50,757 bases of DNA. Origin: Lachnospiraceae bacterium (GTDB taxonomy: Bacteria > Bacillota > Clostridia > Lachnospirales > Lachnospiraceae). The stretch spans positions 1-50,757 of the forward strand of contig JAFUGL010000075.1 in the NCBI GenBank assembly GCA_017469405.1, in the 5' to 3' direction. The notes under the pieces are model-generated. The model was not told the origin of the DNA. It saw only the letters and a list, made by a program, of their open reading frames with translations, and made no database searches. Every line of letters begins with the position of its first letter. Positions within the stretch are counted from its first letter, which is position 1. Position numbers and translations under genes: made by a program. This document shows positions 1 through 50,757 of the stretch, in pieces.

Positions 1-441
1 ATAATAGTAAATGCTCTTACCGATAACAAAAACAGAACAGCTTCAAATGTTCGTAACGCATTTACAAAGGGTGGCGGAAATGTAGGAACCACAGGCTGTG
101 TTTCGTTTATGTTTGATGAAAAGGGACAGATAATCATAGATAAGGAAGAATGTGATATGGATGCAGACGACCTTATGATGATTGCATTAGATGCAGGTGC
201 GGAAGACTTTTCGGACGAAGAGGATAGCTTTGAAATCATAACCACACCGGACGACTTCACAGCAGTAAGAGAAGCACTTGAAAAAGAAAATATCCCTATG
301 GCATCTGCAGAAGTAACCATGATACCACAGAACTATGTAGAATTAACCAATGAAGACGACATCAAAAAGATGAATCGTATCCTTGATATGCTCGACGAAG
401 ACGACGACGTCCAGTCAGTATATCACAACTGGGATGAGTAA
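1..441 (+). CDS. yebC: YebC/PmpR-family protein, C-terminal part (5' end outside window)
   Basis: The reading frame is open from base 1, so the gene begins before the window; about 146 residues are visible. The first visible residues (LTDNKNRTASNVRNAFTKGG) match the conserved central block of the YebC/TACO1 family, followed by the GG-N-G-T segment and the acidic C-terminal domain (DAGAEDF, then a stretch equivalent to 'IPMASAEVTMIP'). Family members are described as DNA-binding regulators and, more recently, as translation factors that relieve ribosome stalling on polyproline; nothing here distinguishes these roles. The gene ends in a hairpin/T-run terminator and converges on the spoVA cluster. 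The M at base 109 is internal and is not the true start. Confidence 0.93.
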   Translation: MIVNALTDNKNRTASNVRNAFTKGGGNVGTTGCVSFMFDEKGQIIIDKEECDMDADDLMMIALDAGAEDFSDEEDSFEIITTPDDFTAVREALEKENIPMASAEVTMIPQNYVELTNEDDIKKMNRILDMLDEDDDVQSVYHNWDE

Positions 442-455
442 AAAAGGTGATATGT

Positions 456-489
456 AGAGGGCGATTGCGACAGCATCCGTCCTCTTTTT
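456..489 (+). terminator. Rho-independent terminator of yebC
   Basis: An AGAGG...CCTCT stem (456-460 with 481-485), extended inward by imperfect pairs, is followed immediately by TTTTT. It lies 15 bases after the yebC stop and separates it from the convergent spoVAE. Confidence 0.7.
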
Positions 490-558
490 GCGTGGACGGA
501 CTGCTGGTGCAGAACGAAGCACGCATCTATATAAAAAGCATATGCTTGTTTACCATAT

Positions 559-918
559 TTAGTTTTTTGGCATCTTTGGCTGAAAGATAAGTGATGCAAT
601 ATAAGAAAATATAAGTGCTGCCGAGGTTCCTACGGCAGCCATTTTAAAGCCGCCTCTAAACAGTCCTAAAAAACCGTCGGAATCTATACTTTCTTTTACA
701 CCCTTCCAGAGATTATATCCAAATCCCGAAAGAGGCACAGATGCACCTGCACCTGCATATTTTAAAAATGGTTCATACAGACCTACTGCACCAAGTATTA
801 CACCTGTGCATACGAGAATTACCATAACACGTCCGGGCATAAGTTTTGTATTATCCATAAGAATTTGAGCCAGCAAACATATGATGCCGCCTATTAAAAA
901 TGCTTTCACATAATCCAT
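559..918 (-). CDS. spoVAE: Stage V sporulation protein AE (SpoVAE/SpoVAEb)
   Basis: Small integral membrane protein (119 residues from the chosen start) with about four hydrophobic segments and the SpoVAE/SpoVAC-like block 'YAGAGASVPLSGFG'. SpoVA proteins form the inner-membrane channel that moves Ca-dipicolinate into the forespore and releases it on germination. I chose the ATG at 918 (MDYVKAF) over the ATG at 936 because GGAGA stands about 7 bases before 918, while 936 has no convincing ribosome site. It is the last gene of the five-gene spoVA cluster on the minus strand. The paralogous block 'FAGAGALVPITGFAN' in SpoVAC supports the family call. Confidence 0.93.
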   Translation of the reverse strand: MDYVKAFLIGGIICLLAQILMDNTKLMPGRVMVILVCTGVILGAVGLYEPFLKYAGAGASVPLSGFGYNLWKGVKESIDSDGFLGLFRGGFKMAAVGTSAALIFSYIASLIFQPKMPKN

Positions 919-955
919 ATTATTTCTCCAATTCATTTTTTTATTCTTGGCTTTC

Positions 956-1999
956 TTATTTTTGTTCTATCAAAAGAGCATGGGCGATGCCGGGGATAGT
1001 CTCACCCTCATTGTAACTTACGGTTGAAAGAAGAGCTCCTGTAGGTACAAATAAGATTCTTTTCCATTCATGTTCATTAAGTTTATGAAGGATAAGACCT
1101 GCCAAAGTAACAGCAGAACAGCCACAACCACTTCCACCACTGTGTGTATCCTGTTCACTGTTATCAAATATTTCAACACCACAGTCCATATGCTGTTTTT
1201 CAATATCTATACCATTATCACGAAGAAGCTTTATCAAAATTTCGCTTCCTACCTTGCCTAAATCACCGGTAATTATTTTATCAAAATCATTAGGCTTAAG
1301 TGACAGATCATACATAGCCTGATATATTACATCTGCAGCAGCAGGTGCCATACATGCACCCATATTCATGCTGTCCCTTACACCGTAATCAACTATTTTT
1401 CCCGTAGTAACTGCGGATATATGAGGATAACCTGACATAGGCTGATCCTTAGATGTGCATGTAACTACAAATGCACCGCTTCCTGTTACTGTCCATGTAG
1501 CTGAAAGGGGTCTCTGGTTTCCGTATTCCAGAGGAAATCTGAACTGCTTTTCAGCACCTGCAAAATGACTGCTGGTTGCGGCAAGGACATAGTCTGCATA
1601 ACCTGCGGCAACTGTCATGGCAGATAGTGAGAGCGCCTCTCCACAGGTGGAGCAGGCACCATATAAACCAAAGACAGGGATGTCAAAGTCTTTTAAACCA
1701 AAGGTTGTTCCTATAAGCTGTCCAAGCAGATCACCACCAAAGATATATCTAATATTTTCTTTGTCTATGCCTGATTTTGCAATTGCAAGTGACACGGCAC
1801 GTCTTACCATTTCAGATTCGCCTTTCTCCCATGAATCCTGACCAAAGGTGGCATCATTTTCAATTTCATCATAATATGATGCTAAAGGTCCTTTTCCTTC
1901 CATTTCTCCTACGACGGATGCATGGCTTAAAATGACGGGAGGATTATTAAATTTTATTGTTTGCTTTCCGCATTGTTCATTATTTTTTGTATTGTTCAT
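956..1999 (-). CDS. spoVAD: Stage V sporulation protein AD (SpoVAD)
   Basis: 347 residues, the usual length for SpoVAD. It has a thiolase-like fold family pattern (FGLYGACSTCGEAL near residue 113, and a Gly-rich 'HSGGSGCGCSAV' towards the C-terminus). SpoVAD binds dipicolinic acid on the outer face of the spore inner membrane and is soluble, unlike its neighbours; no transmembrane segment is visible here either. The start is supported by GCGAGGT ahead of the ATG at 1999. It sits between spoVAC (15 bases upstream) and spoVAE (37 bases downstream in the transcript). Confidence 0.96.
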   Translation of the reverse strand: MNNTKNNEQCGKQTIKFNNPPVILSHASVVGEMEGKGPLASYYDEIENDATFGQDSWEKGESEMVRRAVSLAIAKSGIDKENIRYIFGGDLLGQLIGTTFGLKDFDIPVFGLYGACSTCGEALSLSAMTVAAGYADYVLAATSSHFAGAEKQFRFPLEYGNQRPLSATWTVTGSGAFVVTCTSKDQPMSGYPHISAVTTGKIVDYGVRDSMNMGACMAPAAADVIYQAMYDLSLKPNDFDKIITGDLGKVGSEILIKLLRDNGIDIEKQHMDCGVEIFDNSEQDTHSGGSGCGCSAVTLAGLILHKLNEHEWKRILFVPTGALLSTVSYNEGETIPGIAHALLIEQK

Positions 2000-2014
2000 T
2001 TTAATACCTCGCTT

Positions 2015-2476
2015 TTATATTAATTCCGCCATGGATAAAATGTAGTAGATAAGTCCTGCACACCAGCTTGTTACTATACCAAATAAGATAACAGGTCCGG
2101 CTATAGTGAAAATCTTCACACCTTTTCCAAAGACCTCACCTTCTTTTTTATATTCAATTGTAGGTGAGGCAACAGAGTTTGCAAATCCGGTAATTGGAAC
2201 AAGAGCACCGGCACCTGCAAACTTTGCAATTCCTTTATATAAATTAAATGATGTGAGAATTACACTTGTTAATACGAGAATTATGGATGTAAAACTTGCT
2301 GCATCATCTTTTGTATAACCGAATTCCTGTATAAATAAGTCTGTTATTCCCTGACCTATGATGCAGATAAGACCACCAACCCAAAAGGCATTAAAGCAGT
2401 TTACAAATGTATTGTGCTTAGGGGTTACAGCCTCAACATATTTATTATATTCTTCATCATTTTGTTTTACTTTCAT
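2015..2476 (-). CDS. spoVAC: Stage V sporulation protein AC (SpoVAC)
   Basis: 153-residue membrane protein with four or five hydrophobic segments and the family block 'KFAGAGALVPITGFANSV' near the middle. SpoVAC is the mechanosensitive channel component of the Ca-DPA transporter in Bacillus and the minimal spoVA set in clostridia is AC-AD-AE. AAGGAG lies about 8 bases upstream of the ATG at 2476. It follows spoVAB after a gap of about 30 bases. Confidence 0.96.
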   Translation of the reverse strand: MKVKQNDEEYNKYVEAVTPKHNTFVNCFNAFWVGGLICIIGQGITDLFIQEFGYTKDDAASFTSIILVLTSVILTSFNLYKGIAKFAGAGALVPITGFANSVASPTIEYKKEGEVFGKGVKIFTIAGPVILFGIVTSWCAGLIYYILSMAELI

Positions 2477-2507
2477 ATAATGATCTCCTTTTTATGCATA
2501 TATCAGA

Positions 2508-2921
2508 TTAAAAATTTAATAGCTGAACCAGACTTCCGCAAGCTTTACCTATTGCGGCAGCTATAAGTACGTATGGCAGCCACTTACGAATTTTAAAACG
2601 ACGGGAAAGTATCGGAAAAATATTGAGGGTTTCAGCCAGTGCACCGGCCAGACATCCGACAAAGATGCCGCCGGATAAACAAAATATACTCATTCCCCAA
2701 TTATTAAAAGGAAGAGATAATTCGTATAAATAAACCAGATTAAAAAGTGTTACTCCGGATATTATGGCAGTTTCAATTATTCTTATATATTTCGCAGTTT
2801 TATATTTTTCAATCAGCTTTTGAAATACACCGAGTAGTGTGATAAAAGCTACAAATCCTGCAGCGGTTGCACTTCCGGCAATAATGCAAAAGCATAGGTA
2901 TAATATTTTTTTAATCAACAT
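2508..2921 (-). CDS. spoVAB: Stage V sporulation protein AB (SpoVAB)
   Basis: 137-residue hydrophobic protein with about four transmembrane segments and the SpoVAB-like segment 'GIFVGCLAGALAETLNIFPI' in the middle. Its start overlaps the end of spoVAA by 11 bases, suggesting translational coupling; the nearest purine-rich ribosome site lies inside spoVAA and is poorly spaced. Many clostridia keep only AC, AD and AE, so presence of AA and AB makes this a fuller spoVA set. Confidence 0.9.
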   Translation of the reverse strand: MLIKKILYLCFCIIAGSATAAGFVAFITLLGVFQKLIEKYKTAKYIRIIETAIISGVTLFNLVYLYELSLPFNNWGMSIFCLSGGIFVGCLAGALAETLNIFPILSRRFKIRKWLPYVLIAAAIGKACGSLVQLLNF

Positions 2922-3552
2922 CTATTGTTTTATTATTCCTTTCACTGTCTAAAATTATGCTTTGGTTTACATTTTGCTCATATAATCGCATTTGTACCTG
3001 AAGAGGAGTAGGGTCATCAGTGTCTTTATGATTGATACCATGATTGAAAAATATAATCATACCTATACAAAGTCCGATAGAATACATTGCAATTCCAAGT
3101 GAAAGACCTTTTGGATTTTGACTGGTATAGTCATTTGTAAAAAGTCTGTATATATCTTCCAATAGTGTTTTTGAACCAACATCGCCGTTATAGGACATTA
3201 TGGAAAAACCGGTTCCGAAAAATGCAAATATAATAAGAATTATTGTTTTTATTTTATTGCTAAGCTTTTTTATAGGAACAGGGTTTTTGTAATATACTAT
3301 AGTTTCGGATGAGCCAATAGGAATAATTATTAAATCTTTAAATGTGATGTTAATAAGTTCAATTAATTTCATTGAAGTAACTACCTGCTGCCCATCTTCG
3401 GTGTTTGGAAATGTAAAAACAAACATCTTTGACAATGTGTTATAGATATCTTTGTCGGTACAGAAGATTTTTGCTATATCACCTATATGAACTTTTCTTG
3501 AGTTGACCAAAATACTCTGTTCAAGTGACAGATAAAGAGTTTTAGTATCCAT
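2911..3552 (-). CDS. spoVAA: Stage V sporulation protein AA (SpoVAA)
   Basis: 213 residues. The soluble N-terminal domain of about 100 residues (opening YLSLEQSI, with 'VHIGDIAKIF') is followed by two hydrophobic segments near residues 103-122 and 150-170, matching the SpoVAA layout. It is the first gene of the cluster; ACGAGG lies 8 bases before the ATG at 3552. The C-terminal 40 residues are polar and variable. Assignment rests on N-terminal pattern, topology and position upstream of spoVAB-AC-AD-AE. Confidence 0.9.
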   Translation of the reverse strand: MDTKTLYLSLEQSILVNSRKVHIGDIAKIFCTDKDIYNTLSKMFVFTFPNTEDGQQVVTSMKLIELINITFKDLIIIPIGSSETIVYYKNPVPIKKLSNKIKTIILIIFAFFGTGFSIMSYNGDVGSKTLLEDIYRLFTNDYTSQNPKGLSLGIAMYSIGLCIGMIIFFNHGINHKDTDDPTPLQVQMRLYEQNVNQSIILDSERNNKTIDVD

Positions 3553-3581
3553 AATAAAAGCCTCGTTTTATTAATATTTTT

Positions 3582-3588
3582 TATAATG
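3582..3588 (-). promoter_or_regulatory. Possible sigma-G -10 element for the spoVA cluster
   Basis: Read on the minus strand this is CATTATA, fitting the sigma-G -10 pattern CATnnTA, about 30 bases before the spoVAA start. Sigma-G control of spoVA is established in Bacillus. I do not see a good -35 (GnATA) at 17-18 bases; a GCATA lies only 12 bases upstream, so the call is tentative. Confidence 0.35.
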
Positions 3589-3669
3589 TCTTGGATTTAG
3601 TATGCCTTTGATTTAATAAATTATGTATAAAAAAATAAAAATATAGTTAAATATATAAATATATTGATT

Positions 3670-3686
3670 TTGGACTATCTGTCCAA
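3670..3686 (+). promoter_or_regulatory. Perfect inverted repeat, operator candidate
   Basis: TTGGAC-TATCT-GTCCAA is a perfect 6-5-6 palindrome that ends on the first base of the -35 hexamer of the promoter at 3686. The position is typical for a repressor or activator site. The downstream gene pair encodes an XRE-type HTH protein that could be its ligand (inference). Confidence 0.5.
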
Positions 3687-3714
3687 TGACAAATTTATGT
3701 TTTTAGTGTATTAT
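3686..3714 (+). promoter_or_regulatory. Sigma-A type promoter for the 3822/4347 gene pair
   Basis: ATGACA (5 of 6 matches to TTGACA) at 3686-3691, a 17-base spacer, and TATTAT at 3709-3714. Transcription would start near 3721, leaving a leader of about 100 bases that contains the 9-base tandem repeats. Confidence 0.55.
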
Positions 3715-3780
3715 ATTGATAGAAACATATAAATGAGTAGATTTAGGATTTTTTTATGAAAAAAGAAATTCATAATAAAA

Positions 3781-3807
3781 AGGATATATAGGATATATAG
3801 GATATAT
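3781..3807 (+). repeat. Three tandem 9-base repeats next to a ribosome binding site
   Basis: AGGATATAT occurs three times in a row, followed directly by the actual Shine-Dalgarno AGGAGAG (3808-3814) and the ATG at 3822. Each unit carries an AGGA, so unit number changes would alter leader structure but not the final SD-ATG spacing. Confidence 0.85.
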
Positions 3808-3821
3808 AGGAGAGCTATATT

Positions 3822-4340
3822 ATGAAGCGCTATAATGCTATATCTAAGCGAATGCCGGATGGTAGTATAGAATATACTGTAAAATATAATTTAAAATCTG
3901 AAAATGAACTTTTCTTTATTGATGATGATTTGGATGTTGTAGTACTTAATGAACCTGATGATAAGTATATTGTTCATTTAGGACTTTTTATTGAAAAGCT
4001 TCCTTTTGATTATGCAGATGAAAAAATAAGAGTTGATGGTGAAGCATTTTGGGAGATGATAGAAAAAAATATAATTAATTATATTTTGTCGGATTATTAT
4101 AATGAAGATGATGGCTTTAGGAAGTTTGCGCTAAGCAATAATTTTGATGTATATAATATAAGAAAAGAATTGGAAAAGTCAGATGATTATGTAGATGCGT
4201 TTTGTAATTCGTTTTATAAGTTGACGGATTATTTTGATAGTTGGGCAGTCGTTAAAATAGATAATAATTCCGGTGAGATAAAAAACATTCTTTTGAAACC
4301 GAAAGAAGATAAGCATATAGAAACAGTAAAATGGGAGTGA
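3822..4340 (+). CDS. Hypothetical acidic protein
   Basis: 172 residues, strongly acidic and rich in Asp, Glu, Asn and Tyr, with no signal peptide, membrane segment or motif I recognise. The N-terminal half looks beta-rich (KRYNAISKRMPDGSIEYTVKY); the C-terminal half is more helical. AGGAGAG lies 7 bases upstream of the ATG. The gene is followed after 6 bases by a small HTH-protein gene, so the two are probably co-transcribed. The AT-rich composition (long A/T runs) exceeds that of the metabolic genes nearby, hinting at accessory origin. An acidic partner plus an HTH protein resembles a regulator/anti-regulator or toxin-antitoxin layout, but no toxin family is recognised. Confidence 0.75.
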   Translation: MKRYNAISKRMPDGSIEYTVKYNLKSENELFFIDDDLDVVVLNEPDDKYIVHLGLFIEKLPFDYADEKIRVDGEAFWEMIEKNIINYILSDYYNEDDGFRKFALSNNFDVYNIRKELEKSDDYVDAFCNSFYKLTDYFDSWAVVKIDNNSGEIKNILLKPKEDKHIETVKWE

Positions 4341-4346
4341 CAATAT

Positions 4347-4673
4347 ATGGACTGTGTAATCTATGATTTTAAATCTGTACTGCCTGAGGCGACAGGAAAA
4401 AACATTAAAAGTAAGATAAAAAAGGCCGGTTATTCTGTAAATTATATTCAAAATTATTTAAGACTCTCATGTCCGCAGCCTATATACAGATGGTTTAATG
4501 GAAAGGTTATGCCTTCACTTAATCATCTATATATGCTTAGTCGTCTTTTAAATATTCATATGGAACAATTGCTTGTTTCCGGATATATGGATAGATGCGA
4601 TGTGGACGATTATGAATGCTTAAGTATAGTATCAAGGACAATTATTTTTTCAGATTATATCAATGGTAACTAA
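4347..4673 (+). CDS. XRE-like helix-turn-helix protein
   Basis: 108 residues. Residues about 17-75 read as an XRE/Cro-type HTH: 'GKNIKSKIKKAGYSVNYIQ', then 'QPIYRWFNGKVMPSLNHLY' (recognition helix and turn), then 'LSRLLNIHMEQLL', the usual closing pattern. The protein is otherwise short, with a Cys/Asp-rich tail (GYMDRCDVDDYEC), and has no membrane segment. It begins 6 bases after the acidic protein gene and may autoregulate the promoter at 3686 through the adjacent palindrome (inference). The 3' flank is a large palindromic repeat. Confidence 0.8.
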   Translation: MDCVIYDFKSVLPEATGKNIKSKIKKAGYSVNYIQNYLRLSCPQPIYRWFNGKVMPSLNHLYMLSRLLNIHMEQLLVSGYMDRCDVDDYECLSIVSRTIIFSDYINGN

Positions 4674-4693
4674 AAAGTAATAGTCATATAAGC

Positions 4694-4850
4694 GTGTCAT
4701 GGTGTGTGAGCCTTGTCATATCATATGAGTATATCTGATTGTATAAAAATGCGCAAAGCATGGCGTTAAGTAATACGTGCCATGCGTGCGCATTTTTTAT
4801 ACAGTTAGGGTATATACAATAGATGTGACAAGGCTCATGCACCATGACAC
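4694..4850. repeat. MITE-like long imperfect palindrome, copy 1
   Basis: The ends GTGTCATGGTG(TG)TGAGCCTTGTCA and their complement at 4825-4850 pair over about 28 bases with few mismatches. A second nested pair (TGTATAAAAATGCGC... / ...GCGCATTTTTTATACA) continues the palindrome, so the whole 157 bases can fold on itself. No ORF is inside. The terminal core TGAGCCTTGTCA is shared with the palindrome at 44020-44167, which makes this a dispersed element rather than an ordinary terminator. It lies between the HTH gene and the polymerase promoter and could terminate transcription in both directions. Confidence 0.7.
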
Positions 4851-4856
4851 TTTTAT

Positions 4857-4885
4857 TTGCCTGACATTTATAATTGTGGTATGAT
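4857..4885 (+). promoter_or_regulatory. Promoter of the Y-family polymerase gene
   Basis: TTGCCT at 4857-4862, a 17-base spacer, and TATGAT at 4880-4885 preceded by TGG, giving an extended -10 (TGnTATGAT). It lies directly after the palindromic element. Its position argues against a TTG start at 4857 for the downstream gene. No GAAC-N4-GTTC LexA box is visible around it. Confidence 0.6.
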
Positions 4886-4925
4886 TATCACTGTGAAATG
4901 TAAATTTATTTACAGGAGTTTTTAT

Positions 4926-6296
4926 ATGAGTGAAAGAACTTATATAGCAATTGATTTAAAGTCCTTTTATGCATCCGTGGAGTGTGTGGAAAGAGGGCTT
5001 GACCCGCTTACGACAAGGCTTGTTGTGGCGGATGAATCACGTACGGAAAAAACCATATGTCTGGCGGTTACGCCTGCGCTTAAGGCATACGGATTATCCG
5101 GAAGGTCAAGACTTTTTGAGGTGTATCAAAAATGTGATGAGGTAAAAAGGGCAACCGGCAAGGAGCTTACTTTTATCGCAGCGGTTCCACGTATGTCTCT
5201 TTATATAGATTATTCCACAAGGATTTATGAAATATATCTAAAATATATCAGCAAGGATGATATACAGGTTTACAGCATAGATGAAGTATTTATGGATGTA
5301 ACTCATTATCTTTCCCTTTATAATATGACGGCAGAGGAATTGGCACGTACCATAATTATGGATGTGTTAAATGAAACAGGCATAACTGCAACTGCCGGCA
5401 TTGCACCTAATCTGTATCTTTGCAAGGTTGCTATGGATATAGGAGCAAAGCACACAGAGGCGGATAAGTATGGAGTGAGAATTGCGAGTCTTGACGAGAG
5501 AAGCTTCAGGGAAAAGCTATGGTCACATAAGCCGATTACGGATTTTTGGAGAACCGGTCCCGGTACTGCTAAAAGACTTGAAAAATATGGAATTCACACT
5601 ATGGGTGATATAGCAAGGATGTCGCTTTCGGATGAGGATACATTGTTTAAAGTATTTGGTATAGATGCAGAGATACTTATCGACCATGCCTGGGGATATG
5701 AGCCGTGTACCTTGGAGGATATAAAAAGGTACAAGCCAAAGACCAACAGCTTTTCTTCAGGACAGGTGCTTCAGGAACCCTATAACTTTGATAAGGCGAG
5801 AATAGTAGTGCGTGAGATGACCGAGGAACTTGTATTGGAGCTTGTGGATAAGGGACTTTCTTCTCCTTCATTTACTTTAGAAATAGGTTATGATAGAATA
5901 AATGTCGACAGCGGTGGATTTGAAGGAGAAACCAAGATAGACAGATACGGAAGAACCGTACCAAAGTCTGCACACGGAACTGCAAACTTCGGAACCTATA
6001 CATCTTCTTCAAAGAAGATTACGGATGCAGTGATCAGACTCTTTGATGAGATATTTGATAAGGATCTTATGGTTAGAAGGATAACCATAGGTGCCAATAA
6101 TGTTATGGCTGAGAGCTATGAACAATTTGATATATTTACCGATTCAAAGGATCTTGAAAAAGAAAAAAAGATGCAGCAGGCTATGATCAGTATTAAAAAA
6201 CGCTTTGGAAAAAATGCAATCTTAAAGGGAACCAATCTTGAAGAGGGTGCGACAATGAGAGACAGGCACAGGCAAATCGGAGGGCATAAGGCGTAG
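4926..6296 (+). CDS. Y-family (translesion) DNA polymerase, UmuC/ImpB/MucB type
   Basis: 456 residues from the chosen ATG. The opening 'YIAIDLKSFYASVE' holds the first catalytic Asp and the steric-gate tyrosine region. 'VYSIDEVFMDVT' near residue 115 supplies the second acidic pair. A helix-hairpin-helix region (TGPGTAKRLEKYGIHTMGDIA) precedes the little-finger domain. The layout resembles the UvrX/YqjW and UmuC-like group rather than short DinB. Start at 4926 is chosen because AGGAG lies 7 bases upstream; a TTG at 4857 in frame would lie in the promoter. The next gene is a YolD-like protein, the usual partner of these polymerases in Firmicutes. Role: error-prone synthesis across lesions. Confidence 0.93.
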   Translation: MSERTYIAIDLKSFYASVECVERGLDPLTTRLVVADESRTEKTICLAVTPALKAYGLSGRSRLFEVYQKCDEVKRATGKELTFIAAVPRMSLYIDYSTRIYEIYLKYISKDDIQVYSIDEVFMDVTHYLSLYNMTAEELARTIIMDVLNETGITATAGIAPNLYLCKVAMDIGAKHTEADKYGVRIASLDERSFREKLWSHKPITDFWRTGPGTAKRLEKYGIHTMGDIARMSLSDEDTLFKVFGIDAEILIDHAWGYEPCTLEDIKRYKPKTNSFSSGQVLQEPYNFDKARIVVREMTEELVLELVDKGLSSPSFTLEIGYDRINVDSGGFEGETKIDRYGRTVPKSAHGTANFGTYTSSSKKITDAVIRLFDEIFDKDLMVRRITIGANNVMAESYEQFDIFTDSKDLEKEKKMQQAMISIKKRFGKNAILKGTNLEEGATMRDRHRQIGGHKA

Positions 6297-6362
6297 GATT
6301 GAGATGGTTTATGAATTAATTTTTTTGTTAAAGCTTTGTGCGTTTATATAAGAGGATATAAA

Positions 6363-6770
6363 ATGACGGGATATGAGGATATTATAGATAAGGACAGACC
6401 GGTTTCAAAAAGAGCGAGGATGAGTGTTGCTGACAGAGCAAAGATATTTTCACCCTTTTCAGCACTAAAGGGCTTTGAAGAAGCTATTGAAAAAAAGAAT
6501 ATAATTATTAAGCCGAGAACAGAACTTTCGGAAGAAAGAAAGCTCGAGCTTGATGAACACTTTAAAACTATTAAGCGTTTGCTTGATAATGGCGAACATC
6601 CGATAGTTACAGTTATTTATTATCAAAAGGACAAGGAAAACCAAGATGATATCTGCCTAAAAAAAACCGGAATGGTCGCAAAGGCAGATGTTGAGTCAAG
6701 GTATATACAGATTGTTGATGAGAAGATAAGCTTTGAGGATTTGTACAGCATAAGCGGTGATATGCTGTAG
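6363..6770 (+). CDS. YolD-like protein
   Basis: 135 residues. The N-terminal 'MSVADRAKIFSPFSALKGFEEAI' region and a compact beta-rich remainder fit the YolD-like family (PF08863), which is found next to UmuC-type polymerases in Firmicutes and phages and is thought to be their functional partner. AGAGG lies 7 bases before the ATG at 6363; an in-frame TTG at 6336 would add nine residues but has no ribosome site. It follows the polymerase gene after about 65 bases, probably in the same transcript. Confidence 0.85.
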   Translation: MTGYEDIIDKDRPVSKRARMSVADRAKIFSPFSALKGFEEAIEKKNIIIKPRTELSEERKLELDEHFKTIKRLLDNGEHPIVTVIYYQKDKENQDDICLKKTGMVAKADVESRYIQIVDEKISFEDLYSISGDML

Positions 6771-6801
6771 AAGGTTTATAATATGAAAGTGTGAGTTAAA
6801 A

Positions 6802-8424
6802 ATGCTTTTTAATGATAGAATTAAAAAATATGATATATTTCATTTGTTACAGCAATACGAGGAAGAATTATATTCAGGAAATAAAAATGCTGTCATTATG
6901 CTTTATACTATGCTGGTTTGTAATGATTCACAGATTGTATTGCAGGCAGCAAAGGATATATATTCATATTGGATCCGTTTGAATCCGCAAGGTATTATTA
7001 ATTTTTCAGAGACCTTCAGAGATTATACATCTGTAAATTGGTTTATTGATTGGAGAAATGTTGATTTATCTGACTTGGAAAAATCAATAGGTAATAAAGA
7101 AATTTTTAAAGAAATTATAAGAATAGGAACGTTCCATCCAAATGGATATTTTAGAGAAAAATGTGTTAAATTTTTAAAAAATGATATTGAATCCATAGGA
7201 TATATTACATTAAGACTTAATGATTGGGTAGAGAATATCAGGAATACCACTTTAGAAATTCTTGATAAAATGATGGATTATGCTGATGAGGAAATTATAA
7301 TCAGTACGCTTCCTTATTTTTACAAGGTAAAGCAGGGTGAAAGAAGGAGTAATGAGGTCTATGAGCATTTTAATTTGAGATTAAATGAGTGTGTAAGAAG
7401 ATTGCTTTTGAAAAAAGAGAACATTGACCTAAAAAAGATTAGTGATTATGACTTTTATACAAAAAGAGCATTGTATCCTATATTGATAAAAGAAGAAAAT
7501 TTACCAAAAGCTTTCGCTGATAAGCTTTTGTTTTACGAGAGACATACAAATAGTTCAATAATACTGATAAATTTAATACTGAAAAATTATGATTGTAGTA
7601 ACGAAGAATTAAAAATATATATGAAACACAAAAGTGCTATCGTAAGGAGAAAGGCTCTTGAACGCTTTTATATGAAAAATAAGTGCTATTTTGAGGGCTT
7701 GGAGGAATATTTGAATGATAGCAACAGAGGAGTCAGAGAGGTTGTATGTTTTATATTAAGAAAGCATACAAATTTTGACATTTTGCAATTTTATATAGAT
7801 GAAATGGATTCCGATAAAACGGCAGTTGCTATTTTGGGAATAGGAGAGAATGGCTCTGCAAAGAACTTCGAGCTCATAAAAAAATATTTGAGCAGTGATA
7901 ATACCAAGGTGGTAAAAAATACAGTTATATCTATTGGAAAATTAAAGGGTTCCGAGTCAGAGGATATATATTGGGAATTTATGGAGGATGAAAGAATGGC
8001 TGTTTCAACAGCCGCTTTTAAAGCGGCAAAAGCAAGTGACAGCTATTATCTTCCTGAAAATATTTTTGGTAGGATACAAAAATATGAAAATATAATAATG
8101 CCTATAGTTAAAGAAAAAGAAAATGATTATATTGAGATTAATTTATTTAAAAATGAGATTATTCGAAGAAGACATTATTTTAATCTTTTATTAAATGATT
8201 CAACTTGGAAAATTATGCAATATCTTATATATTTATATAATGATTTTGATGATAACATATTGAATAAGGTCAGAAGAAAAATAATTAGGCGCAGCTATTA
8301 TTCAAAGGTTAGTAAAAAAGAAGCTGATAATATAAGAATGATGATGTATGATGAAATCTATGATATACCTGAAGCGTTGATTAAACAAATAGAATTTGAT
8401 TTAAAATACGTTGAAGAAAAGTAA
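6802..8424 (+). CDS. HEAT-like repeat protein of unknown function
   Basis: 540 residues, cytoplasmic, almost entirely alpha-helical with repeated helix pairs. Examples are 'DSNRGVREVVCFILRKH', 'DKTAVAILGIGENGSAKNFE' and 'NTKVVKNTVISIGKLKG', the last of which is a clear HEAT/PBS-lyase-like unit. The repeats fill at least residues 270-420. The N- and C-terminal thirds are Lys/Asn/Tyr-rich without a recognised domain. The ribosome site is weak (GTGTGAG, 6 bases upstream). It follows the YolD gene by 31 bases, so it may belong to the same unit, but a link to DNA repair is only a guess from position. Such proteins usually act as scaffolds. Confidence 0.75.
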   Translation: MLFNDRIKKYDIFHLLQQYEEELYSGNKNAVIMLYTMLVCNDSQIVLQAAKDIYSYWIRLNPQGIINFSETFRDYTSVNWFIDWRNVDLSDLEKSIGNKEIFKEIIRIGTFHPNGYFREKCVKFLKNDIESIGYITLRLNDWVENIRNTTLEILDKMMDYADEEIIISTLPYFYKVKQGERRSNEVYEHFNLRLNECVRRLLLKKENIDLKKISDYDFYTKRALYPILIKEENLPKAFADKLLFYERHTNSSIILINLILKNYDCSNEELKIYMKHKSAIVRRKALERFYMKNKCYFEGLEEYLNDSNRGVREVVCFILRKHTNFDILQFYIDEMDSDKTAVAILGIGENGSAKNFELIKKYLSSDNTKVVKNTVISIGKLKGSESEDIYWEFMEDERMAVSTAAFKAAKASDSYYLPENIFGRIQKYENIIMPIVKEKENDYIEINLFKNEIIRRRHYFNLLLNDSTWKIMQYLIYLYNDFDDNILNKVRRKIIRRSYYSKVSKKEADNIRMMMYDEIYDIPEALIKQIEFDLKYVEEK

Positions 8425-8481
8425 AATAAAGGCTTAATTTTATTATAAATAATTTGAACTATTTGTATAAAGAGGTAAATT

Positions 8482-9003
8482 ATGAGATTAGACGACATAA
8501 GAAAAAATATAAACGAAATAGATGACAAGATGAAGACTTTGTTTGATGCGCGTATGGAGTGTGCAGCCGAGGTCGCAAAGGTTAAAATTGAGACCGGTGA
8601 CAGCATATATAAGCCGGTACGTGAAAAGGAAATGTATGAAAGATTCATGGATAATCCGGATTATGTTGCTTTTTTGAAAAAGGTTGTGCAGATTAGCAGA
8701 AGAAATCAGTATGAGTTGTTTTTGGATAATAATAAAAATGATGATTTATCTGATAAGTTTAAATCAGAAGATTTAAAGGATGGAAAGCTTAATCTGATGC
8801 TTAAGCCTGATGAAAAATCCGAGAGAGGACTTTGCATAAAGGATATATTGTCTGTTATTTCGTCTTCAAAGCTTAATGTGGAATGTATTGAGGTAAACAA
8901 AGAAAATATCAATTTTTCCGTTACATTTAATGTACCGGAGGATGAGATATCACAGAAAGAGGCATATTTGATTAAATATATGTTAGAGTCGGAAACCTTA
9001 TAG
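8482..9003 (+). CDS. Chorismate mutase (AroQ type) with a C-terminal ACT-like region
   Basis: 173 residues. Residues 1-90 match the all-helical AroQ chorismate mutase domain: 'LDDIRKNINEIDDKM', 'LFDARMECAAEVAKVK', 'YKPVREKEMYERF', and a last helix 'QISRRNQYELF' with the expected Gln. It would convert chorismate to prephenate for Phe/Tyr synthesis. After a charged linker, residues about 118-173 (GLCIKDILSVISSSKLNVECIE...) look like one beta-alpha-beta regulatory unit of ACT type; this part is inference. No prephenate dehydratase or dehydrogenase domain follows, so it is monofunctional. AAAGAGG precedes the ATG. Confidence 0.85.
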   Translation: MRLDDIRKNINEIDDKMKTLFDARMECAAEVAKVKIETGDSIYKPVREKEMYERFMDNPDYVAFLKKVVQISRRNQYELFLDNNKNDDLSDKFKSEDLKDGKLNLMLKPDEKSERGLCIKDILSVISSSKLNVECIEVNKENINFSVTFNVPEDEISQKEAYLIKYMLESETL

Positions 9004-9083
9004 AAAATGATTTACACATGATATAGATTATTAAAGAGTAATGCATGACAGCAAAGCGTTACGAGTTTATGAAGGAGGACGAT

Positions 9084-10373
9084 ATGGTAATTATTAACGG
9101 ACACGTGGTTGACCCTGAAACAGGGCTTAACGAGGAAGCGGATGTAGAAGTAAGCGGTGACACTATAAAGAAGATATATGTAAAAAGTAAGGGCGAGGCT
9201 TACGAGGGTAACGACAGCGAGATTATAGATGCGAAGGGTAAGTATGTTATGCCGGGATTTGTGGATTTGCATGTACATTTCAGGGATCCTGGACAGACCT
9301 ATAAGGAGGATATAGTTACAGGTGCAAGGGCAGCGGCACATGGTGGTGTGACTACAGTTTGTGCAATGCCTAATACAAGTCCTGTTGTTGACAGCGTTGA
9401 AACACTCAGATACATATTGGACAAGGCAGATAAGGATGCACTTGTCCATGTAAAGCAGCTTTCATGTATAACCAAGGGCATGGAAGGTAAAGAACTTGTA
9501 GATATGAAAGCTATGAAGGAAGCGGGAGCGGTAGCATTTTCCGAGGATGGAAAGAGTGTTATGGATGTTAAGCTTTACCGTGAGGCTATGAAAAAGGCAG
9601 CTTCGCTTGGCGCAGTTGTTATGGCGCATTGTGAGGATAAGGATTTGGTAGGAAAGGGAGTACTTAATGAGGGTGTAGCATCCGAAAAGTACGAAGTACC
9701 GGGAATACCTAATTCTGTCGAGGATATAATAACAGCAAGAGATATACTTCTTGCAGCAGAGACAGGTGCGAAGCTTCATATATGCCACTGTTCTACCAAG
9801 GGAACAGTAGAGCTTATGCGTATGGCAAAAAGACTTGGTGCTGATGTGACGGCTGAAGTATGTCCTCATCATTTCACTCTTACGGATGCAGACATAACTG
9901 AAGCAAACAGCAATTACAAGATGAATCCGCCGCTTAGAAAAGAGGAAGACGTAAAGGCTCTTATAGAGGGCTTGGTTGACGGAACTATGTCCTGTATATC
10001 GACGGACCATGCCCCTCATTCGGATGAGGAAAAGGAAAGATATTTTGACAAGGCACCTTTTGGAATAGTTGGTCTTGAGACATCGGCAGCGCTTACATAT
10101 ACTGCACTTGTATCAACAGGTCTTATGGACATCATGGAGATGGCAAGGAAGATGAGCTATAATCCTGCGCATGTAATAGGCATAGACAAGGATTACGGCA
10201 AGCTTACCGAGGGTGCAAAGGCTGATATAGCTGTATTTGATCCCCGTGTTGAGTGGGAGGTTAAGGCTTCAGAGTTTTTCTCAAAAGGACACAACACGCC
10301 GTATGAGGGTAAGGTTCTTAAGGGCAAGGTTACGGATACGATAGTTGATGGTAGGGTTGTATATAGTGAATGA
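9084..10373 (+). CDS. pyrC: Dihydroorotase (class I)
   Basis: 429 residues. Zinc-site motifs of the amidohydrolase family are all present: 'DLHVHFRDPGQTYKED' (HxH), 'AHCEDKDL', 'LHICHCSTK', 'VCPHHFTLTD' and 'STDHAPHSDEEK' with the catalytic Asp. It closes carbamoyl-aspartate to dihydroorotate in UMP synthesis. The ATG at 9084 is chosen because AAGGAGG lies 5 bases upstream; an in-frame ATG at 9045 would precede that ribosome site by 13 codons without an SD of its own. pyrF, pyrK and pyrD lie 16 kb downstream, so the pyrimidine genes are split. Confidence 0.97.
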   Translation: MVIINGHVVDPETGLNEEADVEVSGDTIKKIYVKSKGEAYEGNDSEIIDAKGKYVMPGFVDLHVHFRDPGQTYKEDIVTGARAAAHGGVTTVCAMPNTSPVVDSVETLRYILDKADKDALVHVKQLSCITKGMEGKELVDMKAMKEAGAVAFSEDGKSVMDVKLYREAMKKAASLGAVVMAHCEDKDLVGKGVLNEGVASEKYEVPGIPNSVEDIITARDILLAAETGAKLHICHCSTKGTVELMRMAKRLGADVTAEVCPHHFTLTDADITEANSNYKMNPPLRKEEDVKALIEGLVDGTMSCISTDHAPHSDEEKERYFDKAPFGIVGLETSAALTYTALVSTGLMDIMEMARKMSYNPAHVIGIDKDYGKLTEGAKADIAVFDPRVEWEVKASEFFSKGHNTPYEGKVLKGKVTDTIVDGRVVYSE

Positions 10374-10382
10374 CAAAATTAA

Positions 10383-10425
10383 TAATTCGCCAAAAGCTAA
10401 TAAAAAATTAGGTTTTGGCGAATTA
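10383..10425. repeat. Palindrome A downstream of pyrC
   Basis: TAATTCGCCAAAA (10383-10395) and TTTTGGCGAATTA (10413-10425) are perfect 13-base complements. Inside the loop CTAAT/ATTAG can pair too, so 43 bases form an almost continuous hairpin. It may terminate pyrC, but the following bases are mixed A/T rather than a T-run. Its right half is repeated 75 bases later in palindrome B. Confidence 0.8.
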
Positions 10426-10441
10426 TAATTATTATTTGATA

Positions 10442-10470
10442 TTGTAATTCTTTTAAAAATAGTGTATAAT
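10442..10470 (+). promoter_or_regulatory. Promoter of the AAA ATPase gene
   Basis: TTGTAA at 10442-10447, a 17-base spacer and a consensus TATAAT at 10465-10470. Transcription would begin near 10477, about 46 bases before the ATG at 10523. The -10 overlaps the left arm of palindrome B. Confidence 0.6.
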
Positions 10471-10511
10471 TTTCCAAAAGTAATAAATTTTTTAATATTT
10501 GGCGAATTATA
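10465..10511. repeat. Palindrome B overlapping the -10 and reaching the ribosome site
   Basis: TATAATTTTCCAAA (10465-10478) and TTTGGCGAATTATA (10498-10511) are inverted with two mismatches. The right arm repeats the sequence TTGGCGAATTATAA of palindrome A. The left arm is the promoter -10 and the right arm abuts the AAGGTGG ribosome site, so it could act as DNA operator or RNA hairpin. Confidence 0.7.
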
Positions 10512-10522
10512 AGGTGGTAAAA

Positions 10523-11953
10523 ATGATTATAGGTAGAGATAGGGAATTATCATTATTAAAAAAAATAATTAATGATGATAGTTCACATTTTTTAGCTGTA
10601 TATGGAAGAAGAAGGATAGGAAAGACGTACCTTATCAGAGAGGCTTATGAAGGAAGATTTACATTTCAACACGCAGGATTGTTTGAAGGAACGTTAAGGG
10701 AACAGCTTTTAGCTTTTGAAAATTCAGTCAGGGATGCAGGAGGTGAATCTTCAAAAAATCCTAAAAATTGGTTAGAGGCTTTTGAAGATTTAAAGGAGTT
10801 GATAAGAAACTCTACAGAAAAAAAGAAAATTATATTTATTGATGAATTATCATGGATGGATACACCTAAAAGCAATCTGATTACAGCTCTTGAACATTTT
10901 TGGAATAGCTGGGCATCGGCGAGGAAGGATATAGTTCTTATAGTATGTGCATCTGCGACATCATGGATGTTATCTAAGGTTGTTCATAATAAAGGAGGTC
11001 TGTATAACAGGCTTACAGAACAGATTAATCTACAGCCGTTTTCATTATTTGAATGTGAGGAGTATACGCGTGTAAACGGACTGTCATTTAACAGAGAACA
11101 GATTTTACAATATTATATGGTCTTTGGGGGAGTACCGTATTACTGGAGTTTTTTGAAAAAAGGCTTTAGTTTAGTACAAAACATAGATAGAATACTATTT
11201 AAAAAAGACGCTCCATTAAGGGAAGAATTTAAATATTTATATGCATCAATATTTAAAAAACCTGATATGCATCTTAAAATAATTAATGTTTTAAGCTTAA
11301 AAAAGGTTGGAATGACAAGAGAAGAGATAGCTAAAAATGCAAATTTTGATAGTTCAGGCGAATTGACTAAAAAACTTGAAGAACTCGAAAGCTGTGGATT
11401 TATCAGGAAATATTATGCATATGGCATGAAAAAGAAAAATGCAGTTTATCAGTTGATAGATTGCTTTACCTTGTTTTATTACAGATTTTTAATTAATGAG
11501 CCGACTGATGATCATTTTTGGAGTAATCAGATAAATACCCCTGCCGTTAATACCTGGATGGGATATGCTTTTGAAAGAGTGTGCCTGATGCATATAGAAC
11601 AAATAAAGCAAAAATTAGGGATATCAGGCGTATATACCGATGTGAATTCATGGTATTGTAAGGCTGATAAGGATAACGGTATAGCAGGTTCTCAAATTGA
11701 TTTACTTATTGTCAGAAAAGATAAAGTGATAAATCTTTGCGAAATGAAATATTCAAATACAGAATATACGATAACACAAAAAGTAGATAAAAATATAAAA
11801 AATAAGATAAATGATTTAATTGTTTCAACAGGAACTAAATATGCTATTTATCCTACACTTGTTACAACTTATGGAATGGTTGATAATTCGTATTCAGGAA
11901 ATATTCAGTCGGTTGTAACTATGGAAGACTTATTTAGGTATAAAGATAATTAG
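10523..11953 (+). CDS. AAA ATPase with C-terminal DUF234 / PD-(D/E)XK-like domain
   Basis: 476 residues. An N-terminal 'IGRDRELSLL' lead-in, Walker A 'YGRRRIGKTYLIREA' (about residue 28) and Walker B 'KKIIFIDELSWMD' define the ATPase family PF01637-like group common in anaerobes and archaea. A winged-helix segment follows (about 260-310: 'KKVGMTREEIAKNANFDSS'). The C-terminal DUF234 region contains 'SQIDLLIVRKDKVINLCEMK', an ID-x(12)-ExK arrangement like the PD-(D/E)XK nuclease core. Function is unknown; nuclease activity is an inference. Start chosen at 10523 (AAGGTGG 5 bases upstream); a TTG at 10499 lies within palindrome B. It stands as a single gene with its own promoter, consistent with a mobile or selfish accessory gene. 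Confidence 0.9.
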   Translation: MIIGRDRELSLLKKIINDDSSHFLAVYGRRRIGKTYLIREAYEGRFTFQHAGLFEGTLREQLLAFENSVRDAGGESSKNPKNWLEAFEDLKELIRNSTEKKKIIFIDELSWMDTPKSNLITALEHFWNSWASARKDIVLIVCASATSWMLSKVVHNKGGLYNRLTEQINLQPFSLFECEEYTRVNGLSFNREQILQYYMVFGGVPYYWSFLKKGFSLVQNIDRILFKKDAPLREEFKYLYASIFKKPDMHLKIINVLSLKKVGMTREEIAKNANFDSSGELTKKLEELESCGFIRKYYAYGMKKKNAVYQLIDCFTLFYYRFLINEPTDDHFWSNQINTPAVNTWMGYAFERVCLMHIEQIKQKLGISGVYTDVNSWYCKADKDNGIAGSQIDLLIVRKDKVINLCEMKYSNTEYTITQKVDKNIKNKINDLIVSTGTKYAIYPTLVTTYGMVDNSYSGNIQSVVTMEDLFRYKDN

Positions 11954-11984
11954 ATCATTATGATTATATAATACGAGGTTAGAT

Positions 11985-12434
11985 ATGAAATTCGTAATTC
12001 AACGTGTAACAAACGCAAGTGTTACCATAGACGGAAATGTAAGCGGTAAAATAGAAAATGGTTTTATGGTCTTAATCGGTATATGCGAAGAGGATACAAA
12101 GGAGATAGCAGGTAAGCTTGTAAAAAAATTAATAGGATTAAGAATATTTGCAGATTCGGAGGGTAAAACCAATCTTTCCATAAAGGATGTGAACGGTCAG
12201 CTTCTTTTGGTATCACAGTTTACACTGTATGCTGATTGCAAGAAGGGTAACAGACCATCCTTTATAAAAGCGGGAAGTCCCGAGCATGCAGAAAAAATAT
12301 ATGACTATATAGTAGAGCTTTGTAAAAATGAGATAGAAGTAGTTGAAACCGGTGAGTTTGGAGCGGATATGAAGGTAGAGCTTACAAATGACGGACCATT
12401 TACAATTATTCTTGACAGTGCAGAAATCTGTTGA
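11985..12434 (+). CDS. dtd: D-aminoacyl-tRNA deacylase
   Basis: 149 residues, the normal length. It carries both family signatures: '[17 protein letters not shown]' around residue 78 and the cross-subunit 'NDGPFT' Gly-cisPro motif near residue 137. Dtd removes D-amino acids (and Gly from tRNA-Ala) from mischarged tRNA in the cytoplasm. In many Firmicutes it follows relA; here it follows the AAA ATPase gene, which appears inserted next to it. Confidence 0.97.
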
Positions 12435-12511
12435 AACAGATAGTTGCTATATAATGAATTTTATTACATGAACGGATAATCAATAAGAAAAATATTTAGG
12501 AGGTATGGTGT

Positions 12512-13132
12512 ATGGACAATAAGGCATTGTACAAGCTTTCGTATGGAGTGTTTGTACTTGGAACAAAGAGTGGGGATAAGATGAATGCATGTATAACCAA
12601 TACTTGTATTCAGGTGGCAAATGATCCGGTAAGGGTTGCAATTTCGGTAATCAATAAGAATTATACTTGTGACCTTATAAAGGAAAGTAAGCAGTTTGCG
12701 CTTACCATGCTTGATAAGACTGTAAGCTTTGATACTATTAAAAGATTTGGATTTCAGTCAGGACGCGACGTAGATAAATTTGCTGATTTTGTACCACAGC
12801 TAGACGATATGGGCAATCCATATATTGCATGGCAGTCATGTGCGGTTATATCCTGTAAGGTGCTTTCCGAAACAGACCTTGGATCGCATACATTATTTAT
12901 AGCGGAAATTGTGGATGCAAAGGTACTTAGTGACAATCCACCACTTACTTATGCGGATTATCAAAGTGATGTAAAGCCAAAACCTGATAAGGTGGATAAG
13001 GAAAAGAAGATAGTAGGTTGGAAATGTAAAATATGCGGATACGTCTATGAAGGAGAGACACTACCGGCAGACTATATATGTCCTTTATGCGGACATGATG
13101 CAAGTGACTTTGAACCTATTTATGCCGAATAA
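12512..13132 (+). CDS. hrb: High-molecular-weight rubredoxin: flavin reductase domain fused to rubredoxin
   Basis: 206 residues. Residues 1-150 form a flavin-reductase-like FMN-binding domain (YKLSYGVFVLGTKSGDKMNA, ITNTCIQVANDPVRVAISV). Residues 165-206 form a rubredoxin with both Cys pairs, 'WKCKICGYVYEG' and 'YICPLCGHDASDF'. In Moorella the homologous Hrb takes electrons from NADH via its partner and passes them to a flavodiiron protein to remove O2 or NO. AGGAGG precedes the ATG at 12512. Its last 13 bases overlap the 3' end of the convergent LuxR-type gene. Confidence 0.93.
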   Translation: MDNKALYKLSYGVFVLGTKSGDKMNACITNTCIQVANDPVRVAISVINKNYTCDLIKESKQFALTMLDKTVSFDTIKRFGFQSGRDVDKFADFVPQLDDMGNPYIAWQSCAVISCKVLSETDLGSHTLFIAEIVDAKVLSDNPPLTYADYQSDVKPKPDKVDKEKKIVGWKCKICGYVYEGETLPADYICPLCGHDASDFEPIYAE

Positions 13133-14937
13133 AATAGTTTACTTAAGTCTGCTAAAGTTTTGGTGCTGGTTTTAGTTTTTATATTGGCAAGATGACGCTG
13201 GATGGTGCGCAAGGTTATACCTTGCATATCAGCCAGCTCTTTTTGTGTTTTGGCAGGATTTTCAAGAAAAGCTGTAAATGTCTGGATTTCCTTTTCTGAA
13301 AGGGAATATTCCTTGGCAAATGCTTTTATTTTGTCTGACAGCTCAGTATGGATATCAATTTTATTAAAAGTATCGTTTGAGGCATTTAATTGATTTAGAT
13401 TTGCAACCTCATCTGACAAAGAGGGAATGTTTGAAGGAACATTTTCTGACTGGAGAATCAATGAGTGATTGATGTCTGTGTATTCATTATTTTTATAATC
13501 TTCGTCAGTAGAGGCAGGAGTATCAGTTGGAAAGTTATAGTATAGAACTTTAACAGCCTGAAATGATCCACAGCCTGTTTTGTCACATATATTACTTAAG
13601 CTTCGATATAACACACTTCTGGATATAAAAAGGCTCTTGGCAAGTTCGGACATGGTTCCATCAAATGAAAGGGCAGCTAAAAAGACCTCGGTTTCTTTGT
13701 TTGAAAATTCAAATTGTTTTGCGAAATCGTGAGGAGCAATATGGTGCATAGAGTTTGTTTTTTCCGAACTGAAGTAAAGTTGACCTGAAAATGTAAATAA
13801 AAGCATGATAATTATAATAGCTGCCAGTTCAATCCCTATTATATAAAACAAAGGAAAATTAAGCCAAAATGGAGTTATAAGAAGACATGAAAAAATACTG
13901 TCTATGATTCGTCCACTGACTGAGATAAGGGGAGCAAAGCGCTTGCTGCGCGCAAGCTTAAACATAGTGAGAGTGAAGTAGCAGTTTATAATACCTGCAA
14001 CTATATAATAAATGCATGTATTTACATACATAGATGAATTTTCGTGGATAAGAACCGGATTTAGTATACCGATAATTACACCTGTTAGTGTGACAACAGA
14101 CAGAAAACGCATATCATCTATATCGGCGATAATTCCCATAATAATATAAGATAATACAATAAAAAGCCGTGGAGTATCATATACAAATGATTCTCCGTTG
14201 AACATAAGAGAAAGCAATGGATAAGATAAGAAATTACCTATAATTTCACAAAGTATAATAACTATAACTGTTGACATATAAATTGTGATAAAGCTTCTTT
14301 TGTCAGGAATTTTGGAACTTATTAATTCTTCCTGCTCTGTATTGGAAAGATATTCTGCAAAACCGGAAAGATTCATAAATGCGACAATAAATGTAACAAG
14401 CAGTAAACTGTAAATTATAAAGTTTTCATTGTTTATCAATGTTTGCAAGAAAAATTGAAGAAATATCGAGCACGACATACTGATGATAAATACGATACCG
14501 GTATGAGGAATATATGTGAAAGCACGGTACATAAGCCTATAATAATATACGCACTCGATACCTATAATAAACATTAAGGCATATATAGATATAAGAAATA
14601 AAAGCTTATTTGAGCTTTTAAAGAATATTAGAATTAAAATTGGTGTGAGCAGAGTCACAATTCCTGCTATACGGCTTAAGATTGATTGTTTTATTTCAAC
14701 AGTACTTAAAATAATACTAAATATAATGAGTGCCATAGCAAATGATATAAGTATAAGTCTAGTGTGTAAGAGACTTTGATTTTCATCTAAAAATTTACCT
14801 GACAGAGAAGAAAAGGCACTACTTATCATTGCATAGGTATAATTATAAAAGAAGAAAAAAACCGCAAGTACAATTTGTCTTCCGTATTTAAGATTTTTTA
14901 TTGAAGTGTTTTTTTTATCAATTGTCACAATGTCCAT
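13120..14937 (-). CDS. Membrane-anchored regulator with two LuxR-type HTH domains
   Basis: 605 residues. Residues about 20-395 are hydrophobic with roughly 11-12 transmembrane segments, as in LuxR-type proteins with a transporter-like sensor. Two GerE/LuxR-like HTH segments follow. The first (about 405-470, 'NKETEVFLAALSFDGTMSEL' to 'SRSVLYRSLSNI') is followed by a Thr/Asn-rich linker. The second is at about 540-602 ('LSEKEIQTFTAFLE', 'KELADMQGITLRTIQRHLA'). GAGGGGTG lies 7 bases before the ATG. It is transcribed away from the array of Gln-rich membrane proteins and is the obvious candidate to control it (inference). Two DNA-binding domains in one chain is uncommon. Confidence 0.88.
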   Translation of the reverse strand: MDIVTIDKKNTSIKNLKYGRQIVLAVFFFFYNYTYAMISSAFSSLSGKFLDENQSLLHTRLILISFAMALIIFSIILSTVEIKQSILSRIAGIVTLLTPILILIFFKSSNKLLFLISIYALMFIIGIECVYYYRLMYRAFTYIPHTGIVFIISMSCSIFLQFFLQTLINNENFIIYSLLLVTFIVAFMNLSGFAEYLSNTEQEELISSKIPDKRSFITIYMSTVIVIILCEIIGNFLSYPLLSLMFNGESFVYDTPRLFIVLSYIIMGIIADIDDMRFLSVVTLTGVIIGILNPVLIHENSSMYVNTCIYYIVAGIINCYFTLTMFKLARSKRFAPLISVSGRIIDSIFSCLLITPFWLNFPLFYIIGIELAAIIIIMLLFTFSGQLYFSSEKTNSMHHIAPHDFAKQFEFSNKETEVFLAALSFDGTMSELAKSLFISRSVLYRSLSNICDKTGCGSFQAVKVLYYNFPTDTPASTDEDYKNNEYTDINHSLILQSENVPSNIPSLSDEVANLNQLNASNDTFNKIDIHTELSDKIKAFAKEYSLSEKEIQTFTAFLENPAKTQKELADMQGITLRTIQRHLANIKTKTSTKTLADLSKLFYSA

Positions 14938-14956
14938 TTTGTGTCACCCCTCTGTC

Positions 14957-14976
14957 TCAAATGGTTAATCATTTGA
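14957..14976. promoter_or_regulatory. Palindrome upstream of the LuxR-type gene
   Basis: TCAAATG-GTTAAT-CATTTGA is a perfect 7-6-7 inverted repeat just 20 bases from the LuxR-type start codon, on its 5' side. It could be an autoregulatory site or leader hairpin. Confidence 0.5.
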
Positions 14977-15031
14977 AATATGGTAATTTGCTTTTGAAGA
15001 TATTATATGTCTTTTTTGATGATTTGAAAAG

Positions 15032-15062
15032 TACGACATTAAAAATGTCACAAATACGACAT
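15032..15062. promoter_or_regulatory. Operator candidate O1 (TACGACAT half-sites)
   Basis: Three half-sites: TACGACAT (15032-15039), ATGTCACA (15045-15052) and TACGACAT (15055-15062). The last two form an 18-base imperfect palindrome. The same palindrome occurs at 19736-19753, and both are followed 16 bases later by TACAnnTGTA. O1 lies in the divergent region between the LuxR-type gene and the first array gene. Confidence 0.65.
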
Positions 15063-15078
15063 TTTTTCAACAAAAAGA

Positions 15079-15088
15079 TACAGATGTA
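15079..15088. promoter_or_regulatory. Second conserved palindrome (TACAGATGTA)
   Basis: TACAGATGTA, 16 bases after O1, in the context GATACAnnTGTA-(A)CTATT, which recurs at 19768 onward. Conserved spacing suggests both belong to one promoter architecture. Confidence 0.5.
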
Positions 15089-15170
15089 ACCTATTATTTT
15101 CATATTATAAAAGTTAATATTTATATATTTATATTTTATATATTATTTTAAAGGAGTTAGGAGTTAAAAA

Positions 15171-16571
15171 ATGGATAATAATAATCAATACCAAAATAAT
15201 CAGGGATTTAATCAAGGGGGACAGAATTATCCTGCAAACGGACAGCAAAACAATACGCAGCCGTTTAATCAACAGCAGTATAATGCAGCTCAAAATGCCG
15301 CACAGCAACAGTATTATCAGCAGCAATATGAGATGCAACAGCAGGCACAGCAGCAGTATTATCAGCAGCAGGCAGGACGAGAAAATACATATAATTCACC
15401 TGCTCAAGGGTATGTGCCGGCAGATGCCACTAATCAAAATAATTATAAGAACAACGGGAATTCCGGAAGCGGTTCTGCGAACGGTGGAAACGGCGGTAAG
15501 AAAAAGACCGGTCTTATCATAGGTATAATAGCAGCGGTTGCGGTTATTGCTGCAATTATCATTGTTATAGTTGTGTTAAAAAATAAGAAGGACGACAAGA
15601 AGGATAGTGATGACAAAAAGACAACTGAGGCTACAACCGATGTAAATGATACAGAAGAGGCAACTACAGAAGCCTTGTCTACCGAGGAGATAACAGAAGA
15701 GGCAACTACAGAAGAAGCTTCGGGTGAACGTTATTATAAGCTTATAAATATCATTAATGACAAGGATACTGATTATGTAGCCCTTTTGGAGGACTTAAAT
15801 AATGAAGGCAAGTATAATTTCGGTGTGTTTAATTATGATGATCATACCGGTTATATAGTTGTTGCGGGGGCTATACTGGGTTCGGAATTCACCTTTGATG
15901 ATACATCTATCACTATGGATGGTGAAAAGTCGGATATGGTTATAGATGGTGATAATCTTTCGATAAATTTATCCGGTGAAACCCTGGAATTTGTAAGTAT
16001 TTCTTATGACGAATTTGCAGTAATGTATGAAGCTTATAACAGTGGTAGCGATTATATATATTTTTCAAGCAGAGATATCATACCGGAGGATACTGTGGTT
16101 CCTTTTCAAAATGTAAGTGTAACTATCCCGGGAGGATATCAGACAATTGGTTATATAGATACATCAGACGAATATATGGATCACCTTAATCTGCAGTATG
16201 TAGATGAAAATGCTGGTTGTGTTGTGGAATATTATTTAGAAAAGTACACATATTGGCATCTTGATGAAAATTCCATCGAATATTATGCCGGTGAAGAGGG
16301 CATAGAATGGACTGATACCGATATACAGCTTGATAACGGAATGATAATCAATTATGCACGCAGAGAAGAAAGCGATAACATGTATATGACTAATGCTGCG
16401 CTTGATGATTATGAAGCGGGAATAAAATACAGTAATGGTATAAGTTTTGTCGGTTTTATGGAATGTGATGGCAAAGTATATAGAATAAGTATCACTATTG
16501 ATTCTGATTTTTATGGAGAAGAAACAGAAAATGTTCTTATGGGATTGCTTAACGGTATTAATAAAAGATAA
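15171..16571 (+). CDS. Array protein 1: Gln/Asn-rich tail, TM anchor, Thr/Glu linker, ectodomain A plus unique domain
   Basis: 466 residues. Residues 1-107 are low complexity, rich in Gln, Asn, Tyr (QQYYQQQYEMQQQ). 'GGKKKTGLIIGIIAAVAVIA' starts the only membrane segment (about 113-138), closed by KNKKDDKK. There is no signal peptide, so the Gln-rich part should be cytoplasmic and the rest outside. An acidic Thr/Glu linker (ATTE units) leads to domain A (about 186-290, 'ERYYKL...YNFGVF...GYIVV'), shared with array proteins 2 and 4. The final 175 residues (VTIPGGYQTIGYID...) are unique here. No sortase motif is seen. AAAGGAG precedes the ATG. Function unknown; an envelope sensor or stress protein is a guess. 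Confidence 0.88.
   Translation: MDNNNQYQNNQGFNQGGQNYPANGQQNNTQPFNQQQYNAAQNAAQQQYYQQQYEMQQQAQQQYYQQQAGRENTYNSPAQGYVPADATNQNNYKNNGNSGSGSANGGNGGKKKTGLIIGIIAAVAVIAAIIIVIVVLKNKKDDKKDSDDKKTTEATTDVNDTEEATTEALSTEEITEEATTEEASGERYYKLINIINDKDTDYVALLEDLNNEGKYNFGVFNYDDHTGYIVVAGAILGSEFTFDDTSITMDGEKSDMVIDGDNLSINLSGETLEFVSISYDEFAVMYEAYNSGSDYIYFSSRDIIPEDTVVPFQNVSVTIPGGYQTIGYIDTSDEYMDHLNLQYVDENAGCVVEYYLEKYTYWHLDENSIEYYAGEEGIEWTDTDIQLDNGMIINYARREESDNMYMTNAALDDYEAGIKYSNGISFVGFMECDGKVYRISITIDSDFYGEETENVLMGLLNGINKR
15177..15281 (+). repeat. 105-base block duplicated at 16600-16704
   Basis: The 5' coding ends of array genes 1 and 2 are identical over 105 bases with a single mismatch (CAGCCG versus CAACCG), while the rest of the genes is much more diverged. 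This points to recent gene conversion or recombination between neighbours. Confidence 0.85.
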
Positions 16572-16596
16572 CAAAATATAAAAAAGGAGTGTTTGA

Positions 16597-17667
16597 ATGG
16601 ATAATAATCAATACCAAAATAATCAGGGATTTAATCAAGGGGGACAGAATTATCCTGCAAACGGACAGCAAAACAATACGCAACCGTTTAATCAACAGCA
16701 GTATGATGCGCAGCAGCAATATTACAGGCAGCAATATGAGATGCAGCAGCAGTATTATAAGCAGGAGTATGAAAAGCAGCAAGCCCAGCAGGCTGCAAAT
16801 GCAGGTCAGAATTTTAATCAACAGGCTGCATATGGCGGACAGTACGACAATCAACAGGCTGCATATGGCGGACAGTATGACAATCAACAGTCATACAGTC
16901 AAGGTCAATATAATCAACCTCAGTATAATCAGCAACAGGATATGAACTATCAAAATGTCGGATATACAAATTCTACACCAAACAACATGGATAATTATGA
17001 CAATGGTGGCTACGATGGAAATAACGGCAACGGTGGAAAGAAGAAAACCGGTCTTATAATAGGCATTATTGCTGCAGTTGTTGTTATAGTTGCTGCAATT
17101 GTTATAGTTTTGGTTGTTAAAAATAAGAAATCGGATGATAAGGATAAGGATGATAGCAAGAATGCAACTACAACCGAGGCTGTTTCAACAGAAGTTACAA
17201 CGGAGTTGACAACCGAAGAAACAACCGAAGCAACTACTGAAGCGACTACTGAAGCAACTACAGAGGCAACAACCGAAGCAACTACAGAGGCGACAACTGA
17301 AGCGACTTCAGAGGAAGCTCCAGCCAATATGCGTTACTACAGGATTACAGATATTGATGACGGTTCCGGACAGGATTATGCAAGTATGCTTGAAAACTAT
17401 TATAATGCCGGAGATTATTCGTTTGCTGTATTTGATGATAATACCAATACAGGATATTTTGTAATAAGAATGTCAGATGCAGGAACCTTTGTATTTGATG
17501 ATGCTACATTGACTACTGATGATTATGAGGACGATGTGTATGATTTAATCTTTGAAGGAAACACTCTTACTATGAAGCAGGGCAATTATTTTATTAAGAT
17601 GGAACTTGTGACATATGATGAATTTAAAATGATGAATGATGCGTATGAAAGCTCAGGCAGCAACTAA
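16597..17667 (+). CDS. Array protein 2: Gln/Asn-rich tail, TM anchor, long Thr-Glu repeat, domain A
   Basis: 356 residues. The 145-residue cytoplasmic tail is Gln/Asn/Tyr-rich, with two copies of 'AAYGGQYDNQQ'. The KKKTGLIIGIIAAVVVIVAA anchor covers about 149-176, then KNKK and a Lys/Asp stretch. Residues about 190-245 are an ATTE repeat tract, and domain A (about 246-350) ends the protein. This is the minimal form of the family: tail, anchor, linker and domain A only. It begins 25 bases after array gene 1 with AAAAGGAGTG ahead of the ATG, so the two are co-transcribed. Its first 105 bases nearly equal those of gene 1. Confidence 0.88.
   Translation: MDNNQYQNNQGFNQGGQNYPANGQQNNTQPFNQQQYDAQQQYYRQQYEMQQQYYKQEYEKQQAQQAANAGQNFNQQAAYGGQYDNQQAAYGGQYDNQQSYSQGQYNQPQYNQQQDMNYQNVGYTNSTPNNMDNYDNGGYDGNNGNGGKKKTGLIIGIIAAVVVIVAAIVIVLVVKNKKSDDKDKDDSKNATTTEAVSTEVTTELTTEETTEATTEATTEATTEATTEATTEATTEATSEEAPANMRYYRITDIDDGSGQDYASMLENYYNAGDYSFAVFDDNTNTGYFVIRMSDAGTFVFDDATLTTDDYEDDVYDLIFEGNTLTMKQGNYFIKMELVTYDEFKMMNDAYESSGSN
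16600..16704 (+). repeat. 105-base block duplicated at 15177-15281
   Basis: Partner of the block in array gene 1; one mismatch in 105 bases, covering codons 2-36 of array gene 2. Confidence 0.85.
17200..17305 (+). repeat. 12-base tandem repeat tract encoding TTEA units
   Basis: ACTGAAGCAACT-like 12-base units (codons for Thr-Thr-Glu-Ala) repeat about eight times with silent variation (ACC/ACT/ACA, GAA/GAG). The tract encodes the extracytoplasmic spacer of array protein 2; similar units occur at 33275-33375 in the YARHG gene. Confidence 0.8.
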
Positions 17668-17713
17668 GGTTTACAAAGGTTAGAGGGTAACATCTAAGCG
17701 GGAGGAATTCAAA

Positions 17714-19660
17714 ATGGATAGTAATAATCAAAATTATCAGGGCTACAATCAAGAGGGACAGGGATATCCTGCAAACGGACAGCCGTATAATGCACAGCAG
17801 AATAATCCTGCGCAGTATGATATGCAGCAGCAATACTATCAGCAGCAGTACAACGGGCAGCAGGCAGTAAACGGCGGAAACAATGCCGGAGGAAACGGTG
17901 GAAGTAACGGCGGAAAGAAGAAAACCGGACTTATCATCGGTATAATAGCCGCAGTTGTTGTTATCGTGGCTGCTATTATAATTGCTATAGTTGTTAAAAA
18001 CAAGAAGTCGGATAAGGATGATAATAAAGATAAAAAAACAACCGAGGCTGTTTCAACAGAAGATATAGCTACAACCGACGATGAAACAGAAGCAAAAACG
18101 GAGGAGGTAACTGAAGCTATACCGGATGATGATTGGATTCATATCAGCACGCCGGAGGAGTTTCAAAAAATTGCCGATAATCTGGACGGTAAATATGTTC
18201 TGGATGCGGATATCGATGATTGGATGAGCGGAAACAGCACTTCGTATACACCTATCGGAACACCGGATATGCCATTTACCGGAGAACTGGATGGAGCCGG
18301 TCATTCGATTTCAGGAACACTTTTATTTACCGGAAGTGATGAGGCTTGGGGATTCTTTGGCTGTAACGAGGGATATATCCATGATTTAACGATTTCTTAT
18401 GTGCAATGTGTTGAAATGGATAACCGTTACATCGATGCATGGGATACGGAGCATACCTATGCGTCTCTTGATACAGACGGACTTACGACTGAGACAACCA
18501 AATACTATTCTATACTTTGTGGAATTAACAGAGGAACCATAGAAAATATAACTTCAGATTATGGCGTTGATATGAACCTTTACCCAAATGATAACGAAAA
18601 GATATACATTGGATATGTCTGCGCATATAATGAGGGAACAATTTCAGGGGTTAATTTGTCAGGCTCGAACCTTTACTACCGTACTTTTGATAAGGATACA
18701 GCAGCAGATGTGGGATTAGTCTGCGGCTATCAGACAGCATCTGCAGTGCTTGATAATGTTACACTTGATTACTGTAACATCGATTTGGATAGCTTTGGTG
18801 AGTTTGTCGGAAATGTAGCACCTACAGTATATCTTGGAATGCTCATAGGTGAGGCAGAAGGCGGTACAACTGTCAGCAATATCGGTAACGTGAGCGGATG
18901 CTACGTGGATTCCGATTTTGTACTGTCGGATGCAGATCTTCGTATGGGTATTCTGATTGGATATGTTGTCGGTGATATCGTACTTTCGGATATTAATATG
19001 GATGATTCAAAGGTCCAGTTTGATGCCGATAGCGACTGGGAAGGTTATGCTCCTTCCAACAACACATCGGTTAGCGGCGGTATAATCGCTTGGGCAGATG
19101 GAAATGTAACGGTTTCCAATATACAGATAAATAATTCTTATACTCATGTGACACGCCGAGAGGGCGGCAATCCCGAATCATCCTATGCGGGTATGATTGT
19201 AGGCTATTGCGGAGGTGATCTTGCGGCTGAAAACGTGAGTATAGAAGGCGATTCATATACTCATGCTGATGTAGAGCAGGGCGATGCTTACGCAGGAGGA
19301 CTTTGTGGTTACTGTGGAGGATCTGCAGATGTGGAAAGCAGTCTGTTTAGCTTGAACCTTAACTCCTGGTTTAGCGGAGGTACCTTGTATGAAGCTAATG
19401 CAATCGGTTATGTCGGTGGTGATGCTGCATTCAATAACGTTGAGGCAAACTGTGGAACACCTGAATTTGAAGGTATGACTACTTCACATTCTTTTCCTGT
19501 TACATCAGGAAGAACCTATTATCTTGCCGCTTTGGCAGGCTGCGCCGTGGGAAATGTAACGGTTGATGGCTGTGTGATAGATGTTGAATACAATCTGACG
19601 GGTGGCGGAGCGATACTTCACGGTGCTGAAGATACCGACGGATTTTACAATAACCCTTGA
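17714..19660 (+). CDS. Array protein 3: Gln/Asn-rich tail, TM anchor, GLUG-type beta-helix ectodomain
   Basis: 648 residues. A short cytoplasmic tail (1-68; 'AQYDMQQQYYQQQYNGQQ') precedes the common anchor (about 71-98) and a Thr/Glu linker. From about residue 139 the ectodomain differs from all other members. 'YVLDADIDDW...YTPIG...FTGELDGAGHSI' is the standard opening of GLUG-motif proteins. It is followed by repeated 'GFFGCNEGYIHDLTIS', 'GILIGYVVGDIVLSDINM' and 'GMIVGYCGGDLAAENVSI' units predicted to coil into a right-handed beta-helix. Such domains are adhesin- or polysaccharide-related in other bacteria. GGGAGGA precedes the ATG. It is the third gene of the transcript from 15171 and ends before a 227-base intergenic region. 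Confidence 0.88.
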   Translation: MDSNNQNYQGYNQEGQGYPANGQPYNAQQNNPAQYDMQQQYYQQQYNGQQAVNGGNNAGGNGGSNGGKKKTGLIIGIIAAVVVIVAAIIIAIVVKNKKSDKDDNKDKKTTEAVSTEDIATTDDETEAKTEEVTEAIPDDDWIHISTPEEFQKIADNLDGKYVLDADIDDWMSGNSTSYTPIGTPDMPFTGELDGAGHSISGTLLFTGSDEAWGFFGCNEGYIHDLTISYVQCVEMDNRYIDAWDTEHTYASLDTDGLTTETTKYYSILCGINRGTIENITSDYGVDMNLYPNDNEKIYIGYVCAYNEGTISGVNLSGSNLYYRTFDKDTAADVGLVCGYQTASAVLDNVTLDYCNIDLDSFGEFVGNVAPTVYLGMLIGEAEGGTTVSNIGNVSGCYVDSDFVLSDADLRMGILIGYVVGDIVLSDINMDDSKVQFDADSDWEGYAPSNNTSVSGGIIAWADGNVTVSNIQINNSYTHVTRREGGNPESSYAGMIVGYCGGDLAAENVSIEGDSYTHADVEQGDAYAGGLCGYCGGSADVESSLFSLNLNSWFSGGTLYEANAIGYVGGDAAFNNVEANCGTPEFEGMTTSHSFPVTSGRTYYLAALAGCAVGNVTVDGCVIDVEYNLTGGGAILHGAEDTDGFYNNP

Positions 19661-19735
19661 TCAAAGATGATAGTTATATATTAACAGGGCTTATTTACGT
19701 AAATTTACTCAAAAATTGAACTAATAAAAGAAAAA

Positions 19736-19753
19736 ATGTCGTATTTACGACGT
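19736..19753. promoter_or_regulatory. Operator candidate O2 / possible terminator
   Basis: ATGTCGTA-TT-TACGACGT, a palindrome with one mismatch and the same consensus as O1 (15045-15062). It is flanked by A-run and T-run, so as RNA it could also terminate array gene 3. The identical 16-base distance to TACAnnTGTA at both sites favours a shared regulatory role. Confidence 0.6.
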
Positions 19754-19769
19754 TTTTTTTTGAAATTGA

Positions 19770-19779
19770 TACATTTGTA
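19770..19779. promoter_or_regulatory. Second conserved palindrome (TACATTTGTA)
   Basis: TACATTTGTA, 16 bases after O2, in the context TTGATACATTTGTACTATT. It matches the corresponding site at 15079-15088. Confidence 0.5.
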
Positions 19780-19887
19780 CTATTGGAAGATTAGATTCAG
19801 TATATTAATATAACGTATTATATTATGCCCATTTTCATTCAGACAATTAAAAGAATTGCTTTTAATAAATGGCTAAGGAGATTCAGG

Positions 19888-21774
19888 ATGGATAATAATC
19901 AGAATTTTAATCAAAACCAGCAAAACTATGTTGCAGGACAGTACAATGTACAGCAGCAATATGATGCACAACAGCAGATGGCATCACAGCAGCAATATGA
20001 CGCACAACAGCAGATGGCATCACAGCAGCAATATGACGCACAACAGCAGATGGCATCACAGCAGCAGTATGACGTACAGCAGCAGTATGACGCACAACAA
20101 CAATATTACCGACAACAGTATGAGATGCAGCAACAGTACTACCAGCAGCTGTATGAACAGCAGCAACAGCAAAATCAACAGCAGTATGATGCAGCTCAAA
20201 ATGCCGCACAGCAGCAGTACTATCAGCAGCAATACGAGAATCAACAGCAAGCACAGCAACAGGTACAACAGCCAACAGATGCCGATAATCAAAATAATTA
20301 TCAGAGCAATAAAAATTCAGGAAACGGTTCCAAAAATGGTGGAAACGGCGGTAAGAAAAAGACCGGTCTTATAATAGGTATAATTGCAGCGGTAGTTATA
20401 TTGGTTGCTGTAATTATTACAATCGTTGTTGTGAAAAATAAGAAGAAAGATAAGGACGATAAGAAAAACGATAAAACCACAGAAGCTTCTTCTACAGAGG
20501 ATACGGATACGACTGAAGAGGATACAACAGAGGAAGCAGTATCAAATGAGAGATATTTCTCTTTAAGTCGTGCTTATGACAAGGATGGAAATGATTACAC
20601 TGAGATATTTTTAGATTACGAACAGTCCGGAATGCATTCTTTTGTTTATCTTAATACCGATTCGTATACAGGATATGTCTATATGTCAGGTGATTATGTT
20701 ACAGATATAGATAGTGCAGAGTTTGATGCAGATGAGACATATCTGATATGTGATGATTTTAGTATTATTCTTAAGGACGATAAGATTACATTTTCGGATA
20801 ATGCAGGCGAGATGATTCTTGAGTTTACCGAGATATCTGCCGAGGAGTATGCCGTAATTGATGCGGATACATTTGGCGGTTCCGGCGGCTCAGGTGGCGG
20901 AGAGACGATTCAGACAGGTGAGTATGATTATGTTCCTGATAATCCTATCATCTATGATGATGACGTGTTGACAATTGAGATCGCCAATATCCATAAGTAT
21001 GAACCGGATGAGCATTACAAGGAAGATGCGCTTTACAGATGGGATCTCAAAATAACCAACAACAGGAAAAAGGGCGGTATCTATGTTGATTTCATGGATA
21101 TGCAGTATAACAATGTTGTTATAGGCGGAAGACATCTTAATAATGATGCGCCTATAGGAGTCGGACAGACAAGAGAGATATCCCTTTCATGGCTCGAGTT
21201 TATTGACAACTATAGATACTTTGGTGATGCGGCATCCTGTAAATTTACTTTGCATGTCGAGGATGATGACTATAATGACTTGTATGATAAGCCGATTGAG
21301 TTCTATGCCAACGGAGTGGAAAATGATGCAAGTGCTGTTCCTGATCTTTCAGCCTATACTCCGTTTTTGGAATACGAGGGTATGAGATTCTATATAACTG
21401 ACACTTATCTTGACGAAGATGATTATATAATGATGGAAGGCTTTTTGGTAAATGATTCGGATGTTTTTTATTATCTTGAAGCATGTTATAATGATGACAT
21501 ATATGTAAACGGAGTTGCATTTGAAAGAGCAGACAGGATACATATGGGTGTATCTCCTCATACAACGTCTTATTTTCAGGGATGGATAAAAATGGAGGAT
21601 GAATATGGACCTGAGAACGGCTTTAATATAAGTATTCCGTATACAATTCGTGATTATGATACATATGATGAAATTGTACCTGAACAGCAGTACAGCTTCT
21701 CAATGCCGTACAAAAAGGAAGAGGCTGAAGAACCTGAGGATATTTATGAAGAGTATGATATAAGTGATTGGTAA
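19888..21774 (+). CDS. Array protein 4: long Gln-rich tail, TM anchor, domains A and B
   Basis: 628 residues from the ATG at 19888 (AAGGAG 7 bases upstream; the ATG at 19825 lies in the leader without an SD). The 150-residue tail is the most Gln-rich of the family, with three 12-residue repeats 'QQYDAQQQMASQ'. The common anchor covers about 156-184. Domain A (about 221-325, 'ERYFSLSRAYDKDG') is followed by a Gly/Ser hinge (GGSGGSGGG). Domain B (about 343-575: 'DYVPDNPIIYDDDVLTIEI', 'YRWDLKITNN', 'FYITDTYLDEDD', 'SYFQGWIKM') comes next, then an acidic C-terminus. Domain B is shared with array protein 5. It starts a second transcript preceded by O2. Confidence 0.88.
   Translation: MDNNQNFNQNQQNYVAGQYNVQQQYDAQQQMASQQQYDAQQQMASQQQYDAQQQMASQQQYDVQQQYDAQQQYYRQQYEMQQQYYQQLYEQQQQQNQQQYDAAQNAAQQQYYQQQYENQQQAQQQVQQPTDADNQNNYQSNKNSGNGSKNGGNGGKKKTGLIIGIIAAVVILVAVIITIVVVKNKKKDKDDKKNDKTTEASSTEDTDTTEEDTTEEAVSNERYFSLSRAYDKDGNDYTEIFLDYEQSGMHSFVYLNTDSYTGYVYMSGDYVTDIDSAEFDADETYLICDDFSIILKDDKITFSDNAGEMILEFTEISAEEYAVIDADTFGGSGGSGGGETIQTGEYDYVPDNPIIYDDDVLTIEIANIHKYEPDEHYKEDALYRWDLKITNNRKKGGIYVDFMDMQYNNVVIGGRHLNNDAPIGVGQTREISLSWLEFIDNYRYFGDAASCKFTLHVEDDDYNDLYDKPIEFYANGVENDASAVPDLSAYTPFLEYEGMRFYITDTYLDEDDYIMMEGFLVNDSDVFYYLEACYNDDIYVNGVAFERADRIHMGVSPHTTSYFQGWIKMEDEYGPENGFNISIPYTIRDYDTYDEIVPEQQYSFSMPYKKEEAEEPEDIYEEYDISDW
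19951..20058 (+). repeat. Three tandem 36-base repeats in array gene 4
   Basis: CAGCAGCAATATGAYGCACA followed by ACAGCAGATGGCATCA, repeated three times with one silent difference, encoding QQYDAQQQMASQ. It is a recent slippage-type expansion in the cytoplasmic tail. Confidence 0.9.
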
Positions 21775-21800
21775 AATATAAAGCAGGGGGCACATGGGAG

Positions 21801-23174
21801 ATGGATAATAACAATCAGCAAAATAATATGCAGCAGCAGTACTATCAGCAGCAGTATGATGCCGCTCAAAATGCCGCACAGCAGCAGTATTATCAGCAGC
21901 AGTATGAGATGCAACAGCAGTACTATCAGCAGCAGTATGAGATGCAACAGCAAAATTACAGTCAGCCGTCAGGTGGAAATTATATGACACCGGCAGGTAA
22001 CGGAGCTTCATCCGGTTCTTCAAACGGTGGAAACGGTGGTAAGAAGAAAACCGGTCTTATCATCGGAATTATAATTGCGATTTTGGCTGTGATAGCTGTA
22101 GTTGTAATAATAGTTGTTGCTAAAAATAAAAAATCAGAGGACTCTGATAAGAAGTCCAAGACTACTACCGAGAGTGAGATAACCGAGGCAAAGGACACCG
22201 ATGACGGAACTACTGAGGGTGATATAGTTATTGAAGATACAGTGACAGAGGAAGCAGATACTTCTACCGAGGAAGCCATTGATGATGTAAATCATGATCC
22301 GTCTGTCGGAACTGATTATGTACCGGAGAATCCTATAATAGTTGATAATGAAGTTATGACAATTGAGATAGTTAATATTCACCATCCACAGCCGGGAGAG
22401 GATTTTGAAGATGCCCGCTACAGATGGGATTTGAAGGTAACCAACAACAGGGCAAAGGGCGGCATCTGGGTTAATTTCTATTTTGTAAGATATAACGGTG
22501 TTGAGATCGGAAGAAAAGCACTTACACCGCAGTCACGTGTAGCAAAAGGGCAGACCAGAGAGGTTTCTATAATCTGGCTGGATGACCACAACTGGGATTA
22601 TGATTATACAGGTTTTTCAGAGGAACCGTCGAGCTTGGAGTTTTACGCAGAAGCAGAGGATGAGGACTATAATTTTATTATCGGAGAAGATGTTGCATTT
22701 TACCCTAACGGACAGGAAAATGCTGTAAGCGATGTGCCTGATCTGTCAGGGCTCACACCTATGATTGATTACAACGGTGTAAAATTTTATATAACAAGAG
22801 TCAATACTCAGGAAGAAGATGATGATACAATCTGCATAAAGGGTTTTGTAGTTAATGATTCAGATATTGGTTATGATTTTAACTGCTGGGGTGACGAGGT
22901 TGAGGTTAACGGAAACGGAGCATTTGGAAATTCTTTAGGCTTTGATTTATATCCGAATTCGGTACATTATTTCCAGGGGTGGATGGATTTGCCGGAAGGC
23001 AATTATGTCTACGACGGAGAAGATGTGGAAATCGGTATGCAGTATGAAATGACGGAATGCTTTATGGATATAGGCCGGATATGGACAAATCGTGATAACC
23101 CTTATCCGGTTGTAGAGGGAACGATGTTTAAGTGCATTGCTCCTGCAATAAAAACAAGTACTCATATGTACTAA
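21801..23174 (+). CDS. Array protein 5: Gln-rich tail, TM anchor, domain B
   Basis: 457 residues. A 78-residue Gln/Tyr-rich tail (QQYYQQQYEMQQ units) precedes the anchor 'KKKTGLIIGIIIAILAVIAV' (about 81-109) and a Thr/Glu/Asp linker. Domain A is absent; domain B begins near residue 168 ('DYVPENPIIVDNEVMTIEI') and is clearly homologous to that of array protein 4 ('YRWDLKVTNNRAKGGIWVNF', 'HYFQGWMDLP'). The start at 21801 matches the MDNN opening of the other members; AGGGGG lies about 10 bases upstream. A TTG-initiated extension from 21768 is rejected. It follows array gene 4 after 26 bases, in the same transcript. Confidence 0.88.
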   Translation: MDNNNQQNNMQQQYYQQQYDAAQNAAQQQYYQQQYEMQQQYYQQQYEMQQQNYSQPSGGNYMTPAGNGASSGSSNGGNGGKKKTGLIIGIIIAILAVIAVVVIIVVAKNKKSEDSDKKSKTTTESEITEAKDTDDGTTEGDIVIEDTVTEEADTSTEEAIDDVNHDPSVGTDYVPENPIIVDNEVMTIEIVNIHHPQPGEDFEDARYRWDLKVTNNRAKGGIWVNFYFVRYNGVEIGRKALTPQSRVAKGQTREVSIIWLDDHNWDYDYTGFSEEPSSLEFYAEAEDEDYNFIIGEDVAFYPNGQENAVSDVPDLSGLTPMIDYNGVKFYITRVNTQEEDDDTICIKGFVVNDSDIGYDFNCWGDEVEVNGNGAFGNSLGFDLYPNSVHYFQGWMDLPEGNYVYDGEDVEIGMQYEMTECFMDIGRIWTNRDNPYPVVEGTMFKCIAPAIKTSTHMY

Positions 23175-23198
23175 ATATAATCAGAAAGGAATCTGCTT

Positions 23199-24461
23199 AT
23201 GAAGAAAAAAAAGATAATTGCAGCATTACTCGCAGGAGCTATGTCGCTTTCGATGCTTACAGGCTGCAGCGAGAGTAGTACGAGTGATACGACAGAAAAT
23301 TCATATGATATATATGATGATACGGAAGACGGAGGCTATACACCGCTTACACCGATAACGCCGTCTCCTTCCGATAATACGGAAACACAGGTTGCAGAAC
23401 CGATTACCAATATCAATACAGCTGCATACAGCGGAATATTTGGTGAATTACAAACCGGATATGATCAGACCAGCGGCGTAGAGGTAGTTGAGGGCTTTGT
23501 ACCATACGGATGGACTATGGAGACCGCAGTAAACTGGAATACGGCAGATATGTCCTATCCGGGACAGGCGACAGTGGTATTTCAAAGTCCTGACGGACAG
23601 GCTACGGTTATTTATCAGACTTCATCCCACTATGAATTTTCATGGGACTCACTGGGACAGGTGGATGAGCCTGTTATAGATACCGTAAAGCGAGTGAAAA
23701 AGCAGCCTTATATGACAGCGGACGAATACATTTCGTATTTTATGGATACTTATTTTTCAACAGACCATACCCTGCTCTATCAGATGGAACAGCCGCAGGA
23801 GCTTATCGATTATGTAAATGGCAATCTCAATACAATGATTGCCTCCACAGAGCAGCAGCTTCAGATGGTTAATTCTGTTCCGGGCAATACCATGGGAAAT
23901 GACTATACACTTGCAGGTGCTGAGGCTACCGTAGGTTACAGACAGGATACACTTAACTATGACGGAATTACTTATTATACAGAGTCGATGGCAGTTAATT
24001 ATGCCTGTGAGATATTTTATGATGCTCAGGTATATCAGCTTACCTTTGATTCATGGGACAACGATTTTGTTATAATGTATGCGGCAACAAGCGAAGAAGC
24101 ATTTAATGAGTATTATAATTACTATAAAATGATATATGAAAATCTGGCAGTTATGCCGAGATTTGTATATCTTGTAAAAGCATACTCTGATCAGCTTTGG
24201 GCTATAAGACTTGATGCACAAAATACTTCCAACAGAGAGTTCAATGACATGCTCAATGATTACAGTGGTGCAACCGCAGCAGACAGATTTACCGAAAGCT
24301 GGAGTGACGTTATAACAGAGAGGGATTCGTATCAGTCTCTCGACGGAAGCGTAATAAAGACACCTCATGATGACGGTTCACTGTATCAAAACGGTGATCA
24401 ATATTATTACGGAGATCCGGGAAGTGAACCTACAGGCTGGACGCAGCTTCCTACACTTTGA
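23199..24461 (+). CDS. Lipoprotein of unknown function
   Basis: 420 residues. The N-terminus KKKKIIAALLAGAMSLSMLTGC is a lipoprotein signal with lipobox LTGC (Cys about 23), so the protein is lipid-anchored outside the membrane. A Thr/Ser/Pro-rich spacer follows (about 25-70), then a globular domain of about 300 residues with Tyr/Trp-rich strands (YGWTMETAVNWNT). A short C-terminal part includes 'FTESWSDVITERDSYQSLDG' and 'YYYGDPG'. I do not recognise the family. It lies 24 bases after array gene 5 with GAAAGGA ahead of the ATG, so it is likely co-expressed with the array. Confidence 0.85.
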   Translation: MKKKKIIAALLAGAMSLSMLTGCSESSTSDTTENSYDIYDDTEDGGYTPLTPITPSPSDNTETQVAEPITNINTAAYSGIFGELQTGYDQTSGVEVVEGFVPYGWTMETAVNWNTADMSYPGQATVVFQSPDGQATVIYQTSSHYEFSWDSLGQVDEPVIDTVKRVKKQPYMTADEYISYFMDTYFSTDHTLLYQMEQPQELIDYVNGNLNTMIASTEQQLQMVNSVPGNTMGNDYTLAGAEATVGYRQDTLNYDGITYYTESMAVNYACEIFYDAQVYQLTFDSWDNDFVIMYAATSEEAFNEYYNYYKMIYENLAVMPRFVYLVKAYSDQLWAIRLDAQNTSNREFNDMLNDYSGATAADRFTESWSDVITERDSYQSLDGSVIKTPHDDGSLYQNGDQYYYGDPGSEPTGWTQLPTL

Positions 24462-24541
24462 TAATGTTTTGTTTAGGATGTGACAAAGGTGTCTGTCAGG
24501 ATGATAGATCAGTCAAAAATATTTTGAAAGGAATACCGCTT

Positions 24542-26296
24542 ATGAAAAAAATTAGAAATAAAATTATATCCATGGGTATGATGGTTATGTTGAGCACTGC
24601 TTTATTATCGGGCTGCGGCAAAAAATCAGATGTAGATAATGAAGGTGTGAGATCAAAATGGGAGAATCAAAGAAATAATGATGGAGATACTCCGACGGAT
24701 GCAGAAAATGTAGCCACAGGCGGTGATGCATCTACGGAAGAACAGCAGGAGGAGCTTTCATTGCTTGCCTCCAAGGAGGTTTACACTGAAAATGATATAG
24801 TTTCCATAGCAGATGCTGCGGTAGGCGATTATGTTCGTTTTGGATATTTTGAGCAGGATGATGATTTTGAAAACGGAGCGGAGCCTTTGTCCTGGCTTGT
24901 GCTTGATGAGGAGGCAGACGGTTCTTTGGTGCTTATAACAGAGTATGTAATTGATTCACCATTATTTAATTATGACTGGGAGATGTGTACCTGGGATATG
25001 TGCGATGCAAGGGCTATGCTAAACGGTCCATTTTACAATTACGCATTTTCTAAGTCACAGCAGGATGCGATTCTTGAAACTACATTGTCCAATAAAGCAT
25101 ATTCCGATTATATACATGAAGAATACGATGAGAATCTCCAAAGATACTACAGTGATGAGCAGGTTGACTGCTATGACGGTGAAGATACGGTAGATAAGGT
25201 GTACTACCTTGATGTAGGCGAGGTAAGACAGTATATGCCTGAAATGAATGACAGATTTTCCATGCCGACAAAGTTTGCCAAAAACAGATTTCTGTGGACG
25301 ACAGACTATACACTTAGCGGTGAAGATGTGGCAGGATTCTGGACTCGTACCCCGGGAGTTCATAATACCTATTATTGCTATGCGTTAGGCTCGTTGGATG
25401 ATGGTACGGAAATGCCTTGTGTCGAGGTTACGGCAAGCTATATGGGTTCCAGACCTGTTATAAGAGTTGACAGAGCCAAGGCGGCAGCCTGTGAAAATGA
25501 GTTTTCAGATACGGCTGATGGTGGAATACTTAATCTTGATATGTCAGCTCCACTTGATTCGGGCTATGCTGATGCCATAAGAAATGCACAGGTGGGAGAT
25601 ATAATTACACTTGGCGCATTTGAACAGGATGATTTTTATTTTAACGGACCTGAGCCTCTTACCTGGAGAGTTCTTGCTATAGAAGACGGTAAGATGCTTG
25701 TAATAACAGAGTATGGAATTGAACATTGTAAGTACCTTGAGATAAATGATAGTAAAAAAGATGATGAGGGAGAGTGGAGTAAGATTCAGTGGGAAGATGC
25801 TACCATAAGAGAGCAGCTTAACGGTGAGGATTATTATGATAAGATGTTCACTGATGCCGAGAAGGCTATTATTCTTGATACAACTGTTACAAATCCGGAG
25901 TATAACAGCTTTTGGGCAAGCCGCTACAGCTGGATGGAGGCAACTGCAGTTGCCGGAAATGATACGGTTGATAAGCTCTTCTGTCTTGACATAGATGAGG
26001 TAAATACTTACTTTGCTGACAGAGATGGATTTATGGAAGGACAGTTTACCGATTACGGATACAGTGACAGACTTGTGTATGCTACAAGGCATGCAAAGGG
26101 AAGCGGATGTTACTTTGCTGTAACCGAAAAGGGAGACGGTGCAACAGGAACATCACAGTGGTGGCTTCGTTCACCAAGTGGATTTGCAAACAATGAGCAG
26201 TTTGTATCAATCATTGATGTTTATGGAAACTTCAACGGAAGCCAGCCTGATTTAGGAAATACTGTCAGACCGGCTATGTGGATTAATATACCGTAA
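24542..26296 (+). CDS. Lipoprotein with two DUF6273-like domains
   Basis: 584 residues from the ATG at 24542 (AAAGGA about 9 bases upstream). The N-terminal signal ends in lipobox LLSGC. Two related domains follow, about 85-310 and 345-584. Each opens with 'VGDYVRFGYFEQDDDFENG' or 'VGDIITLGAFEQDDFYFNG', continues through 'EPLSWLVLDEE' / 'EPLTWRVLAIE', and contains a 'LNGPFYNYAF' or 'LNGEDYYDKMF' block. The second ends in 'WWLRSP' and 'NTVRPAMWI'; the first ends similarly in 'SRPVIRV'. This is the DUF6273 pattern frequent in Lachnospiraceae surface proteins; its biochemical role is unknown. A perfect terminator follows, closing the array. Confidence 0.85.
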   Translation: MKKIRNKIISMGMMVMLSTALLSGCGKKSDVDNEGVRSKWENQRNNDGDTPTDAENVATGGDASTEEQQEELSLLASKEVYTENDIVSIADAAVGDYVRFGYFEQDDDFENGAEPLSWLVLDEEADGSLVLITEYVIDSPLFNYDWEMCTWDMCDARAMLNGPFYNYAFSKSQQDAILETTLSNKAYSDYIHEEYDENLQRYYSDEQVDCYDGEDTVDKVYYLDVGEVRQYMPEMNDRFSMPTKFAKNRFLWTTDYTLSGEDVAGFWTRTPGVHNTYYCYALGSLDDGTEMPCVEVTASYMGSRPVIRVDRAKAAACENEFSDTADGGILNLDMSAPLDSGYADAIRNAQVGDIITLGAFEQDDFYFNGPEPLTWRVLAIEDGKMLVITEYGIEHCKYLEINDSKKDDEGEWSKIQWEDATIREQLNGEDYYDKMFTDAEKAIILDTTVTNPEYNSFWASRYSWMEATAVAGNDTVDKLFCLDIDEVNTYFADRDGFMEGQFTDYGYSDRLVYATRHAKGSGCYFAVTEKGDGATGTSQWWLRSPSGFANNEQFVSIIDVYGNFNGSQPDLGNTVRPAMWINIP

Positions 26297-26331
26297 GGTG
26301 TTGAATTACTGATATTTGTTCTTACTGATAT

Positions 26332-26369
26332 AAAGTGTGTCACAGAAAGTTACTGTGACACACTTTTTT
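26332..26369 (+). terminator. Rho-independent terminator closing the array operon
   Basis: AAAGTGTGTCACAG and CTGTGACACACTTT form a perfect 14-base stem with a 7-base loop, followed by a T-run to 26369. It is 36 bases after the preceding stop codon. Confidence 0.92.
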
Positions 26370-26504
26370 GTTATTTTCTATGGAATTTATATATGAATTC
26401 TGTTAAAATAATAATAACTATGTGATTATGTTTTTTATTATTTATCGTGAATAAGTTGGTTGTATATATTTTATATATAACTGTAATAGAAAGGAAGAAG
26501 TGAT

Positions 26505-27428
26505 ATGATTAACACACTTATAAAAAATATTCAGGAAAAGAACGCACCTATAGTTGTAGGACTTGATCCGATGATGAATTATATTCCGGATCATATTCAG
26601 AAAAAGGCATTTGATGAGTTTGGAGAGACTTTAAAGGGAGCCGGCGAGGCTATATGGATTTATAATAAGGGAATAATAGATGCAACCTATGATTTGATAC
26701 CTGCTGTTAAGCCGCAGATTGCGATGTATGAGCAGTTTGGTATAGATGGGCTTATTGCATTTCATAAGACCTGTGCCTATGCAAAAGAGAAAGGACTTGT
26801 TGTAATCGGAGATATAAAGCGTGGTGATATAGGTTCAACCTCAACAGCATATGCAGTCGGACATCTTGGCAAGGTTAAGGTTGGCTCAAAGTCTTATGCA
26901 GGTTTTGATGAGGATTTTGTAACGGTAAATCCTTATCTTGGAACGGATGGTGTAAAGCCTTTTGTGGATATATGTAAGGAGGAAAATAAGGGTATATTTG
27001 TTCTTGTAAAGACATCTAATCCTTCTTCAGGAGAATTCCAGGATAAGCTTGTTGATGGAAGACCTCTCTATGAACTTGTTGCCGAAAAAGTTACCATGTG
27101 GGGCAGCGAATGTATGGGTGATACATATAGCAATGTTGGCTGTGTTGTCGGGGCAACATATCCTGAAATGGGTAAAGTGCTTCGTAAACTTATGCCTAAA
27201 ACATATATTCTCGTACCGGGTTATGGTGCGCAGGGTGGAAAAGCAGAGGATTTGGTGCATTACTTTAATGATGACGGACTTGGTGCGATTGTTAATTCTT
27301 CAAGGGGAATTATAGCTGCATATAAGCAGGATAAGTATGCTTCTTTCGGAGAGGAAAATTATGCAGAAGCAAGTCGTCAGGCAGTAGTTGATATGATAGC
27401 AGATATAAATGGAGCACTTGGAAAGTAG
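26505..27428 (+). CDS. pyrF: Orotidine 5'-phosphate decarboxylase (long subfamily)
   Basis: 307 residues, matching the longer type-2 PyrF rather than the 230-residue form. The catalytic motif is 'VIGDIKRGDIGSTSTAY' (D-x-K-R-x-D). The phosphate-binding end carries 'LVPGYGAQGG' and 'GAIVNSSRGII'. It converts OMP to UMP. GAAAGGAAG lies ahead of the ATG at 26505. It opens the pyrF-pyrK-pyrD operon; the 208-base upstream region is very AT-rich, with several possible -10 elements but none I can single out. Confidence 0.97.
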   Translation: MINTLIKNIQEKNAPIVVGLDPMMNYIPDHIQKKAFDEFGETLKGAGEAIWIYNKGIIDATYDLIPAVKPQIAMYEQFGIDGLIAFHKTCAYAKEKGLVVIGDIKRGDIGSTSTAYAVGHLGKVKVGSKSYAGFDEDFVTVNPYLGTDGVKPFVDICKEENKGIFVLVKTSNPSSGEFQDKLVDGRPLYELVAEKVTMWGSECMGDTYSNVGCVVGATYPEMGKVLRKLMPKTYILVPGYGAQGGKAEDLVHYFNDDGLGAIVNSSRGIIAAYKQDKYASFGEENYAEASRQAVVDMIADINGALGK

Positions 27429-27444
27429 AAGGAGCAGATAAGAT

Positions 27445-28209
27445 ATGGATAAACTAAAAATGACTGCCAAGGTTATAAGGCAGGACGAGATAGCATATCA
27501 GATATATTCACTTGTATTATCTGCAAAGGAGATTGCAGATATAGCAAAACCGGGACAGTTTGTGAATCTTTATTCGGCAGATAAGAGCAGACTTTTACCG
27601 AGACCTATAAGTATATGTGAGATAGATAAGACTGCCGGCACCTTAAGACTTGTTTACAGAGTGGTAGGAGACGGTACAAAGGAATTTTCAACACTTACCT
27701 CAGATCACACAATTGAAGTGATGGGACCTTTGGGAAACGGATTCGCCTTAGAAGGTAAGAAGGCAATAATTATAGGTGGAGGAATCGGTATACCTCCTAT
27801 GCTTGAATTATCAAAGCAGCTTGACTGCGAAAAATCCATAGTTCTTGGTTTTAGGGATGAGGAATTTTTATCAGAGGAATTTGCTCCTTACGGAACGGTT
27901 TACAAATCAAGTGATGCGGGAAATATAGGCGTTAAGGGTACAGTTATGGATGCCATCAAAGAGTATGGCATAACCGGAGATGTAATATATGCCTGCGGAC
28001 CTCTTCCGATGCTTAGAGCTATATCTGATTATGCACTTGCAAATGGAATAGTTGCCCAGATTTCGATGGAAGAAAAAATGGCATGTGGAATTGGAGCATG
28101 TCTTGCATGCGTATGCAAATCAAAAGAAGTTGATGAACATTCAAAGGTCAATAATAAGAGAGTATGTAAGGAAGGACCAGTATTTTATGCCGGGGAGGTG
28201 GAGTTTTAA
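27445..28209 (+). CDS. pyrK: Dihydroorotate dehydrogenase electron-transfer subunit
   Basis: 254 residues. FAD-binding 'RLLPRPISICEID' and the NAD-binding Gly-rich 'IIIGGGIGIPPMLELSKQL' are followed by a C-terminal [2Fe-2S] motif C-G-x-G-x-C-x-x-C plus a later Cys ('ACGIGACLACVC ... RVCKEGPVF'). It passes electrons from PyrD to NAD+. The stop codon overlaps the pyrD start by one base (TAATG), indicating translational coupling. Confidence 0.97.
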   Translation: MDKLKMTAKVIRQDEIAYQIYSLVLSAKEIADIAKPGQFVNLYSADKSRLLPRPISICEIDKTAGTLRLVYRVVGDGTKEFSTLTSDHTIEVMGPLGNGFALEGKKAIIIGGGIGIPPMLELSKQLDCEKSIVLGFRDEEFLSEEFAPYGTVYKSSDAGNIGVKGTVMDAIKEYGITGDVIYACGPLPMLRAISDYALANGIVAQISMEEKMACGIGACLACVCKSKEVDEHSKVNNKRVCKEGPVFYAGEVEF

Positions 28210-29111
28210 TGAATACCAGAGTAAATATAGCAGGAGTAGAATTTAAAAATCCGATAACTGTTGCCTCCGGAACTTTTGGCTCCGGTATGGAATATGGGGA
28301 ATTTGTTGATTTGTCACTTCTTGGAGCTGTTACAACAAAAGGAGTTGCAAATGTGCCTTGGCCGGGTAATCCTACACCACGTATCGCTGAAACCTATGGT
28401 GGTATGATGAATGCGATAGGACTTCAGAATCCGGGTATAGATACATTTTGTAAAAGAGATATACCATTTCTTAAAACAAAGGATACCAAAATAATTGTAA
28501 ATGTATGTGGTAAAAGTGAAAGCGATTATGTTGAGGTAGTTGAAAGGCTTGGTGCTGAACCGGTTGATTTACTTGAGATAAATGTTTCGTGTCCAAATGT
28601 TAAAGAAGGTGGAATCGCTTTTGGACAGGATCCAAAGGCACTTTATAATATAACCAAAGCAGTAAAGGCTAAGGCAAAGCAGCCTATAATTATGAAGCTT
28701 AGTCCAAATGTGACAGACATTACAGAAATGGCTAAGGCTGCAGAAGATGCAGGAGCAGATGCACTTTCTCTGATTAATACCTTAACAGGAATGAAGATTG
28801 ATGTTAAGAAAAGAACTTTTGCAGTTGCCAATAAAACTGCAGGCGTATCAGGGCCTGCGATAAAGCCGATAGCAGTTCGTATGGTTTATCAGGTTGCTAA
28901 TGCTGTTAAGCTTCCGATCATCGGTATGGGTGGTGTTGCGACGGCTTATGATGCGCTTGAATTTATTATGGCTGGAGCATCAGCGGTGGCTGTTGGAACA
29001 GCTAATTTTCATAATCCTTATGCGACAGTGGAGATTATTAAGGGTATTGAAGAATATATGGTCGAAAATGGAATTGACGATATCAATGAACTAATAGGAT
29101 GTGTAAAGTAA
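28209..29111 (+). CDS. pyrD: Dihydroorotate dehydrogenase, class 1B catalytic subunit
   Basis: 300 residues. 'LLEINVSCPNVKEGG' contains the catalytic Cys of class 1 enzymes. 'PIIMKLSPNVTD' and 'IIGMGGVATAYDALEFIMAGA' form the FMN phosphate site. Together with PyrK it makes the NAD-dependent PyrDB complex oxidising dihydroorotate to orotate. It overlaps pyrK by one base. Confidence 0.97.
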   Translation: MNTRVNIAGVEFKNPITVASGTFGSGMEYGEFVDLSLLGAVTTKGVANVPWPGNPTPRIAETYGGMMNAIGLQNPGIDTFCKRDIPFLKTKDTKIIVNVCGKSESDYVEVVERLGAEPVDLLEINVSCPNVKEGGIAFGQDPKALYNITKAVKAKAKQPIIMKLSPNVTDITEMAKAAEDAGADALSLINTLTGMKIDVKKRTFAVANKTAGVSGPAIKPIAVRMVYQVANAVKLPIIGMGGVATAYDALEFIMAGASAVAVGTANFHNPYATVEIIKGIEEYMVENGIDDINELIGCVK

Positions 29112-29126
29112 TAAGGTGGCTATAAA

Positions 29127-29459
29127 ATGTCTATATTTAATAAAAAGAAAAAATATTATTTTTCAGATGACTCCATAGCCACTGATACTGTAATTGCATT
29201 TGTGCTTGGGGGTATCAGCCTTGTGGCTGAGCTTGCAGGAGTTATTTCTTCTGTTCGGACCAAAGGAAATGTTCCGGAGTTTATAGGAGTCTTATATGTT
29301 TGTGCTATTTTATTATCTATTTGCGGTATAGCATTTGCATGGTTTGGATTCAGTGCAGAAGAGGGAGGAGTAAAGAGCAAGAGGTGGTCGATATCTTTAA
29401 ATGTTTTTACACTTCTTGTACCGCTTTTTGTAATAGGTTTATATTTTTTTATAGATTGA
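29127..29459 (+). CDS. Small membrane protein of unknown function
   Basis: 110 residues with three hydrophobic segments: about 17-38 ('TVIAFVLGGISLVAELAGVI'), 50-72 ('EFIGVLYVCAILLSICGIAF') and 87-108 ('ISLNVFTLLVPLFVIGLYFF'). A basic N-terminus (KKKKYYFSDDS) and a short Glu/Gly loop between segments 2 and 3 complete it. No family is recognised with confidence. It follows pyrD by 15 bases with AAGGTGG ahead of the ATG, so it is probably transcribed with the pyr genes without an obvious role in the pathway. Confidence 0.8.
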   Translation: MSIFNKKKKYYFSDDSIATDTVIAFVLGGISLVAELAGVISSVRTKGNVPEFIGVLYVCAILLSICGIAFAWFGFSAEEGGVKSKRWSISLNVFTLLVPLFVIGLYFFID

Positions 29460-29543
29460 GTATGTTTTAGAACTATCGGTAGATATTTTTAATTATTTAA
29501 ATAATTAAAATGATAGATGAATTTATTATTGGGAAATGATTAT

Positions 29544-30134
29544 ATGGATGAACGACTAAAAAAACAGCTTGAATTTTTACTTGAGATAGATAAATCAAAA
29601 GAAGTCGGAAGACAGACTTATCTTGCTGATGGAAGCAGAAAGGAAAATGATGCAGAACATAGCTGGCATCTTGCCATTATGGCGATACTTTTGTCTGAGT
29701 ATGCAAATGAAGATATAGATGTTTTAAAAACTGTTTCCATGGTGTTAATACATGATCTGGTTGAGATTGATGCCGGAGATACATATGCATATGATGCCAT
29801 CGGTAATAAATCAAAGCGTGAAAGAGAGTTAAAGGCAGCAGACAGGATATTTAATCTTTTGCCAAAGGATCAGGCAATCAAGATGCGTGATCTTTGGGAG
29901 GAATTTGAAAGAGGAGATACTCCGGAGTCAAAATTTGCTTCAGCGCTTGATAAGACACAGCCGGTAATCTTAACTGACAAACAGGGTGGTAAGTCATGGC
30001 TGGAACATGGTGTTAAGAAAAGTCAGATATCAAAGAGAACCGAAAATGTTAAAGATGGTTCAAAAGAACTTGGAGAATTTGTGATTGAAGCGATAGAGAG
30101 TAATGTGAAAAAAGGGCATCTGAGGGATGAATAA
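29544..30134 (+). CDS. HD-domain hydrolase (YfbR-like 5'-deoxynucleotidase candidate)
   Basis: 196 residues from the ATG at 29544. The HD metal-binding pattern is clear: 'DAEHSWHLAIMA' (H), 'VLIHDLVEIDAGD' (HD) and a later Asp in 'SALDKTQPVI'. The spacing fits HD hydrolases of the YfbR/HDDC2 type that act on deoxynucleoside monophosphates, which would suit the pyrimidine/nucleoside neighbours (inference). An in-frame ATG at 29517 would add nine residues; I prefer 29544 because MDERLKKQLEFLL is a typical family start and GGGAAA precedes it, but neither ribosome site is strong. Confidence 0.85.
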   Translation: MDERLKKQLEFLLEIDKSKEVGRQTYLADGSRKENDAEHSWHLAIMAILLSEYANEDIDVLKTVSMVLIHDLVEIDAGDTYAYDAIGNKSKRERELKAADRIFNLLPKDQAIKMRDLWEEFERGDTPESKFASALDKTQPVILTDKQGGKSWLEHGVKKSQISKRTENVKDGSKELGEFVIEAIESNVKKGHLRDE

Positions 30135-30158
30135 TCAAAAATCATACAGGAGAATGAA

Positions 30159-32207
30159 ATGGACGAAACTATCAAGGAAAGAATTAAATTAAGTATCGAA
30201 AGAATGAGGTTTATAAAGAAGGATGCATATAGTGCGAGGTTCAAAGCTTATTTTAAGGAAGTCGCAGATTTTATATTATATGCTTATGACAATATTCCTA
30301 AAGCAAAGCTCATAAACAGATTAAGCTTTAATGAATTATATGAAATTAATCAGGAACTTTATGATGATATTCTGCCTGATAATTATGTGACGAGCTTTGC
30401 AAATCCTGACTATGCTGTAGAATTTTTAGGTGATGAATTTGGAAAAATTCTTTCTTTTTTATATTATGAAATAAGGGGAATAATTCCGTATCTTTACGAA
30501 GGAAGATATGAAGAATTTGCTGCAATAATTGAATTATTCCTTGAAATTTACAATATTTTCCTGGACCCTGAAATTGCAAATTATAAGTATGTTAAGGAAG
30601 CAATTTATTATCATATGTATGATTATGCAGATGTAATCGTCGCAAGGAGGACGCTTGAAACTATAAGTCCGGACTTTACATTTGCAACTGATATTATTAT
30701 GAACAGTGATTTGTCAGACCTTAGATATCTTTTTAAATACGGCGAATATATAAGTGAAAATGAAACGAAAACAGCTGAATATTTAAATAAGCTTTCAGAT
30801 AAAGAAGTAAAAGCTATGGCGAAGACCTATGTAGATGGTTTTATCAATGGCTTTAAGACTATGGGTATAGATATTACACCAAAAAAATCAGTAAATATCA
30901 GATATTCTATCGGTCAGGAAAGAATGGTAAAGTTTGCCATAGAAATGTTTAAAGAAAAGGGACTTTCGCCTGTTATTTTCAGATATGCAACAAGCCGAAT
31001 CAATAAGAAACTTACTATAAGAACAGGCTTTATATCGACATTTGCCAATCAGCAGTACGAATATGATCATAGGATGGATGAGGCGATTTTTATTGATAAG
31101 GCATTACTTGAAAGAAAACTGGAGGTCATAGAAGACACATATAAGAAAAATGAGAAAATGGCCGGAGAATATGCAGGACCGGCTGTTATCGAGACATTTG
31201 GTGAAAATCCATTCGAGCCTCAAATATGTGCAAATTCTATAAGACTTGATGAAAAGCAGCAAAAGCTTTTGCTTGATTTTCAGACCAGATCTGCCAATAT
31301 TACCAACAAATATATCCCAAGAGATAAGTACAGTTTTACTATAATTGCTTATCCTATTCCTGAAATCGGCGAAAATTTCGAAGAAATATTTTCAGAGGTT
31401 GTTAAGGTAAATACGCTTGACAATGAAATCTATAAGGATATTCAGGAACATATAATAAATGAGCTGAATAATGCAGAGTATGTGCATGTTCTTGGTACAA
31501 ATGGCAACAAAACAGATATTAAGGTTATGCTTCATAAGCTTGATAAGCCTGATAAGGAAACAAACTTTGAAAATTGCCTTGCGGATGTAAATATACCATT
31601 GGGTGAGGTGTTTACATCACCGGTTTTAACAGGAACAAATGGTGTATTAAATGTAAGTGAGGTATATTTGAATGAATTAAAATATATCAATCTTAATATA
31701 GAATTTAAAGATGGGAAAATGTATAAATACACATGTGATAACTTTGACAGACAGGAAGATAATAAGACTTTTATAGAAGAGAATCTTATGTTTAATCATG
31801 AGACCCTGCCTATAGGAGAGTTCGCAATAGGTACCAATACGGTGGCTTACGTAATGGCAAGAAAATTTAATATACTTAACAGACTACCGATTTTGATTGT
31901 TGAAAAAATGGGTCCTCATTTTGCAGTTGGTGACACATGTTATAGCTACAGTGAAGATATGAAATTATATAATCCTGATGGAAAGGAAATAATCGCAAAG
32001 GACAATGAGTGTTCAATACTTAGAAATTCCAATGATAAGACTGAACAAAAGCAGGCATATTTCAACTGTCATACCGATATAACGATTCCATATGAGGAGA
32101 TTGGCAGCATAACATCGGTTCATCCAAATGGAACTAAAGTGCTTATCATAAAGGACGGACGATTTGTTCTTCCGGGTACAGAAAAACTCAATGAAGCATT
32201 TGAATAA
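30159..32207 (+). CDS. M29-type aminopeptidase with a large N-terminal extension
   Basis: 682 residues, versus about 410 for ordinary M29 (AmpS/aminopeptidase T) enzymes. The C-terminal half contains the M29 metal ligands in order: 'GEVFTSPVLTGTNG' (Glu near 484), 'EFAIGTN' (Glu near 555), 'GPHFAVGD' (His near 587) and 'CHTDITI' (His/Asp near 638-640). These bind two metal ions and remove N-terminal residues from peptides. Residues 1-about 240 are a helical, Tyr/Asp/Glu-rich domain I do not recognise. CAGGAG precedes the ATG. Cytoplasmic; no signal peptide. Confidence 0.9.
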   Translation: MDETIKERIKLSIERMRFIKKDAYSARFKAYFKEVADFILYAYDNIPKAKLINRLSFNELYEINQELYDDILPDNYVTSFANPDYAVEFLGDEFGKILSFLYYEIRGIIPYLYEGRYEEFAAIIELFLEIYNIFLDPEIANYKYVKEAIYYHMYDYADVIVARRTLETISPDFTFATDIIMNSDLSDLRYLFKYGEYISENETKTAEYLNKLSDKEVKAMAKTYVDGFINGFKTMGIDITPKKSVNIRYSIGQERMVKFAIEMFKEKGLSPVIFRYATSRINKKLTIRTGFISTFANQQYEYDHRMDEAIFIDKALLERKLEVIEDTYKKNEKMAGEYAGPAVIETFGENPFEPQICANSIRLDEKQQKLLLDFQTRSANITNKYIPRDKYSFTIIAYPIPEIGENFEEIFSEVVKVNTLDNEIYKDIQEHIINELNNAEYVHVLGTNGNKTDIKVMLHKLDKPDKETNFENCLADVNIPLGEVFTSPVLTGTNGVLNVSEVYLNELKYINLNIEFKDGKMYKYTCDNFDRQEDNKTFIEENLMFNHETLPIGEFAIGTNTVAYVMARKFNILNRLPILIVEKMGPHFAVGDTCYSYSEDMKLYNPDGKEIIAKDNECSILRNSNDKTEQKQAYFNCHTDITIPYEEIGSITSVHPNGTKVLIIKDGRFVLPGTEKLNEAFE

Positions 32208-32221
32208 AGAGGAGAGATAAA

Positions 32222-33661
32222 ATGGATAATCAGTTTAACAACGGAAATCAAAATTATAGTGGTGGACAGGACTATGGAGCAACGATGCCGTTAGATAATC
32301 CTGGTTTCGGACAGCCACAATATAATCAGCCGGGATACGGAGCAACGATGCCGGTAGATAATCCGGGCTTCGGGCAGCCGCAATATAATCAGCCGGGATA
32401 CGGAGCAACGATGCCGGTAGATAATCCTGGTTTTGGGCAGCCACAATATAATCAGCCGGGATACGGAGCAACGATGCCGGTAGATAATCCGGGCTTCGGA
32501 CAGTCGCAATATAATCAGCCGGGATACGGAGCAACGATGCCGGTAGATAATCCGGGCTTCGGGCAGTCACAAAATAACCAGCCAAACTATGGAGCAACTA
32601 TGCCGGTGGATAATCCGGGCTATGGACAGCAGCCTATGCAACAGACTAATATTCAGTCAGGCTATGGACAGCAGCCTGTGCAGAGGACCAATATGCAAAC
32701 AGGCTATGGACAGCAGCCTGTGCAGAGGACTAATATGCAAACAGGCTATGGACAGCAGCCTGTGCAGCATAATGCACCTAAAAATAAGCCGCCTAAAAAT
32801 AAAAAACAGGGCAGTAAGATGTCAGTTGGCTGGCTGATTGCTTTATGTGCATCAATAGTAGTAATAATTGTCGGTGTTGCTATTATCTGTTTTATTTCTT
32901 TTGGTAAAAAGAAACAGATTAACAATGTAAAGGATTCAAGCATTAAACTTACAAATGCAAGTTATACGACTACATATGGAGAACTGTTTGGAAAATCAAT
33001 CAGTGATGGAAAGTGGGATTACTTCAAAGAAGACGGAGAAAAGCTTGTTCAGGTAAAGGGTGATTATAAGGATCCCGGTTCGGGAAGCGGCTTTCCGGTA
33101 ATTGTTCAGTTCAATGTGGATGATGGGGTAAAGCTTTCCTGTGTTGCAGTAAACGGAGTAGCATACTCACTTGCAGATTCCGAAAACTTTATCACACAGA
33201 TGTATATTTCATATTATGGAACAGATGATGAAAAGAATTCTGCTTATGATGATCCAAATGCTAATGTTTTAACTACTGAAGCAACAACTCAGGCGACGAC
33301 TCAGGCAACAACCCAGGCAACCACTGAAGCAACAACTCAGGCAACCACTGAAGCAACAACCCAGACGACTACAGAGGAAGAAAAAAATGAATATATGATA
33401 AAAAACAGCAGCTCTGAATATCTGGCTGTTTCCGATATAGCAGGTATGTCAAAGGAACAGTGCAGGATAGCAAGAAATGAGATATACGCAAGACACGGAA
33501 GACTATTTGATGATCCGGAGTTACAGGCATATTTTAATTCATGCAGCTGGTATAGCGGATATATAGCACCTTCTGATTTTAACGAAAGTGTGTTAAATGA
33601 TTATGAAAAATCAAATCTTGAATTGATAGTGACATATGAAAAGGACATGGGGTATCGCTAA
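32222..33661 (+). CDS. Repeat-rich membrane protein with Thr-Gln linker and YARHG domain
   Basis: 479 residues. Residues 19-135 contain five 21-residue repeats (core '[20 protein letters not shown]') plus a partial sixth, then 14-residue '[14 protein letters not shown]' repeats. A basic Lys-rich stretch precedes one membrane segment (about 200-228, '[20 protein letters not shown]'), after which KKKQ follows. No signal peptide is present, so the repeats should be cytoplasmic. Outside are a beta-type domain (about 230-340), an ATTQ/ATTE linker, and a YARHG domain ('[17 protein letters not shown]', about 420-479). AGAGGAGAG precedes the ATG. The layout mirrors the 15-23 kb array with different modules; function unknown. 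Confidence 0.87.
32276..32626 (+). repeat. 63-base tandem repeats (five plus one partial)
   Basis: Units begin with GGAGCAACGATGCCG at 32276, 32339, 32402, 32465, 32528 and 32591. They differ by few, mostly silent, changes. Gly/Asn/Gln/Pro-rich peptide units of 21 residues result. This is a coding minisatellite with likely length variation between strains. Confidence 0.92.
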
Positions 33662-33663
33662 AA

Positions 33664-34581
33664 ATGAACATTGTAAAATCTGATAATAAGATTAAGAAAG
33701 TATTATTGGCATTTTTTATACTTGCGTTTGCCGGATGTCTTGTTGGCTGTGGTAAGGAAAAATCAAAGAAAATTGGTGCAAATGATGATACTGCTACAGA
33801 AATCGAAATTACCACAGAATCTGAACCGGTAACAGAAATAGAAATAGCAACGCTGTCAGATACCGGTGATTTTACAGATAATGCCCCGGATAATAAGGAT
33901 GAACCAAAAGAGGCAACCCCTGAAGATGCGACAGAGGATAAGTCCAATGGATATCTTATTTGCATAGATGCCGGTCATCAGTCACAGGGTAATTCCGAAC
34001 AGGAGCCTATAGGTCCCGGAGCAAGTGAAACTAAGGCTAAGGTTTCAAGTGGAACCAGAGGTGTTGTATCGGGACTTGCAGAGTACGAGCTTAATCTTAT
34101 GGTGGCATTAAAGTTAAGAGATGAATTGGAAAAAAGAGGCTATGAGGTCATCATGGTCAGGGAAACCAATGATGTGAATATAAGCAACAGTGAGAGGGCG
34201 GCAGTTGCCAATGATGCAAATGCAGATGCATTTATCAGAATACATGCAAACGGTTCTGAAAATTCTTCTGTAAGCGGAGCAATGACTATATGTCAGACAC
34301 CTTATAATCCTTATAACGGTGAGTACTATGAGAAGAGCCGTGCATTATCGGATTGTGTGCTTGATAATATGATACTCGCAACAGGTGCAAATAAGGAATA
34401 TGTTTGGGAGACAGATACCATGAGTGGAATAAACTGGTGTATGGTGCCTGTAACAATTGTTGAGATGGGCTATATGACCAACCCAGAAGAAGACGCACTT
34501 ATGGCAACGGAAGAATATCAGTATAAAATTGTTGACGGAATAGCAAACGGAATAGATGAGTTTCTTGGAGTTAAGCAATAG
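33664..34581 (+). CDS. N-acetylmuramoyl-L-alanine amidase (Amidase_3), lipoprotein
   Basis: 305 residues. The N-terminal signal has Cys pairs '[11 protein letters not shown]'; LVGC is the likely lipobox. After an acidic Thr/Glu spacer (about 40-95) comes the zinc amidase domain: 'ICIDAGHQ' (His), 'GLAEYELNL' (Glu), 'FIRIHANGS' (His), and '[13 protein letters not shown]' with the catalytic Glu. It cleaves the bond between muramic acid and the stem peptide of peptidoglycan. It follows the YARHG gene by 2 bases, indicating co-translation and a joint envelope role. Confidence 0.93.
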
Positions 34582-34662
34582 TCTTAATGATAAGACGGCT
34601 TGTAATATATCGATGAATGAAATCATGACAGATATGTGATAATTTATATTTTGGAGGAATAT

Positions 34663-35883
34663 ATGGGAAGACGTGTTATATGGATAGTTCTGGACAGTGC
34701 CGGAGCAGGAGAGCTGCCTGATGCGGAAAAATACGGTGATAATGGCGCAGATACATTTGGACATATTTTAAAGACATATCCTGATGCGGATTTTCACAAT
34801 ATGGCAAGGCTCGGACTTTTTGATTTGGAGGGAACAAGCTTTAAAAATGAATTTGGCGTGGATAGTAAGGAAACTTGTGAGATAATCGGCTGCTATGGCA
34901 AGGCAAAGGAAATGTCAAACGGTAAAGACACTACCACCGGACATTGGGAGATGATAGGGCTTTATACTAAGATACCGTTTCCTACATATCCGGATGGATT
35001 TCCCAAAGAGATAATAGATGAATTTGTGGAAAAAACCGGTTGCGGCGGAGTATATGGCAATAAGGTTGCTTCCGGAACAGTTATTATAGAAGAATACGGT
35101 GATGACCATATGAAGACCGGCTATCCTATAGTCTATACTTCAGCGGATTCTGTATTTCAGATAGCGGCATCCGAGGAAAAGGTCGGACTTGAAAAGCTGT
35201 ATGAAATGTGTGAAACAGCAAGAGAAATACTTCAGGGTAAGCACAATGTAGGACGTGTAATAGCAAGACCGTTTGTTAAAACCGAAGGTGGCTATGAACG
35301 AACCACCAACAGACGTGATTATGCACTTCCTCCTGACAGGGACAATGTTTTGGTGCATCTTGAAGAAAATAATATTAAAACATATGCAGTCGGAAAAATC
35401 GGAGATATATTTAATGATGTAGGCATATCGGAGGGAGTTCATACCAATGGCAATTCTGACGGTATGAATAAAACTCTGGAGTATATAGATAAGGTCGATG
35501 AGGGACTCATTTTTACGAACCTTGTTGATTTTGATATGAAATACGGACACAGACGTGATGTGCTAGGATACAAAAATGCTCTGGAGGAATTTGATACATG
35601 GCTTGGCGATAAGCTTATTCCGTCTTTGAAGGATGAGGATATAGTAATAATAAATGCTGACCATGGCTGTGACCCGACCTTTAAGGGAACAGACCATACC
35701 AGAGAGTATATACCTGTGCTTATTTACGGTAAGAATTTAAAGAAGGGAACCAATCTTGGAGTGATTAATTCCTTTGCCGATATAGGTAAGACCATAGAAG
35801 AGTATCTGCTTGGAAATGTAATTGAGGATACAGCTTCAATCGGAGAAAGCTTCTTGGATAAAATTACGGCCGCGGGGGTGTGA
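34663..35883 (+). CDS. deoB: Phosphopentomutase
   Basis: 406 residues. It starts 'RRVIWIVLDSAGAGELPDA', the metal-binding Asp motif of the alkaline-phosphatase superfamily. 'GKDTTTGHWEM' contains the phosphorylated Thr and 'INADHGCDPTFKGTDHTRE' the second metal site. It interconverts (deoxy)ribose-1- and -5-phosphate. GGAGG lies 6 bases before the ATG at 34663, so a GTG at 34636 is rejected. It is coupled to the nucleoside phosphorylase gene 6 bases downstream. Confidence 0.97.
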   Translation: MGRRVIWIVLDSAGAGELPDAEKYGDNGADTFGHILKTYPDADFHNMARLGLFDLEGTSFKNEFGVDSKETCEIIGCYGKAKEMSNGKDTTTGHWEMIGLYTKIPFPTYPDGFPKEIIDEFVEKTGCGGVYGNKVASGTVIIEEYGDDHMKTGYPIVYTSADSVFQIAASEEKVGLEKLYEMCETAREILQGKHNVGRVIARPFVKTEGGYERTTNRRDYALPPDRDNVLVHLEENNIKTYAVGKIGDIFNDVGISEGVHTNGNSDGMNKTLEYIDKVDEGLIFTNLVDFDMKYGHRRDVLGYKNALEEFDTWLGDKLIPSLKDEDIVIINADHGCDPTFKGTDHTREYIPVLIYGKNLKKGTNLGVINSFADIGKTIEEYLLGNVIEDTASIGESFLDKITAAGV

Positions 35884-35889
35884 AGATAT

Positions 35890-37284
35890 ATGAGAATGTA
35901 CGACCTTATTATGAAAAAGCGTAACGGCTATGAACACAGTAAGGAAGAGATAAGATATATTATTGAGGGATTTACGAAGGGAGAGATACCTGATTACCAG
36001 ATGTCGGCATGGCTTATGAGTGTTTATTATAAGGGGATGACCGGTGAAGAAACCCTGGAGCTTACCAATGCCATGGCGGACAGCGGTGACAGGCTTGATT
36101 TGTCACGTATAAACGGAATAAAGGTAGATAAACACAGTACAGGCGGGGTTGGTGACAAGACAACATTTATAGTTGCACCGATACTCGCTTCTTTAGGTGT
36201 GCCTATGGCCAAGATGAGCGGAAGAGGACTTGGACATACAGGCGGAACCATAGATAAGCTTGAGGCGATAAAGGGCTTTAATGTAGCTATATCAGAGGAT
36301 TTATTTATAAATAATGTCAACAATATCAAGCTTTCTTTGGTTGGACAAACCGGCAATCTTGCATCGGCTGATAAAAAGATATATGCACTTAGAGATGTTA
36401 CTGCAACAGTTGACAGTATACCTCTTATAGCATCAAGCATAATGAGCAAAAAGCTTGCGGCTGGAGCAGATGTAATAGTCCTGGATGTAAAATGCGGCTC
36501 CGGTGCATTTATGCAGGATGAAGTATCTGCAAAGGAGCTTGCCCATACCATGGTTGATATAGGAAATGGGGCAGGCAGAAAAACCTACGGAATCATAACT
36601 GATATGAATGAACCTCTTGGCTGTAAGGTGGGAAATGCGCTTGAAGTATATGAGGCTTGTGAGGTTCTTAAATTAAAGGATTTGGAAAATGTTGATTACG
36701 GCATAAAAAGGCTGCTTGAGGTTTCGCTTACTTTGGCGGCATATATGCTGATGGGAGCAAAGAATCAAAGCATTGATAAAGATGAAACATCAAATGATAA
36801 TAATCCTAGTGACGGATATCATGAAAAAGAGAATAGTTTGAATTATGAAGAGGCACGAAGACTTTGTGAGGAGGCAGTAACAAGCGGAAAGGCTCTTGAT
36901 AAATTTGCCGAATTCGTAGCTGCCCAGGGTGGAGATGCGGATATGATTTACAATCCGGATTTGCTTCCTAAAGCTAAGCATATCGTTCCGGTTTATATGG
37001 AGAAGGAAGGCTATGTGGCTTCCTGTAAAACCAGCGAGGTAGGTATGGTAAATCTCATACTGGGAGGCGGCAGGGAAACCAAGGAAAGCAATATAGACCT
37101 TGCTGTTGGAATTGATATAAGAAAGCATATCGGAGACTTTGTTAAAGGTGACGAGGTTTTCGCTTACATACATGCAGATGATGAGAGTGTGATAGACGAG
37201 GCAAAGAAGAGACTTGTCGCTGCTTATAAATTAAGTGATGAGAGTACTTATCCTGATAAAATTATTAAAGGGATAATTGAATAA
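35890..37284 (+). CDS. pdp: Pyrimidine-nucleoside phosphorylase (thymidine phosphorylase family)
   Basis: 464 residues. The family signature 'SGRGLGHTGGTIDKLEAI' is present, with 'KVDKHSTGGVGDKT' for phosphate binding and 'DVKCGSGAFM'. It splits pyrimidine nucleosides to base and ribose-1-phosphate, which DeoB then converts. Ordinary members have about 433 residues; here a polar, low-complexity insert lies at about residues 291-317 (QSIDKDETSNDNNPSDGY), between helices of the alpha/beta domain. It may alternatively be deoA-like thymidine phosphorylase; the two cannot be separated by eye. Confidence 0.93.
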   Translation: MRMYDLIMKKRNGYEHSKEEIRYIIEGFTKGEIPDYQMSAWLMSVYYKGMTGEETLELTNAMADSGDRLDLSRINGIKVDKHSTGGVGDKTTFIVAPILASLGVPMAKMSGRGLGHTGGTIDKLEAIKGFNVAISEDLFINNVNNIKLSLVGQTGNLASADKKIYALRDVTATVDSIPLIASSIMSKKLAAGADVIVLDVKCGSGAFMQDEVSAKELAHTMVDIGNGAGRKTYGIITDMNEPLGCKVGNALEVYEACEVLKLKDLENVDYGIKRLLEVSLTLAAYMLMGAKNQSIDKDETSNDNNPSDGYHEKENSLNYEEARRLCEEAVTSGKALDKFAEFVAAQGGDADMIYNPDLLPKAKHIVPVYMEKEGYVASCKTSEVGMVNLILGGGRETKESNIDLAVGIDIRKHIGDFVKGDEVFAYIHADDESVIDEAKKRLVAAYKLSDESTYPDKIIKGIIE

Positions 37285-37368
37285 AATATGTTCATTAATG
37301 ATTGATAAAAAATTAATACTTCACAAGAAAAATGATTAAATTTTTGATTATTTTATTGCCTTAATTAT

Positions 37369-37397
37369 TTGACTTAATAATCATAAAGACCTATAAT
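37369..37397 (+). promoter_or_regulatory. Promoter of the ATP synthase operon
   Basis: TTGACT at 37369-37374, exactly 17 bases, then consensus TATAAT at 37392-37397. Start near 37404 gives a leader of about 40 bases before atpB. Confidence 0.85.
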
Positions 37398-37445
37398 AGC
37401 ATTTGATATAAAAACACAATTTTACAGAAGAAAGGAGTCTTTAGT

Positions 37446-38318
37446 TTGAGTAAAAAGAAAAGGACTACTGCCATCATTTTACTCATCGTTATCGAGCTTT
37501 TGCTTGCAGCCGGAATTGCATTTACAAACGGGGCGGTGGAAAAGCATGAAACGATTAAGGAAATGATGAGAGATGCGGTGCTCCACGAGGAAAACAAGAT
37601 AAGTCTTTTCGGACTTTCCGTTAATCCTTCGCTTATAGCGGGATTTACCGTGACCGGAATCGTACTTATCTTTGCATTGATTGTGAGGATCTTTGTTATA
37701 CCGAGATTCAAAAATGTACCGGGAAAATTCCAATTGGTATTGGAAACCTGGGTTGGATTTTTTGATAATCTGGCAAAGACAAACAGTCCGCACAGCAACG
37801 GATTTTTGGGAGCATATATATTTGCAACGGGAACCTATGTATTTACGGGTACTTGCTTTGAACTGTTCGGAATTCAGGCAATAACTACCGAAGGACATTC
37901 CATATCACTTCCGGCACCGCTTGCCGATATAAACGGAGCGATTATGATGGGATGCTTATCATATCTTATTATATTGTCTGGCGGTATTATGAATAACAAG
38001 TTAAGAGGTGTGGGACTTACATTGAAGGAATTCTCACTTCCGCTATCTATGAGCTTCCGTCTTTTCGGAGCGCTCCTTTCGGGTATGCTTGTTACGGAGC
38101 TTATATACTTTACCTTGGGACTTTCGATATTGCTTCCGGTAGTTGTAGGCGTTGTTTTCACATTACTGCATGCGCTTATACAGGCATACGTGCTTACACT
38201 GCTTACGGCGATATTCTACGGAGAGGTTTCAGAACCGCCGAAGCTTAAGGAAAAGAAGCAAAAGAAGAATAAGAATAAAAATGATGCCGAGCCGGATGTG
38301 AAGGTTCAGGAAGCATAA
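37446..38318 (+). CDS. atpB: ATP synthase F0 subunit a
   Basis: 290 residues. Multiple membrane segments; the key helix reads 'PLSMSFRLFGALLSGMLV' with the essential Arg near the middle and later 'FTLLHALIQAYVLTLL'. It forms the half-channels for ion flow against the c ring. The start is TTG at 37446: AAAGGAG lies 7-8 bases upstream and no ATG is nearby. The C-terminal tail is Lys/Asp/Glu-rich (KEKKQKKNKNKNDAEPD), longer than usual. First gene of the operon; no atpI precedes it. Confidence 0.95.
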   Translation: MSKKKRTTAIILLIVIELLLAAGIAFTNGAVEKHETIKEMMRDAVLHEENKISLFGLSVNPSLIAGFTVTGIVLIFALIVRIFVIPRFKNVPGKFQLVLETWVGFFDNLAKTNSPHSNGFLGAYIFATGTYVFTGTCFELFGIQAITTEGHSISLPAPLADINGAIMMGCLSYLIILSGGIMNNKLRGVGLTLKEFSLPLSMSFRLFGALLSGMLVTELIYFTLGLSILLPVVVGVVFTLLHALIQAYVLTLLTAIFYGEVSEPPKLKEKKQKKNKNKNDAEPDVKVQEA

Positions 38319-38386
38319 TATGATTACTATCAGGATTTAAGACTATACAGTAAGATAAGATATTAATCCGGATAATAAATATGTAA

Positions 38387-38890
<504 letters not shown>

Positions 38891-38908
38891 CAAAGCGAGG
38901 TGTGTAAT

Positions 38909-39415
38909 ATGGTACTCACAGGATTACCTCTTAATATTGATTTTCAGCAGATATTACTCCATCTTGCTAACTTTGCCATACTTTTCTTCGGCTTATACAT
39001 TCTTCTTTATAAGCCGGTTAAGGATTTTATGGATAAGAGACAGGCACATTATAAGAGCCTTGATGATGAGGCCAATGATAAGCTTGCCAGTACAAAGGAA
39101 AAAGAAGAGGAATATCTAAACAAACTTAACAGCGTTGATGAAGAGATAGATAAAAAGAAAAAGGAAGCTTCTGCAAAGCTTGATACCATGCGTGTTGAAA
39201 AAGAAAAGGAAGCTAAGGAAAAGGCAGATAAGATTGTTGAGGATGCACGCTTAGAAGCAGAGAGCGTCCGTACCAATATCATCAACAGCGCAAGTAAAGA
39301 TATAACCGATATGGTAAGTCAGGCGGCTGAAAAGATATTTATGAGTGATGATATAGAAAAGGCTTATGATGTTTTCTTGGAGGATGCTGAAAGGAGCGTA
39401 AAGGATGGAGAATAA
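38909..39415 (+). CDS. atpF: ATP synthase F0 subunit b
   Basis: 168 residues. One N-terminal membrane helix ('[20 protein letters not shown]', with the [11 protein letters not shown] boundary typical of b) precedes a long charged coiled coil (about 40-140). It ends '[19 protein letters not shown]', a normal b C-terminus; no delta N-domain is fused to it. The ATG at 38909 is preceded by GAGGTG; a GTG at 38900 overlaps that site and is rejected. The end overlaps the atpA start by 11 bases if atpA begins at 39405. No atpH follows, contrary to the standard gene order. Confidence 0.93.
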
Positions 39416-41189
39416 AATGCCCGAAAAGCGTAATGCATATCTCTATGCCAAGACAGCACCCACACAGGAACAAAAGGCAAGATTTGAGAGCTTTCTTAAG
39501 CAGAAATATAATGAGGATATAAGCCTTGAATGGGTAGAAGATAAAGAAATAAGAGGCTTTAAACTCATTTATGATACGGAAATATTTAACTGGACTCCGG
39601 AGGGAAGATTTGCCCAGTTTAAGGATAAGTTAAATGAGATTTCCATGAGATATGCCAGCAAGTCACAGCCTGATCAGATGATTACCCTCCTTAAAAAGTC
39701 CATCGAAGACTTTGAACTTGAGGCAGTTGCCGAGGAAGAGGGTAAGGTCAAAACCGTAGGTGACGGTATCGTCGTTGTGGAAGGTCTTGACTCGGTTAGG
39801 TATGGCGAGATAGTAGTCTTTGAATCCGGTGTAAAGGGTATGGTTCAGGATTTAAGACGTGGTGAGATAGGAGTTATCCTCTTTGGTGAGGATGATGAGA
39901 TAACAGACGGAAGTCTGGTAAGAAGAACTAAAAAGACTGCCGGTATTGCCGTAGGCGATGGTTTTGTAGGCAGAGTTGTAGATGCTCTCGGTAACCCTAT
40001 TGATGATAAGGGTGATATAGCAGCGTCTGATTATCGTGCCCTGGAGACACCTGCACCTAGTATTATAGACAGACAGCCGGTAAATGAACCGATGGATACC
40101 GGACTTTTATCTATTGACTCCATGTTCCCTATAGGACGAGGACAAAGAGAGTTAATCATAGGTGACAGACAAACAGGAAAAACAACTGTTGCCCTTGATA
40201 CAATACTTAATCAGAAGGGTAACGGCGTTATATGTATATATGTTGCCATAGGACAAAAGGCGAGCAGTGTTGCACAGCTTGTCGGCACATTAAATAAGCA
40301 TGATGCCATGGGTTATACCATAGTCGTAAATGCTTCGGCTTCAGATCCGGCACCGCTTCAGTATATAGCTCCTTACGCGGGTACTGCTTTGGGAGAATAT
40401 TTTATGGAGCAGGGCAAGGACGTGCTTATTGTATATGATGATTTATCAAAGCATGCGATTGCATACAGAGCTTTGAGTCTTTTGCTTGAGCGTTCACCGG
40501 GACGTGAAGCATATCCGGGAGATGTATTTTACCTTCATTCAAGACTTTTGGAGCGTTCTGCACATCTGTCTGCCGAAAGAGGAGGCGGTTCACTTACTGC
40601 GCTTCCTATAGTAGAAACTCAGGCAGGAGATGTTTCGGCATATATTCCGACCAATATTATATCCATAACTGACGGTCAGATTTTCCTTGAGAGTGAGCTT
40701 TTCTTCTCGGGACAAAGACCTGCGGTAAATGTCGGACTTTCCGTATCCCGTGTAGGTGGAGCTGCACAGACCAAGGCTATGAAAAAAGCGGCAGGCGGTG
40801 TAAGACTTGACCTCGCACAGTACAGGGAGATGGAGGTATTTACCCAGTTTTCAAGTGACCTTGATGATGCAACCAAAAGACAGCTGGTTTACGGTCAGGG
40901 ACTTATGAGACTTTTAAGACAGCCTCAGAGCCATCCGATGAAGCTTCATGAGCAGGTTATAACCCTTGTTTCGGCTACCGCTCATGTTATGCAGGATATA
41001 CCGCTTGAGAGCATGCTAGATTTTAGAAATAAGCTTTTTGATTATTTCCATACAAATGTTATGACACTTTGTAATACCATAGATGATACAGGTCTCTTAT
41101 CCGATGACGATAAGCAGACTATTATAGATGAGTCAAAGAAGTTCTGTGACAAATACCTTGAGGGTATGGTAAATGAGGACGGTGAGTAG
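39405..41189 (+). CDS. atpA: ATP synthase F1 subunit alpha with N-terminal delta-C-domain-like extension
   Basis: 594 residues; ordinary alpha has about 500-505. Alpha homology starts near residue 90 ('[19 protein letters not shown]', then '[14 protein letters not shown]'), with Walker A '[14 protein letters not shown]' near 252 and '[13 protein letters not shown]' later. Residues about 17-80 ('[20 protein letters not shown]', '[13 protein letters not shown]', '[14 protein letters not shown]') match the layout of the C-terminal domain of the delta subunit. In E. coli delta this is LSEQQ...KIDKSVMAG...GSVRGRLERL. No separate delta gene exists in the operon, so this looks like a delta(C)-alpha fusion. 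An ATG at 39417 is an alternative start (GGAG ahead), shortening it by four residues. Confidence 0.95.
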
Positions 41190-41191
41190 GA

Positions 41192-43506
<2,315 letters not shown>

Positions 43507-43595
43507 TTAATCAGTTAAATTAAATTCAAAAAAGGATCTTATAGAGATTAATAAGCATAAAATTGTAAAGCAGGCTATAAAGAGGTGATATTTTA

Positions 43596-44009
43596 GTGGA
43601 GCATACATTTAAAGCAAGAATATATGAGGCAGACAGTCCGTTTTTTGAAGGGGAACTTACTTCGGTAGTAGTTCCTGCGATAGACGGAGAGTATGGTGTA
43701 TTGGCTAACCACAGAAATGTCGTTATAGCTATCGTTCCGGGAAATATGCACTATACTTTACCGGATGGCACAGTAGAATATGTTATAGTTTCCGAGGGTA
43801 TGATGAGGGTTGAAAATAACGATGTATTAATCCTCATTAATCAAGCCGAAAGACCTGATGAGGTAGAGGCAAACCGTGCCAGAGAAAAAGAAGAGGAGCT
43901 TATCGAAGCAAGACTTCAAAAGAAAAGTGTAGAAGAATATCTCGAGGCTGAGCTTTTGATGCAAAGAGCTATGGCAGGCCTTAGAGACGGCGGCCATAGA
44001 GTTGACTGA
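43596..44009 (+). CDS. atpC: ATP synthase F1 subunit epsilon
   Basis: 137 residues. The N-terminal beta-sandwich ('FKARIYEADSPFFEGELTSV', 'GEYGVLANHRNVVIAI') is followed by a two-helix C-terminal domain (about 88-135, 'ANRAREKEEELIEARLQKKS'). Start is GTG at 43596 with a strong AAGAGGTGAT upstream. Last gene of the operon; the MITE-like palindrome follows after 10 bases. Confidence 0.95.
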   Translation: MEHTFKARIYEADSPFFEGELTSVVVPAIDGEYGVLANHRNVVIAIVPGNMHYTLPDGTVEYVIVSEGMMRVENNDVLILINQAERPDEVEANRAREKEEELIEARLQKKSVEEYLEAELLMQRAMAGLRDGGHRVD

Positions 44010-44019
44010 AAGAGTTATA

Positions 44020-44167
44020 GGGAGTGAGCCTTGTCACACCCAATATTATGACATAAAAATCGAGAACACCAAAATAGTTACACACAAAGCTCACTGGCGC
44101 TCACGCTTTGCTTAGTAACTTTTTGGTGTTCTCTGTTTTATACTTAGGTGTGACAAGGCTCACTCCC
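44020..44167. repeat. MITE-like long palindrome, copy 2 (also likely bidirectional terminator)
   Basis: GGGAGTGAGCCTTGTCACACC (44020-44040) and its exact complement (44147-44167) are 21-base perfect terminal inverted repeats. Nested inside are GAGAACACCAAAA.../...TTTTTGGTGTTCTC and AAAGC/GCTTT arms. It has no ORF. The core TGAGCCTTGTCA is shared with the element at 4694-4850. It lies between convergent atpC and the EAL gene and ends 8 bases from the EAL stop. Confidence 0.8.
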
Positions 44168-44175
44168 CTGACGCA

Positions 44176-46140
44176 CTATAATTCCTCGGATAATATAAGC
44201 TTTTCACTTTCGATAAGACTTTCAAGTTCGGATTTTGGTACAGGCTTGCTGAAATAGTAGCCTTGGACTCTTTCACAGCCAATTTCCTTTAAGAATTCAA
44301 ATTCTTCTTCTGTTTCAACACCTTCGGTAAGAGAACGGATTTTAAGTTTGTTACAAAGGTTAATTATTATGTTGATGATAGGCTTGGTATTGGCATTTTC
44401 TTCAAAATTGTCAAGAAAGAGCATATCGATTTTAAGGACATCAAAATCAAAATCCTTAAGAACATTAAGAGAAGAATAACCACTTCCGAAATCATCAAGC
44501 CAGATGTTAAAGCCGGCATCACGGAAACGCTGCATGGCATTCTTTAAAAGCTCATGCTCCTTGGAAAGGGCACTTTCCGTAATTTCTATCTCCAGATATT
44601 CTTTTGGAACATTGTATTTCTTTGCAGTATCGATAACGTACTCAACCATATCGCATAAATTAAAATCAAGCTGTGAAAAGTTGAGTGAGATCGGCAAAAG
44701 CTTCTTGCCGGATTTTTTTGCTTCGTTATAATCTTTACAAACCTTATCTACAACATATTTATCGAGCTTATGAATCATACAGACATCCTCAAGGGTTTCT
44801 ATAAATTCACCGGGAGGAAGTAAGCCGTATTCGGGGTCTCTCCAGCGGGATAGAGCTTCAAGTCCGCATACCTTTTTATTTTTTGTCCATATGACAGGCT
44901 GATAAAATACTTCTATATATTCATTTTCTATCGCAAAGTCAAGATGATTTATTATGTACTGTTTGCGCTTTTGTTTCTCGTAAAGTGAATTATCATATAT
45001 ACAAAAATGTTTTTCAGCATTCATCTTTATGCTGTTGCATGCAAAACGCGCATGGTCGATGGAGATTGATACTCCGACACCTTCCTCCGCCTTATAAGCG
45101 CCAACCTTTAAATCAAGAAATGCTTCGCCTTGGTGCTCGTGAAGCCAGTTGGCCAAAGCTTCGGTTTTTTCGTGAGCATCAGTTTCGGATGTAAGTACGA
45201 TGAAATGGTCATCCGAATACCTTGCATATGCACTTCCTTCATATAATATAGAAAGCTCACCCGCTATATCACGAAGAAGATTATTGCCTTCTTCAAAGCC
45301 GTATTGCTCATTATATGTTTTGAAATGTTCTATATCATAATATAAGAAATACAAATCCTGTCCCTTTTCAAAGGCTTCCTGCAGCATAAGTTTTGCAGTT
45401 TTACCGAACTGTCTCATATTGGCTATACCGGTTAATTCATCACGTCTTGAAACACGATCCAGATGTGAATTGCTTTCCTCAAGCTTTTCATTTGTGATAT
45501 GAAGGTCCTTGTTTGTTTCCTCAAGTTTGGCATCCTTCCTTGCTTCGGACATACGCTGGTGATACATGCTTATACTTATCATAAGACATGCCATCCAGGT
45601 TGTAAAAAGATTGATGTTGGTGGCTACAGTAGCAGGTACTTCATTTGAACATATATGATAAAAAAGCAAAAATGTAGCTGAGAGAACCATTAAAGAAATG
45701 ATAGGGCGCCAAACCAAAAGACAGCAGGAAAAAAGAATCATTGTAATGAAACTTAAAATCTGCTCACCCTTTATGTAATCAAGATATGAAACATACATAC
45801 CAAAATATATACAGATAGCTGAGTAAACAGAAAGAATAATCAGATTCGTGCTGTATGAAAGACGTTTACCTTTCAGATAACGGGTTGCATGTACAAGCAT
45901 GAATATTGCTGCTGAAAGAAGAATCACATAAGAGCGAAGATGGGTGATGATCCATCTGGTGGTTCTTGGTTCACTGTCAAACAAAACTATGGTGATAATA
46001 CGTTCAATCATCCAAAGCTCAACGAACACAATAAATACAGACATATAGATAACTGCCTTCATATTGGCAAGCTCCATATGATTTCTTGTATATGAATCAT
46101 GTTTATTTAGCCCAAGGCTGTATTTTATTTTATCACCCAT
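44176..46140 (-). CDS. Membrane EAL-domain phosphodiesterase with degenerate GGDEF domain
   Basis: 654 residues. Residues about 25-200 hold five or six membrane segments, then a short coiled coil (about 200-235). The GGDEF domain (about 235-385) has 'YSDDH' in place of GG(D/E)EF, so cyclase activity is unlikely. The EAL domain (about 395-645) keeps 'GLEALSRW', 'SLNFSQLDF', 'EIEITES', 'WLDDFGSGYSSL', 'LKIDM', 'TEGVETEEEF' and 'VQGYYFSKP', i.e. the metal and catalytic residues. It should hydrolyse cyclic di-GMP. GGAG precedes the ATG at 46140. It is divergent from the gene at 46403. Confidence 0.94.
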   Translation of the reverse strand: MGDKIKYSLGLNKHDSYTRNHMELANMKAVIYMSVFIVFVELWMIERIITIVLFDSEPRTTRWIITHLRSYVILLSAAIFMLVHATRYLKGKRLSYSTNLIILSVYSAICIYFGMYVSYLDYIKGEQILSFITMILFSCCLLVWRPIISLMVLSATFLLFYHICSNEVPATVATNINLFTTWMACLMISISMYHQRMSEARKDAKLEETNKDLHITNEKLEESNSHLDRVSRRDELTGIANMRQFGKTAKLMLQEAFEKGQDLYFLYYDIEHFKTYNEQYGFEEGNNLLRDIAGELSILYEGSAYARYSDDHFIVLTSETDAHEKTEALANWLHEHQGEAFLDLKVGAYKAEEGVGVSISIDHARFACNSIKMNAEKHFCIYDNSLYEKQKRKQYIINHLDFAIENEYIEVFYQPVIWTKNKKVCGLEALSRWRDPEYGLLPPGEFIETLEDVCMIHKLDKYVVDKVCKDYNEAKKSGKKLLPISLNFSQLDFNLCDMVEYVIDTAKKYNVPKEYLEIEITESALSKEHELLKNAMQRFRDAGFNIWLDDFGSGYSSLNVLKDFDFDVLKIDMLFLDNFEENANTKPIINIIINLCNKLKIRSLTEGVETEEEFEFLKEIGCERVQGYYFSKPVPKSELESLIESEKLILSEEL

Positions 46141-46202
46141 TGTAACACTCCAAATTATCTGACAATTGTTTTGTTTTTTGTTTATGAATAACTAACATTT
46201 AT

Positions 46203-46208
46203 ATTCTA
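46203..46208 (-). promoter_or_regulatory. Possible extended -10 of the EAL gene
   Basis: On the minus strand TGT-TAGAAT (extended -10) lies about 65 bases before the start codon. The -35 match is poor (TTCTTA at 17 bases). Confidence 0.35.
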
Positions 46209-46300
46209 ACACATATTTGAGGAAATAAGAAGAAAAACAATAAACTTTGAAAAACAATTTTTTTTACAAAAAATAGTTTTTAGGTAAAATGAATATATTT

Positions 46301-46330
46301 ATTGAAATCTTGGCCAATAAAGTATTATAA
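46301..46330 (+). promoter_or_regulatory. Promoter upstream of the 46403 gene
   Basis: TTGAAA at 46301-46306, an 18-base spacer and TATAAT at 46325-46330. The spacer contains the palindrome TTGGCCAA. Another TATAAT at 46373-46378 is too close to the start to be preferred. Confidence 0.6.
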
Positions 46331-46402
46331 TAGGATTTGTCGAATTGTAAAATAGACATATTAATTATGGATGTATAATGTAAAAATGTGAGGGAAAGTA
46401 CA

Positions 46403-47083
46403 ATGATTAATTTATCAAATTACCCTAATTTGTCTACTCTGGCAAATAGCCTTGGAGGAGTAAGAAAAGCTGCACTCAATAAAAAACTTTTGGAAAAGTC
46501 AGAGGAAAGCTGGAGAAAACTTACACAGGATGAGGTAGTAATTCTTGAACAGCAGGTACCGTATGCAAGAATGGTTATGAATGCATATGTTACTCAGACA
46601 GCTATTCTTTATATGACTAACCATGCACTTTTTGTTATACCTTCAAGAGATATTATATGTATATACGGAAGTATAACAACTATGCGTATGAATTTTATCC
46701 CATATAGCAAAAACCATAATCTGTTTGTGGTTACAAGAGATGGAAATTCAAATAATATCGGGATGACAACTACAGGAGGTTTCTCTAAGAAACGTCCTTG
46801 TGATGCGGCTATAACAGAGCTTCAGTCAGTATTGGCACCTGTAAAGCCCGGAATTTTCTTTGGCTATTCGGATCAACTTGCCAATGCTGTAAAATCCAAT
46901 TTTGCAAGTGTTGTTGCAGCCGTTGATCAAAAAAATAATTTGCAGCAAAGTAATCAGATGCAGTATTCACAGCCGGTTCAAAATAACGGACAACAGATGC
47001 AGTATTCACAGCCGGTCCAAAATAACGGACAACAGATGCAGTATTCACAGCCGGTTCAAAATAACGGACAACCAATTCAGTAA
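46403..47083 (+). CDS. Unknown cytoplasmic protein with Gln/Asn-rich repeated tail
   Basis: 226 residues from the ATG at 46403 (GAGGGAAAG upstream; a GTG at 46388 overlaps that site). Residues 1-165 form a globular domain with PH-like beta pattern ('TAILYMTNHALFVIPSRDII', 'MRMNFIPYSKNHNLFVVTRD'), reminiscent of bacterial proteins that follow a linker in Lachnospiraceae, but I cannot name the family. Residues 185-226 contain three copies of QMQYSQPVQNNGQ, a low-complexity tail similar in composition to the cytoplasmic tails of the 15-23 kb array. No membrane segment or signal. It precedes purE by 20 bases. Confidence 0.8.
   Translation: MINLSNYPNLSTLANSLGGVRKAALNKKLLEKSEESWRKLTQDEVVILEQQVPYARMVMNAYVTQTAILYMTNHALFVIPSRDIICIYGSITTMRMNFIPYSKNHNLFVVTRDGNSNNIGMTTTGGFSKKRPCDAAITELQSVLAPVKPGIFFGYSDQLANAVKSNFASVVAAVDQKNNLQQSNQMQYSQPVQNNGQQMQYSQPVQNNGQQMQYSQPVQNNGQPIQ
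46955..47071 (+). repeat. Three tandem 39-base repeats
   Basis: Units start CAGATGCAGTATTCACAG at 46955, 46994 and 47033 and are identical except for one base (GGTTCA versus GGTCCA). They encode QMQYSQPVQNNGQ. Confidence 0.92.
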
Positions 47084-47103
47084 TATTTATAAGGAGATAA
47101 TTT

Positions 47104-47592
47104 ATGAAAGTTGCAATAATTATGGGTTCAACAAGTGATATGAGTAAGATTGAGCCTGCAGTAGAGATACTTAAAGAATATGGAGTTAAGGTCAATGTAA
47201 GATGCCTTTCAGCACACAGGGCTCATGCAGGTCTTGCAGCATTTATTGAAGAGACAAACAATGATGGAACAGAGGTTATTATCACTGCGGCAGGTATGGC
47301 AGCAGCACTTCCGGGAGTAGTAGCAAGTATGACAGTTCTTCCGGTAATCGGTGTGCCTCTTTCGGGTTCTGTGCTTGATGGTATGGATGCACTTTACTCG
47401 ATAGTTCAGATGCCTTCAGGTATACCTGTTGCAACAGTTGCGATAAATGGTGGAAAGAATGCGGCATATCTTGCCTTGGAGATTATGGCGATTAAGCATG
47501 ATGAGTTAAAAACAAAGCTTATTGATTATCGTAAGAAGATGGAAGAAGATGCTTTGAAGTCAAATGAAGAGATAATAGAAAAATTTTCATAA
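47104..47592 (+). CDS. purE: N5-carboxyaminoimidazole ribonucleotide mutase
   Basis: 162 residues. 'AIIMGSTSDMSKIEPAVEIL' binds the phosphate, and 'VRCLSAHRAHAGLA' holds the catalytic His; 'AAGMAAALPGVVASMT' and 'MPSGIPVATVAI' complete the class I PurE pattern. It moves the carboxyl group in de novo purine synthesis. purK is not adjacent. AAGGAG precedes the ATG, and a strong terminator follows. Confidence 0.97.
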   Translation: MKVAIIMGSTSDMSKIEPAVEILKEYGVKVNVRCLSAHRAHAGLAAFIEETNNDGTEVIITAAGMAAALPGVVASMTVLPVIGVPLSGSVLDGMDALYSIVQMPSGIPVATVAINGGKNAAYLALEIMAIKHDELKTKLIDYRKKMEEDALKSNEEIIEKFS

Positions 47593-47623
47593 TATTTAAA
47601 AATTGATAATTAAAACGCCGGCG

Positions 47624-47650
47624 AAAAAGTGTCGCATGCGACACTTTTTT
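47624..47650. terminator. Rho-independent terminator after purE
   Basis: AAAAAGTGTCGCATGCGACACTTTTTT is a perfect palindrome (13-base arms) with T-run on the plus strand and, by symmetry, on the minus strand. Confidence 0.92.
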
Positions 47651-47682
47651 AGTGGATAAAATGAAGCCATAGGAGGTAAAAG

Positions 47683-50001
47683 TTGAGCAGTTTAAATAAT
47701 AAACAGCAGGAAGCCTGTTGTTATACTGAAGGCCCGCTTCTTATCTTAGCAGGAGCAGGAAGCGGAAAAACAAGAGTAATTACACACAGAATAGCATATC
47801 TTATAGATGAGATAGGAGTAAATCCTTATAATATATTGGCAATTACATTTACCAATAAAGCAGCAAATGAGATGCGTGAAAGGGTAGATAATCTGGTTGG
47901 TTATGGTTCTGAAAGCATATGGGTTAGTACATTTCATTCAATGTGTGTAAGGATTTTAAGAAAGCATATTGATAAAATTGGTGGAACAAAAGATTTTTCA
48001 ATATACGATGCCGACGAGCAAAAGGTTGTTATGAAAGAGGTTATAAAGTATCTTAACCTTGATCCTAAACTTTATCCTGAAAGGGCAATGCTCTCGGTTG
48101 TATCAAAAGCAAAAGAAAATTATATGTCGCCTGATGACTATGAAAGGGAGCATGCGACAAGTTTCCGCGATCAGCAGATTGCTAATATATACAGAGAATA
48201 TCAAAAGAGATTAAAGAGCAATAATGCTCTTGATTTTGATGATTTGATATATCAGACAATTTATCTGTTTGAGACAAATCCTGATGCTTTAGCAGAATAT
48301 CAGGAGAGATTTAGATATATAATGGTAGATGAATATCAGGACACTAATCATACACAGTTTATTTTGGTAAAACAGCTTGCGGCAAAGTACAGAAATCTTT
48401 GTGTTGTTGGAGATGACGACCAGAGCATTTATAAATTCAGAGGTGCAAATATTTATAATATACTTAATTTTGAGGATACATACCCTGATGCTTGTGTTAT
48501 AAGACTTGAACAGAATTATCGTTCCACTTCCAATATTTTAAATGCTGCAAATGGTGTTATTGCAAATAACAGCGGAAGAAAAGAAAAGAAACTCTGGACT
48601 GAAAATGAAGAGGGCGAAAAGGTTAAATTTACAAGGTATGCAAATGAGTATGAAGAAGCTGAAAAAGTTGCTATGAAAATCCGTTCATTGAACAGACAGG
48701 GTGTTTCATTTGATGATATTGCAATCCTTTACAGAACCAATAATCAGTCTCGTGTATTTGAAGAGAAGCTAATATATGAAAATATTCCATATAAGCTATA
48801 TGGTGGAACAAACTTCTATTCAAGAAGAGAAATTCGCGATATGGTTAGTTATCTTAAGCTGCTTATTAATCCAAGTGATGATACTGCCGTGAAAAGAATA
48901 ATTAATGTACCTAAGAGGGGCATAGGTGATACAACTATTAATAAGATAAGTGATTTCGCTATTGATAACGGTATTAATTTCTATGATGCTGTGGTTGATA
49001 TAGATGAGGTTCCCGGTATGTCCAGAGCTGCAGATAAGATTAAAAAATTTGTTGCTCTGATTGACGAATTAAAAGCAATGCTTGATACAGAAGGAATATT
49101 TATAAGTGAAGTATATGATGCATTACTTGAAAAAACAGGCTATGTTACTGAACTTGAAGCAGAGGGAACGGATGAAGCAAGGGCTCGTATAGAAAATATA
49201 GAGGAATTAAAAAATAAGATAGTAAAATATGAAGAGGAGGCTGAGCATCCGAATCTCACCGAACTTTTGGAAGATATTTCTTTGGTTGCTGATGTTGATG
49301 AAGGAGACGATGAAGGGGAAAAGGTAACTCTTATGACGCTTCATAGTGCAAAAGGTCTGGAGTTTTCATGTGTGTTTATAGGTGGTATGGAGGAAGGACT
49401 ATTTCCAAGCCAGATGTCTATGAATTCAGATGATCCGGATGCTGTCGAAGAGGAAAGAAGGCTATGCTATGTAGGTATAACCAGAGCGATGAAGGAGCTT
49501 TTTCTTTCAGCTGCAAGTCAGAGGATGATTAGGGGAAATACTTGTTATTCCAATATTTCAAGATTTATTGAGGAAATACCGGATGAATATATAGATAAAT
49601 CAGGTGATTTGTCAAATGATTCTGATAGTAATTCCGCCGGAAGATTTAGTATAGGTTTTGGCGATAATTTTAATCAAAGTGTAATTAAAAAACCTATTTC
49701 CAATATTGGTTTTGGAAGACCTAAAACCAATCAGAATGATTATGGAAAAAATAATCCGTATTCTAAAAATAATAATGGAAATAATCCGTCTGCAAATCCC
49801 GGTTTTGGAAAAGCATTTCCGATGGGTACTTCATTAACTTTGGACTATGAAGTGGGAGATAAAGTCAGACATATTAAATTTGGCACCGGAACAGTTGTTT
49901 CAGTTGTTCCTGCCGGAAGCGATAAAGAGATAATTGTTGATTTTGAGAGAGTTGGAGAAAAGAAAATGTTTGCTTCGCTCGTAAAAATGAAGAAACTGTA
50001 A
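47683..50001 (+). CDS. pcrA: ATP-dependent DNA helicase PcrA/UvrD
   Basis: 772 residues. Superfamily 1A motifs in order: 'LILAGAGSGKTRVI' (I), 'AITFTNKAANEM' (Ia), 'DEYQDTNHTQ' (II), 'VVGDDDQSIYKFRGA' (III), 'LEQNYRSTSNIL' (IV), 'TLMTLHSAKGLEF' (V) and 'RRLCYVGITRAMKEL' (VI). It unwinds DNA 3'-5' in repair and plasmid replication. A low-complexity Asn/Ser/Gly linker (about 645-710) precedes a small C-terminal RNA-polymerase-binding Tudor-like domain ('GDKVRHIKFGTGTVVSV'). Start is TTG at 47683, set by AGGAGG 6 bases upstream. Confidence 0.97.
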   Translation: MSSLNNKQQEACCYTEGPLLILAGAGSGKTRVITHRIAYLIDEIGVNPYNILAITFTNKAANEMRERVDNLVGYGSESIWVSTFHSMCVRILRKHIDKIGGTKDFSIYDADEQKVVMKEVIKYLNLDPKLYPERAMLSVVSKAKENYMSPDDYEREHATSFRDQQIANIYREYQKRLKSNNALDFDDLIYQTIYLFETNPDALAEYQERFRYIMVDEYQDTNHTQFILVKQLAAKYRNLCVVGDDDQSIYKFRGANIYNILNFEDTYPDACVIRLEQNYRSTSNILNAANGVIANNSGRKEKKLWTENEEGEKVKFTRYANEYEEAEKVAMKIRSLNRQGVSFDDIAILYRTNNQSRVFEEKLIYENIPYKLYGGTNFYSRREIRDMVSYLKLLINPSDDTAVKRIINVPKRGIGDTTINKISDFAIDNGINFYDAVVDIDEVPGMSRAADKIKKFVALIDELKAMLDTEGIFISEVYDALLEKTGYVTELEAEGTDEARARIENIEELKNKIVKYEEEAEHPNLTELLEDISLVADVDEGDDEGEKVTLMTLHSAKGLEFSCVFIGGMEEGLFPSQMSMNSDDPDAVEEERRLCYVGITRAMKELFLSAASQRMIRGNTCYSNISRFIEEIPDEYIDKSGDLSNDSDSNSAGRFSIGFGDNFNQSVIKKPISNIGFGRPKTNQNDYGKNNPYSKNNNGNNPSANPGFGKAFPMGTSLTLDYEVGDKVRHIKFGTGTVVSVVPAGSDKEIIVDFERVGEKKMFASLVKMKKL

Positions 50002-50106
50002 TTTTTTTAGGTATTTATAATTAATGTGTAATTTTATAAATGCTAATTTTAAAAATATCCAATATTATTTAAAATAATAATAAATTAGTAGAAATCATTA
50101 AAAAAA

Positions 50107-50117
50107 TATGTTATAAT
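50107..50117 (+). promoter_or_regulatory. Extended -10 promoter of the 50184 gene
   Basis: TGT-TATAAT at 50109-50117 is an extended consensus -10; the -35 region (TAGAAA) is poor, as expected for extended -10 promoters. Confidence 0.5.
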
Positions 50118-50183
50118 ACGTCCATGGTTCTTTGCATGGACAAGAACAAGGATAAAAATATATGAAAGAGAGGTATTTTAGTT

Positions 50184-50447
50184 ATGTGCAGAAACTGTGA
50201 TGAAGTTAAGATTGTACAGAAGGATGATTGCGTAGAAGAAGCAAAAAATGCGTTTTTAGCAGTAGCTATTATCGTAGGAGTAATTACTATAATTGTTGGT
50301 ATCTGTGTGGCTGTTTACAAGTATCTTACACCGGATTATCTTGATGATTTCGATGATTTTGATGATGATTTCGATGACAGCTTTTTCGATGACGATGAGG
50401 AAGATGAGGCACCTGCAGAAGAGACAAAGGAAGATACTGAAGAGTAA
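50184..50447 (+). CDS. Small membrane protein with acidic C-terminal tail
   Basis: 87 residues. A short N-terminus with two Cys (MCRNCDEV), one membrane segment (about 24-48, 'FLAVAIIVGVITIIVGICVAVY'), and a C-terminal tail of almost only Asp, Glu and Phe (DDFDDFDDDFDDSFFDDDEE). AGAGAGG precedes the ATG. Family not recognised. The tail net charge is about -25, unlike its neighbours; it is monocistronic, with its own promoter and terminator. Confidence 0.8.
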   Translation: MCRNCDEVKIVQKDDCVEEAKNAFLAVAIIVGVITIIVGICVAVYKYLTPDYLDDFDDFDDDFDDSFFDDDEEDEAPAEETKEDTEE

Positions 50448-50483
50448 TTATTTATAACTTATAATTAAATATTATTCATATAG

Positions 50484-50515
50484 CAGGAGGATAAGAAATT
50501 ACCCTCCTGTTTTTC
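50484..50515 (+). terminator. Rho-independent terminator after the 50184 gene
   Basis: CAGGAGG (50484-50490) pairs with CCTCCTG (50503-50509), followed by TTTTT. Confidence 0.85.
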
Positions 50516-50635
50516 TGATTATATATTATTATAATTACCTAATGCGTTTTTTTAAGATAAATGTATATTGTTTTTTGTTTGTAAAATCATATTATTTTTA
50601 TGAAAAAAATCATATTAATTTTTTGAAAAAAGTTG

Positions 50636-50664
50636 TTGACATTGAAGGTCTGTTATAATATAAT
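50636..50664 (+). promoter_or_regulatory. Consensus promoter of the tRNA gene
   Basis: TTGACA at 50636-50641, 17 bases, TATAAT at 50659-50664: perfect consensus for the housekeeping sigma factor, as usual for stable RNA genes. Start is predicted near 50671, about 48 bases before the tRNA. Confidence 0.9.
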
Positions 50665-50718
50665 ATGTCTTGCGTCAAGCGATGGGATACATAAAATCGT
50701 TTAACTTAAAGATTCCAT

Positions 50719-50757
50719 CGGGGTGTGGCTCAGCTTGGCTAGAGCGCCTGATTTGGG
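50719..50757 (+). tRNA. tRNA-Pro (anticodon UGG), 5' part; continues beyond window
   Basis: Acceptor strand CGGGGTG, then TG, D-arm GCTC-AGCTTGGCTA-GAGC, then anticodon stem CCTGA and loop TT-TGG-G. The anticodon TGG is at 50754-50756. The window ends in the anticodon loop, so the 3' half is unseen. Confidence 0.9.

Follow-up and report, generated by a model that had tools for sequence, protein, structure and literature searches.

The ATP synthase operon and the extended AtpA

The 50,757-nt stretch of Lachnospiraceae DNA analysed here (the window) encodes, all on the forward strand, an F1Fo ATP synthase operon of the order atpB-E-F-A-G-D-C without atpH. AtpB (subunit a; 37446..38318; PF00119, 60 bits) is followed by AtpE (subunit c; 38405..38890; PF00137 at residues 94-157), which carries an N-terminal extension of about 85-90 residues, and by AtpF (subunit b; 38900..39415; PF00430, 53.6 bits), on which the delta C-terminal domain (CTD) described below presumably docks. 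Downstream of AtpA (39405-41189; 594 aa) lie AtpG (gamma; 41192..42121; PF00231, 308 bits), AtpD (beta; 42118..43506), assigned by operon position and length and by the second PF00006 match of the contig (251.7 bits), and AtpC (epsilon; 43596..44009; PF02823, 69 bits). In the stop-to-stop frame of AtpE the leader comprises 91 residues ahead of the core and looks signal-peptide-like by eye. The end of atpF and the start of atpA overlap by 11 bases, and a Shine-Dalgarno-like AAGGAG lies 8 bases 5' of the atpA ATG. Since this overlap leaves no room for a gene in between, it rules out an assembly gap as the reason for the missing atpH and upholds the gene order of the preliminary description, which had no delta gene between atpF and atpA. 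No delta gene was found in the operon among the open reading frames or by Pfam scan; a b-delta fusion was likewise not found, AtpF being 171 aa long with no PF00213 match at E 10.

The alpha core of AtpA occupies 39666..41189. Residues 88-584 match TIGR00962 (atpA) at 733.3 bits against a cut-off of 484.45, which places the protein among the F1 alpha subunits, and the score against TIGR03324 (606.4 bits), an alternate F1Fo alpha model that we take to stand for the N-ATPase, is under the cut-off of 750.5. The first 87 residues precede the TIGR00962 match; the roughly 85 extra N-terminal residues noted earlier are confirmed as 85-87, with the coordinates right. These residues form the delta(OSCP)-CTD-like extension (39405..39665; domain proper at about residues 10-80), and the end of the linker and the alpha N-terminal helix follow (about residues 88-103; 39666..39713; predicted helix 90-101 / 89-102).

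When residues 1-112 of the window protein were scanned as a single sequence against Pfam and NCBIfam, delta (PF00213) was not found at E 10, and our own delta HMM aligned positions 10-80 of the stop-to-stop frame with HMM positions 110-182 at only about 15 bits. Such results would be expected if the extension were an unrelated domain that resembles delta by chance, a reading that we regard as extremely improbable. Against it, hhalign of the extension to a 33-sequence delta alignment covers columns 111-190 with a probability of 97.1 and an E value of 7.1e-11; a profile of stand-alone deltas finds all 108 CTD-only extensions at 12 bits or more, while none of 1080 shuffled sequences reaches 10; and PF00213 matches 50 of 53 aligned relatives of the extension at E 0.01 or better, the window being outside those 50. 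The predicted fold of the extension is E-H-E-E-E-H with delta/OSCP as the best structural match, and among PDB sequences profile A2 matches the engineered chain 9jc1_I best (E 9.3e-8), with an alignment that runs through the alpha N-helix. In addition, full-length fusions of the same genus place both delta domains at the same site. Chance resemblance was rejected on the shuffles and the profile comparisons. The Pfam comparison with delta is thus below threshold for the window sequence alone but clear with relatives, and the parallel to the delta CTD drawn in the preliminary description is borne out by the profiles of relatives and the predicted fold. A model of the whole AtpA (mean pLDDT 72.7) has, among the 50 structural matches listed, matches to the alpha part only (residues 87-592), with 9jc1 absent. 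The distance from the domain end to the barrel motif GDGI has a median of 38 residues in the CTD-only cores.

Taken together, profiles and predicted fold show that AtpA is a natural fusion of the b-binding CTD of delta onto the alpha N-terminus, that the delta N-terminal domain (NTD) has been lost, and that the operon lacks a separate delta gene. Since the NTD is absent, AtpA of the window has a single domain of delta and does not count as a delta subunit. This corresponds to the delta-deltaN-alpha fusion architecture of Ueno et al. (2025), with the CTD on alpha and both the NTD and a separate delta absent.

Distribution and origin of the fused frames

Relatives of the window display three states. 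In some genomes of the same genus an alpha of about 683 aa is fronted by a complete delta, which aligns with positions 8-171 or 26-171 of PF00213 and scores 83, 82, and 70 bits; such full-length delta-alpha fusions (about 680 aa, NTD kept) are found for example in the same-genus loci L021, L022, L023, and L025, and the record of Pseudobutyrivibrio ruminis DSM 9787 (L119) also encodes a full-length fusion, together with an H+-like c subunit. In a full-length fusion each F1 has three delta NTDs, although the axis offers a seat to only one. Other Lachnospiraceae encode a separate delta directly 5' of alpha in the same frame, with one in-frame stop in five of six loci and two in the sixth. Because this delta/stop/alpha arrangement is common in ordinary operons too, it is a likely starting point for fusion but not a special one.

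We classified 227 alpha frames in 246 loci as CTD-only (127, two of them by frame length alone), full-length (42), or unfused (58), and merging of identical alpha cores reduced the 227 to 203 (108, 38, and 57, respectively). Left out were L134 and L135, whose Walker A GDRQTGKS was missed by the pattern and which are CTD-only by eye, L029 (a truncated 192-aa frame near a contig end), and loci without a recognised alpha. An NTD HMM was positive in 38/38 full fusions and 57/57 unfused loci, many of which trained the profile, and in none of the 108 CTD-only loci, the window included, in up to 900 nt upstream of alpha (best score 5.7 bits). A hidden NTD upstream of the CTD-only alphas was rejected on this result, and the preliminary claim that the fusion drops the delta N-domain holds. 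The 5.7-bit match lies upstream of the L056 alpha and is possibly a decayed remnant or chance. The fetched flanks of fused alphas contain no other delta-like frame of at least 60 aa above 15 bits, and 80 named loci, several of which end at contig ends, contain no separate delta-like frame of at least 55 aa on the operon strand. A Trp in the alpha N-helix region (equivalents of window residues 95-112) occurs in 59/108 CTD-only, 0/38 full-length, and 1/57 unfused sequences.

Of 397 genomes drawn evenly from the window's family, 175 match profile A1, a profile that matches stand-alone deltas too, and at least 74 have a fused frame of about 570-790 aa with no stop within the match; the survey of Lachnospiraceae that had been proposed thus finds fused frames repeatedly. 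Further fused frames were found outside the family, both within the class and in four families of the phylum beyond it. The genome collection yielded 110 stretches that encode relatives, and scoring of the best 80 of these gave 60 CTD-only and 18 full-length fusions (78 loci scored). Judged by the titles of their records, the 78 loci belong to Lachnospiraceae (41), Eubacteriales without family (12), Eubacteriaceae (8), Oscillospiraceae (6), Clostridiaceae (3), and Acutalibacteraceae (1), with 7 unranked. Acutalibacter sp. 1XD8-36 and the Lachnospiraceae bacteria AC2029, C6A11, FE2018, and XPB1003, all with isolate-type record titles, have the CTD-only fusion. The order a-c-b-alpha-gamma-beta-epsilon is present in 70 of the best 80 loci; in the other 10 it is cut by locus ends, split, or altered by a beta-labelled frame at alpha or an extra piece, and none of the 10 has a separate delta-like match.

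For phylogenetic analysis of alpha, 115 of 202 alpha cores were taken as representatives at 86% identity with the extension excluded, and the window stands in this tree as L010, whose extension is 97% identical. Class labels were fixed before any tree was made, and 55 rows for a more careful tree were chosen after the first tree had been seen. In the 115-row tree CTD-only rows form the window's large group, are scattered among or near full fusions, and make up two groups, one of 7 and one of 5 rows, nested within the canonical alphas. The starred branches of this tree force at least three changes of the CTD-only label and the careful tree forces at least five, although such counts do not separate gain from loss and recombination of alpha genes could mimic repeated origin. 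With the 55 rows, 0% of 200 bootstrap trees show a single CTD-only group. A common clade is rejected by the AU test both for the CTD-only rows (p 9e-46) and for all fused rows taken together (p 4e-6). Regain of the NTD in register is less plausible than its loss, and we read the trees as pointing to repeated fusion and repeated NTD loss. The window's group stands beside full fusions and above unfused rows in the quick 115-row tree but below some unfused rows in the careful one, so that full fusion first and NTD loss second is, for the window, a possible order of events.

The second F1Fo enzyme and the coupling ions

The assembly (2.75 Mb, 91.5% complete) encodes two F1 enzymes, that of the window and one on contig C17 whose operon consists of a, c, b, delta, alpha (500 aa), gamma, beta, and epsilon. 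A V-type ATPase as a third enzyme was ruled out, the two remaining PF00006 matches being FliI and Rho. The genome-wide search for atpH gave one match, a normal gene inside the C17 operon. The preliminary claim of a missing atpH is therefore correct for the window operon and wrong for the genome, and although a normal atpH elsewhere had been named as a finding that would count against the fusion, the fusion is not refuted, for the gene belongs to a different F1Fo.

The window enzyme could still borrow the whole delta from the C17 operon, with the extension as an accessory. PF00213 searches were run on 80 of the 89 listed fused genomes. A stand-alone delta of at least 128 bits is encoded in 54 of the 80, the window's genome included, as such borrowing would need; the other 26 comprise 17 CTD-only, 7 full-length, and 2 ambiguous genomes (G128 and G135, the latter with delta pieces at contig ends). 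In the 17 the CTD-only fusion is the sole PF00213 match, which argues against borrowing, as does the position of the C17 delta in an operon with all other subunits. Eleven of the 17 genomes are at least 95% complete, and in some of the 17 the match continues 5' through stop codons, over a long distance in G122 and G197, perhaps by chance. From these searches delta in trans was judged unlikely, and we consider a borrowed delta very improbable for the window enzyme.

In the Na+-type c motif, helix 1 has a Gln and helix 2 has Glu-Thr and a Tyr. All of these residues are present in the c subunit of C17, whereas the window c subunit is without the Na+-type Gln in helix 1. With the coupling ion assigned from c-subunit motifs only, the window enzyme is probably H+-driven, and the canonical C17 F1Fo in the same cell is probably a Na+-type enzyme with one stalk. 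An Rnf complex is encoded on contig C60 (16446-17726; RnfC, 508 bits), and no match to a NiFe-hydrogenase large subunit was found in the assembly. A comparison of the window's c subunit with those of L057-L136, which left out L085 and L108, gave c leaders of 56-182 residues, likewise signal-peptide-like by eye, in the window's large group (stop-to-stop frames, hence upper bounds) and no such leader (28 residues or fewer) in the operons of full-length fusions and of scattered CTD-only fusions.

Stalk number and comparison with known systems

According to Ueno et al. (2025; PMC12229609), the delta NTD of known F1 sits on the axis, where it binds the N-termini of alpha, and b is bound by the CTD; no ATP synthase described so far has more than one a subunit, and c-ring size is assumed to determine the H+/ATP ratio. 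In their engineered Bacillus PS3 enzyme the delta NTD was deleted and delta residues 105-178 were joined to alpha, and as many as three stalks were present, every one of them with an a subunit. The number of stalks per engineered molecule ranges from 0 to 3, with a mean of about two according to gel and H+/ATP and of 1.26 according to cryo-EM (15, 51, 26, and 8% with 0, 1, 2, and 3 stalks); the H+/ATP ratio was about doubled (5.8 vs 3.0), and the NTD is held to limit stalks to one (PMC12229609). One paragraph of the same text names natural cases, i.e., Acidaminococcus fermentans, whose fusion lacks the NTD and whose enzyme very probably carries several stalks, and the UniProt entries G4Q3K6 and A0A1I2C5T3, which look similar (PMC12229609).

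For the window, the sequence and the alpha3 stoichiometry of F1 give three docking domains per F1, so the three b-binding sites foreseen in the preliminary description stand as potential b-docking domains. The stoichiometry puzzle raised there has been answered experimentally for the man-made PS3 fusion (PMC12229609). Each of the three alphas would present one b2-docking domain atop F1, and the axial position usually taken by the delta NTD would be left empty. Given three docking domains and an empty axis, a single F1Fo may be able to take up two or three b2 stalks and one a subunit for every stalk. Since each a subunit passes one ion per c subunit per turn, ions per ATP would then rise to two to three times c/3, and the result would be a low-gear enzyme suited to ATP synthesis at low proton-motive force, or to exporting more ions per ATP in reverse. 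The b subunits of eight fused operons compared (window, CTD-only, and full-length) end in F/Y-x-x-F-L, while the C17 b ends in IDETL; this candidate common site of the fused operons' b is consistent with docking but is no proof of it. One a and one b gene are present per operon, and gene dosage says nothing either way on stalk number.

The same fusion could instead be built into an enzyme with one stalk, b2 occupying one of the three domains while the a-b2 assembly on the c-ring or sterics leaves two empty; the fusion would then only secure delta and fix its expression. This is a reading of some weight, although we find it rather doubtful. It accords with the single a subunit of all ATP synthases described so far and with the stalks often missing from cryo-EM of the engineered enzyme, where 8% of particles have three and 51% have one (PMC12229609). 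The full-length fusions speak for it as well: they keep the NTD, also present three CTDs but leave no empty axis, and yet persist, so fusion alone need not mean several stalks. Set against it is the absence of the stalk-limiting NTD in several separate groups (at least three or at least five label changes, with one group rejected by the AU test). Internal starts might instead supply a mixture of fused and unfused alpha and so restore the usual one delta domain per F1. Met84 and Met95 of the window protein are suitably placed, L245 has a six-base match before an ATG, and a 4-base Shine-Dalgarno precedes 18% of 108 internal starts versus 5% of 146 positions inside alpha, an excess that leaves a small doubt. 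By contrast, matches of at least five bases occur at the alpha helix in 4% of 108 and in 0% of the control, but in 73% when the best start 5' of the domain is taken; Met95 is not conserved, and no Shine-Dalgarno is seen by eye before Met84 or Met95 of the window. Internal starts for an unfused alpha are thus weakly supported at best, and we give a mixed enzyme of this origin hardly any credence. On balance we favour, as somewhat probable, the whole explanation of a CTD-alpha fusion with the NTD lost and a multi-stalk low-gear enzyme, probably H+-driven, beside a Na+ F1Fo. That two or three of the three docking domains would be filled has about even odds.

The CTD-alpha domain architecture itself is not new, since the natural cases named by Ueno et al. 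(PMC12229609) put such a fusion already in print. In a literature search whose coverage excluded most subscription papers we found no further account of the fusion or of multi-stalk enzymes, and within the same coverage nothing in print on how widely it occurs in Lachnospiraceae and their relatives, on the full-length class, on repeated origin, or on its link with genomes that encode two ATPases. We rate the window's group as distinctive in its long c leader and its separation from other CTD-only groups. More tentatively, and slightly short of what we would call probable, Bacillota may have reached the delta-CTD-alpha fusion several times independently, with the window encoding a proton-driven low-gear motor of two to three a subunits beside a one-stalk Na+ enzyme; natural multi-stalk ATP synthases would then extend well beyond a single genus. 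If this is true, the ion-to-ATP ratio depends on how many a subunits an enzyme has and not on c-ring size alone, and ATP-yield estimates for gut and rumen fermenters would change. Repeated evolution of the fusion with which the engineered enzyme holds several stalks would make a second natural way to set the ratio testable in anaerobes with isolate genomes, and the full-length fusions would be a natural control for what limits stalk number.

The engineered PS3 enzyme (PDB 9jc1; PMC12229609) and the window enzyme are alike in the CTD, the short linker, and the retained alpha N-helix, with the NTD and a separate delta absent. The window enzyme differs in being natural, in an epsilon CTD that is not engineered away, and in its long c leader. 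A. fermentans, G4Q3K6, and A0A1I2C5T3 are likened to the window by description only, with the same domain order and the NTD missing (PMC12229609). Our own trees contain at least two further CTD-only groups apart from that of the window. Pseudobutyrivibrio ruminis, as reviewed in PMC11187502, resembles the window's genome in having two ATP synthases in one cell and two-ion energetics; its strain DSM 9787 belongs to the full-length class, whereas the window's genome is CTD-only and has Rnf and no NiFe-hydrogenase match. The b-delta fusion of mycobacteria (7jg5_d and others) likewise has the delta CTD covalently joined to another stator subunit. That fusion is present in one copy per enzyme and keeps the NTD. 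In mycobacteria delta is joined to b, whereas in the window its CTD is joined to alpha, three per enzyme, and without the NTD.
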